A stretch of 64,000 nucleotides of DNA from an uncultured Pseudomonadota bacterium. GTDB taxonomy: Bacteria > Myxococcota_A > UBA796 > SXON01. Shown piece after piece: positions 1-64,000 of the stretch. The stretch is from positions 62,001-126,000 of the forward strand of contig CAIUMM010000111.1 of assembly GCA_903900265.1 (NCBI GenBank), written 5' to 3'. How positions within the stretch are numbered: position 1 is the stretch's first letter; each line of letters starts with the position of its first letter. The notes beneath the pieces are model-generated. The model made no database searches, was not told where the DNA came from, and worked only from the letters and a program-made list of their open reading frames with translations. The translations under genes and the position numbers were made by a program.

Positions 1-530
1 ACGCGGTTGGTGATGAAGGCCTTCTTCCCGGCGCTCGCGTAGTCGCTGTTCTGGTACCAAAACCCGATCAGCAAGTAGGAGCACAAGCCTACGCCTTCCC
101 AACCGACGAACATCAGCGGGAAGCTGTCGCCCATCACGAGCAGGAGCATCGCGAAGATGAACAGGTTCAAGTAGGAGAAGAACCGCCAGACGCTGCCTTT
201 GTCGGCGTCGTCGTCCATGTACCCAACCGAGTACAAGTGGATCAGCGAGCCGATGCCGGTGATGACGCACATCATCACCGCGGAGAGCGGATCGGCGCGG
301 AACGCGAGGTCCACCGTCATCGAGCCGGTGTGCATCCACGTCCAGAGCAGCTGGTACGGGTAAGCGCCGCCCTCGGGCGTAGCCATGACCTGAGATAGTG
401 TCAGGAACGAGAGCACAGCGGACAGGCCGACCATGGCCGTAGCGATGCCGCCGGCGACCTTGCGAGGGCCGCGCAGCAGACCGTTGAGAATCGCGCCAAA
501 CAGCGGAAGAGCTGGGATGAGGGCCAACAT
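1..530 (-). CDS. nuoL: NADH-quinone oxidoreductase subunit L, N-terminal part (cut by window edge)
   Basis: This is the first 176 residues of the antiporter-like proton-pumping subunit of complex I; the rest lies beyond base 1. The translation starts at an ATG at 530 with a hydrophobic first helix. It carries family hallmarks: GSLIHLYSVGYM at residues 94-105 and WEGVGLCSYL at 144-153, which holds the conserved membrane glutamate (E145). NuoL is known to sit at the distal end of the membrane arm and to translocate protons. The start lies 2 bases after the nuoK stop, so it is the last gene of the operon visible here; nuoM and nuoN presumably follow outside the window. Identity is certain, the C-terminus is unseen. 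Confidence 0.96.
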   Translation of the reverse strand, partial: MLALIPALPLFGAILNGLLRGPRKVAGGIATAMVGLSAVLSFLTLSQVMATPEGGAYPYQLLWTWMHTGSMTVDLAFRADPLSAVMMCVITGIGSLIHLYSVGYMDDDADKGSVWRFFSYLNLFIFAMLLLVMGDSFPLMFVGWEGVGLCSYLLIGFWYQNSDYASAGKKAFITNR

Positions 531-532
531 GT

Positions 533-841
533 TCACCCCTTCATGATGTCGAGATCATCGAGCTTGACGGTGACCCGGTTGCGGAACAACAGGATGACCA
601 TCGCGAGTCCGACGGCGGCTTCAGCGGCTGCAACCGCCATGACAAAGACCGCGTAGATCATGCCGTCGGCTTCGCCGTTCTGGCGAGCGAAAGCTACGAA
701 AGAAAGATTGACGGCGTTCAGCATCAGCTCAACGCTCATAAACACGATGAGCGCGTTCTTCCGGGTAAGTACCCCGGCCACGCCCGTCACGAACAACACC
801 ACGCTCACGCAGAGCACGGGGACAAGGCCCACCGATTCCAT
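533..841 (-). CDS. nuoK: NADH-quinone oxidoreductase subunit K
   Basis: Small membrane subunit of complex I, 102 residues with three predicted transmembrane helices, the usual size of the family. Two membrane glutamates known to matter for proton transfer in NuoK are present at E38 (in SVELMLN) and E74 (in [10 protein letters not shown]). The ATG at 841 overlaps the nuoJ stop as ATGA, which fixes the start and implies translational coupling. It is followed 2 bases later by nuoL. Confidence 0.97.
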
Positions 842-1359
842 CAGATCTCCTTCTTGGCGAGCACAACGGCGCCGACCACAGCGACCGTCAGCAGCGCAGA
901 CACCGTCTCGAACGGCAACAGGAACTTTCCTTCAAACATCGCCGTTCCGATGTACGCGATCGTGCCGTACGCGGGACCGGCAGGGTCCAGATCAATCGCA
1001 GCGGGCACCAGAACGGGGAGCTGACCGATCGCCGTGAACAGCCCGATCGCCAACAAACCAGCCGTGCCCATGCCAACCACGCTGCGCCGTCCGATGTCGT
1101 TGAACGTGAGATGGTCGCCATCGCGCAGGTTGAGCAGCATGATGACGAACACGAACAGCACCATGATGGCGCCGGCGTACACGAGGATCTGGATGACCGC
1201 CACAAAGTGGGCGTCCATCAACACGTAGTCCGCAGCGAGGAAGAAGAAACAGACGACCAGCGACAATGCACTGGCGATCGGGTTTCTCATCGTCACCACG
1301 CCGACGCCGGACACCATCGCGACCAACGAGAACAGGTAGAAGAGTACGGCTTCGAACAT
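841..1359 (-). CDS. nuoJ: NADH-quinone oxidoreductase subunit J
   Basis: Membrane subunit of complex I, 172 residues, beginning with a long hydrophobic helix ([15 protein letters not shown]) and carrying the family segment [19 protein letters not shown] in the third helix, the region that in complex I structures contains the pi-bulge. It sits between nuoI and nuoK with ATGA overlaps on both sides (1359 and 841), the normal nuo order. The C-terminal part is a little-conserved loop plus one last helix. Confidence 0.96.
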
Positions 1360-1931
1360 CAGGGAGATCCGGTGGCAGACGGTTCATCCGGAGTGAAACC
1401 TGCAGGGGCGCTATCCGGGTTCAACCGGTAGAACTCCTCGGCGGGCGGCTTGATACCGTCCATCAGGTTCACCATGTAGGACTTGTTGTGGATCATCGCC
1501 TGACGGGTGTAGGCGTTGATTTCATAGATCCGGGTGTCCATCCGGATCGCGTCTTTCGGGCACGCTTCAACGCAGAACCCGCAGAAGATGCAACGGAGCA
1601 TGTCGATGTCGAACTCGACAGGGAACTTTTCGGCAGGATCGTTCGGGTCTTCGCCCGCGATGATCGTGATGCACTTGGCCGGACAGATCGTCGGGCAGCA
1701 CATGCAAGCGACACACTTGATCTTGCCGTCCGGGCGCAACAACAAGCGGTGGGCGCCCCGGTAGCGATCGGTCATGGTCTTGCGCACGTCGGGGTACTCG
1801 ACAGTACGAAAGCGGTCTTGGTCAAAGAGGTTTTTGACGATGTGCGTCATCGTCATCACCAAGCCTTTCACCACCTCAACCAGGTACACCGACTCGGTGG
1901 AAGACATCTTGCGCGCGGCAGGGAGAGACAT
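1359..1931 (-). CDS. nuoI: NADH-quinone oxidoreductase subunit I (2x[4Fe-4S])
   Basis: Hydrophilic subunit of complex I that carries clusters N6a and N6b between NuoG and the NuoB cluster N2. Two ferredoxin motifs are visible: C73-x2-C76-x2-C79-x3-C83 and C114-x2-C117-x2-C120-x3-C124, each followed by a C-P-like turn. The length of 190 residues is typical. The chosen ATG (1931) gives an N-terminus of about 70 residues before the first cluster; an internal Met at residue 9 is possible. It is 9 bases downstream of nuoH and its stop overlaps the nuoJ start. Confidence 0.96.
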   Translation of the reverse strand: MSLPAARKMSSTESVYLVEVVKGLVMTMTHIVKNLFDQDRFRTVEYPDVRKTMTDRYRGAHRLLLRPDGKIKCVACMCCPTICPAKCITIIAGEDPNDPAEKFPVEFDIDMLRCIFCGFCVEACPKDAIRMDTRIYEINAYTRQAMIHNKSYMVNLMDGIKPPAEEFYRLNPDSAPAGFTPDEPSATGSP

Positions 1932-1940
1932 CCGGGGCTC

Positions 1941-3299
1941 CTATTTCAGACCGAGAGTGGCGAGGAGGCCGTTCGGGAAGAACGCGACCCAGATGCCCGC
2001 GGCGAGCACATTCGCGAGCGCGAGCGGAAGCATACGCTTCCAACCGAGGTCCATCAGCTGGTCGTAACGGAAGCGGGGGACCGTCCAGCGCACCCAGATG
2101 AAGAACCAACATCCGAAGAGGACCTTGGCAGCGAGCACGGTGACCTGAACGACCGCAGTCACGAGATCGGGTCCGAAGATCGCGGTGTTCTCGAGGAAGC
2201 CAAAGGTCGCGAAGTTGAGCGAGAGCTTGCTGGCGACGCCCATGGCGCCTGCAGCGCCGATGGCCAAGTGCGCCAGAGCAGCGCCTACCCACACGCCTAC
2301 GAACACCTTGGGCTCCTTCAACCGAGCGTCACCCGCGGGCAGCGCCTGGTAGAACGGGCGGCTCTGGCGCTTCCACGCGAGCACCGCAAACACAAGGAAC
2401 AGCGGCGCAGCACCCGCCGCGGCCATCAGCACCCAGTCCGCGTGCTCACGAAGCATCGCGGGCGTGACGAACGGGACGTTGTAGCCACCGAAGAACAGCG
2501 TGGCGGTCACGGAAGACGCCACGATCATGTTCGCGTATTCGGCCATGAAGAATAGCGCGAAGCGCAAAGAGCTGTACTCGGTGTGGTACCCACCCACCAG
2601 CTCGGCCTCGCCTTCCGGAAGGTCGAACGGCGTACGGTTGGTCTCGGCAAACGCCGCGGTCCAGAAGAGCACGAAGGCCAACAACCCCATCGGCGTGAAC
2701 ACAACCCAGTTCCAAATCGGACCGGCCTGCATCTCGGCGATGGTGGAGAGCGATACGGAGCCCGCCATCAAGAAGACGACGACCGCAGAGAGCCCCATCG
2801 AAAGCTCGTAGCTGACCATCTGGGCGCTGGCGCGCAGGCCGCCAAGCAGGGAGAACTTGTTGTTGGAGGCCCAACCGGCGAGCATGACGCCGTAGACGCC
2901 AATCGACGTGGCCGCGAGCACAAACAGCACGCCACCGTCGATGTCGGAGACCTTCAGTTGGTACCCCATGAAGTTGTCGCCGAACGGGACGACAACCCAA
3001 GTGCACAGCGCGACCGACATCGCGATCACCGGAGCCGCGGCCCAGTAGCGCTTCTCCACATGACTGGGGACGATGTCCTCCTTCATGATCAGCTTCACGA
3101 CGTCGTTCAAGGTGTGGACCAAGCCCGCTGCGCGAATGCCGAACACGTGCGCACGATTCGGACCCGGACGGTCCTGAATGTACGCAGCGCCTTTACGCTC
3201 CGCCCAGATCAGCAGAGGCAGGATCTGCATGACGAATACGACGGCAAAGACACAACGTCCAACCGCCACAAGGTACGGGAGAGTATCTTCGAAAGTCAT
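1941..3299 (-). CDS. nuoH: NADH-quinone oxidoreductase subunit H
   Basis: Membrane subunit that anchors the hydrophilic arm and helps form the quinone tunnel of complex I. Conserved segments are visible: ERKGAAYIQDRPGPNR near residues 34-49, FDLPEGEAELVGG in the middle, and the following EYSSLRFALFFMAEY. At 452 residues it is clearly longer than the approximately 325 residues of the E. coli protein; the extra length lies after the central core, with several additional hydrophobic helices in the last 170 residues. Its ATG overlaps the nuoG stop (ATGA at 3296-3299). Confidence 0.96.
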   Translation of the reverse strand: MTFEDTLPYLVAVGRCVFAVVFVMQILPLLIWAERKGAAYIQDRPGPNRAHVFGIRAAGLVHTLNDVVKLIMKEDIVPSHVEKRYWAAAPVIAMSVALCTWVVVPFGDNFMGYQLKVSDIDGGVLFVLAATSIGVYGVMLAGWASNNKFSLLGGLRASAQMVSYELSMGLSAVVVFLMAGSVSLSTIAEMQAGPIWNWVVFTPMGLLAFVLFWTAAFAETNRTPFDLPEGEAELVGGYHTEYSSLRFALFFMAEYANMIVASSVTATLFFGGYNVPFVTPAMLREHADWVLMAAAGAAPLFLVFAVLAWKRQSRPFYQALPAGDARLKEPKVFVGVWVGAALAHLAIGAAGAMGVASKLSLNFATFGFLENTAIFGPDLVTAVVQVTVLAAKVLFGCWFFIWVRWTVPRFRYDQLMDLGWKRMLPLALANVLAAGIWVAFFPNGLLATLGLK

Positions 3300-4876
3300 A
3301 CGCTTGTCTCCACGCGCGCATCCCCACCCTCAGGCTGGGATGGATCGGCGGCCAACAGCAGGCCAGCCTCACCGAGGGCCTTGAAATCCATGCCGGCCAT
3401 GCGCGGGACGGCCTTCGCCATCGCGTTGAACGCGGCGGCGACCATGCCGGTTCCAGGCGCGCTGCCGAGCTTAGCGCCGAGCCGCTCCATCACCAGCCAT
3501 GCGGGCAGCGAATCTCCGGCGGCGTTCACCGCCCGACGGATCCGCTGTACGCGTCCTTGCCGGTTGATGTACGAGCCGTCCATCTCCACGGAGTGACAGA
3601 CCGGGATCACCACATCCGCGTGCTCAGAGCTCTTGTTCTTGAAGGCGCCGAGGTAGACCAACGTAGCCGCAGACTTTCCAAGGCGTCCGAGCACGTCGTC
3701 TTCGAGGACGACCAACACGTCGAGGTCGGACATCGCCGATCCCAACGCTTCGCTCGTCTCGACCTGACCGTCGTAGGCCGCAAGCAACGCGACCCCCGCC
3801 GAGTTGGGGTTCTTGTCGGCGTCGACCAACAGCGCGTCCGCGTACTCTACGCTGCCCGGGTCGTTGCCACCGACCACGAATACCCGCGCAGACTTCAGGT
3901 TCTTGCGCACCACCTGCAACAAGCCCCAGTTGGCTTCGTTCGTCGCGCGGGATCCGAGCACGACGCCCACCCGCTTGGCGGACTTCAGACGCTCGGCGAG
4001 CGCGATCAGCGCGGCCTCCACATCCACCACCGCGCCATTCACGCGGCTCCGAAGGATGCGCTTCAAGCCTGCGATCTCGGGGACTTGATCCCGACCGTGG
4101 TCGCACATCCAGGACTTGTTCACCGCATCGTTGCGACGCGGCAAGAAGCGGAAGACCTCGCCCTCCTGATGGCAGACTTGGATGTTGCAGCCCGTGGCGC
4201 ACCCACCGCACACCGACGCGGTCTCCCGCAGGTACCAAACGCGGCGTTGGAAGCGGAAGTCCTTGTTCGTCAGCGCACCTACGGGGCAGATGTCCGCGAG
4301 GTTGCCCTGATAGTGGTGCTCCAGGCGCTCGCCGGGGAACATGCCAATCTCGGTATGGTCACCCCGGTTCATCAACCGCAGGTCGCCAGTGCCGGTCACC
4401 TCGTCGCCGAAGCGCACGCAGCGAGAGCACTCCACGCAGCGCTCGGCATCGAGGACGATCTTGTCGCCGATGTCCTGACGCTTCTTCTTGGAGACCTTCT
4501 CTTCGATGCCACGGGAGTCGTAGTCGCCGTGCTCCATGTAGTAGTCTTGGAGCCGGCACTCGCCGGATTGGTCGCAGATCGGGCAATCCAGCGGGTGATT
4601 CACCAGCAGGAACTCCATCACCGACTGGCGCATCTTCTTCACGGCGGGCGTGTCGGTGCGGATCGCGAGGCCGTCACGCGCCTGCATGTTGCAGGCGATG
4701 TCCGGAGCGCGACCGCCGACGATGTCCACCAAGCACATCCGGCAGTTTCCAGCGATGGAAAGGTTGGGATGGTAGCAATAGTGCGGGATCTCTACGCCGA
4801 CCTTGGCCGCGGCTTCGATCATGTTGGTTCCAGCAGGAACCTCAACTTCGACGTCGTTGATCTTGACCTTAGGCAT
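3296..4876 (-). CDS. nuoG: NADH-quinone oxidoreductase subunit G, short form with N7 cluster site
   Basis: Largest peripheral subunit of complex I, carrying the electron path from NuoF/E to NuoI. N-terminal [2Fe-2S] ligands are C34, C45, C48 and C62; the His-coordinated N5 site is H94, C98, C101 and C107; N4 ligands are C147, C150, C153 and C197. A further C223-x2-C226-x3-C230-x27-C258 matches the off-path N7 cluster known from E. coli and Thermus NuoG and lost in mitochondria. At 526 residues the molybdopterin-oxidoreductase-like C-terminal region is much shorter than in E. coli (about 900). The start directly abuts the nuoF stop. Confidence 0.95.
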   Translation of the reverse strand: MPKVKINDVEVEVPAGTNMIEAAAKVGVEIPHYCYHPNLSIAGNCRMCLVDIVGGRAPDIACNMQARDGLAIRTDTPAVKKMRQSVMEFLLVNHPLDCPICDQSGECRLQDYYMEHGDYDSRGIEEKVSKKKRQDIGDKIVLDAERCVECSRCVRFGDEVTGTGDLRLMNRGDHTEIGMFPGERLEHHYQGNLADICPVGALTNKDFRFQRRVWYLRETASVCGGCATGCNIQVCHQEGEVFRFLPRRNDAVNKSWMCDHGRDQVPEIAGLKRILRSRVNGAVVDVEAALIALAERLKSAKRVGVVLGSRATNEANWGLLQVVRKNLKSARVFVVGGNDPGSVEYADALLVDADKNPNSAGVALLAAYDGQVETSEALGSAMSDLDVLVVLEDDVLGRLGKSAATLVYLGAFKNKSSEHADVVIPVCHSVEMDGSYINRQGRVQRIRRAVNAAGDSLPAWLVMERLGAKLGSAPGTGMVAAAFNAMAKAVPRMAGMDFKALGEAGLLLAADPSQPEGGDARVETSV

Positions 4877-6180
<1,304 letters not shown>

Positions 6181-6202
<22 letters not shown>

Positions 6203-6753
6203 ACATCCACCTCGGGGCGAGGAAGGGAGAGCGGCTTGCCGCTCCGCAATCCGGCGATGATTTGATCACAGGTCTCAGGCGTCAAGCGCTCGTAGAAGTG
6301 CTCGTTCACTTGCATCATCGGCGCAGAGCCGCACGAAGCGAGGCACTCCACGCGAAGCAGCGTGAACAAGCCATCCTTCGAGTTGCCGTGGGCGTCGACA
6401 TCCAGCGCCTTTTCGAGGTGCTTGATGATGCCTTCCGCTCCGACCAGCGCACAAGAGAGGGTCTGGCATACCTGCACAAGGTATTTTCCCGTCGGCGCCT
6501 TCTTGAACATCGAGTAGAAGCTGGCGACGGCGTGCACTTGGCTCGGCGGCACTTCAATCGTGCGCGCGACGAGGCGCATCACGTCGAGGTCCAGCCAGTC
6601 CCAGATGTCCTGAGCAAGCCAAAGCAACGGCATGACCGCGGCCTGCTTGGTGGGGTAACGAGAGAGGATGTCCTGCACCTGCGGAAGCAGGGTTTCAGGC
6701 CATTCTACGGGTCCGCGCGAAGCGGCAACAGGAGCGTCATGGGGCGAGCTCAT
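6181..6753 (-). CDS. nuoE: NADH-quinone oxidoreductase subunit E ([2Fe-2S])
   Basis: Thioredoxin-like ferredoxin subunit of complex I, partner of NuoF. The four [2Fe-2S] (N1a) ligands are visible as C96-x4-C101 and C137-x3-C141. The reading frame is open for 45 codons further upstream, but the ATG at 6753 overlaps the nuoD stop as ATGA and yields a 190-residue protein beginning MSSPHDAP, so this start is preferred. The 3' end overlaps nuoF by 22 bases. Confidence 0.95.
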
Positions 6754-7958
6754 CAGCGATCCAGCTCTCCAGCGATGATGTTGATGGAACCCAGCGCCGC
6801 GACCGCATCGGCCACCAGCTGGCCGGTGATGATCTTCGGGAACACCGAGTAGTTGGCGAAGCAGGGCGGACGAATACGCAGACGCCAAGCGTTGGGGCCA
6901 CCGTCGGAGACGATGTAGTACCCAAGCTCGCCGTTTCCACCCTCGGTGGCCGAGTACAGCTCAGCGCGGGGCGGCCGGATTCCGTGCATCACCAACTTGA
7001 AGTGGTTGATGAGCCCCTCCATGGTGTTGTACACCTTGTCCTTCGGGGGCAGCGTGTAGAGGTGGTCGGTGACCATGACCGGACCGCCCGGGATGCTATC
7101 GATCGCCTGCAGGATGATCTTGCGGCTCTCTTCCATCTCGCGGAAGCGCACCATCGTGCGGGCGTAGGTGTCACCCGCTTGCTCGATGGGGACCTCAAAG
7201 CTGTACTTCTCGTAGCCCCAGTAGGGCTGGGCCTTGCGAAGGTCCCAGTTTACGCCGGCAGCACGAGCGCACGGGCCGGTGACCGAATGCTGAATCGCCA
7301 GCTCGCGGGTGATGACCCCCACGCCTTGCGTACGATCCATGAAGATGCGGTTGCGGGAGACCAGTCCCTGAACCTCGCCGAGGACCTCGGCCAGATCGTC
7401 CATCACGCGACGTACGCTCTCCAACCACCCCTCAGGGGCGTCGAGGCTAACGCCGCCGATACGCGGGTAGTTGACCATCATGCGGGCGCCGGTGAGCTCC
7501 TCCATGAGGTCGTAGATCTTCTCCCGGTAGTTGTACATGTACCAAAAGTTGGTCAATGCACCCATATCGACGAGATTGGTGCCGATGCACACCGCGTGGT
7601 CGATGATGCGCGCCAGCTCGGAGGTGATCACCCGCAGCGCCACCGCACGAGCGGGGGCTTCGATGCCCAGCAGCTGCTCGCAGGCGTAGCACCACGCGTT
7701 GGAGTTGTGCACCGGGCCCATGTAGTTGAGCCGCTCGGTGTACGGGATCACCAGCTGGTATTGGCAGGCTTCGGCCTGCTTTTCGAAGCCGCGGTGCAGG
7801 TATCCGATCTCGGCGCCGGCGTTGACGATAGTCTCGCCGTCGAGCTGCACTTGCAGGCGGAGCGTGCCGTGCGTGGCCGGATGGGCGGGACCGATGTTGA
7901 TGGTCAGCAGATCGCTGGGGAGCGGCTGAACTTCAGTAGACGAGTGCTCCTGGCTCAT
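6753..7958 (-). CDS. nuoD: NADH-quinone oxidoreductase subunit D (49 kDa-type)
   Basis: Quinone-site subunit of complex I, derived from the large subunit of NiFe hydrogenases. Recognisable segments are NIGPAHPATHGTLR near the N-terminus, GFEKQAEACQYQ, and the C-terminal SDGGPNAWRLRIRPPCF. The His in the first segment corresponds to a residue known to line the quinone pocket. The start at 7958 is chosen because it overlaps the nuoC stop (ATGA at 7955-7958); seven more codons upstream are open but lie inside nuoC. 401 residues, the normal length. Confidence 0.97.
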   Translation of the reverse strand: MSQEHSSTEVQPLPSDLLTINIGPAHPATHGTLRLQVQLDGETIVNAGAEIGYLHRGFEKQAEACQYQLVIPYTERLNYMGPVHNSNAWCYACEQLLGIEAPARAVALRVITSELARIIDHAVCIGTNLVDMGALTNFWYMYNYREKIYDLMEELTGARMMVNYPRIGGVSLDAPEGWLESVRRVMDDLAEVLGEVQGLVSRNRIFMDRTQGVGVITRELAIQHSVTGPCARAAGVNWDLRKAQPYWGYEKYSFEVPIEQAGDTYARTMVRFREMEESRKIILQAIDSIPGGPVMVTDHLYTLPPKDKVYNTMEGLINHFKLVMHGIRPPRAELYSATEGGNGELGYYIVSDGGPNAWRLRIRPPCFANYSVFPKIITGQLVADAVAALGSINIIAGELDR

Positions 7959-8473
7959 GCGATGTCCGAAGTCTCGCACAGGATGTTCTCGGACGGAGCC
8001 GAGAGCTTCTGGCGACGGGTGATCGGGTAATCCTTGCGCAGTGCATGTCCGACGAACTCGTCATGACACAGGATTCGCCGAAGGTTGGGGTGACCGGTGA
8101 ACACGATTCCGTACATGTCCCAGACCTCGCGTTCTTCCCAGTTCGCGATGGCCCAGAGGTCGTACACCGTAGGAACCTCAGTGGACTCGTCCGCGACCGC
8201 GACCTTGACGCGAAAGCGCACGTTGTTGGCCATGGACAACATCTGGTACACGACTTCAAAGCGCCAGTCGCGCTCGTCGTAGCCGAGGTAGTCCACACCG
8301 CCTACGTCCATCAGCCACTCGAAGCCCAGCTGGTCCCGGAGGAACATCAGCACAGCGCGAAGCGAGCCCGGAGCGACGGTGACCGAGCACTGACCGCGGA
8401 AGGTGTATGTATCGAGCACGGCAGTGCCAAAGTGCTCTTGCACCCGGGCAGCAACGTCAGCTTCGGTCATCAT
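7955..8473 (-). CDS. nuoC: NADH-quinone oxidoreductase subunit C (30 kDa-type)
   Basis: Hydrophilic scaffold subunit of complex I that pairs with NuoD. The family signature is visible around WEEREVWDMYGIVFTGHPNLRR followed by the D-Y-P motif near the C-terminus, so only short parts are quoted here. The start is set at the ATG at 8473 (MMTEADV) because a strong ribosome-binding sequence, AGGAGG, lies 6 bases upstream just after the nuoB stop. This gives 172 residues. NuoC and NuoD are separate genes here, not fused as in E. coli. Confidence 0.95.
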   Translation of the reverse strand: MMTEADVAARVQEHFGTAVLDTYTFRGQCSVTVAPGSLRAVLMFLRDQLGFEWLMDVGGVDYLGYDERDWRFEVVYQMLSMANNVRFRVKVAVADESTEVPTVYDLWAIANWEEREVWDMYGIVFTGHPNLRRILCHDEFVGHALRKDYPITRRQKLSAPSENILCETSDIA

Positions 8474-8483
8474 CAGGGGCCTC

Positions 8484-8963
8484 CTAGCGCCAGTCCGCGG
8501 CCTTTTCGCGATCAATCTTTTCCATGATCTTCACCACCGCGCCGATGACGTTCTCGGGGCGAGGCGGACACCCGGCCACGTAAACGTCGACGGGGATGAT
8601 CTCATCGATGCCCTGCACGGTGGTATAGTTGTCGTAAAATCCGCCGGTGCTCGCACAGGCGCCCATGGAGAGCACCCACTTCGGGTTCGGCATCTGATCA
8701 TAGATCTGCTTCAACACAGGCGCCTGCTTCTGGGTGATCGTGCCCATCACCAGCAGCAGATCGGCCTGACGCGGGGAAAAGCGCACCAACTCCGCACCAA
8801 ACCGACTGATGTCGAAGCGCGAGCTGACTACGCCCATGAACTCGATCGCGCAGCAAGCGGTGCCGAACGGCATCGGCCACATCGAGTACTTACGACCCCA
8901 GCTGATGACTTCATCAAGACGGGTAGCCAAGAATGGCTGGGAAACATGTGACTCTAGTCCCAT
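8484..8963 (-). CDS. nuoB: NADH-quinone oxidoreductase subunit B (cluster N2)
   Basis: Subunit carrying the terminal [4Fe-4S] cluster N2, which reduces quinone. The ligands C37 and C38 (tandem cysteines in GTACCAIEF), C103 (GACASTGG) and C132 (GCPPRP) are all present. Starting at the ATG at 8963 gives 159 residues and a 10-base overlap with the end of nuoA; the frame is open 11 codons further upstream, but that extension lacks family features. Confidence 0.96.
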
Positions 8964-9325
8964 TGCAGTGCTCCGCGCTTCCAGCAGTAGACCCAACCGA
9001 GAAAAAGGACGCCCAGAAAGCTGAACATCTCAGCCATCAGGAACCCGGCGTGGCCGTCGAGCACGAAGCTCTTGTAGACGACTGCCCAGGGGAACAAAAA
9101 CACCGCTTCGAGGTCGAACAGGATGAACAGCACCGCGACAAGGTAGAACTTGACCGAAAAGCGCTGGTGCGCGGACGCCACCGAAGGCATGCCGCACTCG
9201 TACATCGACTCTTTGGTCTTGTTCGGCCGATGCGGACCGAAAAACTTGCTCAGACCAACAAAGATCAGGCTGAAAACCACCGCAATGACGACCGAGATCA
9301 TCAGGGGGACGTAGGGGCTGATCAA
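8954..9325 (-). CDS. nuoA: NADH-quinone oxidoreductase subunit A
   Basis: First gene of the complex I operon: a three-helix membrane subunit with the conserved segments [17 protein letters not shown] and [13 protein letters not shown]. The start is uncertain. A TTG at 9325 is preferred because GAGGTG, a good ribosome-binding match, ends 3 bases before it; a GTG at 9331 would add two residues. Upstream codons to 9424 are open but code for a Cys/Arg-rich stretch without family features. About 123 residues. The operon promoter should lie in 9326-9445, shared with the divergent rnhB, but no convincing -35/-10 pair was seen there. Confidence 0.92.
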
Positions 9326-9445
9326 GTGCACCTCGGCTGGCCGGGGGGAGGGATAGGCCGGGCGAAGTAACCTGCCTCGGGAGGGCAAGCAACGCAGCGC
9401 GTGGCAACAGGCCCAGAGGCGCACCTACAGCGTTAGACGACCTCC

Positions 9446-10102
9446 ATGCGAATTCTTGGGCTTGATGAAGCGGGTAGAGGATGCGTGCTCGGGCCGCTGG
9501 TCGTGGGCGGTTTTCTCTATGAAACGCGCTCTGAACCTACGCTCGCGCAGGGGGCGCTTCGGGCGGCCGGCGCCGACGATTCTAAAGCGCTGAGCCACAA
9601 ACGCCGCGTCGCGGTGCGCGCAGGCCTGCTCGGCCTCGGCGAGCCCTTGATCCGCGCGATCCCGCCCGCGGCCATCGACGACGGGAACCTGAACACGTTG
9701 GAGATCGCGGCGTTTCTCGACATCATCGCAGCGAGCAAACCCGACCATGTGTTTCTGGACGCGCCGGTAAACCCCCGCGGCATCCCGAAGCTGCGGGAAC
9801 AGCTGATCGCCGCTTCCGGCGTACACAGTTGGACGATCGAGCCCAAAGCCGACTCCACCTACCCGGTGGTCGGCGCGGCGAGCATTTTTGCAAAGGTGTT
9901 TCGCGACGACGCGATCGACGCGATTCAAGCCGAGTCCAGGGCCAATGGAGACGGCGAGGTAGGCAGCGGCTACCCGTCCGATCCCGAGACACGGGCGTGG
10001 TTGATGCAGTTTATTCGCAGCGGAAGACCGTTTCCCTCCAGCGTGCGCACCCGCTGGGGAACGATCGACATCCTGCGGCAAGCTGCGCTCTTCCCGGCAT
10101 AG
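9446..10102 (+). CDS. rnhB: Ribonuclease HII
   Basis: Endonuclease that removes RNA (notably single ribonucleotides) from RNA-DNA hybrids during replication and repair. The defining motif LDEAGRG is at residues 6-12 with catalytic D7 and E8, followed by GPLVVGGFL; further acidic residues and the GAASIFAKVFRDD segment typical of the family are present. 218 residues is normal. The ATG at 9446 has no clear ribosome-binding sequence. It is divergent from nuoA. A second RNase H gene (rnhA, type HI) lies only 2 kb away at 12013-12753. Confidence 0.95.
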   Translation: MRILGLDEAGRGCVLGPLVVGGFLYETRSEPTLAQGALRAAGADDSKALSHKRRVAVRAGLLGLGEPLIRAIPPAAIDDGNLNTLEIAAFLDIIAASKPDHVFLDAPVNPRGIPKLREQLIAASGVHSWTIEPKADSTYPVVGAASIFAKVFRDDAIDAIQAESRANGDGEVGSGYPSDPETRAWLMQFIRSGRPFPSSVRTRWGTIDILRQAALFPA

Positions 10103-10143
10103 ACATCCCTCAGGTTAGCTACGATACTCTCGCGCAGGTGTAC

Positions 10144-10629
10144 ATGCGAAGCTCCTTTCCCCCTCTCCTTGTTGCGCTAACGTTGCTGGTCGGCTGCACC
10201 GGAAGCGCCTCGGACTCCGAGGCCGACTCCGAAGCCGCTCCGGCGCCCGGACCGGGTACGCTGGTGTTGTCCTTCCAGATGGAGGCGGACTTGATCCCGT
10301 CGATGGAGGTTCCGCCCGTTGGCACCTTTGAGGGCTCAGTTTTTGCCGAGGAGGACTGCACCGCGATGGGCCCCAACGAAGGCGCAGTCGCCATCGAAGA
10401 CGTATCGGCGGCGCTGGACCTCTCCGCGGATGGAGGCCCTTCCGAGCCCCTGTACACCACGCAAGCGATGGACGCGCAGGTCGTTTGGGTCGTCGGGTGT
10501 CTGGACGTCGACGCCAACGGCTGCGGCGACGCCGATGATCCGATCACCATCCCCAATGACAACAAGGTCGCTGTTCTTGCCGATGCCGCAACCCCGTTCA
10601 TCGTGCAGATGAACATGCTGCGCCCATGA
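10144..10629 (+). CDS. Predicted secreted lipoprotein upstream of the copper monooxygenase-like gene
   Basis: 161 residues starting at the ATG at 10144 with a lipoprotein signal peptide (LLVALTLLVGC, predicted lipidated Cys at residue 18) and an acidic Ser/Glu/Ala/Pro linker. The rest is a compact beta-rich looking sequence with two cysteine-containing turns (EEDCTAMG and VVGCLDVDANGCGDADDP); the D-x-D-x-N-G-C-G-D-x-D stretch resembles a calcium-binding loop. No family was recognised. The stop overlaps the next start as ATGA (10626-10629), so it is translationally coupled to the copper monooxygenase-like lipoprotein and probably acts with it. Confidence 0.8.
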   Translation: MRSSFPPLLVALTLLVGCTGSASDSEADSEAAPAPGPGTLVLSFQMEADLIPSMEVPPVGTFEGSVFAEEDCTAMGPNEGAVAIEDVSAALDLSADGGPSEPLYTTQAMDAQVVWVVGCLDVDANGCGDADDPITIPNDNKVAVLADAATPFIVQMNMLRP

Positions 10630-11645
10630 CCCTTCTCCCTGAGCTCCCGATGCGCCTGTTTCCCCTCGCCTGCTCTCCCCTCGCCTGCTCTCCCCTCGCC
10701 AGCGTACCCGCCGCTTGCTTGCTGCTCGCTGCGTGCTCCGGAGCTCCGGACTCCGGCAGCGCCGAAAACGTGGTCGACATGACGCTCACGGAAGGCTTGG
10801 ACTATCCGGCTCCCACCGACGCCGATTTGATCTGGGACATGCCGGCGTTTGAGGTCGCGCCGTACACCGAGACGCAGATGTGCTTCGTCGGTACCTACAC
10901 CGGCGAGGACGCTGCGCTGGTGGGCTTCGGCGGCTACCAACAGGCCGAGTTCGGGCATCACGTCCTCCTGTTAGGCACCTCCACGAGCGCGGTGGACCTC
11001 CCGGACGGCACGTTCTTCGACTGCACGCGCACGCAAGACCTGCCGATGGACTCGCTTGAACCGCTCATCCTCCCGACCAAGGGCAACGGCGAGCAGTTCG
11101 GCATGGCGCTGCCCACCGGCATCGCGACCAAGCTGCGCACCGGTCAGCGGTGGATCCTGCAGGTGCACAACGTGAACACGACCGCAGACACGCTGAAGGT
11201 CAACGCGATCGGCATCGCCCCGACCATCCCGATGGAAGACGTGGTCGATTGGGCGGCCCCGTGGACCACCAATCGCGTCGGATTTACCGTCCCCCCGCAC
11301 TCCGCGCAGAAGTTGGAGTTCAATTGCACCTTTGACGTCGAGTACCACATGCTCTACCTCATGGGTCACATGCACGAATGGGGTACGCACTTCAAGCTCG
11401 AGATGCTCGACGCCGACGGCGCGCCGACCACCATGTACGAGCAGGAATGGGACCCGTCGTACCGGGACACCCCGCCGATCGTGGACTTCTCCGCGGATCC
11501 GCTGCTCGCCCCCGCCGGCACCACCTGGCGCACGACCTGCGAGTGGTTCAACGACACCGATGACGCGCTCGAGTTCCCCTCGGAGATGTGCGCTTCGGTC
11601 TCGATGGTCTACCCCGCGCTCACCGCTGACATCTGCTCGGATTGA
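10626..11645 (+). CDS. Lipoprotein related to type II copper (PHM/DBH-like) monooxygenases
   Basis: 339 residues with a lipoprotein signal (lipobox around LLLAAC, Cys37). All six copper ligands of peptidylglycine/dopamine-type monooxygenases can be placed: the CuH site as H111-H112 (GHHVLLLG) and H181 (LQVHNVN), and the CuM site as H248 and H250 (MGHMHEWG) with M321 (SEMCASV). This is read by motif alignment from memory of PHM. Known family members hydroxylate C-H bonds using copper, oxygen and an electron donor; the substrate here is unknown. The signal peptide contains a 15-base tandem repeat. The ATG at 10626 overlaps the previous stop; ATG 10650 is an alternative start. A cytochrome-like gene follows 2 bases after its stop. 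Confidence 0.8.
   Translation: MTLLPELPMRLFPLACSPLACSPLASVPAACLLLAACSGAPDSGSAENVVDMTLTEGLDYPAPTDADLIWDMPAFEVAPYTETQMCFVGTYTGEDAALVGFGGYQQAEFGHHVLLLGTSTSAVDLPDGTFFDCTRTQDLPMDSLEPLILPTKGNGEQFGMALPTGIATKLRTGQRWILQVHNVNTTADTLKVNAIGIAPTIPMEDVVDWAAPWTTNRVGFTVPPHSAQKLEFNCTFDVEYHMLYLMGHMHEWGTHFKLEMLDADGAPTTMYEQEWDPSYRDTPPIVDFSADPLLAPAGTTWRTTCEWFNDTDDALEFPSEMCASVSMVYPALTADICSD
10661..10700 (+). repeat. 15-base tandem repeat inside a signal peptide
   Basis: Two full copies and a partial third copy of a 15-base unit (beginning TCCCCTCGCC) encode the repeated peptide L-A-C-S-P in the signal sequence of the copper monooxygenase-like lipoprotein. The unit is a multiple of three, so copy-number change would keep the frame while altering the hydrophobic segment. 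Confidence 0.85.
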
Positions 11646-11647
11646 AC

Positions 11648-12007
11648 ATGCTCACCCTGCTCGTACTTGTGGCTTGTAAGCCCGATGTCGTCACCTTCAC
11701 CCAGGTTCAGGACGACATCTTCACCAACTCCTGCGCGTTCTCCAGCTGCCACAGCGACGGCGGCGGCGCGCAGGGCCTGAGCCTCGCCGAAGGCAGCGCC
11801 TATGACGCCATTGTCGGCGTTCCCTCTACCCTGTCGATGACGCTGAACCTCATCGAGCCCGGGGACCACGAGAACAGCTTTCTTTGGCAGAAGTGCGCCA
11901 ACGCCGAAGGCATCGTCGGAGAGCCGATGCCCCAAAGCTCGCCGTTGGACGCCGAGCGTCTCGCGGAGCTCGAGGCGTGGATTGACAATGGCGCGCTGAA
12001 CGACTGA
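11648..12007 (+). CDS. Small cytochrome c-like lipoprotein with a CX4CH haem motif
   Basis: 119 residues. A very short lipoprotein signal (MLTLLVLVAC, Cys10 followed by Lys at +2) precedes a haem-binding-like motif C29-x4-C34-H35 rather than the usual CX2CH. Near the C-terminus E-P-M94-P-x3-P-L followed by AELEAWIDNGA resembles the axial-Met region of secreted c-type cytochromes common in Myxococcota and Planctomycetes. Inference: a lipid-anchored, single-haem electron carrier. It starts 2 bases after the copper monooxygenase-like gene, so it is a natural candidate for its electron donor. The ATG at 11648 is chosen; a TTG two codons earlier overlaps the preceding stop. Confidence 0.75.
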   Translation: MLTLLVLVACKPDVVTFTQVQDDIFTNSCAFSSCHSDGGGAQGLSLAEGSAYDAIVGVPSTLSMTLNLIEPGDHENSFLWQKCANAEGIVGEPMPQSSPLDAERLAELEAWIDNGALND

Positions 12008-12012
12008 CCGGC

Positions 12013-12753
12013 TCAGCGACTCTCGTAGACGCCCTTGCGCGCCAAGGCGTCGGCGCGTTCGTTTTCGGCGATCCCGACGTGTCCGGCAACCCAATGCAGC
12101 TCGGCTTTCGGCCACTCAGCCATCGCCTCCTTGAGCTTGCGGATCAGCACGCCGTTGGCCTTGGCTTTCCAGCCTTGGGACAACACGCCGCGGCAATAGG
12201 AGGAGTCTGAGAACACCGCAACAGGGGTCTGTCGGTCGAGGCCCTCGTCCCGCAGCACCTCCAGCGCCATGCCGATCGCGACCAGCTCGGCGATGTTGTT
12301 GGTGCCTTCGCCGAGCGCGCGGTGGCGCTCGATGACGCGACCATCGGGCAGCTTGACGACGCAGCCCGAGCCTGCCGGGCCGGGGTTGCCGGAGCACGCG
12401 CCGTCGGTGAAGGCGCGCACCACCTCGGGAGGGAGCGCGTTGATGCGGGTTTTTGCGTCCCCCGCAGCAGCGAGCGACTGCGCTGCGGTGCGCGTACCTG
12501 CCTTGCCGAAGCCGCTGCCACGGCTGGCGGAAGTTCCTGGTTTGGCGGGGGCGTCCGCCTCGGCCGCATCTGGCAAGGAGATCGGAGCCGCGCCGGTCGC
12601 TTGGATGTTGGCCGCGCTCGCCGTGTACACCTTCGCGCCCGCGGCTTGCGAGTACCGGACCTTGCGCATCCCCCCCGCGACGATGGCGTGCCCCGCGTCA
12701 TCGACTTCCGCCCAAACTTCCTTTCCTTTGAACTGAACCGAAACCCAGGGCAT
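12013..12753 (-). CDS. rnhA: Ribonuclease HI with an N-terminal extension
   Basis: 246 residues: an N-terminal region of about 110 residues, then a complete RNase HI domain (FTDGACSGNPGPAG, with the first catalytic Asp; the NNIAELVAIG Glu; the FSDSSYCRGV Asp; and WVAGHVGIAENERAD with the last His/Asp). RNase HI degrades the RNA strand of RNA-DNA hybrids. The N-terminus (MPWVSVQFKGKEVWAEVDD) does not look like the viroplasmin-type hybrid-binding domain of eukaryotic RNase H1; it may be a different substrate-binding module followed by an Ala/Pro-rich linker. It converges on the cytochrome-like gene, ending 5 bases from its stop. Confidence 0.93.
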   Translation of the reverse strand: MPWVSVQFKGKEVWAEVDDAGHAIVAGGMRKVRYSQAAGAKVYTASAANIQATGAAPISLPDAAEADAPAKPGTSASRGSGFGKAGTRTAAQSLAAAGDAKTRINALPPEVVRAFTDGACSGNPGPAGSGCVVKLPDGRVIERHRALGEGTNNIAELVAIGMALEVLRDEGLDRQTPVAVFSDSSYCRGVLSQGWKAKANGVLIRKLKEAMAEWPKAELHWVAGHVGIAENERADALARKGVYESR

Positions 12754-12779
12754 GACGTCTCCACACTGAACTACGACCG

Positions 12780-14969
12780 TCAGCGGCCGCCTACACGATG
12801 AGAGAGTCCAGTTGAAGCACCGAACTCATAGAGGCTGTGGTTATAACACCCCACGGAGCAGCCCTGCGAGTACATTTTCTCACGCCGGGCCTGCACTTCG
12901 GGGGATGCCCAAAGCTCGGACAAGGGCGTCTGGAACACATTGCCAGCGACCAACCCCTCGCCTCCCCAGACACAACAGGGCAAGAAGCTGCCGTCAAACC
13001 GCACACCGTACTGATCGATGAATCCTAAACACCGGACGGGACCCGATTCCCCCCGATGGTAGCCCAGCGCCTCGGCGTAGTAATGGGCCCGAGCGGCGAC
13101 TCCAGCGTCTCCTGCGGCGATCTCCGCGACCGCCGCCTGCCAGACCGCGGCGTCTTCGGCGCGCAGGTACAAGTCCGGCGCGTCGTTGACCGGCCAGAAG
13201 TCAAAGCGGGCGCCCGCGGCTCGGACCATTTTCCAGACCGCGACGAGCTCGCCGACGTTCTCGCGCGTGACCGTAAAGTACACGCACGGGTCGAGTCCGC
13301 CGCCCGCGCGAGACTGCGCGACGACGCGCTCCAGCGCGCTCCAGGTGAGCGCGTGGCTCCCCGCTCGCCCCCGCAAGCGATCGTGGGTAGCGGCGATACC
13401 GTCGATGCTCATCGACAGACTGTCGATGCCTGCATCGGTGATTCGCTGCCAATGACGCTCCACGAGCGTGCCGTTGGTCGTGACGTTCACCGATAAGCCG
13501 CGGGCGCGCGCCGCGGCCACGATCTCAAAAAACTGGGGATGTAACAGCGGCTCTCCGCCGGTCAAAACCACCGTGCGCGTCCCAATCCGCTGCGCCTCGT
13601 CAAACAAGCGCTCAGCGTCGGCGAGCGGAACATTCTCCTTGCCTTCCCACAAGTCACAGAACGAACAACGTAGGTTGCAACCCCGATTGATGAGGAACAA
13701 CAACGTCAACGGCTTGGACGCCGTGCGCGACGGCAGGTGTCCGTCCACCGGCTGCGTCGCCACAAAATCCCGACCACGGCCCTGATGCACCTGCTGCCAC
13801 GCCTGAGCCACCGCGCGCCAATCGTAGGCGCCGACCCAGCGACGCGCCGCGCGACCGATGTCAAGGCGGCGGGACGCATCCCACAGCAGCGCCTGCACCG
13901 CGTCTGCGAAGTCCTCGCGCTCCGCAAAGACAATGTGCCGCTCCCCCTCAACGGCGAGCCCTTCTGCGCCCAGCGGGGTGGAGACCACCGCCTTCGCTGC
14001 CGCAAAATACTCCAGCAGCTTCATCCGCGTGCCGCCGCCCGCAAACACGGGGCAAAGGCAGATGTCTGCCGATCGAATGTGCGCAGGCAGGTCTTCGACC
14101 GGCCCGGTGAACACGATCGTCGCGCCCCCTCCGCGCTGGCCGGCAAACTCAAGCGGGGGGTTCAGACCGGCGATGAGGATCGTCGCGGACGCCGGCAAGC
14201 ACGGCGCGACCTCACGAGCGAGGAACTCTACGGCCTCGCGATTCGGACCGTAGTGCAGCGTGCCGTGAAAGAACAGCACCGGCCCGCCGCCCAGTCCGTA
14301 GCGCACGCGCAGGTCCAGCTTGCGTGCCTCGTACGCCGAGATGTCCACCCCGTGTGGAACGTGCCAGATCGGGCGCGTGACGCCGGCGCCGCGCAGGCGC
14401 TCCCCGTCCTCGGTCGAGCAAACCACGACGTCATCGGCGCGATTGAGCAGCGCGACCTCGATGCGTCGGAGCATCGAAACCCGCGCGGGAGCGAGATCAT
14501 TCGTTTGCGCGAGGCGGTCGAACTCGGCGTTGTGGGTGCCCACGGCGATGCGCCCGCCCAGCACCCGCTTGGCGATCCAGGCGGGCACGATGAACCCGGG
14601 AAATTCCGGTTGCCACACCTCTACCTGCTCCTGACGCCCCACGTAGAGCACCCGCGCCCACCAAGCCGGATCGAACATCGACCGGTAGAGCAGGGTTTCT
14701 TCCTCCGGATATCCAGCTCGGGCAACCCAACGTGCAGCGCGCGCTTGGTTGCGCAGCAACGGGGCCTCCTCAAAGGCTCGAAACCGAGGGCCGAAGGGAA
14801 CCGCGGTCCACCCGGCAGCATCCACGCGCCAGTATTGGTCGCGATCTTCGGTGACTACGCTGACCACGTCCCCCGCGGCGGCGAGCGCCTCGACCGTACG
14901 CACGATCTTGACCGCAGCGCCATGCCACGCAGGGAACAGGTCCGGCCGTGTGAGTACGGCGATTCGCAT
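12780..14969 (-). CDS. Fusion of a GT4-type glycosyltransferase and a radical SAM/SPASM-like enzyme
   Basis: One uninterrupted 729-residue frame. Residues 1 to about 395 form a GT-B glycosyltransferase of the GT4 type: an N-terminal ALTRPDLFPAWHGAAVK-like start, HVPHGVD at 203-209, and the nucleotide-sugar region GGGTRMKLLEYFAAAKAVVS at 311-330. Residues about 415-729 are a radical SAM domain with the [4Fe-4S] ligands C431-x3-C435-x2-C438, the TGGEPLLHP segment and a C-terminal cysteine set (C647, C665, C666, C704, C708) resembling a SPASM auxiliary-cluster region. Such a single-chain fusion is unusual. Inference: coupled glycosyl transfer and radical modification of one substrate. No radical SAM partner peptide is evident beside it. 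Confidence 0.88.
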   Translation of the reverse strand: MRIAVLTRPDLFPAWHGAAVKIVRTVEALAAAGDVVSVVTEDRDQYWRVDAAGWTAVPFGPRFRAFEEAPLLRNQARAARWVARAGYPEEETLLYRSMFDPAWWARVLYVGRQEQVEVWQPEFPGFIVPAWIAKRVLGGRIAVGTHNAEFDRLAQTNDLAPARVSMLRRIEVALLNRADDVVVCSTEDGERLRGAGVTRPIWHVPHGVDISAYEARKLDLRVRYGLGGGPVLFFHGTLHYGPNREAVEFLAREVAPCLPASATILIAGLNPPLEFAGQRGGGATIVFTGPVEDLPAHIRSADICLCPVFAGGGTRMKLLEYFAAAKAVVSTPLGAEGLAVEGERHIVFAEREDFADAVQALLWDASRRLDIGRAARRWVGAYDWRAVAQAWQQVHQGRGRDFVATQPVDGHLPSRTASKPLTLLFLINRGCNLRCSFCDLWEGKENVPLADAERLFDEAQRIGTRTVVLTGGEPLLHPQFFEIVAAARARGLSVNVTTNGTLVERHWQRITDAGIDSLSMSIDGIAATHDRLRGRAGSHALTWSALERVVAQSRAGGGLDPCVYFTVTRENVGELVAVWKMVRAAGARFDFWPVNDAPDLYLRAEDAAVWQAAVAEIAAGDAGVAARAHYYAEALGYHRGESGPVRCLGFIDQYGVRFDGSFLPCCVWGGEGLVAGNVFQTPLSELWASPEVQARREKMYSQGCSVGCYNHSLYEFGASTGLSHRVGGR

Positions 14970-15028
14970 CGCGAGAGTCTACCTTCAACCGCACGCCACA
15001 ACGACGACCCGGCTACCAAAAACGACGA

Positions 15029-15973
15029 CTACCGGAACAGGCGGCTGACCGAGTCGTTGGAGTGGATCGAGCGGATGGCCTCGGCGAGCAGCCCGCCGAT
15101 CGGCACGCTGACGATCTTGCCGCTGGCGATCGCTTCGGGACGGAGCGGGATGGAGTCGGAGACAAAGACCTTCTCGATCGTGCTTTCGATGACGCGGCTG
15201 ATCGCCGGACCGGACAGCACGGGGTGGGTCGCCACCGCGAAGATGCGCTGCGCGCCGCCGTCTTTGAGCGCCGTCGCCGCTTTGCCGAGGGTTCCGGCGG
15301 TGTCGATCATGTCGTCGACGATGACGCAGTCTTTGTCGCGAACGTCGCCGATGATGTGCAGCGCCTCGGACTGATTGGGCCCGGAGCGGCGCTTGTCGAT
15401 GATCGCGAGGCCCGCGCCCAAGGGCTTGGCGAAGCCGCGCGCACGCTCCACGCCACCGGCGTCGGGGGAGACGATGACCGTGCGGGCGCCGTCGATGTGC
15501 TTGGCTACCGCCGCCCGCAACGTCGGCCCGGCGTAGAGGTTGTCTACGGGAATGTTGAAGAAGCCCTGAATCTGCCCGGCGTGCAAATCGAGGGTCAACA
15601 CGCGATCGATCCCCGACGCGGTGAGCAGGTCCGCGACCAGCTTGGCGCTGATCGGCGCGCGGGGCGCGACCTTGCGGTCCTGCCGCGAATAGCCGTAGTA
15701 CGGGACCACCGCGGTGATGCGCTCGGCGCTCGCGCGCTTGCACGCGTCGGCCATGATCAACAGCTCCATCAAGTGATCATTGGTGGGGTAGCAGGTCGAC
15801 TGGATCAGAAAGACGTCGCGGCCACGAACGTTCTCTTCGATCTCAACCTGAATCTCGCCGTCCGAAAACTTGCTGACCCGCGCGTTGCCCAGCGGCGCCC
15901 CGAGCGATGCGGCGATCGACGCCGCCAAACCAGGGTTCGAGTTGCCGGCGAGGAGACGAAGCTCAAGGTACAT
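15029..15973 (-). CDS. prs: Ribose-phosphate pyrophosphokinase (PRPP synthetase)
   Basis: Makes PRPP from ribose 5-phosphate and ATP for nucleotide, His and Trp synthesis. 314 residues, the normal class I length. Seen: SKFSDGEIQVEI, the flexible-loop and Mg region VLTLDLHAGQIQGFF, the pyrophosphate/ribose phosphate loops VSPDAGGVERA and VIVDDMIDTAGTL. The ATG at 15973 gives the canonical N-terminus. Together with pyrE, guaB and a deoxynucleoside kinase it is one of four nucleotide metabolism genes scattered through this window, none of them clustered. Confidence 0.97.
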   Translation of the reverse strand: MYLELRLLAGNSNPGLAASIAASLGAPLGNARVSKFSDGEIQVEIEENVRGRDVFLIQSTCYPTNDHLMELLIMADACKRASAERITAVVPYYGYSRQDRKVAPRAPISAKLVADLLTASGIDRVLTLDLHAGQIQGFFNIPVDNLYAGPTLRAAVAKHIDGARTVIVSPDAGGVERARGFAKPLGAGLAIIDKRRSGPNQSEALHIIGDVRDKDCVIVDDMIDTAGTLGKAATALKDGGAQRIFAVATHPVLSGPAISRVIESTIEKVFVSDSIPLRPEAIASGKIVSVPIGGLLAEAIRSIHSNDSVSRLFR

Positions 15974-16096
15974 CGGAACACCCGTGGCGAATGTGGAAGG
16001 AGCGCGAGGAACGCCGCGGCATCGTCACACGCGAACCGGGCGGCGGCAAGGGCTGGCCCGGAGAGAAGCAGAATGTCATGGAGCGCGACTCCAAAG

Positions 16097-16124
16097 GGTC
16101 TACAATCGCGCCGCGACCGCTCAA
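16097..16124 (-). promoter_or_regulatory. Possible prs promoter
   Basis: Reading the minus strand, TTGAGC (16124-16119) is separated by 16 bases from TAGACC (16102-16097), a moderate sigma70-like pair about 120 bases upstream of prs. The match is weak at the -10 and was picked because the other minus-strand promoters in this window share a TTGA core. Confidence 0.3.
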
Positions 16125-16135
16125 ACGCGCGCCCG

Positions 16136-16372
16136 TCAGGACCGAGCCGCGCCGAAGCTGAGCACCGTCACGCGCTCGCCCACGCGCACGGGGGCCTCGT
16201 CCATCGCCAAGGGGCCCGGAGCGACGTCCGGCTTCGACCGATGCACCTCGACGTGAAAACCCGCATCCGCAGCACGAAGTGCCTCACGGGTATGCCCCAC
16301 CTGCTGGGGCGTGGTGATGCCGACGTACAACGCGCGGAGCGCGTCGGCGGGGAGATCGGAGATGTCGTTCAC
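16136..16372 (-). CDS. Small unknown protein, 78 residues
   Basis: Unrecognised short protein (VNDISDLPADALRALYVGITT...) without signal peptide or membrane segment, ending in a beta-strand-like VGERVTVLSFG. The frame is open to 16492, but GTG at 16372 is preferred: AGGAG lies 6 bases upstream and a good -35/-10 pair lies at 16397-16425. The ATG at 16420 sits inside the -35 box and would precede the transcription start. It is followed after 162 bases by prs. The composition looks like a real protein, but no homologue can be named. Confidence 0.55.
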   Translation of the reverse strand: MNDISDLPADALRALYVGITTPQQVGHTREALRAADAGFHVEVHRSKPDVAPGPLAMDEAPVRVGERVTVLSFGAARS

Positions 16373-16396
16373 GAAGGACTCCTGTTGCCCTGTTGC

Positions 16397-16425
16397 ATAG
16401 TCTACCCCGAATCTTGTCATGTCAA
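16397..16425 (-). promoter_or_regulatory. Sigma70-type promoter for the 78-residue gene
   Basis: On the minus strand a perfect TTGACA (16425-16420) is followed after 17 bases by GACTAT (16402-16397). A ribosome-binding AGGAG and a GTG start follow about 20 bases downstream, so spacing agrees with a short 5' leader. Confidence 0.5.
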
Positions 16426-16548
16426 GGGAAATGGGCCAGCTCAAGGGGACCGCGGACGTTTCACAGGAGCTCAGGTGGCCGACGCCGCGCAACTTCGCTA
16501 CGCTCGAAACGGTCGCACCCTCACCGCCGCGATCGAGGAAGAACCCAG

Positions 16549-16935
16549 ATGGGAAGCATCGTCGTCACCGGCGCATCCATGCAGTGCACGTTCGGAACCA
16601 CTCCGGGCACGCTCACCGTGCTCCCGACTCCGCACAAGGCGGGCCAGAAGCCGATCGCCACGGTGATGGATCACGCGCCGAACACCAACATCGCGCCCTT
16701 CGGTGTGTGCAGCTCCTTGGCGAACCCCGACGTGGCGAAGGCGACAGCCGCAGCGCTCGGCGTTTTGACGCCCCAACCCTGTGTACCGGCGACGGCCGCC
16801 CCCTGGGTTCCGGGCGCCCGTAAGGTCAAGGTCCGCAAAATGAGCGCGCTGCTTTCGGACTGCAAGCTGACCTGCTCCTACGGAGGAATGATCAGCATCA
16901 CCGTGCCGGGCCAGTTCAAGGTGACCGGCACGTAG
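16549..16935 (+). CDS. DUF4280 / PAAR-like spike protein
   Basis: 128 residues from the ATG at 16549, with GAGGAAG just upstream. The sequence follows the DUF4280 pattern: VTGASMQCTFGTTPGTL at the start, central NIAPFGVCSSLANPDVA, then TPQPCVPATAAPWVPG and the C-terminal LTCSYGGMISITVPG. DUF4280 proteins are regarded as PAAR-like tips that cap the spike of contractile injection systems (type VI secretion or extracellular phage-tail-like devices). No other injection-system gene (sheath, tube, VgrG, ClpV) is visible in the window, so it is an orphan here; it may serve a system encoded elsewhere or carry an effector role. Confidence 0.88.
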   Translation: MGSIVVTGASMQCTFGTTPGTLTVLPTPHKAGQKPIATVMDHAPNTNIAPFGVCSSLANPDVAKATAAALGVLTPQPCVPATAAPWVPGARKVKVRKMSALLSDCKLTCSYGGMISITVPGQFKVTGT

Positions 16936-16944
16936 CCGCCGCGC

Positions 16945-17595
16945 TCAGCCGCCCGTCGGCGTCCACTCCGCGCGGCGCAAAAAGCTGCCTCGCAAGTACT
17001 CTTGCTCGATCACCTTGGCCATTTCGCCGACGTCGCGGAACTGATCCCAGTCCACGCGGATCACCGGAACAGACCTTGAGATATCGTTGATAAACCGGTC
17101 ATATTCAGCATAGAGCGCCACAAGGTACTCCATGGAGATGCCCGACTCGACGTCGCGCTCGCGCAGGCGGATGCGCTCAAACGAGCGCTCCGGGGTGACA
17201 TCGAGGTAGACAATCACGTTGGGCCTGCACATGAAATTCGACATGTGCTTGAACAAAGACAGGTAGTTGCGGTAGTCCCGCTCCTCCATGATCCCCAGCG
17301 TCACCAAGGTGCGCGCGAAAACCGCATCCTCGTAGATGGTGCGATCCTGCACCCCTCCCCCGCCGCGCCAGATGATCTCCTGATGCTGCTGAAAGCGTCG
17401 ATTCAGCAGGTAGATCTGGGTCGCGAACGCGTAGCGGGGCGTGTCGCGGTAGAAATCCGCGAGGTACTCGTTGTCCTGCACCGGCTCGAAGTAGACCGGG
17501 AGGTTCAAGTGCGCCCCGAGCGTCGTCGCCAGGGTGCTTTTTCCCGCGCCGATCATGCCGGCGATGCCGATGAACAGGTCTTGCAAGCGCTCCAT
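16945..17595 (-). CDS. Deoxynucleoside kinase family protein
   Basis: 216 residues, size and motifs of the deoxyguanosine/deoxyadenosine kinase family that phosphorylates deoxynucleosides for salvage. Seen: P-loop GMIGAGKS at residues 13-20, the substrate-binding EPV at about 37-39, QDRTIYEDAVFA with the catalytic D-R, and the lid arginines in FERIRLRERDVE. The ATG at 17595 is preceded by GAGGT at a suitable distance. A TATAAA box lies just upstream on the same strand (about 17614-17619), next to a G-quadruplex-type sequence. The preferred base cannot be told from sequence. Confidence 0.9.
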   Translation of the reverse strand: MERLQDLFIGIAGMIGAGKSTLATTLGAHLNLPVYFEPVQDNEYLADFYRDTPRYAFATQIYLLNRRFQQHQEIIWRGGGGVQDRTIYEDAVFARTLVTLGIMEERDYRNYLSLFKHMSNFMCRPNVIVYLDVTPERSFERIRLRERDVESGISMEYLVALYAEYDRFINDISRSVPVIRVDWDQFRDVGEMAKVIEQEYLRGSFLRRAEWTPTGG

Positions 17596-17620
17596 CGTTT
17601 ACCTCAGGTACGCTTTATAA

Positions 17621-17655
17621 CCCCCCTGGCCCCACCCTGGACCCCACTGGACCCC
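17621..17655 (-). other. Predicted G-quadruplex-forming sequence
   Basis: On the minus strand five guanine runs (4, 4, 3, 4 and 6 Gs, read from 17655 down to 17621) are separated by loops of 6, 4, 1 and 3 bases, a canonical G-quadruplex pattern. It begins at the stop codon of the lipoprotein gene and ends next to the TATAAA upstream of the deoxynucleoside kinase, so it could act in DNA at the promoter or in the intergenic RNA. Confidence 0.55.
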
Positions 17656-18347
17656 TACTCGACGAGCATCCCCCGCGCCTTCAACAGCTCTGCGAGCCCG
17701 GGCTCGGAATGAAGCCACGGCTCGCCGTCGCCCAGATTGCCGTGCTCGTCGACCGCGGGCACGACGACATGCACGCTCCCCCGCCCCCGCGTGAGCACGT
17801 CCACCACGCGGTCCGGCCGCACCGTGACGCTCGCGTCGGAGTCCGATCCCGCAGCAAATAAGCTCGAACCTGCTGACATTCGGAGCGAGGGGCCGTGTAT
17901 ATCGACGGTGATCGCCGACCCAGCGTCGCGAACCACCGCGATCGATGGCACTCCAGCCCGCCCGGCCCGCACATCCGAGGGTCGCTGAACGAGGATCGGG
18001 CTCAACGGACCGACCTGCGCGAGCGTTGCTACCGGCTGGGTGAATCGCAGCACAAAATCGAGCTCGTCGCCACGAATCGCGTAGCCAACGGCGAGCACCG
18101 TCCCTCCGGCAGCGATCACCTCGGCGCGATTGGACACCCGCGGTTGTTCCAGCACATCCGCGCATTGTTCCGCGCCCACACAATCGATCCCGTCACGCCA
18201 GACGTTCTCGGCGCGCTCCTCGATCACCGCGACGCCGTGCCGGATGCGCACGTCGTACACCATGCGGTCTTCACAGCCTGCTAGCACAAGCAACGCCGAA
18301 ACGCTGCCTATGCACCAAAGCAGGCGAACGAATCGCGCAAGCCTCAA
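17655..18347 (-). CDS. Predicted lipoprotein of unknown function
   Basis: 230 residues with a clear lipoprotein signal (WCIGSVSALLVLAGC, lipidated Cys at about residue 25). The mature part has the feel of several beta strands with repeated short Val-rich segments; no family was recognised and no catalytic motif is evident. Translation begins at a TTG (18347) that overlaps the stop of the DUF2934 gene as TTGA, implying coupling to that gene. Its own stop lies in a G-rich stretch. Confidence 0.75.
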   Translation of the reverse strand: MRLARFVRLLWCIGSVSALLVLAGCEDRMVYDVRIRHGVAVIEERAENVWRDGIDCVGAEQCADVLEQPRVSNRAEVIAAGGTVLAVGYAIRGDELDFVLRFTQPVATLAQVGPLSPILVQRPSDVRAGRAGVPSIAVVRDAGSAITVDIHGPSLRMSAGSSLFAAGSDSDASVTVRPDRVVDVLTRGRGSVHVVVPAVDEHGNLGDGEPWLHSEPGLAELLKARGMLVE

Positions 18348-18673
18348 GCGGAGGCGCCGATCTCACGCTCTGCGGCCAGCCAGTTGTCGAACGCGGAGCC
18401 TCCGTGCTGCTGGAAGATCGCGTGGGCGCGTGCCCGAACCAGCGCTTCGTCGACCGCGGCGCCTGCGACCGGAGCGACTGCGACCGGAGCGACTGCGACC
18501 GGAGCGACTGCGACCGGAGCGGCTGCGACCGGCGCGGCGACAATCTGGGACACCTCTTCGACCTGCACCGCCGGCTTCTTGCGGGAGACCTTCGGGGTCG
18601 CCGAAGTAGACTGCTTTCCGGACTTCATCTCGGACTTGATCTCGGACTTGATTTCAGATTTTTTCGCGGCCAT
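18344..18673 (-). CDS. DUF2934-like small protein with two tandem-repeat tracts
   Basis: 109 residues. The N-terminus is a basic/acidic repeat (K-S-E-I three times in tandem), the middle a Val/Ala/Pro tract (A-P-V-A-V units), and the C-terminal 30 residues (RARAHAIFQQHGG...WLAAEREI) match DUF2934, a small helical domain often found in short stand-alone proteins of unknown role. The ATG at 18673 has GGAGG 5 bases upstream; an upstream in-frame ATG at 18715 overlaps the -35 box and is not used. A near-consensus promoter precedes it, suggesting good expression. The gene is translationally coupled to the following lipoprotein. Confidence 0.8.
   Translation of the reverse strand: MAAKKSEIKSEIKSEMKSGKQSTSATPKVSRKKPAVQVEEVSQIVAAPVAAAPVAVAPVAVAPVAVAPVAGAAVDEALVRARAHAIFQQHGGSAFDNWLAAEREIGASA
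18464..18538. repeat. Five tandem 15-base repeats coding A-P-V-A-V
   Basis: Unit TGCGACCGGAGCGAC (plus-strand sense) occurs five times, the first three copies identical and the last two differing by one or two bases. It encodes the Val/Ala/Pro hinge of the DUF2934 protein on the minus strand. Near-identity at the DNA level indicates recent slippage or strong homogenisation. Confidence 0.92.
18620..18655. repeat. Three tandem 12-base repeats coding K-S-E-I/M
   Basis: Three copies of a 12-base unit (GGACTTGATCTC and variants on the plus strand) encode the charged N-terminal tract of the DUF2934 protein on the minus strand. This gene therefore has two independent in-frame microsatellites. Confidence 0.9.
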
Positions 18674-18692
18674 TTCTGCCTCCGAGGCAGGA

Positions 18693-18720
18693 GCTATACT
18701 CACGGGCCTTCCCATGTCAA
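18693..18720 (-). promoter_or_regulatory. Near-consensus sigma70-type promoter for the DUF2934 gene
   Basis: On the minus strand TTGACA (18720-18715) and TATAGC (18698-18693) are separated by 16 bases, with the ribosome-binding GGAGG and ATG (18673) shortly downstream. A second TTGACA lies at 18732-18727. On the plus strand the same element reads GTCAAG and recurs at 18716, 18728, 18739 and 18783, intervals of 12, 11 and 44 bases, so copies lie on nearly the same face of the helix between the two divergent genes. Confidence 0.6.
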
Positions 18721-18796
18721 GGCTTCTGTCAAGCCGACGTCAAGGCGCTGCGGGCGCTCGGCGTTGCAGCTAAGATAGAGGCGTCAAGGTGACTCG

Positions 18797-20197
18797 GTGC
18801 TCCTGCAGCTGTTGCTGATCGAAGCCGCCCGTGCGGAGCGACTCGCCGGCTATGCGTGGAGCGCCGCGGATGACTGCACCCAGACCGATGACCAGCTGGT
18901 GCTCTGTTGGTCGATGGACGAGGACCTCGAGCCCGACCTCCCGGATGGCTACCCGGCCGCCGTCGTTGAAGCTGCGTGGCAGCACTGGAGCGACGCCGCC
19001 GCCTGTTCGGCGATCGGGGACGCGTTCCTCGGCGTCGCCGCCTTCGGCGAACCGTCGGACAATCACACGGGGACGGTGTTCTATTGGGACGACCCCGACG
19101 ACGAGCTGGCTCCCGGGGTGATCGGCCTCACCGAGTCTCACTGGGACGGCAGCGAGTTTGAGGTCAACGACCTCACCTTTCAGAACCTCGACCGCGCCAC
19201 CGTTATCTTCAACAACGACGTGGACTGGGCGACCCGCGCCGAGGTGGAAGCCGGCACGTGCGACAGCGATGGCGTGGCCATCGAGGCCGTCGCGACGCAC
19301 GAGGTCGGACACGTCTGGGGCCTCGGTCACACCTGCGAGCGCGAAGATGCCTGCGAGGACGCCGATCTCCGCGCATCCACGATGTACTGGGAAAGTGAGC
19401 ATTGCGACCTGAGCCAGACTGAGCCCACCGCGTTCGACGCGGCGAGCATGGCCTCGATCTACGGCCCCACCGTCTCCATCCTCGCCATGGACCCTGCACG
19501 ACCAAGCACCCGCGTCGGCGCAGTCCCGTTCGAGGTGTGCTTCGACGCTACGGTAAACGGGCGAAGCAAGCCCAACCCCGCCGACGCGCAATGGGCCTTC
19601 GGGGACGGCGAAGCGGGCGACGGCTTGACCCCCTGCCATACGTACCAGCTCGGCGGGGAATTCACGGTGACCGTAACGATCGCGTTCGACGATGAAGCCT
19701 GCGCGACGACGTCCGCGACCGGCGTCGAGCCCGGCTACATCGTCGCGTGCGAGCCACCGGCACCCGAGCCCGGCCAGACCGCGATGTTCACGCTGCAAGC
19801 CGTAGACGGGACCACTTGGGTGCCGATCAACCGCACGGACCCCTCGCCCTACGGCTGCCTTAGCGGACTGACCTGGGATGCGTACCGCGGAACCAGCGAA
19901 GCGGACATCACCGAAGCAAACCACGTGGACCTAAACGGCGCGGCCGACGGTCAATCGCTGAGCGGTTGGGCACCGCCGATCCACGTCGACGAGGTCGGCG
20001 CTTACGTCGTCGTGCTGCGCGCCTCCGGAGTCGGAGGAGAAACCTCCGAGTTCGTCACCGTAGACGCAAAAACGCAGCCCGAAGGCTGCGCGAGCATCAG
20101 CGGGCGCCCCGATGGGAGCGCCGCCGTCTGGCTGACGGCCCTCGCCGCGATTGCGCGCCGGCGAAGGCAGTACGAAGGTGGGAAATCCGGGGCGTAA
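18797..20197 (+). CDS. Secreted metzincin metalloprotease with PKD-like domain and MYXO-CTERM-like tail
   Basis: 466 residues. A short signal peptide (VLLQLLLIEAARA) follows a GTG start at 18797 that has AAGGTGA a few bases upstream. The zinc site HEVGHVWGLGH (H168, E169, H172, H178) and the Met-turn at M196 (STMYW) define a matrixin-like metzincin protease. Residues about 240-310 look like a PKD beta-sandwich (WAFGDGEAGDG...CHTYQLGGEFTVTVT). The C-terminus has a cysteine (EGCAS), a hydrophobic stretch (AAVWLTALAAIA) and an RRRR cluster, the layout of MYXO-CTERM sorting tails, although about 11 residues follow the arginines. It probably acts at or outside the cell surface; the substrate is unknown. 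Confidence 0.85.
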   Translation: MLLQLLLIEAARAERLAGYAWSAADDCTQTDDQLVLCWSMDEDLEPDLPDGYPAAVVEAAWQHWSDAAACSAIGDAFLGVAAFGEPSDNHTGTVFYWDDPDDELAPGVIGLTESHWDGSEFEVNDLTFQNLDRATVIFNNDVDWATRAEVEAGTCDSDGVAIEAVATHEVGHVWGLGHTCEREDACEDADLRASTMYWESEHCDLSQTEPTAFDAASMASIYGPTVSILAMDPARPSTRVGAVPFEVCFDATVNGRSKPNPADAQWAFGDGEAGDGLTPCHTYQLGGEFTVTVTIAFDDEACATTSATGVEPGYIVACEPPAPEPGQTAMFTLQAVDGTTWVPINRTDPSPYGCLSGLTWDAYRGTSEADITEANHVDLNGAADGQSLSGWAPPIHVDEVGAYVVVLRASGVGGETSEFVTVDAKTQPEGCASISGRPDGSAAVWLTALAAIARRRRQYEGGKSGA

Positions 20198-20224
20198 CGA
20201 CACGCCCCCGATTCACCCGCTACT

Positions 20225-22741
20225 TCAGCCGCCGACCTCTTCGAGCTTGCGACGCAGGCCCTTGCGCTCTTCGCGCAAGTTGCCGGCTTCCGCCGCGGCT
20301 ACGGCCTGCTGCAGCACCTTGGCCGCATCGGCCTTCTGACCGCGCGCGACGTAGATGTCCGACAGCGCCTCGGCCGCTTCCACCAAACGAGGCCACGCCT
20401 TGGTCGCCTGCGCGAGCTGCACCGCACGCGTGAAGCCATCGACCGCCTGGTTCTGCTCGCCGATGCGCGCCGAAGCCACACCGAACTGCAGGTTGAGCTC
20501 GCGGCGGAAGTTGGCATCATCGGTCTCGCTGACCATTGCGCGCGCCTTGCCAAGCAGCGCGTGGGCTTCGGTGTTGCGACCCAGCTGAAGCTGGAAGAAC
20601 GCCACGTTGAACACGTCCATCGGCACGAAGCGCTCGAGCTTCATCTCCTGCGTCAGCTGCAAGCTGCGCTGCGCCATCTGCAACGCGCCCTCGTACTGGT
20701 GCAGCATGCCGCGAACCTGCGCGAGCAGCGCGACGGTCGCGCGCTCCCGCGCCTGATTCTGCAGCGACTGCGCGATCTGAGCGACGCGGAGCAGCACATC
20801 GGCGGACTTCTGCACCTGCTGGCTCTGCACCAGCGCCTCGCCGTAGAAGAAGCCTGCTTCCAACGCCAACTGCGCCATGCCGACGTTGCCGCCGATCTCG
20901 TTGGCGCGACGGAAGTGCTCCGCCGCGTCCGCGGGCTTCTTGGCCTGGCGCTCGATCAAGCCGCGGATGAACTCCGCGTTGGCCTGCACCGGAGGCGTGT
21001 TCTGGGCTTCCAACGCTGCGGTGAGATGGGCCAACGCCGCGTTCGCGTTCCCGTCCTGATGCTCGATGAGCGCGAGGTGGTTCTCCACCTCGGCGACCTT
21101 GCCCAGATCGTTGTTCGCGGTGTAGCCACGCAGCGCGTCCTTCGCGCGGTCGCGTGCGCGGTACATGTCGGAGCGGCGGAAGTCGAGGCGGCTGCCGGCA
21201 AAGGTGAGCCACGACGTGAACACGCCGTCGTTGCGCTCAGCGGCCCAGGCCAAGGCCTCTTGCAGCAGGCGCTCGGTCTGGTCGGGGTCCCCGTTCTGAA
21301 CCATGCGCTCCACGAGGTTCAAGTACACGGTGCGGCGCATCGCCTCGGGCCACGCGATGCCCGCGTGGTACTTCAGGTGGTCCTGAATCATCGCCCAGAC
21401 GTCGGGGCGATCGGCGCCGAGCGCCATCGAGCGCAGCACAACCGCGCGCCCAGGAGCGCCGTTCTCGGCGTACATGCGCATGGTCTTGACGATGAACTCG
21501 TAGCCGCGCGGCACAAGGAAACGCTCAAGGAACGTCGCGACGCGCTGCGCGAGCTCGTGGCCCTCGGCGGTGTCGTTGGCGTCGAGGATCGCCTGACGGA
21601 AGATGCCCTTGTGGAACTGGTACACCCAGGTGTTCAGACCCTTGCTGAACTGCAGCTCTTTGACGAGCTCTTCCGACGCGTCAAGCAGGTCGTCTACGCT
21701 GTCGCGGTCCCAGCCGTCCATGTCGGCGACGAGGCCGGAGGGGAAGCCGAGGCCCAAAAGCGCGCAGAGATACTGGATACGGGCGGCGGCGTCGGCAGTC
21801 GCGTACTTGCGCTCGCCCTCTTTGACCTCGCCGCCGTTCGGGGGATCCTCGAGATCATCCGCGTTCGGGGAGGTCGGGGTCAGATCGATCAGCGTACGAC
21901 CGGCGAGATCGTCACCCAGCAGGCCGCGATCGTTCAACAGGTCGCAGAGCTCGGCGACGTACGCCGGGCGGCCCATCGCGAGCTCAGCCACGCGCGCCGG
22001 CGCAGCAACCGCGTACTCTTTCGAGACCGCGTACGCCGAGACCTCTTCGGCGCCCCAAGGCGCGAGCACGAGGCGCGAAAAGTCATCGGCGCGACGGTCG
22101 AGCAGGTCCAGCCAAGGCGCGGGCATCCACGCGCGCGCGGCATCGGTGACAGGCTCGTTTCCGAGCAACACCAGCAGGTGCAGATCCTTGCGCGCGATCA
22201 GCCCTTCGAGCATGCCGAAGGTGGCGATGGAGTGGCTGTTGAACACGTTCTGGATGTCCAACACCACCGGGATCTTGCTGGCGATCGCGGCGATGATCTC
22301 GGCGAGGCCGGTCACCGGGTTGTCGCGCGGCAACGACACCTGGAAGCTGTCCTCTCCCGGGGTGGGAGCGCTCTTCTTCAAGCCCTCGATGAACGCCTGA
22401 ATCCAGCCCTGAACCCGCTTCGGGTGGCTGGGGAGCACGCCATTGAGCACGAGCTCGACGCGGCCCTTGAGCTGTGGCTCGCGGTAGAGCGCGCCGTAGA
22501 GCGCGCCGTAGACGCGCAGAATGGTCTTCAGACCGTCTTCTTCATCGGACAGCGCGCAGCGCACGACCAAGGTGTCGGACGTGTTGATGCCACGGAGCAG
22601 CTCACCGACCGCCGCCCGCTTGCCCCCGCCAAGCGGAGCCTCGACGACCACGGCCTGCGTGGCACCCGAAACGGCGGCGTTCAGGTGGCCGCGAAGAGCT
22701 TCAACATCGGACGGACGACAAACGTACAAAGAATCGGCCAC
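20225..22741 (-). CDS. Large TPR protein with a degenerate P-loop NTPase domain
   Basis: 838 residues. The first about 300 residues resemble an AAA/STAND-type NTPase, but the Walker A region reads APLGGGKR (35-42): the first Gly is Ala and the Mg-binding Ser/Thr after Lys41 is Arg. The Walker B-like VVLDIQNVF also lacks the second acidic residue. From about residue 440 to the end the sequence is helical, with repeated TPR-like pairs (for example ALAHLTAALEAQN, AEHFRRANEIGG, GALQMAQRSLQLT, AVDGFTRAVQLAQ). Known STAND proteins act as signalling switches or scaffolds; loss of catalytic residues suggests a scaffold or sensor here. Starts at GTG 22741 with GGGAG upstream. Monocistronic. Confidence 0.82.
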   Translation of the reverse strand: MADSLYVCRPSDVEALRGHLNAAVSGATQAVVVEAPLGGGKRAAVGELLRGINTSDTLVVRCALSDEEDGLKTILRVYGALYGALYREPQLKGRVELVLNGVLPSHPKRVQGWIQAFIEGLKKSAPTPGEDSFQVSLPRDNPVTGLAEIIAAIASKIPVVLDIQNVFNSHSIATFGMLEGLIARKDLHLLVLLGNEPVTDAARAWMPAPWLDLLDRRADDFSRLVLAPWGAEEVSAYAVSKEYAVAAPARVAELAMGRPAYVAELCDLLNDRGLLGDDLAGRTLIDLTPTSPNADDLEDPPNGGEVKEGERKYATADAAARIQYLCALLGLGFPSGLVADMDGWDRDSVDDLLDASEELVKELQFSKGLNTWVYQFHKGIFRQAILDANDTAEGHELAQRVATFLERFLVPRGYEFIVKTMRMYAENGAPGRAVVLRSMALGADRPDVWAMIQDHLKYHAGIAWPEAMRRTVYLNLVERMVQNGDPDQTERLLQEALAWAAERNDGVFTSWLTFAGSRLDFRRSDMYRARDRAKDALRGYTANNDLGKVAEVENHLALIEHQDGNANAALAHLTAALEAQNTPPVQANAEFIRGLIERQAKKPADAAEHFRRANEIGGNVGMAQLALEAGFFYGEALVQSQQVQKSADVLLRVAQIAQSLQNQARERATVALLAQVRGMLHQYEGALQMAQRSLQLTQEMKLERFVPMDVFNVAFFQLQLGRNTEAHALLGKARAMVSETDDANFRRELNLQFGVASARIGEQNQAVDGFTRAVQLAQATKAWPRLVEAAEALSDIYVARGQKADAAKVLQQAVAAAEAGNLREERKGLRRKLEEVGG
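22484..22513. repeat. Duplicated 12-base unit coding G-A-L-Y
   Basis: Two and a half perfect copies of GTAGAGCGCGCC (plus sense) encode Y-G-A-L-Y-G-A-L-Y in the NTPase-like domain of the TPR protein. Another example of in-frame short repeats in this genome. Confidence 0.85.
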
Positions 22742-22809
22742 AGCGGGCTCCCGAGCAGGGGGGTCAAACAGATCGGCGTGCCCGTAGGAGGACGCCGAAA
22801 GCGCCGCGG

Positions 22810-22838
22810 AATGTAGGGGCTTCCGGGGCTGAAGTCAA
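22810..22838 (-). promoter_or_regulatory. Sigma70-type promoter for the NTPase/TPR gene
   Basis: Minus-strand TTGACT (22838-22833), a 17-base spacer, and TACATT (22815-22810). It lies 70 bases upstream of the GTG start at 22741, in the 188-base gap shared with the divergent lipoprotein at 22930. Confidence 0.55.
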
Positions 22839-22929
22839 CGGCCTCCTACCCGAAAGCGTCATGCTGCTCCACGGGAGTCGATGCTCGCGCAGCGAACCGG
22901 TTATCCTCGCCGTCACGTCGAGATATCGA

Positions 22930-23418
22930 ATGCGCATGTTCGTCCCCGCCCTCGTGCTCCTGCTCTCCCCGCTCTCCGGGTGCATCGACAACTCCAAGAT
23001 CCCCGAGGGGTCCTTGGTGTATGACGTAGCGGTCACCGGCACGACCGACACCTGCCACCCTGACGCGACCGAAGGGTGGCAAGACAGCTTCCAATATGCC
23101 ATCTCGCTCGACGGCTCCTCCGCCGACGTCTACTCCGACGGCGAGCCGATGGCCGCGGGCACCATCTCCGGCTGCAACCTCACCTATCAAACGGTGGTGA
23201 TCGGCGACGACGAGCGCGCCGGCGGCGCGATCAAGTGGCAGCTGACCGGCACCGCCCGCGTCGAGTCCGACTCCAGCGGGGACGCCTGCGTCGACGGCGA
23301 CGGCGAATGGGAGGGCACCGAGACCATCACGGTGATCGCGTCGGATGACGACACCATCGAGTCGGGCTGCACCTACGGCATGACCACCGTCGGCGAATTC
23401 GTCCCCACGGAGGGCTGA
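22930..23418 (+). CDS. Predicted lipoprotein at the head of the MoxR cluster
   Basis: 162 residues from the ATG at 22930 with a signal peptide ending in the lipobox LSGC (Cys18). The mature part has four further cysteines (DTCHPDA, ISGCNLT, DACVDGDGEW, ESGCTYG), consistent with two disulfides, and an acidic character. No family was recognised. It ends 2 bases before the moxR-type ATPase gene, so it is probably co-transcribed with the MoxR-DUF58-TgpA genes. The frame is open further upstream to 22861 but without signal-peptide logic. Confidence 0.75.
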   Translation: MRMFVPALVLLLSPLSGCIDNSKIPEGSLVYDVAVTGTTDTCHPDATEGWQDSFQYAISLDGSSADVYSDGEPMAAGTISGCNLTYQTVVIGDDERAGGAIKWQLTGTARVESDSSGDACVDGDGEWEGTETITVIASDDDTIESGCTYGMTTVGEFVPTEG

Positions 23419-23420
23419 GC

Positions 23421-24347
23421 ATGGCGCCGGCCGGGACGGCGCCCCTTGAAGCCCTGCAAGCTGCGATGGAGCAGCAGGTGTTCGGCAAACGGAACGTAGT
23501 CGAGCTCGCGCTGATCTGCGTGCTCACCGGCGGTCATCTGCTTTTGGAGGACGTACCCGGCGTCGGCAAGACCACGCTTGCGCTGGCGCTCGCCCGTGCG
23601 CTCGGCGGGAGCTTCGCGCGCGTCCAGTTCACCAGCGATCTACTTCCCTCGGACATCCTCGGCGCGAGCGTGCTCGACGGCGGCGAGCTGCGGTTCCGTC
23701 CCGGCCCCATCTTCGCGAATGTGATCCTCGCGGATGAGCTGAATCGCACCCCACCGCGCACGCAGTCCGCGCTGCTCGAGGCGATGAACGAAGGTCAGGT
23801 GTCCGTGGACGGCGAAACCCGCCCGCTTCCAGCTCCTTTTCTGGTCATCGCCACCCAAAACCCCTACGAGCTGTACGGCACCTGGCCGCTCCCCGATGCC
23901 CAGCTGGACCGCTTCCTGCTGCGCACCACCATGGGCTACCCCGACCGGGAGGCCGAGCGCGCCGTGCTGCGAGGAGGCGCGCGTCGGCCGCAGATCGGCG
24001 CGGCGGTGACGCCCGAGCAGCTGCACGCATTGCGCACCGCCTGCGCCGAGGTCCGCATGCACGCGGAGGTCGAGGATTACATCCTCGATATCGTCGCGGC
24101 AACACGACAATCCCCCGCGCTGACCCGCGGCGTGAGCACCCGCGGCGCCGAAGCGCTCGCCCGCGCCGCCCGCGGATTGGCGATGCTCAGAGGGCGCGAT
24201 CATGTGCTCCCCGACGACGTCCGCCTCATCGCGCCCAGCACCCTGACCCACCGCGTTCAGGCCCGCGCTGAGGGCGCCACCGGCAGCAGCAGCAGCGCCG
24301 AACAGGCGATCGACAGCGTGCTGGCGAGCGTGAAGGCGCCCGTGTGA
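23421..24347 (+). CDS. MoxR-family AAA+ ATPase
   Basis: 308 residues. Walker A PGVGKTT (46-52), Walker B ILADELNRTPP with the Asp-Glu pair, sensor 1 FLVIATQNP, and the arginine-containing PLPDAQLDRF segment are all present, as expected for MoxR ATPases. These act as chaperone-like ATPases, often with DUF58 and von Willebrand factor proteins, in maturation of envelope or metal enzymes. It overlaps the DUF58 gene as GTGA (24344-24347) and is followed by a TgpA-type transglutaminase protein, a widespread gene order. Confidence 0.95.
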   Translation: MAPAGTAPLEALQAAMEQQVFGKRNVVELALICVLTGGHLLLEDVPGVGKTTLALALARALGGSFARVQFTSDLLPSDILGASVLDGGELRFRPGPIFANVILADELNRTPPRTQSALLEAMNEGQVSVDGETRPLPAPFLVIATQNPYELYGTWPLPDAQLDRFLLRTTMGYPDREAERAVLRGGARRPQIGAAVTPEQLHALRTACAEVRMHAEVEDYILDIVAATRQSPALTRGVSTRGAEALARAARGLAMLRGRDHVLPDDVRLIAPSTLTHRVQARAEGATGSSSSAEQAIDSVLASVKAPV

Positions 24348-25264
24348 GCAGCTGGATCGAGCGGGCGCGGGCGTGGGGCGATCAGTACAACCGCGTACGC
24401 CCCACCGGCGCGGGGATCTGGTACCTCGTCATCACCGTCGGCGTTGCGATCGGCGGCATGAACACCGGAAACAACCTCGTTTATGCCGTCTTGTCCGTGA
24501 TGATGGCCGTGCTGATCGTCAACAACGTGCTGGCGGAGTGGAACCTGCGCGGGCTCGTCGCGCGTCGATCGCTGCCGGCCGAGATCTTCGCCGGTCAAGC
24601 GGCGCGAGGGGCGCTGATCTTGGAGAACCGCCGCAAGGTCGGGCCCGCGCTGGCGGTGCGGGTGGAAGAGATGGACGGAGGCCGCGCGGCCGCGGATCTG
24701 CCTCGCGTAGCGCCCGGCGCCGAGGTCGCGACAGCGGCGGACTGGACGTTCTCCAAACGCGGCGCTCAGCGCTTTTCGGTCTTGCGCGTCGGCTCTGCCT
24801 ATCCGTTCGGGCTGCTGCTGCGGTATCGTGACCTTCAGGTTCCCGGAACGGTGCTGGTGTACCCCGCCTCCGAGCGAGGTTCCCCATCCCTCGGCGGTCC
24901 TGGGGACGGCTTGGACGGCCAGAGCCCGCGCGGCGGCGTCGACCAGACCGGCGAGCTGCACGCGCTACGGCCGTACCAACCGGGTGATCCTGTGAAGCGC
25001 ATCCACGCCCGCTCCAGCGCGCGCGTGGGTGAACCCATGGTGATGTTGCGCGCCGGCGAGAACGGAAACCGGGTGTGGCTCAAGGTCGAAGCCACCGGCA
25101 ACCCCGAGCTCTACGAGCAGCAGATCCGCCGGGCGACCGGGCAAGTGGTGCTTCACGCCGCCCGTGGCGACGCGATCGGGCTCGAAGCGGGCGCGGTGCG
25201 CCATGAGCCTGCGACCGGCGCACAACATCGTCGGGCGCTGCTGACCACGCTGGCCCTGCTGTGA
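24344..25264 (+). CDS. DUF58 domain protein
   Basis: 306 residues starting at GTG 24344, which overlaps the MoxR stop. Two transmembrane helices near the N-terminus (residues about 22-60, WYLVITVGVAIGGMN and VLSVMMAVLIVNNVLA) precede a beta-rich region and the DUF58 core containing LHALRPYQPGDPVKRIHARSSAR near residues 204-226. DUF58 proteins are the usual partners of MoxR ATPases; their biochemical role is not settled. Membrane-anchored with the DUF58 core probably cytoplasmic. Confidence 0.93.
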   Translation: MSSWIERARAWGDQYNRVRPTGAGIWYLVITVGVAIGGMNTGNNLVYAVLSVMMAVLIVNNVLAEWNLRGLVARRSLPAEIFAGQAARGALILENRRKVGPALAVRVEEMDGGRAAADLPRVAPGAEVATAADWTFSKRGAQRFSVLRVGSAYPFGLLLRYRDLQVPGTVLVYPASERGSPSLGGPGDGLDGQSPRGGVDQTGELHALRPYQPGDPVKRIHARSSARVGEPMVMLRAGENGNRVWLKVEATGNPELYEQQIRRATGQVVLHAARGDAIGLEAGAVRHEPATGAQHRRALLTTLALL

Positions 25265-25268
25265 TCCC

Positions 25269-27194
25269 ATGAAGTTAGGCGGACCCCTGCTGCTGATCGT
25301 GCTCGCGCTCGATCTCGTCGGGCTTTTTGTGAGCGGTGGGCTGGCGGGGTTCATCGGGCTCGTCGCCATCGCCGGCGTGCTGATCCCTGCGCCACGCGTG
25401 AGCGCTCGAGCGCTGATCCCGGTGCACATCGCCGCGCTCACCGGCCTCGCTGGCCTCGCGTTTGTGGGCGATTCGCAGGACGGACTCGCCGTGCTCGTAG
25501 GATGGCTGCTGGTCCATCGGGTCTGGACTGGCGCCGGCCGCACCGACGCGCGCCTCAGCCTTTTGTTGGGGACCCTGCTGCTGCTCTTAGGATGCCTGCG
25601 CACCGAGAGCCTCGCGATGGCGCCGGTGTTGGCCGCGCTCGCCTGTTTGGTGCCCGCGTCGCTGTTGCGCATCGAGGTGGGACCGGAGCTGCGCTTCGGA
25701 TGGCGCAGCGTCGTCACCGGCGTGGCGGTCACAGTGGGAGCCTGCGGGCTATTTTTCCTACTCCCCCGTTTGAACGCCGGCTACCTCGCCACGCACACGG
25801 GCTCTACAGCCGCCTCCGAGGTGCTGTTAGGCGACGACCAGAACGACGTGCGCGGCGACCAAGCGGTGGTCATGCACGTCGAGGTCACGACGCTCGCCGG
25901 CATCCCCGTCCCAGGCCCGTTCTACCTGCGTGGTCGGGGGCTGGATCAGTTCGACGGCGCCCGCTGGACCGCGACGCTCCCCACGCAGCGCGCAAGAAGG
26001 GCCAGCGACGCCCAAAGCGCGCTCACCGCCGACGCTCAAGCGGACGTCGAGCTCGCTCCCGCCGCAGACAATGTCGTCTTCGCGCCCTTCGAAGCGCTAG
26101 ACATCACCGGCATCGGCACGGTGTTTCAGGACGGCGACGGCGCGTTCTTCCATCACGAAGGCGGACGCGGCACCCGCTACCGCGCGTTGTTGCGGCGCGG
26201 CGCAGGCACGATGCCCGCGCTCGACGCGCACACGCAGCAGGTGTTGACGCAGCTGCCGACGCTCGACCCGCGCGTCGAAGAGCTCGCCCGCTCGATCGCG
26301 CCGGATGAGACAGATCCGGTGCGCATCGCGTCGGCGATGGAGGACTACCTCTCTCAGAACCTGAGCTACCTCGCAAACCCGCCGCCACCGGAGGGAGACC
26401 CGCTCTCCAGCTTCCTGTTCGTGCGCAAGGCCGGCCACTGCGAGTACTTCGCGACCGCGCTCGCCGTGATGCTCCGCGTGCGCGGGGTTCCGACCCGGCT
26501 GGGCACCGGCTACTGGTCGGGCGAGCTGGAGCCTGACGGGCCGCGCATCATCGTGCGCGGCGCCCACGCCCACGCGTGGACCGAGGTTCCCACCCCGACC
26601 GGTTGGCAGATCTTCGACGCCTCCCCGGTCGATGGCTTGCCCTCCAACACCCCGCCGGGCGCGTTGGCTTGGCTCGTCGGGATCCAAGGCCGATGGTCCC
26701 AATGGGTGCTGGAGTACGATCTTGGCGATCAGGCCGACGGCCTCGAGACCATCGGTCGCAGCGCGGCCGCCGCCACCGGTCAGGCTCAACCGCAGTGGGC
26801 GGCGGGCACCGGCCTCGTCGTCACGTTTGTGATCCTCGGCGTCGGGTACTTCGTCGCCAGCCTGATCCAGCTGCTGACCGGCGTCGCGGTGGTTCAGAAG
26901 CGTGGGGCGCCGCGCGATCCGCTCGCAAAGGTCGCGCTCCGCGCGCGAGCCCGCCTGATCCCGGTAGGTGTAGACGCGCCCGACCTTCCGCTCGGATTGC
27001 TACCGGAACGGCTGCCCGAGCCCGTCGCCAGCGCGCTGCGACGGGTCGCGGATGCGGTGCACGCCGGGAAATACGGCAACACCCCGGTGGCTGAAGCGCT
27101 GCGGCAGGCCCGTGACGCCGAGGCCGATCTGAGCAAGGCGGTGCGCGCGCTTCAAGCCGAGCAGACCAAACAGCGGCGCGCAGCATCGCCCTAG
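25269..27194 (+). CDS. TgpA-type membrane transglutaminase-like protein (DUF3488)
   Basis: 641 residues: about six N-terminal membrane helices (to residue about 175), a periplasmic transglutaminase-like domain with catalytic triad candidates C391 (KAGHCEYFA), H435 (HAHAWTE) and D450 (IFDASP), a last transmembrane helix near 517-540, and a cytoplasmic tail of about 100 residues. TgpA of Pseudomonas is an essential protein with this build; the substrate is not known. It is 4 bases after the DUF58 gene, completing the MoxR-DUF58-TgpA set, which is thought to work together at the membrane. Confidence 0.94.
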   Translation: MKLGGPLLLIVLALDLVGLFVSGGLAGFIGLVAIAGVLIPAPRVSARALIPVHIAALTGLAGLAFVGDSQDGLAVLVGWLLVHRVWTGAGRTDARLSLLLGTLLLLLGCLRTESLAMAPVLAALACLVPASLLRIEVGPELRFGWRSVVTGVAVTVGACGLFFLLPRLNAGYLATHTGSTAASEVLLGDDQNDVRGDQAVVMHVEVTTLAGIPVPGPFYLRGRGLDQFDGARWTATLPTQRARRASDAQSALTADAQADVELAPAADNVVFAPFEALDITGIGTVFQDGDGAFFHHEGGRGTRYRALLRRGAGTMPALDAHTQQVLTQLPTLDPRVEELARSIAPDETDPVRIASAMEDYLSQNLSYLANPPPPEGDPLSSFLFVRKAGHCEYFATALAVMLRVRGVPTRLGTGYWSGELEPDGPRIIVRGAHAHAWTEVPTPTGWQIFDASPVDGLPSNTPPGALAWLVGIQGRWSQWVLEYDLGDQADGLETIGRSAAAATGQAQPQWAAGTGLVVTFVILGVGYFVASLIQLLTGVAVVQKRGAPRDPLAKVALRARARLIPVGVDAPDLPLGLLPERLPEPVASALRRVADAVHAGKYGNTPVAEALRQARDAEADLSKAVRALQAEQTKQRRAASP

Positions 27195-27278
27195 CCCAGC
27201 TATCGCCCCGCGCGATCCGACTCCCCAAGCAAACAATCGCACGCCGAATCGCTACGGACCCCAAAGCAAGGCTAAGCT

Positions 27279-28826
27279 ATGCGCCCTCGCGGATCCCTGA
27301 TGCTGCTCCTCGCGCTCCTCGCCTGCCACGACACCACGATCAAGGTTGGCGGCGGAATTGACTCTCCGACCGGCGGAACCGACTCCACCGACACGGTCTC
27401 GGGCGACGACACCGCCACCGACGCGCCCCCGATCGCGTTGATCGCCGCGCTCGGCCCCGCCAGCGCCGGGAGCCCGCTCACGCTGGACGGCTCCGGCTCC
27501 TATGATCCCGACGGCGACGCGCTGACCGCATATGCGTGGGCCTGCGGGGACGGCCAGAACGCCACCGGATCCCGGGCGACGCTGACCTTCGCGGCCGGCG
27601 TCCAGACCTGCACCTTGCTCGTCACCGCCAACGGCGGCCTCACCGGCACCACCTCCGCCACGTTCACCGTCAGCGACGTCGCTGCGCCGCGCGCGAAGTG
27701 GACCGTGCTGGTGTTCATGAACGGCGACAACGACCTCGAGGAGTGGGCGCTCGGCGACATGAACGAGATGGAGCAGATCGGCTCGACCGACGAGGTGAAC
27801 TTCATCGTCCAGATCGATCGCAGCCCCGACTACTCGCGCCTCGATGGAGACTGGACCGGCACCCGCCGCTTCCGCGCCGAGGCCGACACCTCCACGCGCA
27901 GCATCGGCTCGCCGGTGCTCGAAGATCTCGGCGAGACCGACGCCGGGGATCCCCAGACGATCATCGACTTTGCGGAATGGGGAATCCAGCGGTTTCCCGC
28001 CGACCACTACATGCTGATCCTCTGGGATCACGGCTGGGGCTGGTCGATCCGCGCCGATGAAACCAGCGCGCTTCAAAAAGGCATCTCATGGGACGAATCG
28101 ACCAACTCAGACATCTCGCCGGCGGACGGTGAGCTGCTCCAAATCGTCGACGCCGTAGATGCGCGCATCGGCGGCAAGCTCGACGTGCTCGGGATGGACG
28201 CCTGCACGATGGCCAACTGGGAGATCGCCCAGCAGCTCCGCGATGACGTCAACGTCTACCTCGCGTCGCAGGACTACGAAGGCAGCGATGGCTACGACTA
28301 CACCGGGTTTTCCGACCTCACCGCCAACCCCTCGCTCGACGCCGCCGGGCTCGCGAGCTCGGTCGCGCTGCACTTCCATGAGATCCCCGACAGCACGATG
28401 GGCGCGATCGACCTCAGTCACATGGACGCGGTCACCGCAGGACTCAACAACGTCGCCGATGCGTTGCTCCAGAGCGAGGATCCCGCCGCGATGTTCACCC
28501 TCGCCGCAGCCGACGCGCAGGGCTTTGACGGCAGCCGCTCTACCGACCACGACCTCGCCGACATGCTCGACAAGCTCGCCGCGATGGACGCGACCGCAGA
28601 CGGGGCCGACCCCGCCACGGCGGCGATCGTCGCTGCAGCGCTCGACGCACGCAGCGCCCTCGATGACGCGATCATCGTCAACTACAATCAGGGCGGACGC
28701 GTGAAGGACGCCAACGGCCTGTCGCTCTACAGCCCGGTTCAAGGTAGGGTCGACAACAGCTGGTTTACCGCCACCTGGGCCGCCGAGACGACCTGGGGCG
28801 ACTTTCTGAAGGCAGCGAGAGGGCGT
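27279..28826 (+). CDS. Clostripain-type (C11) cysteine protease lipoprotein with PKD-like domain
   Basis: About 516 residues, ending at the stop at 28827-28829. The lipobox LLALLAC places the lipidated Cys at residue 16, followed by a Gly/Ser/Thr/Asp linker. Residues about 48-130 resemble a PKD domain (LDGSGSYDPDGDALTAYAWACGDG region). The C11 peptidase core begins WTVLVFMNGDNDLE; the catalytic dyad is H251 (LWDHGWGW) and C309 (MDACTMANWE). Clostripains cleave after basic residues and are often self-processed; specificity here is not predictable. It has AAGCAAGG before the ATG. The following gene starts within its stop codon (TGATG). Confidence 0.93.
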
Positions 28827-28828
28827 TG

Positions 28829-30388
28829 ATGGCGACCGGAATCGAGGACGCGCTGAGCGAGCAGACCCTGTCGGGGTTGCTGCGCCGTGCGGCCCACCTG
28901 TGGCCCCAGCAGCGCGCGCTCATCGACGAGCGACGGGTATGGACCTGGTCCGAGCTCGACGCCGAGGTGGATCAGGTCGCGTGCCTGTTCGAAGCCTGCG
29001 GCATCCAACCCGGCGATCCCATCGGGTTCTTGCTGGTGAAGCGAGCCGAGGTGGTGATCGGCTTTCTCGCCTGCGCGCGCATGGGCGCCGTGCAGGTGCC
29101 GGTCAACTTCAAGCTGCATCCCGATCAAGTCTCCGATCAGTTCACCACCGCCGGCATCCGCGCCGTCCTGACCGAGCCACAGCACGACGCGCTCCTCCGC
29201 CACCTGCTGCCGCTGCTGCCCGATCCTCGACAGATCATTCATCTCGACGCCCCGGCCCGCAACGGCAGCACCAGCTGGGCCAGTCATGCGGAGTATGTCG
29301 GCAAACGCTCGACGTTCGCGGACTCGCCGGACACCGTCTGCTACTACAACTACACGTCGGGCTCGACCGGGCGCCCCAAGGGCGCGAGCACGACGTCGCG
29401 GAACATCATCGTCAACGCGATCGCCACGTCTGAGGGCCTCGGCTTCCTGCCGGAAGACGTCTACATGGGCATGTTCAGCGTGTTCGCGCACCCGCACGAG
29501 CTGTTTCATCGGTCGCTGCTGTTCGGCGGCGCGTTCGTCGTGGTGGACTCGCTGAACCCGCGGATGGTGGCCGACGCCATCAACCAGCATGGGATCAGCT
29601 GGATGATGGGCGTGCCCAGCTTCTACGAGATGCTGTTGGACTACATCGAGTCCAGCGGCACGCGGCTGCCGACGCTGCGGGTGCTCGAGGCCGGCGGCGC
29701 CTACGTGGCTCCGGAGACCCTCCAACGCATGGAAGCTTCGTTCAACGCGCGCTTCCTGCCAGTCTGGGGATGCACCGAAGCCTCGGGCGTGGGCCTCGGC
29801 ATGCTCGCCGACGGGCCGCGGCGCTCCGGAAGCACCGGAAAGCCAATCCCCACCTACGATATCCGCATCGTGACCGAGTCCGGAGCCGAGGCCGCCCCCG
29901 GAGAGCCCGGCGAGCTGTGGATCCGCGGCCCCTCGGTGGTCTCGCACTACGTCAACATGCCCGGCGAGACGTCCGCGCAGTTTCAGGACGGCTGGTACGC
30001 GACCAGCGATCTGGTGACCCGCGACGAAGACGGCTTCGTCTACTTTACCGGACGTCGGTCAGAGATGCTGAAGATCGGCGGAATCCGCGTATTTCCGCTG
30101 GAGATCGAGCAGGTCATCCAGCAGCACCCGGAGGTGCGTGACGTCGTGGTCGTGCGCGCCGAAGAGCGGCTGCGCGGCGAGATCGCCCGCGCGATCGTCA
30201 CCACCCGCCCCGGATCTACGTTGAACGCCCGAAGCGTCCAAGCCTACTGCCGCGATCGCATGGCGTTGTATAAGGTCCCGCGCATCGTCGAGTTCTGGTC
30301 GGAGATCCCCAAGATCCCGAACGGAAAAATCGACAAGAAAGCGGTGATCGCCGCGCCGGTCAACCCCGAGCGCGACGACCGCCGATGA
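28829..30388 (+). CDS. AMP-forming acyl-CoA synthetase / adenylating enzyme
   Basis: 519 residues of the ANL superfamily. The phosphate loop YTSGSTGRPKG is at 175-185, the A5-like WGCTEASG segment follows, then the YATSDLVTRDEDGFVYFTGR hinge region (A7-A8) and the C-terminal catalytic lysine K500 in PNGKIDKK. Such enzymes activate a carboxylic acid as acyl-AMP and usually transfer it to CoA or a carrier protein; no carrier protein gene is nearby. The ATG at 28829 shares a base with the previous stop, and its own stop overlaps the next gene as ATGA, so it is tightly coupled to the acyltransferase. Confidence 0.93.
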   Translation: MATGIEDALSEQTLSGLLRRAAHLWPQQRALIDERRVWTWSELDAEVDQVACLFEACGIQPGDPIGFLLVKRAEVVIGFLACARMGAVQVPVNFKLHPDQVSDQFTTAGIRAVLTEPQHDALLRHLLPLLPDPRQIIHLDAPARNGSTSWASHAEYVGKRSTFADSPDTVCYYNYTSGSTGRPKGASTTSRNIIVNAIATSEGLGFLPEDVYMGMFSVFAHPHELFHRSLLFGGAFVVVDSLNPRMVADAINQHGISWMMGVPSFYEMLLDYIESSGTRLPTLRVLEAGGAYVAPETLQRMEASFNARFLPVWGCTEASGVGLGMLADGPRRSGSTGKPIPTYDIRIVTESGAEAAPGEPGELWIRGPSVVSHYVNMPGETSAQFQDGWYATSDLVTRDEDGFVYFTGRRSEMLKIGGIRVFPLEIEQVIQQHPEVRDVVVVRAEERLRGEIARAIVTTRPGSTLNARSVQAYCRDRMALYKVPRIVEFWSEIPKIPNGKIDKKAVIAAPVNPERDDRR

Positions 30389-31446
30389 AGCCGACCCAAA
30401 ACCCCGTGCTGTTGGCGAAAGACCTCGCGGGCCTCGGGCTGTACTACCCCGGGCAAAAGGCGCTGAACCTGCTCCCCCGCGCTGCGTTGGACGGGCTCGC
30501 TCGGCTGGGCGGCGGCGCGGTGCGACGCATGGGCGCGGAAGCGATGCGCGACGAGCTGCGGCGCAGTTTTGCAGGCCGGCCCTTACCGCGCAGCGAAGAC
30601 GCGGTCCTCAAAGACGCCTTCCGCCTCACGATGTACAACGAGCTTGAGGTGCTCCGCTACCCGTACCTGAGCCCGCGCACCATCCCCGAGGTGTGTGAGA
30701 TCGTCGGTCAAGAGCACCTCGACCGGGCGCGGCTGAAGGGAAAAGGCGCGATCATCCTCATCGGCCACTTCGGCGCGAACCAGATGATCATGCCCGCGTT
30801 GGGGCACGTGGGCTACACGATGAGCCAGCTCTCCGCGCCGCCGCCGGTGTGGGCGGAGATCCTCAAAGAGACGCGCACGACGCCGCTGTGGAAGAAAACC
30901 TTGGAGCGGCGCTGGGAGTTGGAGCAGCTGCTCCCCGTGCAGCACATCAACGTGTTCCGGTTCCTCCGGCCGGCCTTCGATTGCCTGCGCCGGAATGAAG
31001 TGCTCGGCCTCGCGTTTGACGGCGGCGGCGGCCAGAAGTGGGAGACGGTCGACTTTCTAGGACGCCGCGCCAACTTCTCGGTTCAACCCGTACAGATCTG
31101 GAAGAAGACCGGCGCTGCCCTGCTGCCCACCTACGTGCTGCGGATGCCCGGCGAGCGCCGCCACCGCGTCGTCATCGGCGAGGAGCTGCCGTGGCAGGGC
31201 TCTCCCCAAGCCAGCTTGCAAGCGATCGCCCGGGTCTTTGAGCAATGGGTGTGGCAATGGCCCGAGCACTACCTGCACTTTTTGCAGATGCGTCGCCGCG
31301 TGCGCGGCACCGACGTGTTCCCGATGTTTGATGACTACCCGCCGCTCCCGGGCGGCGGCATGACGGCGGACCAAGCCGACCAGCACCTGCGGCGCGCCGC
31401 CAATTGGGACAACGCTTCGCCGACACAAAGCGCCGCGCCCGGATAG
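30385..31446 (+). CDS. LpxL/HtrB-like acyltransferase with HX4Q motif
   Basis: 353 residues, resembling the lysophospholipid/Kdo-lipid A acyltransferase (LABLAT) family: segment IILIGHFGANQM (123-134), the FDGGGGQKWETVDFLGRRANFS region, the ALLPTYVLRMPG strand, and the C-terminal QWPEHYLHFLQMR like the usual W-x-W-x-R-R end. The catalytic motif normally HX4(D/E) reads H128-x4-Q133 here. Unlike LpxL it has no obvious N-terminal membrane anchor beyond a weak hydrophobic stretch. It overlaps the adenylating enzyme (ATGA), which suggests the two activate and transfer the same acyl group. Membrane-associated, probable lipid substrate. Confidence 0.88.
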   Translation: MKPTQNPVLLAKDLAGLGLYYPGQKALNLLPRAALDGLARLGGGAVRRMGAEAMRDELRRSFAGRPLPRSEDAVLKDAFRLTMYNELEVLRYPYLSPRTIPEVCEIVGQEHLDRARLKGKGAIILIGHFGANQMIMPALGHVGYTMSQLSAPPPVWAEILKETRTTPLWKKTLERRWELEQLLPVQHINVFRFLRPAFDCLRRNEVLGLAFDGGGGQKWETVDFLGRRANFSVQPVQIWKKTGAALLPTYVLRMPGERRHRVVIGEELPWQGSPQASLQAIARVFEQWVWQWPEHYLHFLQMRRRVRGTDVFPMFDDYPPLPGGGMTADQADQHLRRAANWDNASPTQSAAPG

Positions 31447-31473
31447 GCTGACTCGCCCGGGATAGTCCTCCAC

Positions 31474-32592
31474 GTGCGCGTACTCCACGTGACTCCGTAT
31501 TTTCCTCCGACGTGGGCGTACGGCGGCATCCCTCGGGTGGTCGTCGCCCTCGCGAGGGCACAGGTGCGCGCGGGCGCCGAGGTCCGCGTGTGGACCACCG
31601 ACGCCTACTCCAGCTCGGCCCGGGCCGACGTAGCGCCGGTGCGCACGCTCCACGGCATCGAGGTGCACACCAGCCGTCTGCTGTCCAACCGGCTCGCCTG
31701 GCAGCATCAGCTCTTTCTGCCCGAGGGCGCTCCGCCGCTCGATGCGGTCGACGTCGTGCATCTGCACGGTCACCGGCACCTGCTGAACGCGCGCGCCTTC
31801 CGGGACGCCAGCGCCCGCGGCATCCCGGTGGTGCAGACCCCGAACGGCACCTTGCCCCGCCACGAACGAAAGATCGGCGCCAAGCGCATCTGGGACGCCC
31901 TCATCGACGGCCACGTTCCGCAGCGCGTAGATGCGCTGGTCGCCACGAGTCGGGCGGAGGTGCGCGACTTCCTGCTGGCCGGCGTGGACGCCGCGCGCAT
32001 CCGTCGCATCCCCAACGGTCTGGAGCTCGAAGAGTTCTCCGAGCTTGCGCCGCGAGGCACGTTCCGGAAGGAGATGGGCTGGGGAGACGAGCCGATCGTC
32101 GCGTACTTGGGCCAGATCACGCCCCGTAAAGGCGTGGACCACCTCGTCGCAGCGTGCGCGCGGATCCCCGAGGCGCGCCTCGTGGTGGCCGGGAGCGCAC
32201 GAGGAATGAAGCTCCCCGCTGGAAACGCCCACTATCTGGGGACGCTCGAGGGCCAGCAACGGCTGCAGCTGCTCGTAGACGCCGACGTGCTGGTCTACGC
32301 TTCGGCGCGCGAGGTGTTCGGCTTGGTCCCGTTTGAAGGCCTGCTCTGCGGGGCTCCGGTCGTGGTCGGCGGGGACTGCGGCTGCGGCGAGATGATCGCC
32401 GAGTCCGGCGCCGGGCTGCTGGTCTCCCACGGCGATGTAAGCGCCCTCGCCGACGGCATACGCGCGCTGCTCACCGACCGCGCAAGCGCCCAAGGGATGG
32501 TGGCGCGGGGACAAGCGTGGGTGCGCGAGAACGCAGATGCCAACAGCGTGGCAGCGCGGTACCTCGCGCTCTACACGGAGCTGCTGCGTTGA
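31474..32592 (+). CDS. GT4-family glycosyltransferase
   Basis: 372 residues with a typical GT-B fold: N-terminal HVTPYFPPTWAYGG, RIPNGLELEEFSEL at about 174-188, the VAYLGQITPRKGVDHLV start of the C-terminal domain, and the donor-binding EVFGLVPFEGLLCGAPVV with its E-x7-E spacing. GT4 enzymes transfer sugars from nucleotide donors with retention of configuration. It starts at GTG 31474, 27 bases after the acyltransferase, and overlaps the next gene (TTGA). Probably part of a surface glycan or glycolipid pathway. Confidence 0.92.
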   Translation: MRVLHVTPYFPPTWAYGGIPRVVVALARAQVRAGAEVRVWTTDAYSSSARADVAPVRTLHGIEVHTSRLLSNRLAWQHQLFLPEGAPPLDAVDVVHLHGHRHLLNARAFRDASARGIPVVQTPNGTLPRHERKIGAKRIWDALIDGHVPQRVDALVATSRAEVRDFLLAGVDAARIRRIPNGLELEEFSELAPRGTFRKEMGWGDEPIVAYLGQITPRKGVDHLVAACARIPEARLVVAGSARGMKLPAGNAHYLGTLEGQQRLQLLVDADVLVYASAREVFGLVPFEGLLCGAPVVVGGDCGCGEMIAESGAGLLVSHGDVSALADGIRALLTDRASAQGMVARGQAWVRENADANSVAARYLALYTELLR

Positions 32593-34235
32593 AAACACGC
32601 GCGCTGATCGTCATCGCCTGCGCCGGGCTAGCGCTGCTGTGGAGCACCGGCCTGAACGCGCCTTTTGTCTACGACGACAAGGTTGAGGTGGTCGGCAACC
32701 CGACCATTCGCATCTTCAGCGAGTACAGCGCGATCCTGCTCTACAACGTGTCGCGGCCAGCGCTGATCGCGACCTACGCGCTGAATTGGTCCCTCGGCGG
32801 GCTGAACCCCATCGGCTACCACGCGCTGTCCATCGCGATTCACCTCGTGAACGTCGTGCTGGTGGGCCTGCTGCTGACCCGCCTGTCCACGCGGACCGGC
32901 GCGCAGACGGGCGCGCAGACAGGCGCGCAGACAGGCGCGCAGACAGGCGCACAGTGGCCCCCGTCGCTGGGATGGATGATCGCCGTGCTCTGGGGCGCGC
33001 ACCCGATGACCGTGCAGTGCGTGACCTACATCACCGGCCGGTCCGACGCCTTGTGCGCGACCTTCTGGCTCGCAGCCTCGCTCGCGTGGCTGAACGGTCG
33101 GCAACGCCAAACCCTCGTCTGGATCGCGGCCGCGCTGTGCACCAAGGAGCTCGCGGTGACGCTGCCGATCTGGCTGTACGTGCTGCGTCGTCCTACGAGG
33201 CCGGAGCGGCGCACGCTATCGTTCGCCGTCGGCTTGATCGCCGCGGGCGCAGCGGTGCGCGTCGCCGTGATGGGCTGGCCGTTCTTGCCCCCGCAACGTT
33301 CGTTTCCCGTGCAATGGGCGGCGCAGGGCGAAGTGACGGCGCGCTACCTCGGACTATGGCTGCTGCCGTACGGGCAAGCGATCTTGCACGACCCGGTGAT
33401 CGACGGCCCCCGCTTGATGGGGAGCGGCGCGCTGAGCCTGATCGCGACGGCGCTGACCGGACTGGCGCTGCGTTCAGGATGGCGAGCCCACCGGAGCAAC
33501 GCCGAAACACCGATGGTCGCGCTAGGATGGTTGCTCGTCGTAGGCTGGCTCGCGCCCAGCGGCGCGCTGCCGCTCAAAGAGCTGATGGCGGAGCACCGCG
33601 CCTATCTGATCGGCGTTCCGGTGCTCGCCGCGCTTGGCTACGGCTTGGTGCGGGCGCGGATGCTGGTGCCGGGGGTGGTGATGCTGCTCGCGATGTACAG
33701 CACGGTCACGGTGCTACAAAACTACCTCTGGAACAGTGAAGTTCGCCTTTGGAGCGCAGCGGCGCAGACCTACCCCGCGAGCGCGCTCACTCGGTTCGGC
33801 ATGGCCGACGCGCTGCGCTTCTCCCAGCAATGGACCGCGGCCGAGGCGCAGTATCGCACCGTGATCGCGATGGACCCGACCAACGAGGACGCAGCGATCA
33901 ACCTCGGTATTGTCCTCGCCGAACAGGGGCGCTCCGACGAGGCCCGCGCCCAGTGGGACGCGGTCGTGCTCGCCAACCGCGAATCGTGCAGCGCCCACAA
34001 CAACCTCGGCGCGCTCGCGGCGCGCACCGGGGACCGACTGCAGGCGATGAACGAGTACAACAGCGCCCTGCATTGGTGCCCGGGCGATCCGGTGGCGCTG
34101 GTCAACCTCGGCGACCTGTTCTGGGAGCGGGGCGACACGCAATCGGCGCGCAGCTACTACGAACGCTACCTCACGGTGCTCCCGCACGGCGCAGAGGCCG
34201 AGCGCGTCCGGCTGCGCAACGGCCCCGCCGAGTAG
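32589..34235 (+). CDS. TMTC-like membrane glycosyltransferase with TPR tail
   Basis: 548 residues. Translation starts at a TTG (32589) overlapping the glycosyltransferase stop; the resulting N-terminus is a membrane helix followed by FVYDDKVEVVGN, the acidic first-loop motif (D29-D30) of GT-C enzymes. About ten hydrophobic helices follow, including KELMAEHRAYL, like the conserved loop of TMTC/O-mannosyltransferases. Residues about 415-548 form TPR repeats (NEDAAINLGIVLAEQGRSDE and similar), probably outside the cytoplasm. TMTC proteins attach mannose to cadherins in eukaryotes; bacterial relatives have unknown acceptors. Contains five tandem T-G-A-Q repeats in a loop at 103-122. Confidence 0.85.
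   Translation: MKTRALIVIACAGLALLWSTGLNAPFVYDDKVEVVGNPTIRIFSEYSAILLYNVSRPALIATYALNWSLGGLNPIGYHALSIAIHLVNVVLVGLLLTRLSTRTGAQTGAQTGAQTGAQTGAQWPPSLGWMIAVLWGAHPMTVQCVTYITGRSDALCATFWLAASLAWLNGRQRQTLVWIAAALCTKELAVTLPIWLYVLRRPTRPERRTLSFAVGLIAAGAAVRVAVMGWPFLPPQRSFPVQWAAQGEVTARYLGLWLLPYGQAILHDPVIDGPRLMGSGALSLIATALTGLALRSGWRAHRSNAETPMVALGWLLVVGWLAPSGALPLKELMAEHRAYLIGVPVLAALGYGLVRARMLVPGVVMLLAMYSTVTVLQNYLWNSEVRLWSAAAQTYPASALTRFGMADALRFSQQWTAAEAQYRTVIAMDPTNEDAAINLGIVLAEQGRSDEARAQWDAVVLANRESCSAHNNLGALAARTGDRLQAMNEYNSALHWCPGDPVALVNLGDLFWERGDTQSARSYYERYLTVLPHGAEAERVRLRNGPAE
32895..32954 (+). repeat. Five tandem 12-base repeats coding T-G-A-Q
   Basis: Five copies of a 12-base unit (ACAGGCGCGCAG and single-base variants) lie in frame in the TMTC-like gene, in a loop between membrane helices. 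Two central copies are identical. Copy-number change would lengthen or shorten the loop without a frameshift. Confidence 0.93.
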
Positions 34236-34284
34236 GTCGCCCCTCCCGCGGGTGCACGGCGCGGCGCCCGGTTAGTCGCCGCCG

Positions 34285-35766
34285 ATGCTCCTCCCCCTCC
34301 TGCTCGCCTGCTCGACCCCGGACGCCGTCACCAAGCGGGCCGCAGCTTCGGGGGACAGCGCCTCCGACAGCGCTTCCGACAGCGGCACCGGCTCTGCGCA
34401 GGAGACCGCCGTCGTCTCCCACACCCGCGAGCTGCGCGCGCTCTACGTCGCCACGGTCTGGAACATCGACTGGCCCTCCAGCTACCGGGACGACGCGGCG
34501 TCCCAGCAGGCCGAGATCACCGCCCTGCTCGACCTATCCGCTACCGCCGGCATGAACGCCGTGGTGATCCAGGTGCGACCCGAAGGGGACGCCCTGTACC
34601 AATCCAGCATCGAGCCCTGGAGCCGTTGGTTGACAGGAACCCAGGGTGCAGACCCCGGCTACGATCCGCTGGACATCTGGATCTCCGAGGCGCACAGCCG
34701 CGGCATCGAGGTGCACGCGTGGATCAACCCCTTCCGCGCCAAGTCCGGGTCTGAGTCGATGTCCGGGCTGGTCGCCGGGCACATGGCGCACGACTTTCCC
34801 CAGTACGCGTACCCGTACGACGGAGACGTGTGGATGGACCCCGGCGCCGAGGCCGTGCACACGCGCGTCACCGAGGTGGTGACGGACCTGCTGCAGCACT
34901 ACGACCTCGATGGGGTGCACGTCGACGACTACTTCTACCCCTACCCAGGGTCCGAAGACTTCCCCGACGACGCCACCTACGCCGCGTATACCTCCTCGGG
35001 AGGCGCGCTCGCCCGGGACGACTGGCGCCGCGCGAACACCGCGCAGATGATCGAGGAGATCCACGACACCATCGCTGCGCAGGACCCCGCGGTGCGCTTC
35101 GGCGTGGCGCCGTTTGGCATCTGGCGCCCGGGGACCCCCTCGGGGATCACCGGCTTTGATGCCTATGATGGCTTGTACGCAGACCCGCTCGCTTGGTTGG
35201 ATTGGGTGGACTACCTCGCGCCTCAGCTCTACTGGGAGACCGAGAACAGCGGTCAGGAGTACGCCGTGCTCGCGGGCTGGTGGGACGCGCAGATGACCGA
35301 CGCGAACACGCTGATGCCCGCGAACAACCTGAGCGCCTACGCCACCACGTCGACCTGGACCCTCGACGAGTACGAGGCGCAGATCGACATCTCGCGCGAC
35401 CTGCCCCGCACCGGCGGCAACCTGTGGTATTCGGCGTCGCCGCTGATCGACGGCGCCGACGGGCTACTCGAGGCTTTCGCTGGGCGGTACTACCCCACGC
35501 CGGCGCTCCCGCCGCAGGTGCACGCGCTCGACGCGACCACAGAGCCGATGCCCACGCTGACGCTCAGCGGGCAGACGTTGTCGTGGGACGCGCGGGACGA
35601 CCGCCGGGCAGTCACCGTCTACGCGGAGTCCGGGGATGGCTGGATCCTCGACCGCATCGTGCCCGCCGAGCAAGGCAGCGTCGAGCTCGCGGCGGGACGA
35701 TGGGCGCTGGCGAGCGTCGGGCGCGGCGACATCGAGAGCCTCGGGGTCATCGTCACCGTCCCCTGA
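34285..35766 (+). CDS. GHL10-type glycoside hydrolase lipoprotein
   Basis: 493 residues, lipobox LLLAC (Cys9) and a Ser/Asp/Gly linker, then a GHL10 (DUF187) domain: ELRALYVATVWNIDWP at its start, NAVVIQVRPEGDALY, EVHAWINPFRA, the YDLDGVHVDDYFYP segment with paired aspartates that are candidate catalytic acids, and VDYLAPQLYWE. GHL10 proteins are related to amidohydrolase-like glycosidases acting on cell-surface or peptidoglycan-derived sugars (for example the denuded-glycan hydrolase DigH in E. coli). A short beta-sandwich follows at the C-terminus. Last gene of the plus-strand run, converging on guaB. Confidence 0.92.
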   Translation: MLLPLLLACSTPDAVTKRAAASGDSASDSASDSGTGSAQETAVVSHTRELRALYVATVWNIDWPSSYRDDAASQQAEITALLDLSATAGMNAVVIQVRPEGDALYQSSIEPWSRWLTGTQGADPGYDPLDIWISEAHSRGIEVHAWINPFRAKSGSESMSGLVAGHMAHDFPQYAYPYDGDVWMDPGAEAVHTRVTEVVTDLLQHYDLDGVHVDDYFYPYPGSEDFPDDATYAAYTSSGGALARDDWRRANTAQMIEEIHDTIAAQDPAVRFGVAPFGIWRPGTPSGITGFDAYDGLYADPLAWLDWVDYLAPQLYWETENSGQEYAVLAGWWDAQMTDANTLMPANNLSAYATTSTWTLDEYEAQIDISRDLPRTGGNLWYSASPLIDGADGLLEAFAGRYYPTPALPPQVHALDATTEPMPTLTLSGQTLSWDARDDRRAVTVYAESGDGWILDRIVPAEQGSVELAAGRWALASVGRGDIESLGVIVTVP

Positions 35767-35787
35767 CGGTGACGACGCGCGGCCGCG

Positions 35788-37263
35788 CTACTCCATCCGG
35801 TAGTTCGGGCTCTCTTTGGTGATGATCACGTCATGCACGTGACTCTCGCGGAGGCCAGCAGCGGTCATCCGCACGAAGCGCGCGTTGGCCTTCATCGCCG
35901 GGATGTCGGCCGAGCCGGTGTAGCCCATGCTCGCCTTCAAGCCGCCGACCAGCTGGTACACGGTGTCGCCCACCGGGCCCTTCGCGGGGACGCGCCCGAC
36001 GATGCCTTCGGGCACGAGCTTGCGCGTCTCGGCCTCGGGGTCGCCTACGTCATCCTGGAAGTACCGATCGGAGCTGCCGGCCTGCATCGCTTCGACCGAG
36101 CCCATGCCGCGGTAGTTCTTGTAGGATCGGCCTTGGTACAGCACCAGCTCACCCGGCGCCTCGTCGGTGCCGGCGAACAGCGAGCCGATCATCACCGCGT
36201 CGGCGCCCGCGGCGATGGCCTTGGCGACATCGCCCGAGAACTTGATGCCACCGTCGGCGATCACCGGGATGTTGTGCCGCTGCGCGACCTTTGCGCACTC
36301 GGCGATGGCGGTGAGCTGGGGAACGCCGACGCCCGCGACGACGCGCGTGGTGCAGATCGAACCGGGCCCGATCCCGACCTTCACGGCGTCCGCTCCGACG
36401 TCGATCAGCGCCTCGCAGGCGCCTTGAGTCGCGATGTTGCCGACGATGAGCCGCAAGTCCGGGTACCGCGCGCGCACCGCAGCGGCAGCGCGCAGCACGC
36501 CTTCGCTGTGGCCGTGCGCGGTGTCGATGACGATGACGTCGACGCCGGCTTCGACCAGCGCCGCGACGCGATCATCGCGGTCGCCGCCTACGCCCACGGC
36601 CGCACCGGCACGCAAGCGACCGTTCGGGTCACGCGCGGCCATCGGGTGCCGCGTGTGGGCCTCGACGTCCTTGAAGGTGATCAGCCCGCGCAGCACGCGG
36701 TCTCCGTCGACCACCAGTAGCTTCTCGACGCGGTGCTCCTGCATGAGATCGCGGGCGGCTTCCAGATCGGTGCCGGGCGCGCAGGTGATCAGGCCCTCGC
36801 CGGTCATCGCCTCGCCGACCGGCTTGTCGAGGTTGCGCTCGTACCGAAGGTCGCGGTTGGTGAGGATGCCGACCACGCGCCCATTGTCGAGGATCGGCAA
36901 GCCGTTGATGCCATGCTCGCGCATCAAGCTGCGAGCGGTGCGGAGCGTCTCCTTCGGGGACAGCGTGACCGGATCGAGGATCATGCCGGTCATCGCCTTC
37001 TTGACCCGGCGCACCTCGCGCGCTTGGGCGCTGATCGACAGGTTCTTGTGCAGGATCCCGATGCCGCCGAGCCGCGCCATCGCGATGCCCATGCTCGACT
37101 CGGTCACGGTGTCCATCGCCGAGCTCAAGAAAGGGACGTTGAGCGTGAGGTCGCGGCACAGCCGCGTAGACACGTTGGCATCCCGCGGCAAGATGAGCGA
37201 ATGCCCAGGTTGCAGAAGGACATCGTCAAAAGTGAGGGCGAGAGGAACTTCGTCGAGCAGCAT
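35788..37263 (-). CDS. guaB: IMP dehydrogenase
   Basis: Converts IMP to XMP with NAD+, the committed step of guanine nucleotide synthesis. 491 residues: TIM-barrel start [11 protein letters not shown], two CBS domains inserted at about 92-205 (allosteric nucleotide binding), the catalytic loop [11 protein letters not shown] with C304, then [18 protein letters not shown] and the [10 protein letters not shown] phosphate-binding loop. The ATG at 37263 lies directly downstream of a GC-rich hairpin that covers its ribosome-binding region. It follows arsS on the same strand after 56 bases. Confidence 0.97.
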
Positions 37264-37266
37264 AGC

Positions 37267-37304
37267 GGGGCCTAACCTGTGGAACCGTTTGTCGGGAAGG
37301 CCCC
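37267..37304 (-). promoter_or_regulatory. guaB: Hairpin covering the guaB ribosome-binding region
   Basis: Inverted repeat GGGGCCT (37304 side on the minus strand) and AGGCCCC (37273-37267) form a 7-base-pair, all but one G-C, stem with a 24-base loop. The 3' arm ends 3 bases before the guaB ATG and contains the only AGG near it, so folding should block ribosome access. Function inferred from position only. Confidence 0.45.
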
Positions 37305-37319
37305 AGCATCAAACGAACG

Positions 37320-38360
37320 TCAGCCTTGGCCACCGCAGCTGGATCCGGCGCCGGCCGTGCAGCCAAAACAGTGCAGGTTGGTCACAATCTTTCGCTGTTT
37401 GAACAGAGCATAGTCAAAATCGCGAATGTTGCGCACCGAGGACGCCGCAGGCAATTCCAGCATCTGGTTGAAGTCGCAGTCGTAGAGCCCGCCGTCCCAC
37501 GCGATCGACAGCGTGTTCCGGCACATCAGGCCCGACACCGCCGCCGGGTTGAAGGCCGCGTGGAGCTTCTGCATGTAGGCCTCGAGGTTGCCCGACTCCA
37601 CCAGCCACTCCAAAAATCGGGAGATCGGCATGTTGTTCAACGCGATCAGCCGGTCAAAATGCACGCCGTGGTTCCGCAGGAGACCGGCTTTCCACTCGCG
37701 CTCCATGCTGGCTTGCGCGCCCGGCAGATAGGCGCCCGCAGGGTTGTGCATCAACGTCAGGCGACGCGCAGGATCGCCGAGGCCGTAGCCCGCGGCGTTC
37801 AGCAAGCCGAGCGCCTCAATCGACCGTTCAAAGGTGCCATCTCCGCGCTGCGCGTCGGTGTTGAGCTTGCGATGGTGCGGCAAGGAGCACACCACCTCAA
37901 CGCCCCGCTCCCCGAACCAGGCCGGCAGGTCACGATGGCGCGGGAGGAGCAAAACGGTGAGGTTGCACCGATCGATCACGTGCTTTCCGCGCTCCACACA
38001 CGCGTCGACGAGGTACCGAAAATTCGGGTTCAGCTCCGGCGCGCCGCCGGTGATGTCCACCGTGTGCGCTTGGGTCTGATCGAGGGCGCGCAGGCAGGCG
38101 TCGATCGTCGCGCGATCCATATTTTCCACGACGCGATCGGGCCCGGCATCCACGTGGCAATGCCGGCACGTCATGTTGCACAAGCGCCCGACGTTGATCT
38201 GGAAGATCTCCAGCTCTCCCGGGTCCAGCTCCTCCCAGCCCGCCGCACGAAGCTGCCCCGCGAACGACGGCGAACCCAACGATCCCAGCAGCTCCAGCTG
38301 GTTTGCCGGCACCGCGAGGGACGCCGACCGCAGGTGCAAGCTCTGGGCGCGGTCGCTCAT
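37320..38360 (-). CDS. arsS: Arsenosugar biosynthesis-type radical SAM protein ArsS
   Basis: 346 residues. The radical SAM cluster site is C61-x3-C65-x2-C68 in the context CNMTCRHCHVDAG, a hallmark of ArsS proteins, and the C-terminus HCFGCTAGAGSSCGG (C331, C334, C342) is also characteristic. ArsS enzymes are known to add a 5'-deoxyadenosyl group to dimethylarsenic compounds on the way to arsenosugars. Some homologues are selenoproteins; here every site has cysteine codons. It lies just downstream of its usual small AhpD-like partner (38361). The arsenite methyltransferase ArsM expected to supply the substrate is not in the window. Confidence 0.9.
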   Translation of the reverse strand: MSDRAQSLHLRSASLAVPANQLELLGSLGSPSFAGQLRAAGWEELDPGELEIFQINVGRLCNMTCRHCHVDAGPDRVVENMDRATIDACLRALDQTQAHTVDITGGAPELNPNFRYLVDACVERGKHVIDRCNLTVLLLPRHRDLPAWFGERGVEVVCSLPHHRKLNTDAQRGDGTFERSIEALGLLNAAGYGLGDPARRLTLMHNPAGAYLPGAQASMEREWKAGLLRNHGVHFDRLIALNNMPISRFLEWLVESGNLEAYMQKLHAAFNPAAVSGLMCRNTLSIAWDGGLYDCDFNQMLELPAASSVRNIRDFDYALFKQRKIVTNLHCFGCTAGAGSSCGGQG

Positions 38361-38696
38361 CTACATCCCCGCCTTCTTCGCCTGCTCAACCATCTGCATG
38401 CCATGCACCAACGAGGCCCCACCGCGGATCGCCGTCGCCACGTGGATCGCCTCGGTCATCTGCTCGAGGTCCGCTCCCTTCGCCAAGGACTCGGACGTGT
38501 AGGCGTCGATGCAGTAGGGGCACTGAACGGTGTGCGCGACCGCGAGCGCGATCAGACACTTTTCACGCTCCGTCAGCGCGCCTTCGGCGAACACTGCGCT
38601 GTAATAGGCAAAGAATTTCTTCCCCAATTCGGGAGAAGCTTCGCTGACTGTACCGAATTTCGCAAGATGATCGCGATGATAGTAACTTTCAGACAT
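38361..38696 (-). CDS. AhpD-like (carboxymuconolactone decarboxylase family) partner of ArsS
   Basis: 111 residues from the ATG at 38696, with GGGAGA just upstream. The sequence belongs to the AhpD/CMD fold with the redox motif C59-P-Y-C62 and the segment REKCLIALAVAHTVQ, and matches the arsenosugar biosynthesis-associated peroxidase-like proteins that accompany arsS in many genomes. The frame is open far upstream (to 39467) only because it lies antisense to lpxA. Its stop is immediately followed by the arsS ATG, so the two are co-translated. Divergent from lpxA. Confidence 0.9.
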   Translation of the reverse strand: MSESYYHRDHLAKFGTVSEASPELGKKFFAYYSAVFAEGALTEREKCLIALAVAHTVQCPYCIDAYTSESLAKGADLEQMTEAIHVATAIRGGASLVHGMQMVEQAKKAGM

Positions 38697-38777
38697 CCAT
38701 TCTCCCTGCCAAAAAAGACGTTTCTGGGTTTGCCGGCTATCCTTCCCCTCCGTTAGCCGCATCCCTTCGAGGACCCC

Positions 38778-39581
38778 ATGGCCATTCACCCCACCGCCAT
38801 CGTCGATTCCACGGTTCAACTCGGTGACGACGTCGAGATTGGAGCCTACTCCATTGTGCGCGGCCGGGTCATCCTGGGCAACCGCGTCCGCATCGGACCC
38901 CACGCCGTCGTCACTGGCGACACCGAGATCGGGGAGGAAACCCGCGTGTTTCCGTTCGCCAGCATCGGGGACGACCCGCAGGACTTGAAGTACCGCGGCG
39001 AGCCCACCACGCTGGTCATCGGCGCTCGCAACACCTTCCGCGAGTCCTCGACCGTCAACCGCGGCACCGCCCTCGGCAGCGGCATCACCCGCATCGGGGA
39101 CGACAACCTGTTCATGGCTGGCAGCCACGTCGCGCACGACTCGACCGTCGGCAGCCACTGCGTGTTCGCAAACTACGCCGCGATCGCCGGTCACGTGAAC
39201 ATCGCTGACCGGGCGGTGCTCGGCGGGTTCGCCGGCGTGCACCAGCACTCCCGCGTGGGCCGCTGTGCGATGGTCGCTGGCGGAGCGATGGCGACTCAAG
39301 ACGTCCCTCCGTTCTGCATCGCGCAGGGCGATCGCGCCCGCCTGCTCGGCCTGAACGTGGTCGGTCTGCGCCGCGCCGGATTCCCGCTGCCGGTGATGAC
39401 CGCGCTGAAAGACGCCTACCGCGACCTCTTCCAGAAGGGCATGCCGCTGCGCATCGCCGCTGAGCACGTGCGCGAAGAGTACGGACAGGACATCCCCGAA
39501 GTCATCGAGCTGGTCGACTTCTGCGAGTCGTCTACCCGCGGGATCTGCCGCTCGGCCGGCGCCGACGGACCTGTAGAATAG
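38778..39581 (+). CDS. lpxA: Acyl-[ACP]-UDP-N-acetylglucosamine O-acyltransferase
   Basis: First enzyme of lipid A synthesis. 267 residues; left-handed beta-helix hexapeptide repeats run from residue 2 (IHPTAIVDSTVQLGDDVEIG) to about 180, with the catalytic His region in NLFMAGSHVAHDSTVG and the GLNVVGLRRAGF segment before the C-terminal helices. The ATG at 38778 has GAGGA upstream. It is followed after 8 bases by an oxidoreductase and then lpxB, so the genes form an lpxA-x-lpxB operon. Confidence 0.97.
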   Translation: MAIHPTAIVDSTVQLGDDVEIGAYSIVRGRVILGNRVRIGPHAVVTGDTEIGEETRVFPFASIGDDPQDLKYRGEPTTLVIGARNTFRESSTVNRGTALGSGITRIGDDNLFMAGSHVAHDSTVGSHCVFANYAAIAGHVNIADRAVLGGFAGVHQHSRVGRCAMVAGGAMATQDVPPFCIAQGDRARLLGLNVVGLRRAGFPLPVMTALKDAYRDLFQKGMPLRIAAEHVREEYGQDIPEVIELVDFCESSTRGICRSAGADGPVE

Positions 39582-39589
39582 CTACGCGC

Positions 39590-40462
39590 GTGCAGCCGCT
39601 GCGACTGGGCCTCGTCGGCGTAGGCCGCATGGGTCAGAACTACGCACGCCTGTTTTCGAACCCCGAAGGCGACATCGTCCTCGACCCCTGCGATCCGCCC
39701 CGCGGGCTCTCGCCCGCCCATGCAGGCGCGTGGGATGGCGCGATCATCGCGGCGCCTACACGCTTGCACGCCGCGCTCGCGCTGCCGCTGCTCCAAGCGG
39801 GCTTGCCGGTTTTGGTGGAGAAGCCCCTCGCGGCCACGCCCGAAGAGGCCCGCGCGCTGGCCGACTTTCCGCGCTGTTTTGTAGGCCACATTGAGCGCTT
39901 CAACCCCGCGGTGCACGCGATCCCGGAAAACCCGCGCTTCGTCGCCGCCGAGCGCATGGCGGAGTGGGTAGACCGCGGCATCGACGTCGACGTGGTGCTG
40001 GACCTGATGATCCATGATCTGGACCTGTTCCTGCACCTGCGCCCGAAGGACGACGTAGTGAGCGTGCGCGCAAGCGGAATGCAGCTGGCGACGACGCAGA
40101 TTGACATCGCCGAGGCTCGCGTCGAGCTGGCCTCCGGCGCGGTCGGCACCTTCACCGCGTCTCGCGTCAGCCGCCGCCAAAGCCGAATGTGGCGGGTGTT
40201 CGACGCCAGTCGGGCCTACGCGAGCGTGGACCTCCACGCCCGCAGCGCGGTGCGCGTGGACTGGAAGGGCGGCCCCGCCGAGACGCCCGTGCGGATCGCC
40301 CCCACGAACGCGCTCGAAGAACAAGTACGTGCGTTCGCAGCGGCGATTCGGGGTGCAGGCTCCGCTCCGCTCGCGACGGCCGCGGAGGGCCTACGCGCGC
40401 TGGAGCTGGCCTGGCAGGTGCGAAGCGCGATCGCCGCCGCGCCGCAGGTTCATCCGACGTGA
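39590..40462 (+). CDS. Gfo/Idh/MocA-family oxidoreductase between lpxA and lpxB
   Basis: 290 residues, starting at GTG 39590. N-terminal Rossmann motif GLVGVGRMG (8-16), the EKPLAATPEEA segment at about 80-90 that normally holds the catalytic Lys, and HIERFNPAVHAI define an NAD(P)-dependent sugar-type oxidoreductase. In some bacteria a relative (GnnA) between lpxA and lpxB oxidises UDP-GlcNAc at C3 for an amino-sugar lipid A, but it works with an aminotransferase (GnnB) that is absent here. Inference: it modifies a nucleotide sugar or another lipid A intermediate. Overlaps the lpxB start (GTGA). Confidence 0.88.
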   Translation: MQPLRLGLVGVGRMGQNYARLFSNPEGDIVLDPCDPPRGLSPAHAGAWDGAIIAAPTRLHAALALPLLQAGLPVLVEKPLAATPEEARALADFPRCFVGHIERFNPAVHAIPENPRFVAAERMAEWVDRGIDVDVVLDLMIHDLDLFLHLRPKDDVVSVRASGMQLATTQIDIAEARVELASGAVGTFTASRVSRRQSRMWRVFDASRAYASVDLHARSAVRVDWKGGPAETPVRIAPTNALEEQVRAFAAAIRGAGSAPLATAAEGLRALELAWQVRSAIAAAPQVHPT

Positions 40463-41511
40463 GCGCTCGCCTCGTGGTGAGCACCGCCGAAGTCAGCGGG
40501 GATCGGCTGCTCTCCGAGCTGATCATCGCGCTGCGCCGCAGCGGCGCGCAGGTGCCGGTGGTCGGGAACGTCGGCCCCCTCGCCGTCGCTGCCGGGGCCA
40601 CGCCGCTGCCCGGGCTGGTGCGACCACCCCCGACGATGGGGATCACCGAGGTGCTTCGCGCCATTCCTACGCATCGTCGAAACCGCGCGGTGTTGCTGGA
40701 CACGCTGCGCGCCGGAGACACCCTGCTCACGGTGGACTCGCCCGACCTGCACACCGGACTCGCACGGCTCGCAAAACGGAAGGGCATACCCACCATCGGC
40801 TACGTCAGCCCCCAGCTCTGGGCTTGGCGGCCTGGGCGTGCTCCGGCCATCGCCACCGCCTACGATCGGCTGCTGTGCTTGTTTCCCTTTGAGCCCGAGC
40901 TGTACGCGGGCACTGGCTTGGACGCGCGGTGGGTGGGTCATCCGGCCATCGAGCGGGTGAAGCCGTCCACGCGAGAGTCTGGCGTGCTGGCGCTTTTCCC
41001 GGGCTCGCGCCCTGCCGAGTTGAAGCGCCACCTGCCCATCTTCCTCGACGTCGCGGCGCGCTCTGGAGCCCGCGAGGTGTTGCTCGCCGCGGCGCCAGGG
41101 GTGGAGCTGCGGTCGATCAAAGGCGTCTCCGTGGTGAGCGCCGCCGAGGCCATGGCCCGCGCCGATCGCGCCCTCGCAAAGTCTGGCACGGTCACGCTGG
41201 AGCTGGCCCTCGCGGGCATCCCTACGGTGGTCGCGCACCGCGTCAGTCCGGTCACCTACTACCTCGGTCGCGCCCTCGTTCGCGGGGTGAAGCACATCGC
41301 GCTCCCGAACATCCTGCTCCACCGCGCCGCCGTCGCCGAGTACGTGCAGGACTTCGACGTCGCGTCGCTGGTGTCCGCGCTGGATCAGGTAGCGGAGCCC
41401 CCGACGGCGGAGCTCACCGCGGTTTTGGGACAAGGCGGCGCATCCCTGCGCGCCGCGCACGCGATCCTCGAGCCGATGCAGCCTGATCCCAAGGCTACGC
41501 AGGGGCGCTGA
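40459..41511 (+). CDS. lpxB: Lipid-A-disaccharide synthase
   Basis: Joins UDP-2,3-diacylglucosamine and lipid X to give the lipid A disaccharide. 350 residues from GTG 40459, somewhat shorter than E. coli LpxB (382). Family motifs: STAEVSGDRLLSELI at the N-terminus, YVSPQLWAWRPGRA, the DRLLCLFPFEPELY segment, LALFPGSRPAE and AKSGTVTLE. The start overlaps the previous stop as GTGA; the frame is open further upstream inside that gene. It ends tail-to-tail with the minus-strand gene at 41495, overlapping it by 17 bases. Confidence 0.96.
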   Translation: MSARLVVSTAEVSGDRLLSELIIALRRSGAQVPVVGNVGPLAVAAGATPLPGLVRPPPTMGITEVLRAIPTHRRNRAVLLDTLRAGDTLLTVDSPDLHTGLARLAKRKGIPTIGYVSPQLWAWRPGRAPAIATAYDRLLCLFPFEPELYAGTGLDARWVGHPAIERVKPSTRESGVLALFPGSRPAELKRHLPIFLDVAARSGAREVLLAAAPGVELRSIKGVSVVSAAEAMARADRALAKSGTVTLELALAGIPTVVAHRVSPVTYYLGRALVRGVKHIALPNILLHRAAVAEYVQDFDVASLVSALDQVAEPPTAELTAVLGQGGASLRAAHAILEPMQPDPKATQGR

Positions 41512-42154
41512 GGTCCAGCACAGCCCGGGCGCGGAGGAGGTGCTCGGCGACGCGCGCTTCCCGCTCGGCCCGGAGCGCCTCGCTGGCGCCCTCCGGGTTC
41601 ATCACCTCGGCGGCTGCGAGCTCCGCGAGTTCGTCCACCGCAGCGTCCAGCGCGGCCAGCGCGGCAACGGCGTCTGGGGTCTGGGCGAGGCTCAGCGTAG
41701 ACCGAACCCCCGCAGCTTCTCCAGCGACATCCTCGGAAAAGCCTGCATCGAGCCGCTCGACGATCGCCAAGCCGGTCGCGGCGATCGCCAACCCGCGCCG
41801 CAAGCGGAGCGCGGTCAGGCCCAACAAGATCACCGACATCGCCGCGAATCCGTAGCGAATCGTGCCCGACGACGCGAGCGCGAGGAAGCCCGCGAGCATC
41901 GCGGTCGCCGCCCACTGCACGATCGGCGGCGTGCGCGTGGAGATGCGCACCGCAGGCACGTTCCGCGCGGTCAACCGCGCGACGACGCTGTCCGACTCGG
42001 CGTCGTCCGCATACGCGCCCACGACGAACGGCAGCGCCCGCTTCAACGCCCGCTCTACGGTCGCCGGCGCGACGCCGGTCAACACCGCGAGCCGCGCGCG
42101 CCCGGCCAGGTCCAGCTGCGACACGTCGACGGTGACCGCCGAGCTCCACCGCAT
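41495..42154 (-). CDS. Unknown membrane protein
   Basis: 219 residues from the ATG at 42154, two bases beyond the stop of the upstream hydrolase. The N-terminal about 70 residues are soluble (QLDLAGRARLAVLTGVAP..., a possible helical recognition region), two adjacent transmembrane helices lie around residues 80-125, and the C-terminal part is an Ala/Glu-rich helix. No family was recognised. It is the last gene of the minus-strand cluster that starts at 46590 and overlaps the end of lpxB. Confidence 0.7.
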   Translation of the reverse strand: MRWSSAVTVDVSQLDLAGRARLAVLTGVAPATVERALKRALPFVVGAYADDAESDSVVARLTARNVPAVRISTRTPPIVQWAATAMLAGFLALASSGTIRYGFAAMSVILLGLTALRLRRGLAIAATGLAIVERLDAGFSEDVAGEAAGVRSTLSLAQTPDAVAALAALDAAVDELAELAAAEVMNPEGASEALRAEREARVAEHLLRARAVLDLSAPA

Positions 42155-42155
42155 G

Positions 42156-42953
42156 CTACTGCGGCCACGCATCGCCGGTCACCCAGCCTACGAGGTGCGC
42201 GGAGTAGTCCTCCGGCACTACATCGGGCGTGTCGGCGTGATCGGCGCCCGGAGCGTGCCAAAGCGCCTTGGGATCATTGGCTTCGGCGTAGATCAGCTCC
42301 GCGGACTTCGGGTTGATGTACGTGTCCGAGTCCCCGTGCATGATCAACAGCGGCACATGCACGCTCGCTGCGGCGGCGGCGTTGTCCCATTCTTCATCTA
42401 CGAACCAGCCCGGCGGCAGGTCGAGGTCGCTAGCGTCGTCGACCAGCATGTTGATGTTGGCAAACACGTCTTCGGTGGAGGCTGCGCGGGGCGGACGGCT
42501 GGCCGCCGCGTGCAACATCGGCACGCCGCCAAGGGAGAGCGCATGGTAGTAGAGCTCTTCGCTGGGTTTTCCCGTCGTTTCCATCACGTAGTCGACGGCC
42601 GACTCGCCATCGATACGCAGGTTGTCCCAGGAGGCGTCGCCTCCGGTCTTGCCGTAGCCCCGGTACTCCGGGATGAACACGTTGAACCCCAGCTGCCAGT
42701 AGAGTTCGACGCGGTTCCAGTATTCATCGACGTTTCCAGCGTTTCCATGAAAGTAGACGAACACCGGCGCGTCCGCGGCCTCCGCGTGGGCCCATACGCC
42801 GTAGTCCGTCCAGCCGTCACTGGTCTCGAAGGTCACTTCTTCGACGTCGGCGGCGGGAATAATGTCGCCGCCAAGCACGTATTCGTCGACGATCGTGCCG
42901 TTGAAGAAGAAGCTGTCCATCGTCATGCAGCCAAGGAGGGAGAGCAGGATCAT
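42156..42953 (-). CDS. Alpha/beta hydrolase lipoprotein
   Basis: 265 residues from the ATG at 42953, which overlaps the preceding stop as ATGA. Lipobox LLGC (Cys9). The hydrolase fold shows VFVYFHGNAGNVDEYWN (oxyanion region), EYRGYGKTGG, the nucleophile elbow HALSLGG with S140 (Ala replaces the usual first Gly), MHGDSDTYINP with the acid, and GADHAD with the His. Similar to BEM46/YfhR-type serine hydrolases. The substrate is unknown. Membrane-anchored, probably facing the periplasm. Confidence 0.88.
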   Translation of the reverse strand: MILLSLLGCMTMDSFFFNGTIVDEYVLGGDIIPAADVEEVTFETSDGWTDYGVWAHAEAADAPVFVYFHGNAGNVDEYWNRVELYWQLGFNVFIPEYRGYGKTGGDASWDNLRIDGESAVDYVMETTGKPSEELYYHALSLGGVPMLHAAASRPPRAASTEDVFANINMLVDDASDLDLPPGWFVDEEWDNAAAAASVHVPLLIMHGDSDTYINPKSAELIYAEANDPKALWHAPGADHADTPDVVPEDYSAHLVGWVTGDAWPQ

Positions 42954-43666
42954 GAGGGGTCTCCAGCAGGCGCGTCGGGGAGCTTGCCGATCGCGAAGGA
43001 CAAACCAAGGTTGAAGCCGATCGCACCGATGTTGCCCGGGGCGTAGTACACCGCGACCACCGGCAAATTGCTCTTGTAGAACGAGATCCACTTCAGCTCA
43101 GTGGTCAGCGAGAGGCGCTTGCCCAACGCCCATTCGTTGCCCAACGCCAGCGCGGGCACAAAATGAAGGCTCGGCGCCGGCTGAAAAAGGCCTGTCAACG
43201 AGACATATCCGGTCTGGCGCTGGTACTTGCCCCAGTCCCAGCCGGCGGTGACCGTAGGCTGCACGAACATCCGGAAGCCACCTGCGGCGCCTTCTGGCGG
43301 CTCGCCCGGCTCATTATCTCCGGCAAACGCCAGCAAGGTCAGGTCTGCCATCACGCGAGGGCGCGCCCCGGAGACCGGCAGCAGCTCGCGGGACAGCCCT
43401 ACGTCGGCGCCGAACAGGTTGTAAAACCCAGTCGCCGAGCTGTGCCACGCAGCGTGGATGTCGGTCTGGTCATTCAGCCCGTAGGTCGCGCCAAGTTGCG
43501 TGATCGGGATCGGGATGGGCGCACCATAAACCTCGGTGATCGGGCCCCCGAACGACGCCTCGGGCCGGATGACGCCTTTGCCCACCGGCTTGATGCCGTG
43601 GATGGTGGAGCACCCAGTGGCCGCTACTAGGCCAAACAAGAACGACAACCGTATAAATCGCTTCAA
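42950..43666 (-). CDS. Predicted outer membrane beta-barrel-like lipoprotein
   Basis: 238 residues. Translation starts at a TTG (43666) supported by a strong GAGGAGG 4 bases upstream. Signal peptide with lipobox VAATGC (Cys19). The rest alternates short hydrophobic/aromatic strands (GATYGLNDQTDIHAAW, VQPTVTAGWDWGKY, GNIGAIGFNLGLSFAIG) like a small beta-barrel or porin-like protein, ending in a short polar tail. No precise family was recognised. Overlaps the hydrolase gene downstream. Confidence 0.78.
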   Translation of the reverse strand: MKRFIRLSFLFGLVAATGCSTIHGIKPVGKGVIRPEASFGGPITEVYGAPIPIPITQLGATYGLNDQTDIHAAWHSSATGFYNLFGADVGLSRELLPVSGARPRVMADLTLLAFAGDNEPGEPPEGAAGGFRMFVQPTVTAGWDWGKYQRQTGYVSLTGLFQPAPSLHFVPALALGNEWALGKRLSLTTELKWISFYKSNLPVVAVYYAPGNIGAIGFNLGLSFAIGKLPDAPAGDPS

Positions 43667-43694
43667 AAATCCTCCTCAAACGGTCACAGCACCG

Positions 43695-44357
43695 TCATCG
43701 ACGTTGTGCAGCCACGGGCGCGTGCGGGAGCGCTCGAACCGAGTCCGGAGTGACATCCCAGCCCAGCTCCAGCGCGCCGTGCGCGCCCGAAAGTTGAAAT
43801 TCTACGACGCCGACCGCCGGACACCCCGAGTACCACGCCGTCCACTGGCGGTCCCAATCGGACAGGTTCGGGTACAGGCGCCGGGACAGCGCGTCGATGG
43901 TGTTGGGCGAGACATCGACCAGCGCGCACCGAACCCCGTCTACCCAGAGGCTCGCGGACCAAGCCGCCGGCTTGGCGGCGGTGCTCACGCCCATGTCGTC
44001 AAAATCACTGACCGCTGAAAAAACAACGACCCAAGGCCCCAAATCCACCTCGGCCGGAGCCGGCTGCCCTACCCAGAACGCGCGTTCGGCGGCGCGGGCT
44101 TCCTGCATCTCCGGCCCCATCAGCGTCGCTTTCGCGAGCAGCACCGTACGAAAACCATCGTGTAGGCTCCCTTCTTGGGTCCAGCGGTCAAACACCGCTT
44201 GGTAGCGCTGCGGAGCGGGCCCGCTGCCATCGATCGCACCGCCCACCCCAACCCGCGCAGCACACGCACTTCCGAGCACGCAAGCCGCAGCGGCGAGCCA
44301 CGGCGCAGTCGGCCACGGCGCAGCGGTGAGCAGACGCGAGCACGACCGGAAGCTCAC
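43695..44357 (-). CDS. Predicted lipoprotein or secreted protein of unknown function
   Basis: 220 residues starting at a GTG (44357) that overlaps the pyrE stop as GTGA. The N-terminus is a signal sequence with a likely lipobox (CVLGSAC) at about residue 32. The mature part contains FDRWTQEGSLHDGF, a DLGPWVVVFSAVSDFDD strand region and a C-terminal VVEFQLSGAHG; no family was recognised. Its coupling to pyrE appears to be positional rather than functional. Confidence 0.72.
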   Translation of the reverse strand: MSFRSCSRLLTAAPWPTAPWLAAAACVLGSACAARVGVGGAIDGSGPAPQRYQAVFDRWTQEGSLHDGFRTVLLAKATLMGPEMQEARAAERAFWVGQPAPAEVDLGPWVVVFSAVSDFDDMGVSTAAKPAAWSASLWVDGVRCALVDVSPNTIDALSRRLYPNLSDWDRQWTAWYSGCPAVGVVEFQLSGAHGALELGWDVTPDSVRALPHAPVAAQRR

Positions 44358-44902
44358 CCCTCCAGCTCAGCGCGGCGCACCAGCGCCGTGAACGGAAGAC
44401 CTGTGGCCCGGATCGCCTCGGCGCCGCCTTCTTCGCGGTCCACGATGGTCAAGGCCTGGACGACGTCCAACCCTTCGGCGCGACACCGCTCCACGGCGTT
44501 CAGCAACGACGTGCCGGTGGTCACCGTGTCTTCGACCACGCAAACTTTGGAGCCAGCTGGAAGGTTTTGACGCCCCTCGACGTAGCGCAGCGTGCCGTGG
44601 CCTTTGGCCTCTTTGCGCACGAGGAACGCGTGGATCGGGCGCCCGCGATGAAAGCTGACCGCCGCGGTCGCTGCAGCCACCGGGTCCGCGCCCACCACCA
44701 GACCGCCGATCCCGACGATGTCCGGAGACAGCGCGTCAAAAATCAGGTTGCCCACCAGCCACGCACCTTCCGCGTTCAACGTCGTCTGTTTCCCATCGAC
44801 GTAGAAGTCGCTCTCGCGCCCGGACGCGAGGGTGACCCGCATCCGACGGTAGCTCAACTGCTTCAGGAGCTGCACGAGGCGCTCGTGAGAATCTACCGTC
44901 AT
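44354..44902 (-). CDS. pyrE: Orotate phosphoribosyltransferase
   Basis: Converts orotate and PRPP to OMP in pyrimidine synthesis. 182 residues, close to the short bacterial PyrE type. Seen: TLASGRESDFYVDGK near the N-terminus, the FLVRKEAKGHGT catalytic loop and the PRPP-binding signature VCVVEDTVTTGTSLL. The ATG overlaps the stop of the upstream lipase-like gene, and its stop overlaps a lipoprotein gene, so it is embedded in a cluster otherwise made of envelope proteins. Confidence 0.96.
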   Translation of the reverse strand: MTVDSHERLVQLLKQLSYRRMRVTLASGRESDFYVDGKQTTLNAEGAWLVGNLIFDALSPDIVGIGGLVVGADPVAAATAAVSFHRGRPIHAFLVRKEAKGHGTLRYVEGRQNLPAGSKVCVVEDTVTTGTSLLNAVERCRAEGLDVVQALTIVDREEGGAEAIRATGLPFTALVRRAELEG

Positions 44903-45708
44903 TCGGCCTCCAGCCAGTCGGCGATGTCGGCGATCACGGCTTCTTTGCCGATCTCGTTGAGGATCTCATGCAACATGCCCGGGTACTCGCGCACGTCCAT
45001 GGTTGTGCCCCGGGAGGCCAGCTCCCGAGAGACCGGCGGGTCGGTGACCGGGTCCGTCTCGGACAAGTGGAACCGGATCGGGACCGTGTAGGTCGCCGCA
45101 ACCACCCGTTGAATCGCCGCGCGCATCTCGGTGTACCAGCGGGGCGTGATGGTGTTGTAGACCAGCGGGTCGACCGCGTAGGCCGCGCCCACCGCCGGGT
45201 CACGCGAGAGCATCGCGGGGTCCAGCTCATTGGTCAACGACAACGAAGGCCACACGTAGGAGAGCCCGCGCGCTGCGGTCTCTTTCAGCACCGGCGCCTG
45301 AACGCGCACGCCCAGCAGCGGGTTCGACAGCGCGACGCGGCGCGGATGTAGACCGAGCCGCAGGCTCTCTAAGGTGACCAACCCGCCCATCGAGTGCGCG
45401 AGCATCGCGTAGTCGGCCGCCATCAACGGCACCGCGGCGTTGACGTCGTCCACGTAGTCCTGCCAGCGCTGCACGTGACCGCGCTTGCCGCCGGAGTGGC
45501 CATGCCCACGCAGCTCAAGCACGCTCACCCGCCACCCGCGCGCCACGAAGGCCGCGGCCACATGACTGTACCGCTCGGCGTGCTCGGCGAGACCGTGAAC
45601 GATCAGCAGGTCACGCCCCGCGGCCGGAGCTGCGGGTCCGAACCGGAGCACGCGCAAGCGTGTTCCATCCGCCGAAACGATAAATTGGGGTTCAGCTTCG
45701 GCGGTCAT
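44899..45708 (-). CDS. Monoacylglycerol lipase/lysophospholipase-like alpha/beta hydrolase
   Basis: 269 residues, no signal peptide. Motifs of the monoacylglycerol lipase branch are clear: LIVHGLAEHAERY, ELRGHGHSGG, the nucleophile elbow AHSMGG with S106, the acid in SETDPVTDPP and the catalytic His in YPGMLHEILNE. Such enzymes hydrolyse monoacylglycerols or lysophospholipids. 9 bases after the TatT-like gene and overlapping pyrE (ATGA), so co-transcribed with both. Confidence 0.93.
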   Translation of the reverse strand: MTAEAEPQFIVSADGTRLRVLRFGPAAPAAGRDLLIVHGLAEHAERYSHVAAAFVARGWRVSVLELRGHGHSGGKRGHVQRWQDYVDDVNAAVPLMAADYAMLAHSMGGLVTLESLRLGLHPRRVALSNPLLGVRVQAPVLKETAARGLSYVWPSLSLTNELDPAMLSRDPAVGAAYAVDPLVYNTITPRWYTEMRAAIQRVVAATYTVPIRFHLSETDPVTDPPVSRELASRGTTMDVREYPGMLHEILNEIGKEAVIADIADWLEAE

Positions 45709-45717
45709 GGAGCGTTC

Positions 45718-46590
45718 CTAGTTGGCGAAGTTGTCGTCTATCGCGGCCAGCAAGGCCTTGGCTTGGCGCTGCGCGGCCTCCATCTCGGGCTGAACGTCGG
45801 GGAGCACGGTGGCATCGGCGGCGATGACCCAGTTCAACTCCTTCTCGAAGGTGGCTTTGTCCTGCTTCTTGACCGCCCATTCCCCGGCGAGCAGCACGTG
45901 GTTCCCGAGGAACGTCGGGTTCGCAGCCAACGCCTTGTCGAAGAACTCTTTGGACTTGTTCAAGTCCTGACCTGCAAAGCTGGGGATCGCCGCGTAGTAC
46001 GCGCCCCAGTAGCGGTTCGGACCGTCGTAATAGTACGTAGGCTCCAGCTCGCCGACGCGCGTCATGTAAGCCTTGACCGTCGGCAGGTGCTTCAGGGTCA
46101 AAGCGATGCCGCTGCCCTTCGCCCACTTCCCGAGCGCCGACGACGTCCAGTACACGCACGGGACATCCTCTTTGGTCAGCGCACGGCTCGCGCTCGCAGG
46201 GTCTTCATCGCCCTTGGCCAGCAAGCCCGAAAAGTCCTTATTCAACGCGAGGCACTGGTTGCCGTAGGCGATGGACTTGGCCCATACGTCGAGCTTTTCT
46301 TCCTTCTCCGTCAGGTGACCGTCGCCTAGGAAGTAGTACCCGCGCACGAGGTGGTAGAGCGCATCCTTGTCAGAAGCATCCGCGGCGAGCAGCTGCTCGT
46401 AGGCGGCGAGCGACTCCCGGAGCCGCGCGGCGTCCCCGCGCTGGGCCCACAACGCGAGCGCCTGCTCGCGGGTAGCGGCTACGTCGGCCGCAGGAGTTAC
46501 CGCCGGTGCAGCGACGACCTCCGCAGCGGGTTTCGGCTTTGCTTGGGCGGAAGGAGCGACGAGAAGGAAGGCCAACAAGGCAGATAGCAT
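45718..46590 (-). CDS. TatT-like (TRAP transporter T-component family) TPR protein
   Basis: 290 residues with a Sec signal peptide (MLSALLAFLLVAPSAQA) and an Ala/Val/Pro linker. The mature helical repeats (LLAADASDKDALYHLVRGYYFLGDG, CVYWTSSALGKWAKGSGIALTL, VKAYMTRVGELEPTYYYDGPNRYWGAYYAA in order) match the TatT family, periplasmic TPR-like trimers associated with TRAP lipoprotein/ligand systems in Treponema and common in deltaproteobacteria. No TRAP permease or TatP-like receptor is nearby. The ATG at 46590 has GGAG 5 bases upstream and a good promoter at 46615-46643. Confidence 0.82.
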   Translation of the reverse strand: MLSALLAFLLVAPSAQAKPKPAAEVVAAPAVTPAADVAATREQALALWAQRGDAARLRESLAAYEQLLAADASDKDALYHLVRGYYFLGDGHLTEKEEKLDVWAKSIAYGNQCLALNKDFSGLLAKGDEDPASASRALTKEDVPCVYWTSSALGKWAKGSGIALTLKHLPTVKAYMTRVGELEPTYYYDGPNRYWGAYYAAIPSFAGQDLNKSKEFFDKALAANPTFLGNHVLLAGEWAVKKQDKATFEKELNWVIAADATVLPDVQPEMEAAQRQAKALLAAIDDNFAN

Positions 46591-46614
46591 CGGAACTCCG
46601 AATTCTTCCCGCCC

Positions 46615-46643
46615 CCTCTACAGGCAACCCCCCGCGCTGTCAA
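46615..46643 (-). promoter_or_regulatory. Sigma70-type promoter for the seven-gene minus-strand cluster
   Basis: Minus-strand TTGACA (46643-46638), a 17-base spacer, then TAGAGG (46620-46615), with the ATG of the TatT-like gene at 46590. No other promoter-sized gap exists down to 41495, so this is the likely main promoter for TatT-like, lipase-like, pyrE, lipoprotein, barrel-like, hydrolase and membrane protein genes. Confidence 0.5.
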
Positions 46644-46695
46644 CGGCCCTACGCTCCGAAGCACCGGGGCCGCTGGGCGGGTAGCAATAACTGCC

Positions 46696-46770
46696 GACTA
46701 TGAAGGATATAGTTACTGAAGATGAAAGATTTAGACTATGTCTTGACGCTCCAAACACGGGGGATACTCT
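46696..46770 (+). promoter_or_regulatory. AT-rich regulatory region upstream of rubrerythrin
   Basis: A conspicuously AT-rich patch in GC-rich DNA. It holds a 13-base direct repeat, ATGAAGGATATAG (46700-46712) and ATGAAAGATTTAG (46722-46734), exactly 22 bases apart, flanked by GACTATG at 46696 and 46734. TTGACG (46743-46748) follows, with TACTCT 16 bases downstream (46765-46770) as a weak -10. The repeats lie immediately upstream of the -35 box, the position of an activator site. The regulator cannot be named. Confidence 0.45.
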
Positions 46771-46813
46771 GGAGGAGCGGCGGAATTCACCGCCCCATCT
46801 CCGCAAGGAACCC

Positions 46814-47230
46814 ATGCCGAACCTCAACGGTACCAAGACCCACGCCAACCTCAAGGCCGCGTTCGCCGGCGAATCCCAGGCCAACCGCCGTTACCTCTAC
46901 TTCGCGAAAGTAGCCGACGTCGAAGGCTTTCCCGATGTCGCCGGCCTGTTCCGCGACACCGCAGAAGGCGAGACCGGCCACGCACACGGCCACCTCGCGT
47001 TCCTCGCGCAGGTCGGTGACCCCGCGACCGGCCTCCCCATCGGCGAGACCGAGCAGAACCTGAAGGCCGCCGTCGCCGGCGAGACCTACGAGTACACCGA
47101 CATGTACCCGGGCATGGCTGCTTCGGCGCGCGAAGAAGGCTTCGTCGAGATCGCCAACTGGTTTGAGACCCTCGCCAAGGCTGAGAAGTCCCACGCCGGG
47201 CGCTTCCAGAAGGGCCTCGACTCCCTGTAG
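46814..47230 (+). CDS. Rubrerythrin family protein without a rubredoxin domain
   Basis: 138 residues from the ATG at 46814 with AAGGA upstream. A ferritin-like four-helix di-iron domain with all ligands: E20, E53, H56, E90, E93, E124 and H127. The C-terminal rubredoxin domain of classical rubrerythrin is absent, so electrons must come from another protein. Rubrerythrins reduce hydrogen peroxide. Together with the next two genes it forms a recurrent set (rubrerythrin, CCG-domain iron-sulfur protein, DUF3501), which suggests that the iron-sulfur protein serves as reductant. Confidence 0.93.
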
Positions 47231-47241
47231 TCGAACCGTTC

Positions 47242-47268
47242 GGCCTCCTCCCGATGGTGGAGGGGGCC
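47242..47268 (+). terminator. GC-rich hairpin after rubrerythrin
   Basis: GGCCTCCTCC and GGAGGGGGCC form a 10-base-pair stem (one G-T pair) around a 7-base loop, 12 bases after the rubrerythrin stop. There is no T-run behind it, so it could be a partial terminator, an RNA-stabilising 3' end that lets rubrerythrin be made in excess, or a Rho-linked pause site. Confidence 0.4.
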
Positions 47269-47287
47269 GTCCTGTGCTGCTGACCCC

Positions 47288-47329
47288 TCCGGCATTCGCT
47301 CCGGACCGACCTCCGAGCTTCGCTTCGGA
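47288..47329 (+). repeat. Two tandem 18-base hairpins with a compensating base pair
   Basis: TCCGG-8 bases-CCGGA (47288-47305) and TCCGA-8 bases-TCGGA (47312-47329) are direct repeats 24 bases apart with almost the same loop. The one changed stem position differs on both arms, so pairing is kept. They sit in the leader of the iron-sulfur protein gene. Confidence 0.5.
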
Positions 47330-47355
47330 CCCTGTTTGTGTATTTGGAGGCTTGC

Positions 47356-48777
47356 ATGTCCCGACACGTACCCGGCCCCCGGGAAGACATCTATTGGAGC
47401 CGCGACGCGCTCGTCGCGGAAGAAAAGCGCGTGTTCGAGATCTGCAACGGATGCAGGCTCTGCTTCAACCTGTGCCCCAGCTTCCCGTCGCTGTTCGATG
47501 CCATCGACTCGCTCGACTCCAGCGCGCCGATCCCCACTCCGGCCACCGGCGGGCACAGCCAGCTCGATGCCCTCGGCAACCACGAGGCGGCCACCGCCGG
47601 CGCTCATGACGCACAGCCCCGGGACGACATCCACGGTCAGGCTGAAGCCCTCGAGAAGCTGCCGCTCTCCGTGCATCAAAAAGTGGTCGATGAATGCTAC
47701 CAGTGCAAGCTCTGTGACCCCATCTGCCCCTACGTCCCCCCGCACGAGTTTGCGGTAGACTTCCCGCGCCTCATGCTCCGCCACAAGGCGATCGACGCGC
47801 GCGAGCATGGCGTGAAATTTCAGGACCGCGTCCTCGGGGATCCCGATCTCGTGGGCTCCCTCGGCACGCTGATGCCGAGCATCGCCAACTTCGCCAACAG
47901 CCTGCCGGTGAACCGCGTCATCATCGAAAAGGTCGCCGGCATTCACCGCGATCGGCAGCTTCCCACCTTCGCGTCCGAGACCTTCCTCGAGTGGTTCCGC
48001 AAGCGCCACCCCGAAGCGCGCGACCCCAAGGCCGTGGACGGCCGCAAGGTCGTGTTGTTCTACACCTGCTCGGTGCAGTGGAACGAGCCTCAGGTCGGGC
48101 GCGCCGCGGTCGAGGTGCTGGAGCACTCCGGCATCACCGTGTTTGTTGAAGAGTTCAAGTGCTGCGGCATGCCCGCGCTCGACGGGGGCGACGTCCCTCG
48201 CGCCACGTCTTGGGCCACGCACAACATCGAGCGCCTGCGTCCCTTCGTCGACGCGGGGTGCGACATCGTGTCCCCCGGCCCCACCTGCTCGTACATGATG
48301 AAGAAAGAGTGGCCGGACTACGTGGGCAGCGAAGACGCCGACGCGGTCTCCAAGAGGAGCTTTGACCTCATGGAGTACCTGAACATCGTCCGTAAGGCCG
48401 GTGAGCTGAAGGAGGACTACACCACCCCGGTCGGCTCGATCGGATACCACGTCCCCTGTCACCTGAAGGTCCAGAAGATTGGCTTCCGAAGCCGGGACAT
48501 GATGAAGACCCTGCCCGAAGCCAAGGTCACGCTGGTGGACAAGTGCTCGTGCATGGACGGCACCTGGGGCATGAAGACCGAGTGGTACGAAATGTCCAAG
48601 AAGGGCGCCCAGCCGCTGCTCGAAGGCCTGACCAAGGACAAGCCGACCACGCTCTCGTCGGACTGCTTGATCGCGAAGCTGCAGATCGAAGAGGGCACCG
48701 GCCAGAAGGTCATCCACCCGATCGAAGTCGTCCACAAGGCGCTTGGGCTCGCCAAGACCAACCCCGGCAACACGTGA
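47356..48777 (+). CDS. CCG-domain iron-sulfur oxidoreductase (heterodisulfide reductase-related)
   Basis: 473 residues; ATG at 47356 with a strong TTGGAGG 5 bases upstream. Two [4Fe-4S] ferredoxin motifs: C30-x2-C33-x2-C36-x3-C40 and C114-x2-C117-x2-C120-x3-C124, separated by an unusually long about 70-residue insert. Two cysteine-rich CCG-type regions follow ([10 protein letters not shown], and [11 protein letters not shown] with [11 protein letters not shown]). The build is like GlpC/HdrD, soluble or peripheral electron-transfer proteins. The second CCG box has a C-x-C-M variant. Context with rubrerythrin suggests it feeds electrons for peroxide reduction. Confidence 0.93.
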
Positions 48778-48781
48778 AATC

Positions 48782-49375
48782 ATGACTGTTCGCGCTGATC
48801 AAATTCTCCCCATCGCTGAATTCACCAAGCAACGGCCGCAGCTGGAGCGGGAGGCCATCGGCAACGCCACGCTGCGCCGGGTGCGGCTCGGCGGGCACCT
48901 CACCTTCCTGTTTGAAAACCACGGGAGCGTGGCTTGGCAGGTGCAGGAGATGTGCAGGGTGGAAGGAATCACTGCGGCATCTGCCGTGCAGCACGAGCTG
49001 GACACCTACAACGCCCTGCTGCCCACGCAGGGCGAGGACGGATCCGCCGAGCTCTCGGCGACGCTCCTCGTCGAGTACACCGACGAGGCCGAGCGCGCCG
49101 TCGCTCTGCGCGCGCTGGTGGGCTTGCACGAGCACCTCTACATCGAAGTCGCGGGCGAGCGCTCCGCCGCTCGCTTCGACGACGAGCAGTTCAACGCAGA
49201 GCGCATCAGCTCGGTGCAGTTTGTGCGCTTCCCGCTCTCCGCGGCCGCAGCGACCGCCCTTGGAGAGCTGGCAAAGCCGGCCCGCCTGCTGTGCACGCAC
49301 CCTGCGCATCCGGCTGAAGTACCGCTTGGACCCGTGGTCCGAGGCGCTCTCGTTGGGGATCTGCAACCCCGCTGA
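48782..49375 (+). CDS. DUF3501 family protein
   Basis: 197 residues. [42 protein letters not shown] and [13 protein letters not shown] match DUF3501, a family of unknown activity that recurs next to rubrerythrin and CCG-domain iron-sulfur genes. No cofactor motif is visible; there are only two cysteines. Starts 4 bases after the iron-sulfur protein stop. The frame is open upstream to 48743 within that gene, but the ATG at 48782 gives the family N-terminus. Confidence 0.9.
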
Positions 49376-49410
49376 CCCCGGGCGGCTCGAAGATCGGATA
49401 CCATGCAGGG

Positions 49411-50682
49411 ATGCTGGCTCTCTTCTACGCACTCCTGACGAATCCCGCTTTTGCTGCCGCGCCGCGCGCCTACGTGGTCGGCCTCCATGTGCCCGACCTC
49501 ATCGGGGACGCCCCGGGCGATGCCGCCGAGGCGCTGACCAAAGCGCTCGATGAGACGGGCAAGGTAGACGCTCTCGGACCGGAGGAGACCAGCAAGATCA
49601 TCTCGGGCCGAGAGGCGCTGATCCTCGATGGCTACGCCCTCGGACCCGGTCAGGCGCGCTTGCAGGAAGGGCGCATCCTGTACGACCGCGCTCAGCCCGA
49701 TCAAGCGATTCAGGTGTTGGAAGACGCTGCGGATCAGCTCGCCGCAGGGCTCGCCGTCTCGACGGACGTCCGCTCGCTGCACGAGGCGCTGATGCTCTTA
49801 GGCGTGTCGTATGTGGGGCTCGGCGACGAAGACTCGGCGCGGGTCGCGTTCCGGCGCTCCGCGATCCTCGACCCCTCGCGCGAGCTCGACGCGGTCAACT
49901 ACCCGCCGTCGGTGGTCTCCCTGTTCAACGAGGTCCGCGCCTCGGTCGCCACCGAAACCTCCGGGCGAATCACCGTGACCGCCTCCATGGACGCTGAGGT
50001 GTTCGTAGACGGCAAGAGCCGCGGCGCGGTCAGCGATTCCCCGATCGTCCTTGTGCCGGGCACCCACTACGTGCTCGTGCGCGCGGCGAACGGCGCGTCG
50101 CAGTTCAAGTCGGTGGTGTTGAAGCCGGGAGGCTCCGCCAAGGTGGACGCCCTGCTGGAGCTGCGCTCTGTCGGGGTCGCGGCCGCCGACGCATCGGGGC
50201 GCGCGCGCCAAACCCGCGACCTCTACAAGGCCGTAGGCCAGTACGCGACCGGCGGTCTGGTAGTGTTCGGCGGAGTGACCCCAAACGGCGGCGTCGCGCT
50301 GCAGCTGTACTCCCCGGCGAGCGGCAACTTCTCGAAGATCTTGACCGCAGACGCCGGTGACGATCCGGTCGGCGCCATCCTCGATCTCGCCCCCGCGCTG
50401 GTGGCGTACGTCGGGGACAACGGCGATGTGCGCTCGGACCGCGTAGGCGGCACCGTTTGCGCGCTCGACGTAGGCGCCAACGATGTGCTCGCCGGGTTGC
50501 TCTACGACCCGCCGAAAGCCAGCGTGGCCGAAGCAGCAGGCCGCGGCGGTCCCAAGTGGTATGTCTGGGCAGGCATCGGCGCGGCGGTGGTCGGCGGCGG
50601 CGCTGCAGCCACCGCGGTGGCGCTCTCGTCCGGCGAAGATCCTGGCCCGCAGGGCACGGTCTCCTTCGGACCGATCCCCTAA
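49411..50682 (+). CDS. Secreted TPR/PEGA-domain protein with C-terminal membrane helix
   Basis: 423 residues. Signal peptide MLALFYALLTNPAFAAA; a helical TPR-like region (residues about 60-170, ILYDRAQPDQAIQVLEDAADQL and ALMLLGVSYVGLGDEDSARVAF in succession); a PEGA domain (about 185-235, ITVTASMDAEVFVDGKSRG); a region of unknown fold with YSPASGNFSKI; and a final transmembrane helix (WYVWAGIGAAVVGGGAAATA). Proteins of this build are common in Myxococcota and are thought to bind envelope polymers; the exact role is unknown. It stands alone after the DUF3501 gene. Confidence 0.82.
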   Translation: MLALFYALLTNPAFAAAPRAYVVGLHVPDLIGDAPGDAAEALTKALDETGKVDALGPEETSKIISGREALILDGYALGPGQARLQEGRILYDRAQPDQAIQVLEDAADQLAAGLAVSTDVRSLHEALMLLGVSYVGLGDEDSARVAFRRSAILDPSRELDAVNYPPSVVSLFNEVRASVATETSGRITVTASMDAEVFVDGKSRGAVSDSPIVLVPGTHYVLVRAANGASQFKSVVLKPGGSAKVDALLELRSVGVAAADASGRARQTRDLYKAVGQYATGGLVVFGGVTPNGGVALQLYSPASGNFSKILTADAGDDPVGAILDLAPALVAYVGDNGDVRSDRVGGTVCALDVGANDVLAGLLYDPPKASVAEAAGRGGPKWYVWAGIGAAVVGGGAAATAVALSSGEDPGPQGTVSFGPIP

Positions 50683-50691
50683 AAGCAAGCC

Positions 50692-52068
50692 ATGCACTAC
50701 CTCCTCGTCGCGCATGGCCCCGCTGTGGACCCGGACCAGCCGGTGAGCGGCGGAGCGCTGAGGGCGCAGGTACACGAGCACGCGCTGAAGCGCGCGGGCC
50801 ACACGGTCACCGTGCTGCGGCGCGCACAGGATGAACCCGGCGGCTTTGCGTCCCCGGCGGACCTGCGACGCAGAGCCAAAGCCGCCCGTCCCGACGCCAT
50901 CCTGTGCGTCGCGCCCGAAGAGGCGTGGTCGCTGCGTGGCATCGCTCCGTTGTGTGTGGATCTCTACGCGCCGCGAATGCTGGAGGCCGCGTGGCAAGGC
51001 ACCCAATCGGAAGCAGCCGGCATCGCGGTGCGCGCCGTCCACGCCGCCGATGAGGTGCTGTTCTCGAACGGTCGTCAGCGCTGGTTCTGGCTGGGCATCC
51101 TCGGTCTCGCCGGCTGGGACCTCGCCGCGCCTTGCGGGCGAGTCGTCCCCTTGTCGTGCGCACCGGTCACGCCGCTCCCGACGCCCCCAACAGCCGCAAC
51201 GCCATCGAGCGCGCCCTTCGTGATCCTCGGCGGCCAACGCTGGCCCTGGCAGGACGCGTCCGACGCCCTGCGCCGCGCCGTCGCGCACTTCGGCGGCCGG
51301 GTCGAGTGTCGCGTGTACGGCCCGGCCTCCGGCGTGCCCGGCGTACGCGAGATGGGCGCGGTGTCGCGCAGGGAGTGGCTCCAGGCCTGCTCCGAGGCGG
51401 TCGCGGTGCTCGACCGCTACGCGCCGCATCACGAGCGCGAGCTCGCGCTGTCGTTCCGCCAGCTGGACGCGCTGACCGCCGGGACGCCGCTGATCACCGA
51501 CGCGAACACGCCGCTCGCCGCCGAGCTGGGCGGGGCTGGATGGGTAGAGGAGGCGCTCGAAGACGCGCTCGATCTCGCCTGCGGACCCGCAGGGAAGCGC
51601 GCCCGTGCGCGCGTGCGGGCCGTCGCGGAGCGCTACGACGCGAAGGTGACCGAAGCGCCGCTGCTGGCCTGGAACCCGAGCTACCGAGCCCGAGGCGAGA
51701 GCGTGTTGGGCGCGCGAGCCGCCTTAGAAGCGGCGCGGGCGCGCTCCCTCGCGGACCAGCTCCGGCGTGAAGCTGCCGAGGCCGAGGTGTGGGCAAAACG
51801 CGCGGAGGTGGAAGGCCTGCATGCCCAGACGCGCGCGCTGTGCAGCGCAGTCGAAGCGAGCAGCGCCGCGCTGGCGGACGTCGCGGGTTTTCGGCGCGAG
51901 GCGGTGACGGTGCTGGGCGCGCGGCTCTCCGGCGCCGACACCACGCGCGAGGCGCTCGCGCGCGAGGTCGAGACGCTGCGCGCCGATCTCACCAAGAAAA
52001 ACGCCGAGCTTGAAGCGATGACCGCGGACCGGGACCGCCTGCAGCGCGTGTTCCGGTGGAAGCGTTAG
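50692..52068 (+). CDS. Glycosyltransferase-like protein with C-terminal coiled coil
   Basis: 458 residues. The first about 330 residues look like a GT-B glycosyltransferase (HYLLVAHGPAVDPDQPVSGGALRAQ at the start in order, APFVILGGQRWPWQDASD beginning the second domain, and the ALTAGTPLITDANTPLAAELGG donor-side segment), although the usual E-x7-E motif is not clear. Residues about 345-458 are a long Ala/Glu/Arg coiled coil. Inferred: a surface-glycan glycosyltransferase with an oligomerisation tail. It converges with the DUF255 gene; the two stop codons overlap by 4 bases (52065-52068). Confidence 0.75.
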   Translation: MHYLLVAHGPAVDPDQPVSGGALRAQVHEHALKRAGHTVTVLRRAQDEPGGFASPADLRRRAKAARPDAILCVAPEEAWSLRGIAPLCVDLYAPRMLEAAWQGTQSEAAGIAVRAVHAADEVLFSNGRQRWFWLGILGLAGWDLAAPCGRVVPLSCAPVTPLPTPPTAATPSSAPFVILGGQRWPWQDASDALRRAVAHFGGRVECRVYGPASGVPGVREMGAVSRREWLQACSEAVAVLDRYAPHHERELALSFRQLDALTAGTPLITDANTPLAAELGGAGWVEEALEDALDLACGPAGKRARARVRAVAERYDAKVTEAPLLAWNPSYRARGESVLGARAALEAARARSLADQLRREAAEAEVWAKRAEVEGLHAQTRALCSAVEASSAALADVAGFRREAVTVLGARLSGADTTREALAREVETLRADLTKKNAELEAMTADRDRLQRVFRWKR

Positions 52069-53729
52069 CGCCGAACGCCAAGCGCGGTCACCGAGCGCAT
52101 CAGCTCCGCGTAGTCTGCGGTCGGCCGACCGCACGCCGAGCCCGAGCACGCCATCGCCATGCCCGCGGGCACGCCCTCGCTGACGCCGATCCACACGTGA
52201 TCGGGGTGCGGGTCCGAGAGCCCAGCGAGCAAGAGCGGCGGGATCGGCCAACCGGCGCCGGCCACCTTGATGGTGACGATCGGCGCAGCGAGGCGCTCAG
52301 CGACCGCCGCAGCCGGAGCTGCGAAAAACCCCCAGTCTTCGCTCTCAGCGAGCGCCGCGCGAGAGGCCTCCTCGGCCCGAATCCGCCATTCGCCGGGCAC
52401 CCCCGCCGCGTGCAACAGCAGCGCGACCCGCGCGAACGCTGCGTTCCCATGGACATGACGCCGCGCGTGACGTAGCCGGCCGAGCCCCTCGGGCAGCCGG
52501 TCGTAGAGCCCCTGCCCTTCCCCCACCCGCAGGTTCAACCACGCCCACTCCATCACCCGCGCCGCGGCGCTCAGGCACGCATCGTCCCCGAAGGCCGCGC
52601 CCACGGCGTACATCCCCTCGGCGACCTGCACCTGATCTTCAAGCAGGCCGCTCACGCCGTTCGCGTGGCGGCTGACCCGTCCATCCGGCGCGATCATCGT
52701 CGACAAATGCGCGCTGGCGATCCGCGCCACGCCGATGAGGCCGGGCCGGCCCAGCACCGCGCCGGCGCGCACCAGCGCCGCGATGATCAGCCCGTTCCAT
52801 CCTGCGTAGACGGTCTGGTCTACCGGGGGCGGGTCGCTACGCTGCGCACGCGGCCGGCGATAGTAGCTTTCATCGGCGTCCTGACTCCCAAAAAACGCTC
52901 CGGTCTGCGGGTCATGCAGCGTAGCCAGCACCCAGCGTACGGCGCTCTCCAAGGTCGCCGCGCGCGGCTTCGCTTCCCGGGCGTAAACACCAAGTAGACG
53001 CCCATGATCCTCGAGCAGCTTCTCGTAGTGCGGCTCCATCCAGTCATCCTGGGTCGCATAGCGAAAAAACCCGCCTTCTTCGTGGTCATACATGCCCTTG
53101 GTCGCCATCGCGGCCATGGTTTTCGTCGCGGCCTCGCGCGACCAAGCGTCGTCGGTGCGATGGACGCGGTCGAGCAGCCAGTCCAACACCATCGGGTGCG
53201 GGAACTTCTGCATCTCGCCGAACCCGGCGTTGTAGGGGTCATAGGCCTCTTGAACGCGCGCGTAGATCACCGCGGCGTCCACAGCGCTGGTCCCCAGCAC
53301 CGGCGCGGGCTCTGGCGCCAACGTCCATCGCGAGGCGGGGTCCGACGCGCTCCGCAGCAGCGCCAGCAGCTCCATCCCCGGCACATAGGTGCGCCCGATG
53401 AGCACCTCTCCTGCAGCGTCAAGGATAGCAAAGGTGGGCCAACCTCCTTGGTTGTAGCGCTCGTTCACGTCAGGACGACGGTCGGTGTCTACGCGGATGC
53501 AGATGAACCGCTCCGCCAACAGGCTCGCGACGCCCGCCCAGGTGTAGCTGCCCTCGTCCATGACGTGGCACCAGTGACACCACGTGGCGCCAATGTGCAG
53601 GGCGATCGGCTTTTTTTCGTCCCGAGCGCGCTGCAGCGCCGCTTCGGACCACTCCAGCCACGGGATCGCCGGCTCCTGCGCGGGCGGTTTCGGGGCGGGC
53701 GTTGCGGGAGGAGGCGTCGGCTGGTTCAT
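52065..53729 (-). CDS. DUF255 thioredoxin-fold protein (YyaL/SPATA20-like)
   Basis: 554 residues. After a Pro/Ala-rich N-terminus comes a thioredoxin-like domain with TWCHWCHVM (C51-x2-C54) and the WPTFAILDAAGE strand, then an alpha/alpha-barrel region like N-acylglucosamine 2-epimerases (VYAGWNGLIIAALVRAGAV, EGMYAVGAAFGDDACL). The family is widespread and its function is poorly understood; a redox or sugar-related role has been suggested. At 554 residues it is shorter than the typical about 680. The start overlaps the stop of the preceding 113-residue gene (ATGA). Confidence 0.92.
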   Translation of the reverse strand: MNQPTPPPATPAPKPPAQEPAIPWLEWSEAALQRARDEKKPIALHIGATWCHWCHVMDEGSYTWAGVASLLAERFICIRVDTDRRPDVNERYNQGGWPTFAILDAAGEVLIGRTYVPGMELLALLRSASDPASRWTLAPEPAPVLGTSAVDAAVIYARVQEAYDPYNAGFGEMQKFPHPMVLDWLLDRVHRTDDAWSREAATKTMAAMATKGMYDHEEGGFFRYATQDDWMEPHYEKLLEDHGRLLGVYAREAKPRAATLESAVRWVLATLHDPQTGAFFGSQDADESYYRRPRAQRSDPPPVDQTVYAGWNGLIIAALVRAGAVLGRPGLIGVARIASAHLSTMIAPDGRVSRHANGVSGLLEDQVQVAEGMYAVGAAFGDDACLSAAARVMEWAWLNLRVGEGQGLYDRLPEGLGRLRHARRHVHGNAAFARVALLLHAAGVPGEWRIRAEEASRAALAESEDWGFFAAPAAAVAERLAAPIVTIKVAGAGWPIPPLLLAGLSDPHPDHVWIGVSEGVPAGMAMACSGSACGRPTADYAELMRSVTALGVRR

Positions 53730-54067
53730 CGTACTCTCGGAATTTTGTACCCGTGCATGCGGGCGTGTCGAAGGTCAGGCAGGCACCACATCAGCGCCGG
53801 CTCCCGTCGCAGCGAGGCGGTGACCCATCCTTCGCGCACCTCGATCCCCGGACCGCGCCAGAGCATGTCCAGCAGCGAGCGCATGGTGTCGGGCAGCTCC
53901 ACGAGCACGCCCACCGCCGTCGGTCCCGCGCCGGTACACGCGAGCACCGGGCTGCGGCGTGCGTCGAGCACCCAAACGCCGTCGGCGCGGGCGATTCGCG
54001 CCGACCCCACGCCGGGGCCAAGCACGGCGCCGGTAGTGCGCAACGGGTGCACAAAAACGTGGATCAA
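53726..54067 (-). CDS. Small protein, possibly gamma-glutamylcyclotransferase-like
   Basis: 113 residues starting at TTG 54067, which overlaps the previous stop (TTGA). The pattern VFVHPLRTTGAVL, then VGVLVELPDTMRSLLDMLWRG, then VTASLRREPALMWCL is loosely reminiscent of the AIG2/gamma-glutamylcyclotransferase fold (start G-T-L-R, later a L-D-x-x-E turn), but the family Y-G-T-L-R-x-G motif and catalytic Glu are not clear. The assignment is tentative. It is coupled on both sides, so it belongs to the 52065-55587 operon. Confidence 0.7.
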   Translation of the reverse strand: MIHVFVHPLRTTGAVLGPGVGSARIARADGVWVLDARRSPVLACTGAGPTAVGVLVELPDTMRSLLDMLWRGPGIEVREGWVTASLRREPALMWCLPDLRHARMHGYKIPRVR

Positions 54068-55587
54068 TCTCCTACACCGCGCACGCGAGCGACCAGCGCC
54101 TCGGCGAGCGGCTGAAGCGCCTCGTACAAGCCTCGATGCTCGGGATCGGTCTGCAAGCGATGAAAGAAAGCTTCGTCCAAGGTGATCCGCGACTCGATGC
54201 GCGTGAGCACGCCGATGGAGTCGGTGAGCTCCGCGAGCTCGCCCCAGTCCAAGCCGCCGCCGAGGTAGAACCAGCCGCGGCTGTGCGCCAACGTGCGCAC
54301 CAGCAGCGAGAAGGAGACCGCGCGACCGCCCGACTCCACACTCAGATCCGAACCCTGCGAGCGCACTCGCACCCGTCCGCGGCGATCGAGCAGCCCCAAC
54401 GCGGTCAGCAGCGCGACCGCCGGGGCGTTCTGCACCGCGCGATACCGCAGCGACACGCCATCGGCGATCGCGCGCGGCGGGGCCTCCCCGGGACGAACGA
54501 GCCCGCCGTGCACCACGAGCTTGCGATCCACCGGGGTGGGCGGCGCGGCGGCGTTGGCAGATTGCACCCGAAGCGCCCGGTTCAAGCCCGAGAGTCCGGT
54601 GGTCACCATGCGCAAGGAGGACGGGAACGCGATCGCGAGGTTTCGCCGGTCCTGTGCGTCGAGAAACGCGACAGGCTCGGGATCGATCTCCGGCCCGGCG
54701 TCCCCCGCGACCGGCACGCTCGCCAGCGGCCGGTCAAACAACACGCGGGTGAGCCCCGCCGACACCGACGCCGCTCCAAACAGGCGCTGCAACCACGGTC
54801 GAAAGCGAGGGATGATCGGGGTGCGATCGGCGAGGTGCGCGAGCAGATGGACGCGAAATTCCGGATCCGACAGCGCGACGGTCACCGGAGACTCAGCGAG
54901 ATCCTTCCGCTGGATCGCGCCGGGCGTGACGATGAGCACGTCGCCCAACCGGCGCGCGTCCCCACGGCGCACCGCCATCGCGAGGTAGCCGCCGATGCCG
55001 CAGCGCTCGCCGCCGCTGCGGTCCAAGATGGCGCGCAGCTGGGAGGGCGCGATCTCGCCGTGGTCCAGCAGCGCGCGCAGCAGCGCCGTGTAGACGTCCG
55101 GATTGTCGTCCAGCCCCGCGCGGAGATCGAGCGCAGCACGCGCCGGCAACGGCTGGGCCGGAAACTCCAAAAGGACCTGCCGCGGCAGCGCGGGCGGGGT
55201 CGTTCGGGCGGGCCGCGACAAGCGCCAGAGCGCGCGGGCTTGCCGCCGAGCGCGCGGCAAGGAAGGCTCTTCCGCCATGGTGGCGCGCAGCAACTTGGCA
55301 GGCTCAACCGGCCACATCGCCTTGAAAAACGGGTGTTCGGACACCACTTCGGCCCAAAGCGCACGCCGTTTGCGCGAAGCGGCGATGCGCACACCCCGCG
55401 TGGTCAGCAGGATGTCGCCGTCCCACGTGAGCACGCCCAGCCACTCTCCGGCGTCCAGCGCGGCGTCGACCACGCGCACCTCCACGTCCAGCGCATCCGC
55501 GAGGGACCGGGCACGGCGGGTACCCGCGTAGATCCGCTCGAGCAGGAGCGTCAGGAGTCGCAGGTCGCCGGAGACAGGGAAAGCCAC
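54064..55587 (-). CDS. Unknown 507-residue protein with winged-helix-like N-terminus
   Basis: Starts at GTG 55587. The first about 80 residues (LRLLTLLLERIYAGTRRARSLADALDVEV...) look like a winged-helix DNA-binding or regulatory domain, and a second similar helix-turn-helix pattern lies in ALLRALLDHGEIAPSQLRAILDR. The rest is mostly helical, with a WFYLGGGLDWGELAEL segment near the C-terminus; no enzyme motif was found. Similar helicase-associated or wHTH architecture proteins exist, but no family can be named. It is first in a coupled trio with the 113-residue protein and the DUF255 protein. Confidence 0.75.
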   Translation of the reverse strand: MAFPVSGDLRLLTLLLERIYAGTRRARSLADALDVEVRVVDAALDAGEWLGVLTWDGDILLTTRGVRIAASRKRRALWAEVVSEHPFFKAMWPVEPAKLLRATMAEEPSLPRARRQARALWRLSRPARTTPPALPRQVLLEFPAQPLPARAALDLRAGLDDNPDVYTALLRALLDHGEIAPSQLRAILDRSGGERCGIGGYLAMAVRRGDARRLGDVLIVTPGAIQRKDLAESPVTVALSDPEFRVHLLAHLADRTPIIPRFRPWLQRLFGAASVSAGLTRVLFDRPLASVPVAGDAGPEIDPEPVAFLDAQDRRNLAIAFPSSLRMVTTGLSGLNRALRVQSANAAAPPTPVDRKLVVHGGLVRPGEAPPRAIADGVSLRYRAVQNAPAVALLTALGLLDRRGRVRVRSQGSDLSVESGGRAVSFSLLVRTLAHSRGWFYLGGGLDWGELAELTDSIGVLTRIESRITLDEAFFHRLQTDPEHRGLYEALQPLAEALVARVRGVGD

Positions 55588-55596
55588 CGGGTACGG

Positions 55597-56376
55597 CTAT
55601 CCCCCGACGGGGCCGGGCGCCCCGTTCAAAGGCTTGATGTGCGCACCCGGAGGAGGCGCGATGTGGAAGGCTCCATCAGGCGGATCGGCGGGACGCCACG
55701 CGCCAAAGTCGATCTGCACCGAGGCATAGAGCGTCGGCAGCTCCGCCGCGAGTGTAGTTGGATACCGGCTTGTCGGATCCCCGTGGGTGAGCTCGGCGTG
55801 CAGCAAAACCCGACCGGCCGCATCCTGAGCAGCGACGTCCACAAGCCGGCTGGTGCGGGTGTCGAGCGCCGCGGTGAGGCGCGACCCATCGGGCGCTTGC
55901 CACCACCACGTCCATCCAAACGGGGGCGCCGCAGCTGCACCGCTTGGGGTGCCCAGCATCGCCGGGAGCTGCCCCACCAGCAGCGCGGTGAGCACGTCTA
56001 AGCCCGCCGCCCCGCCGGTCAGCGCGCGCAGCGTACGGTCCGCGCCCTCGCCCGCATAAAAGTTCTGCTGCGTCGCCAGCCACGCGTTCACGTCCTGGCC
56101 GTCACACGCGACGATCAGCACCGGCGGCCCGATCGGCCCGGCGACCTCGATGCGAAAATGATCGGGGGAGCGCACGACCAGCGCGCCCCATGCGGTCACG
56201 TCCTGATCCGACGTGTGAATGTGGATGCTGAACCGGTTGGAGACCGGCTCGGTGGCGGGCACCGCCATCGCGCGCGCGAGGAGGACCGCAGGATCCTGAG
56301 GGACCACGCTGGTCGGAACAGGCCGATGACACGCCGCCAGCCCGGTCACGAACAGCAGGATTCCCAGCGCGCGCAA
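55597..56376 (-). CDS. Predicted lipoprotein, LolB/DUF4292-like layout
   Basis: About 259 residues if started at TTG 56376, which directly gives a signal peptide LRALGILLFVTGLAAC with a lipobox; ATG 56433 upstream would overlap the previous gene and add a polar leader. The mature part (FSIHIHTSDQDVTAWGALVVRSPDHFRIEV..., then VLIVACDGQDVNAWL) has the strand pattern of outer-membrane lipoprotein carriers of the LolA/LolB/DUF4292 type. The C-terminus is Pro/Gly-rich. The role in lipoprotein or lipid trafficking is an inference from fold-like pattern only. Confidence 0.72.
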   Translation of the reverse strand: MRALGILLFVTGLAACHRPVPTSVVPQDPAVLLARAMAVPATEPVSNRFSIHIHTSDQDVTAWGALVVRSPDHFRIEVAGPIGPPVLIVACDGQDVNAWLATQQNFYAGEGADRTLRALTGGAAGLDVLTALLVGQLPAMLGTPSGAAAAPPFGWTWWWQAPDGSRLTAALDTRTSRLVDVAAQDAAGRVLLHAELTHGDPTSRYPTTLAAELPTLYASVQIDFGAWRPADPPDGAFHIAPPPGAHIKPLNGAPGPVGG

Positions 56377-56383
56377 CGGAAGC

Positions 56384-56671
56384 TCAGAAGCTCCAGATGG
56401 AGTCGTCGTAGCAGACGCCCGCGGCGATGTCATCGCAGGTCGAAGCGTTGAGGCAATCGAGCTCGGCTTGGAACGCATCAAGCTTCTGCATGTCGGCCCA
56501 ACCGTCGTACAGATCCTGCTCGCTCCTGCAGGCTTCTTCGCACTCGTCGGTGCTCATGCGCTGCGTCGGCAGACCGTCGCACTCGACGACGTGCGCGCAG
56601 ACGTCCGCGCACGAGGCGTCACAGCCTGTGAGCCCACAAGCCAGCGCGATCAGGAGGACGAAGGAGCGCAT
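56384..56671 (-). CDS. Small cysteine-rich lipoprotein
   Basis: 95 residues from the ATG at 56671, overlapping the upstream stop (ATGA). Signal peptide with lipobox CGLTGC (Cys17). The mature part has eight further cysteines spaced in pairs (CADVCAHVVEC, DECEEAC, DCLNASTC, GVC), typical of small disulfide-knotted secreted proteins common in Myxococcota. No function known. Coupled with the similar gene upstream, possibly a diverged duplicate. Confidence 0.78.
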   Translation of the reverse strand: MRSFVLLIALACGLTGCDASCADVCAHVVECDGLPTQRMSTDECEEACRSEQDLYDGWADMQKLDAFQAELDCLNASTCDDIAAGVCYDDSIWSF

Positions 56672-57090
56672 CAGTTTGCGGGGAAATTCGTAGTCGGAGC
56701 GCAGTAGTTCTCTTTGAGATCCGTGCACGCGCTCTCGGCCACGCAGTCCATCCAAAGCGCCGCTTGGGCGTCGTTGGCGAGACCCACGTCTTCATTTCCG
56801 GAGGTGCGCTCGTTGGGCGAGTAGTCCCCGGCCTCCCCCGCTTGACCCATCGCGCCTTCGCAGTGGTCCTCGCACATGTCGATCATGTCCTGCCGACCTT
56901 GATCCCCCGTGTGACCGGGCACCTGAATGTTGCACTGTTCGGCTTGCTCCCCAAACAGCTTCGCGCAGGACGACTGGCAATCGTGCTGCGGGGCACACGC
57001 AGAGAGCAAGGTGGTCACCACCATCGCCAGCGCGACAGGAAGAGCGTAGGGGATGGTGGGCATCGTGGACATACTGAGGATTGCGCGCAT
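56671..57090 (-). CDS. Small cysteine-rich lipoprotein
   Basis: 139 residues. ATG 57090 is chosen because GGAG lies 5 bases upstream; the alternatives at 57111, 57072 and 57063 are less supported. Signal peptide ending in the lipobox TLLSAC. The mature part has cysteines in CQSSCAKLFGEQAEQC, MCEDHCEGAMG, DCVAESAC and YC, an arrangement resembling the following gene, so the two may be paralogues. Its stop is shared with the next start. Function unknown. Confidence 0.77.
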   Translation of the reverse strand: MRAILSMSTMPTIPYALPVALAMVVTTLLSACAPQHDCQSSCAKLFGEQAEQCNIQVPGHTGDQGRQDMIDMCEDHCEGAMGQAGEAGDYSPNERTSGNEDVGLANDAQAALWMDCVAESACTDLKENYCAPTTNFPAN

Positions 57091-57169
57091 GCGTACTCCG
57101 GCCGAGCGCAAGTAACCTGCTTCGGCTGAAGAGACAGAAAAGAGGGCGCGACGACGGTGGTTCGTTGGG

Positions 57170-57203
57170 TTGACGGGCCATTGATAACTGATTAGTTAGT
57201 TAT
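57170..57203 (+). promoter_or_regulatory. tetR promoter with overlapping palindromic operator
   Basis: An imperfect 20-base palindrome (57184-57203, 16 of 20 positions symmetric, arms ATAACT and AGTTAT) ends one base before the tetR ATG. TTGACG (57170-57175) and TAGTTA (57193-57198) are spaced by 17 bases, which puts the -10 box inside the palindrome and the expected transcription start at or next to the ATG (57205). No ribosome-binding sequence is present. This predicts self-repression by the TetR protein and a leaderless mRNA. Confidence 0.6.
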
Positions 57204-57204
57204 T

Positions 57205-57789
57205 ATGGCACGACCGAAGGCGATCTCCGACGAACAGCTCTTGGATGCCGCCCACGCGGCGTTCCTCGAACAGGGGTACGGCGTCCCGGTCAGCGCGATC
57301 GCGCGTCGCGCGGGTGTGTCGTCCGCCGCCGTGTTTCTGCGGTATCCCACCAAAGATGCGTTGTTCAAGCACGTGTTGCTGCGCGCCTTTCAGGATCAGG
57401 TCGTCGCCGCGCTCCCCGACGTCGAGAGCGAGCCCGATCCCGAGCGCGCCCTCACACGGCTGGCCAACACGATGCTCGCGTTCATGCGCCGCAACAGCGG
57501 CCTCGTGCTCCTGCGCGCCGCCGCGGGCTCGACCCGCATGTGCGCGTCCCCAGAGGACCGCGCGTTAGAAGCGCCCGCCGATGCCGTCGCCGGATGGTTC
57601 CAGCGCCAGATGGACGCCGGCCGCTTCCGAAGCTCCGACCCGCGCATCACCGCGCGGATCTTTTGCGCCACCCTCGGGCACTACGCGATGTCCGAAGCCG
57701 CCGGCATCCCGAACGGGCCACCGGTCGATCCCGACACCTACATCGCGCACGCCGTCGCCTTCGCGCTGCACGGCCTGCTGCCGCGCTGA
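57205..57789 (+). CDS. TetR-family repressor of the RND efflux operon
   Basis: 194 residues. The N-terminal helix-turn-helix is clear (LLDAAHAAFLEQGYGVPVSA, then IARRAGVSSAAVFLRYPTKDALF), followed by a variable ligand-binding domain with a C-terminal TetR-C-like helix set. Such proteins repress drug-efflux operons until a ligand binds. The gene is the first of a tetR, membrane fusion protein, RND permease, TolC series on one strand, and an operator-like palindrome abuts its start, so autoregulation of the entire operon is likely. Confidence 0.93.
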   Translation: MARPKAISDEQLLDAAHAAFLEQGYGVPVSAIARRAGVSSAAVFLRYPTKDALFKHVLLRAFQDQVVAALPDVESEPDPERALTRLANTMLAFMRRNSGLVLLRAAAGSTRMCASPEDRALEAPADAVAGWFQRQMDAGRFRSSDPRITARIFCATLGHYAMSEAAGIPNGPPVDPDTYIAHAVAFALHGLLPR

Positions 57790-57813
57790 GCCCGCTCGCC
57801 TGGCGTTCTCCTC

Positions 57814-57855
57814 TACACCTCACCGCATACACCTCACCGCTTACACTTCACCGCT
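57814..57855 (+). repeat. Three tandem 14-base repeats between tetR and the efflux genes
   Basis: Units TACACCTCACCGCA, TACACCTCACCGCT and TACACTTCACCGCT follow each other without gaps in the 90-base space after tetR. They are non-coding and 25 bases before the membrane fusion protein start, so they may be a protein-binding array or a leader element. They are too few and too short for a CRISPR array. Confidence 0.85.
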
Positions 57856-57879
57856 CCCGAAACCGTTCCAGGAAGTTGA

Positions 57880-58962
57880 ATGTCCCCGTCTTCGTTGCCC
57901 TCGGCGCTGGTCATCGCGCTCTCCCTGCTCTCCATCGCGTGCAAGCCCACCACCGCTGAAAAAGAAGCGGTCAAAGAAGCCGTGATCGCCGTGACCACCG
58001 TGGCCGCGGCGACTCGCCCGATGCCCGACACCGTCGCGCTGACCGGCGAGCTGGTCGCGTCCGCCGAAGCCCATGTCTCGGCGGACACCAACGGCGTCGT
58101 GACAGCGCTGAAGGTCGAGCGCGGCCAGCATGTGTCACGCGGCGATGTCATCGCCACCGTAGACGCCCGCACCGCGCAGCTAGGCGCCGACGCCGCGAGC
58201 GCCCAGAGCGCGCTGGCGCAGGTGCAGCTTAAGAACGCACAGGAAGAGTGCGCGCGCGCCGAGACCCTGCACCGCGACGGCGCGATGCCGAACGCGCAGT
58301 ACGATCGCGCCATCACGCAGTGCGCTGCCCAAGCCCGGGCCGTTGAGGCCGCGCAGGCCAACGCCAGCCTCGCGGGGACGAACGCGGCAAAGTCGCAGAT
58401 CCGCGCGCCCTTCAGCGGCACGGTCGGCGAAAAGCTCGTAGACGTCGGCGAATTCGTCGGCGCCGCCCAGCCTGTCGTCACGCTGTACACCGACGAGGCG
58501 CTGCGCGTGCGCTTCTCCGTGCCCGAGCGGCAGTCTGGCGCTGTGCACGAAGGCCAAACGGCGCGCTTTGAGGTCACGACATCGCCCGACGTGCAGCACG
58601 ACGCGATCGTCCGGTACGTCAGCCCCGCGCTGCGGGCTCCCGCGCGGGACTTGGTGGTGGAAGCCGAAGTTCAGGACGCGACCGGGCTCAAGCCCGGCAT
58701 GTACGCCCGCCTCGACCTCGCCGTCGACGAGTCGCCCCGCGTGACCGTCCCCGACGCGGCGATCCACACCGAGGGCGCGGTCTCGACGATCTACGTCGTG
58801 CGCGGGGACCGCGCGTTTCGCACCGTCGTCCGTTTGGGCGGCAGCAAGGACGGCTCCACCTCCGTGCTCACCGACATCGCCGAGGGGGATCTCGTCGTGC
58901 TGAACCCACCCGAAACGCTCCACGATGGCGCGCAGGTCAACGCGACCGCAGGCGGGAACTGA
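57880..58962 (+). CDS. RND efflux membrane fusion protein (lipoprotein)
   Basis: 360 residues with a lipoprotein signal (LLSIAC, Cys21, Lys at +2). The AcrA/HlyD layout is visible: first lipoyl half-motif (VTALKVERGQHVSRGDVIATVD, counted in two parts), an alpha-helical hairpin (about 95-150, AQSALAQVQLKNAQEECARAE in order), second lipoyl half (IRAPFSGTVGEKLVDVGEFV), then beta-barrel and membrane-proximal domains (GLKPGMYARL, VPDAAIHTEG). It bridges the inner-membrane pump and TolC in the periplasm. It starts 90 bases after tetR, and its stop overlaps no other gene. Confidence 0.94.
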   Translation: MSPSSLPSALVIALSLLSIACKPTTAEKEAVKEAVIAVTTVAAATRPMPDTVALTGELVASAEAHVSADTNGVVTALKVERGQHVSRGDVIATVDARTAQLGADAASAQSALAQVQLKNAQEECARAETLHRDGAMPNAQYDRAITQCAAQARAVEAAQANASLAGTNAAKSQIRAPFSGTVGEKLVDVGEFVGAAQPVVTLYTDEALRVRFSVPERQSGAVHEGQTARFEVTTSPDVQHDAIVRYVSPALRAPARDLVVEAEVQDATGLKPGMYARLDLAVDESPRVTVPDAAIHTEGAVSTIYVVRGDRAFRTVVRLGGSKDGSTSVLTDIAEGDLVVLNPPETLHDGAQVNATAGGN

Positions 58963-58963
58963 C

Positions 58964-62133
<3,170 letters not shown>

Positions 62134-62137
<4 letters not shown>

Positions 62138-63453
62138 TTCCGCTTCTGACCCTACACCTCGCTACCCTCGCTGTCGGCGCGCACACCGCTGCCGCCGCTA
62201 CCCTTGAAGACGCCTGGAGCGAAGCGGAGACTCACGCTTCTGAGCTGGTGATCGTGAAAGAGCAGCGCGTGCAGACCGACCAGGCCACGACTTCGGCGTG
62301 GGCGATGCTCAGCCCCAAGCTGACGCTCGGCGGTAACTACACGCTGAACCAGCGAGAGACGGCGTTCGATCCCTCGAAGCTCTTTCCGACCGACGTCACC
62401 GACATGATCGAGCAGTTCACCGGCGAGCCGCTCGACATGGGCGATCCGCTGGTGATCAACAAGAAGCACTATCTGGACGCCAACCTGACGATCAGTCAGC
62501 CGCTGTTCTCGGCGCAGACGCTCCCGTACCTGCGCAGCGCGCAGGCGACCCGCCGCGCCGGCCGCGCCAACGAAGACGCGGCGCGCGCGCAGATCCGCTT
62601 GGGCGTCGCTCGGGTGTACTGGGGTGCGTTGGTCGCCCGAGATGGCGAGAAGGTCGCGCAGGAAGGCGTCGAGCTCGCCAAACAACAAGCAGGCATCGCG
62701 GCCGCGCTCGTGGACGCGGGACAAGCGACCGAGCAAACCCGGCTGCAGGCCAAAATTGCCGTGGCACGGGCAGAGCGCGACCTGTTGGCCGCTCACGCCC
62801 GCGCGAGCACCGCCAATGAGGCCTTGCAACGCTACACCTCGCTGGACGCCGCGACCCACCTCGACGTGCCGGTCGCACCGACGCTGCCCTTTTCAACGGC
62901 CGAAGAAGCGCTGACGGCCTCGGCCGATCGTCCCGAGTTTCTCGCAGCGGACAATCAGGCGCGCGCGGCGCGCTTGCAAGCCGCCACCGCGGACCTCGGA
63001 TGGCTGCCGCGACTCGATGGGAGGTTCATCGAGAGCTGGAGCCAGAACACCGGATTCAACGGCGAAAACACCAACTGGATGCTGACGTTGAACAGCACGT
63101 GGACGCTGTGGGACGGCGGAGCGCGCATCGCCGACAGCAACCGGGCGCACAGCGCAGCGCGGATGACCGAAGCCAACGCCGACAATCTCCGCGAGACGGT
63201 GCGCGGCGAGGTGGTCAGCGCGTGGACGGAGTATCAACGCGCGACCGCTGCGCTGGCATCCGCCACCGAAGAGCGCGGCTACGCGGAAGAGAACGTGCGG
63301 CTCGCGAATGTGTCGCTGGCGGCAGGGACGATCTCCTTTGTGGACGCCGAAGCGGCAGCGCTGGGCCTTTCCGCCGCAAAGCTGACCGAGCGCTCGGAGC
63401 AGATGGCGGCCGACCTCGCCGCACGCGCGTTGCTGGTCGCTGTAGGACGCTGA
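62134..63453 (+). CDS. TolC-family outer membrane efflux protein
   Basis: 439 residues from the ATG at 62134, which overlaps the permease stop. Signal peptide MIPLLTLHLATLAVGAHTAAAA, then two structural repeats of long helices and beta strands typical of TolC (LTLGGNYTLNQRET; RLGVARVYWGALVARDGEKVAQEGVELAKQQAGIA in order; the second repeat LQAATADLGWLPRLDG and LLNSTWTLWDGGARIADSNRA). It forms the outer-membrane exit duct for the pump encoded upstream. Last gene of the efflux operon; the next gene begins 86 bases later. Confidence 0.94.
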
Positions 63454-63539
63454 AGCCGTAGGGGGTAGCGAGGAGTACGGATCCCCGCTTGCCGGTTGGG
63501 GGTTCTCGTGGCACCTTGAACGCAGTCTGTTGGAGTCCC

Positions 63540-64000
63540 ATGCGCGTCCTCGTCTGCTACCCGCCCATCGAGTCCGCAAAGGGCAGCCCGATGCTCACGC
63601 AGAACCGCCAGTTTCAGTGGTTCCATGAGCCGAGTTACCTGTACCCGTGCATCCCCGCCTCCGCGGCCACGCTGCTCGCCAGCAACGGCCACGAGGTGTA
63701 CTGGGTCGACTGCATCGCCGAAAAGAAGAATCAAGCACAGTTTGAGCGCATCCTGACCGAGTTCAAGCCCGAGCTCGTGGCGATGGAGACCAAGTCTCCG
63801 GTCATCAAGATGCACTGGAAGATCGTCGATCGGATCAAAGAGCTGGTCCCCGGCGCACAGTGCGTGCTCTTCGGCGACCACATCGCCGGAAACCCCGCCG
63901 AGACGCTCGAGCAGTCGAACACGGACTTCTGCATTCAAGGCGGGGATTACGACTTTTCGCTGCAGAGCCTCGTCGACTGGATCACCAAAGGAACGGCGCC
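63540..64000 (+). CDS. B12-binding-domain radical SAM protein, N-terminal part (cut by window edge)
   Basis: The first about 153 residues are visible from the ATG at 63540 (GGAG a few bases upstream). The start RVLVCYPPIESAKGS, followed by YPCIPASAATLLASNGHEVYWVDC, and a stretch with FGDHIAGNPAETLE, matches the cobalamin-binding (Rossmann) domain that precedes the radical SAM core in B12-dependent radical SAM enzymes (methyltransferases, hopanoid or bacteriochlorophyll-type tailoring). The radical SAM cysteines should lie beyond the window. The exact reaction cannot be predicted. Confidence 0.82.
   Translation, partial: MRVLVCYPPIESAKGSPMLTQNRQFQWFHEPSYLYPCIPASAATLLASNGHEVYWVDCIAEKKNQAQFERILTEFKPELVAMETKSPVIKMHWKIVDRIKELVPGAQCVLFGDHIAGNPAETLEQSNTDFCIQGGDYDFSLQSLVDWITKGTA

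Follow-up and report, generated by a model that had tools for sequence, protein, structure and literature searches.

A PHM/DBH-fold copper monooxygenase-like lipoprotein coupled to a putative cytochrome c partner in a bacterial three-gene cluster

Positions 10144-12007 of the window (the whole stretch of 64,000 nucleotides that was analyzed) hold three translationally coupled lipoprotein genes, identified from the open reading frame list and the sequence and called here LIPO, MONO and CYT. Sequence comparisons and structural models strongly support the view that MONO is a relative of the PHM/DBH-fold copper enzymes, and recurrent linkage and gene fusions strongly support a dedicated haem partner for such an enzyme. 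We think it rather probable that the trio is an extracytoplasmic, lipid-anchored redox system in which CYT feeds hydroxylation by MONO and LIPO binds MONO. Among animal enzymes, PHM and DBH are textbook cases, involved in making peptide hormones and noradrenaline, respectively, with ascorbate as reductant, and the long-range electron transfer between their distant coppers is still debated. The genes described here suggest that bacteria power PHM/DBH-type copper chemistry via a built-in haem wire, not via vitamin C.

All three genes lie on the forward strand. LIPO (10144-10629) encodes a small lipoprotein with its lipobox cysteine at C18 (LVGC18, 10195-10197; invariant in an alignment of 29 rows, as alignment C5) and overlaps by ATGA with MONO (10626-11645; 339 aa), whose own lipobox cysteine is C37 (LAAC37, 10734-10736). 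The ATG of CYT (11648-12007) stands at 11648, two bases past the MONO stop, and the lipobox of this small protein (LVAC12, cysteine codon at 11675-11677) is nearly invariant in a 27-row alignment. An earlier note, made from the sequence of this DNA, had described MONO as a bacterial lipoprotein preceded, through an ATGA overlap, by a lipoprotein with a calcium-loop-like stretch and followed two bases later by a tiny lipid-anchored cytochrome, and each of these elements was found. The MONO signal peptide also contains a 15-base tandem repeat in 3.3 copies (10653-10700), which encodes ACSPLACSPLAS; the leader is longer than usual, and the repeat is not present in the relatives at L006-L008.

Searches with the single MONO sequence returned no significant match in Pfam, PDB or NCBIfam, and only profiles gave matches. 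A profile built from 52 relatives matched in PDB solely rat PHM (E 1e-8) and human DBH (6e-6), and in this alignment the HH, H, HxH and EMC motifs of the MONO family were laid on their PHM counterparts with the six ligands in register. For the Pfam families PF03712 and PF01082, the window MONO has no match, and PF03712 is matched by 18 of the 52 relatives. The AlphaFold model of MONO (mean pLDDT 91.9) was compared with PDB by Foldseek: ranks 1-31 are all PHM/DBH structures (E to 1.6e-16, TM about 0.68), and the matches after rank 31 are unrelated beta-rich proteins, e.g., viral capsids, with TM near 0.3. The predicted fold, whose comparison with PHM had been proposed as a check, is therefore that of PHM/DBH, and the model contains the two-domain beta-sandwich core of this class.

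The residues of the three-His CuH site and of the His-His-Met CuM site of the class are all found in MONO, in the PHM register. Their placement in two copper sites, which the earlier note had asked of the predicted fold, is supported by the profile alignment to PHM. The predicted CuH ligands are H111-H112 (10956-10961), profile-aligned to the HH of PHM (H107/H108), and H181 (11166-11168; PHM H172), and the predicted CuM ligands are the two histidines of H248-M-H250 (11367-11375; PHM H242/H244) and M321 (11586-11588; PHM M314), the latter aligned within DEMC/SEMC. The same residues at exactly these positions had been named in the earlier note, which took homologues lacking them as evidence against its reading; among the 85 MONO homologues of the order, instead, the five histidines are invariant and 84 keep all six ligands, the methionine being replaced once by His. 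This only ligand change among the 85 sequences is found in a stand-alone PHM-like paralogue of the window's own genome (L108, C49, 3737-4924), which reads DEHC, with His for the CuM Met. The Glu preceding M321 is invariant in the MONO family, and C86, C133, C305 and C322 are invariant or nearly so over the 85 homologues. C234 and C337 are both missing from the CXXCH-cytochrome fusions of the order, except for one row with Cys at 337, and position 337 is Glu in four stand-alone MONO-like rows. As judged from the alignment, the pairs C86/C133, C305/C322 and C234/C337 would fit the DBH disulphides C232-C283, C466-C488 and C390-C503, respectively (PMC4846438).

MONO thus shares with PHM (a domain of PAM; 1PHM, 3MLL) the predicted fold, the six copper ligands and the three disulphide cysteine pairs, but it is a bacterial lipoprotein of about 17% identity to PHM and is linked, apparently in the place of ascorbate, to a cytochrome c. 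The similarity does not extend to the substrate. PHM Arg240, Asn316 and Tyr318, which we take to be the residues binding the carboxylate of the peptide substrate, correspond to M246, A323 and V325 in MONO, and the commonest residues of the MONO family at these sites are A/L/M/S/T/G, V/N/A and V/A/F. Since the peptide-binding residues are not conserved, a peptidylglycine amidating role was rejected, and MONO may share the chemistry of PHM and not its substrate; as the Arg that stands two positions ahead of the PHM CuM HxH is not retained, the substrate must differ. With DBH/MOXD1 MONO has the catalytic core in common (4ZEL match).

CYT gave nothing significant in single-sequence searches of Pfam, PDB and NCBIfam. 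Its relatives match weakly the small cytochromes of Cytochrome_CBB3 and PSCyt1, whereas the window CYT matches neither and is set apart from both by CX4CH and an FSxCH signature; FoxE is the only significant PDB relative of the CYT profile. The haem attachment motif CAFSSCH (11732-11752) is of the CX4CH type, which is present in 27/27 trio cytochromes and also in the CX4CH fusions described below, so that this spacing is a signature of the family and not, as had been thought when the motif was first noticed, a rarity. C25, F27, S28, C30, H31 and the Met of an MP motif (M90-P91) are invariant across the 27 sequences, and this Met (11927-11929) is the probable distal haem ligand. At the sequence level CYT thus has the CXnCH motif and the distal Met or His of c-type cytochromes, and a cytochrome c assembly locus is present in its own genome, so that its maturation is possible.

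Relatives of CYT are common in the phylum without MONO, and close ones (L147, L148 and L150) have no MONO nearby. At L148 (G028:C170, 1399-1884) the CYT gene lies near rnhA as in the window, without an adjacent MONO or LIPO, and this locus is possibly a decayed trio. At L147 (G049:C382) a CX4CH relative stands directly 5' of a lipoprotein that is presumably of the planctomycete-type DUF1592 family, and CYT-type proteins may therefore serve other partners too.

No significant match was obtained for the single LIPO sequence in Pfam, PDB or NCBIfam either. Its AlphaFold model is a confident beta-sandwich (pLDDT 91.5), predicted to be transthyretin/CnaB-like, and the fold search against PDB found no confident relative, only weak matches (E >= 0.035) that include several CnaB-type pilin domains and TssJ lipoproteins. 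The calcium-loop-like stretch DVDANGCGDADD (10504-10539) is conserved in the 29 rows as DxDxN...D, with the first D in 29/29, the D at the third position in 26/29, N or D in 27/29 and the last D in 28/29. LIPO is the most specific partner of MONO: 31 of its 35 hits in the 63 genomes of the order adjoin a MONO, in a tally made by hand; of the other hits, at least one is a gene fragment where a contig ends. In DBH, too, there is an additional beta-sandwich, the DOMON domain with a probable metal site (PMC4846438), which is loosely like LIPO; DOMON, however, is fused to the enzyme and is a different beta-sandwich, and the donor of DBH is ascorbate, with no cytochrome c.

The MONO family occurs in 49 of the 63 genomes of the order, with up to nine members per genome. 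Three independent assemblies (77, 73 and 42% identity) have the trio with its gene order unchanged, all six ligands and CX4CH, a fourth at 32% identity having MONO alone, and the trio recurs in about 30 loci with differing gene orders and neighborhoods. We sampled 126 MONO genes from the order and from the phylum, presumably Myxococcota, picked by score and not at random, so that the counts are not population frequencies. Both partners are adjacent in 32, CYT only in 11 and LIPO only in 11, which places CYT beside 43 and LIPO beside 44 MONO genes, and MONO is fused to LIPO in one case, to a CX4CH cytochrome in five (one with LIPO adjacent) and to a CXXCH cytochrome in 11. From the four to six places at which a 6 Mb genome carries CYT-family genes, we calculate a chance adjacency of CYT of about 0.005 per gene. 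The survey of co-occurrence that the earlier note had suggested, with homologues never accompanied by the cytochrome gene as the outcome against it, thus came out on the side of linkage. The cytochrome partner is nevertheless not universal, since 67 of the 126 genes have no cytochrome, fused or adjacent; these comprise the 55 with neither partner and 12 with LIPO, adjacent or fused, and suggest that proteins of this fold can function with no cytochrome dedicated to them. In these paralogues the electrons may come from a different soluble carrier or from a small reductant. To call the system self-contained, as had been done, was too strong, both for these 55 genes and for the trio itself, which has no enzyme reducing CYT.

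In the window's family the trio is flanked by rnhB and rnhA and has nuo genes nearby, and elsewhere the neighbors differ. LIPO can be divergent (L065) or downstream (L170, L171, L173-L177, L179), LIPO and CYT can both converge on MONO (L070), CYT can be divergent (L171, L173), and there can be two CYTs (L071) or two MONOs (L049-L051, L053). Most loci of the group L169/L181-L186/L189/L201 have, instead of LIPO, a separate gene located between MONO and CYT that encodes a Cys-rich lipoprotein.

The same parts are also found fused. A CYT-family CX4CH cytochrome is joined to MONO at L174 and L202-L205, in other families of the phylum, and LIPO is joined to MONO at L168. The fusions of L202-L205 continue into a Cys-rich tail resembling the separate Cys-rich lipoprotein of the group above, suggesting that one three-part design is realized either by separate genes or within a single protein. 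The window's own genome has three further paralogues (C57, C26 and C217), in which an N-terminal CXXCH cytochrome domain precedes a PHM-like domain that retains the complete set of six ligands, and two of them (C57 and C26) exceed the cut-offs of both Cu2_monooxygen and Cu2_monoox_C. These bacterial proteins resemble the trio in combining haem c and a copper core, here in one lipoprotein, but they have CXXCH and not CX4CH, lack LIPO and form a separate, well-supported clade; no experimental study of them was found in the literature searched. In the tree of MONO sequences, one supported group holds the CXXCH fusions (1 change) and the CX4CH fusion needs 2 changes, indicating that haem and the copper core came together on more than one occasion.

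Because a Met-type cytochrome c is repeatedly found fused or linked to the copper core, an electron-transfer partner is the simplest reading. The PHM/DBH/MOX class is marked by ascorbate-dependent incorporation of O2 and by two coppers about 11 A apart. In PHM/DBH, O2 binds at CuM, CuH feeds one electron and ascorbate gives two electrons (PMC4846438, PMC6123673). By analogy, MONO would hydroxylate a substrate with O2 at CuM (H248, H250, M321), in a two-domain protein whose CuH site would be formed by H111, H112 and H181. CYT, anchored next to MONO as a monohaem cytochrome c with His/Met ligation, would supply the two electrons in ascorbate's stead, shuttling them from a periplasmic pool, presumably to CuH, and LIPO, as a calcium-loop beta-sandwich lipoprotein, would bind MONO and serve either as its scaffold or to present the substrate. 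In this scheme we infer the metal and haem loading, the direction of the electrons, the oxygenase chemistry and the role of LIPO. A donor is likelier than an acceptor because the O2-activating site appears intact. The dedicated haem donor proposed in the earlier note is thus borne out as a partner, by linkage and by CXXCH and CX4CH fusions to the copper domain, and as a donor it is plausible, with more support than the note itself could draw on. Its statement that no such system was known holds less well: the function suggested for the trio is plausible, but cytochrome-fused PHM-like proteins with known Pfam domains exist in the same genome. No description of bacterial PHM homologues linked to haem turned up in a full-text literature search, and most subscription papers lay outside that search, which makes it weak evidence of novelty.

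For the phylum as a whole, we would give an even chance to a class of extracytoplasmic copper monooxygenases that have a dedicated cytochrome c, separate or fused, in place of ascorbate as electron source and in which a beta-sandwich or Cys-rich lipoprotein is an obligate subunit. Bacterial PHM/DBH relatives wired to a haem protein would provide a defined electron source for the question of intercopper transfer. If the proposal is true, it would add an alternative and possibly older donor system that is not based on ascorbate, and would give access to a large family of periplasmic C-H hydroxylases that is so far unexplored.

Electrons could also flow the other way, with MONO as a PHM-fold copper oxidase or dehydrogenase of an organic or metal substrate and CYT as acceptor. 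Cytochromes c of the Met type normally have a high potential and can accept electrons, and FoxE, the PDB relative of the CYT profile, is an iron oxidase; we know, however, of no PHM-fold dehydrogenase. The Met/His/His of CuM and the whole ligand set are moreover those of the O2-activating PHM/DBH enzymes, which need a reductant (PMC4846438), and we regard reverse flow as unlikely.

It is quite unlikely, in our judgment, that MONO is an enzyme no longer and binds copper for storage, sensing or delivery, with CYT as redox partner in copper handling. The positions of PHM substrate contact are not conserved and MONO-like proteins have multiplied to many copies per genome, as this would allow, but the six ligands, the Glu before M321 and the cysteines are strictly kept in highly diverged copies, which is typical of a catalytic site, and the window ORFs include no copper-resistance genes beside the trio.

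A role of CYT as chaperone or stabilizer and not electron carrier, helping for instance LIPO to bind calcium or MONO to fold, has a precedent in TfcP of Myxococcus xanthus, a small extracytoplasmic cytochrome c serving, like CYT, one particular partner: it promotes the binding of calcium by PilY1 and probably does not carry electrons (PMC8833165). The conserved calcium-type loop of LIPO would be in keeping with such a role. TfcP, however, has CXXCH, a Cys distal ligand and a very low potential, whereas the Met of CYT is invariant; the fusions of CYT are with MONO and not with LIPO, and LIPO-MONO pairs occur without CYT, so that we hold this explanation to be very unlikely. That the three genes are mere co-inherited neighbors of unrelated function is hardly credible and was rejected: although the window's family keeps the trio in its rnhB/rnhA/nuo neighborhood, trios recur in unrelated neighborhoods with inverted genes, and pairs are fused.

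Downstream of the trio, on the reverse strand (12780-14969), the window encodes a natural fusion of 729 aa between a GT4-type glycosyltransferase (Glyco_transf_4/Glyco_trans_1_4) and a radical SAM-SPASM domain, a frame kept at 731-732 aa in L006 and L007.
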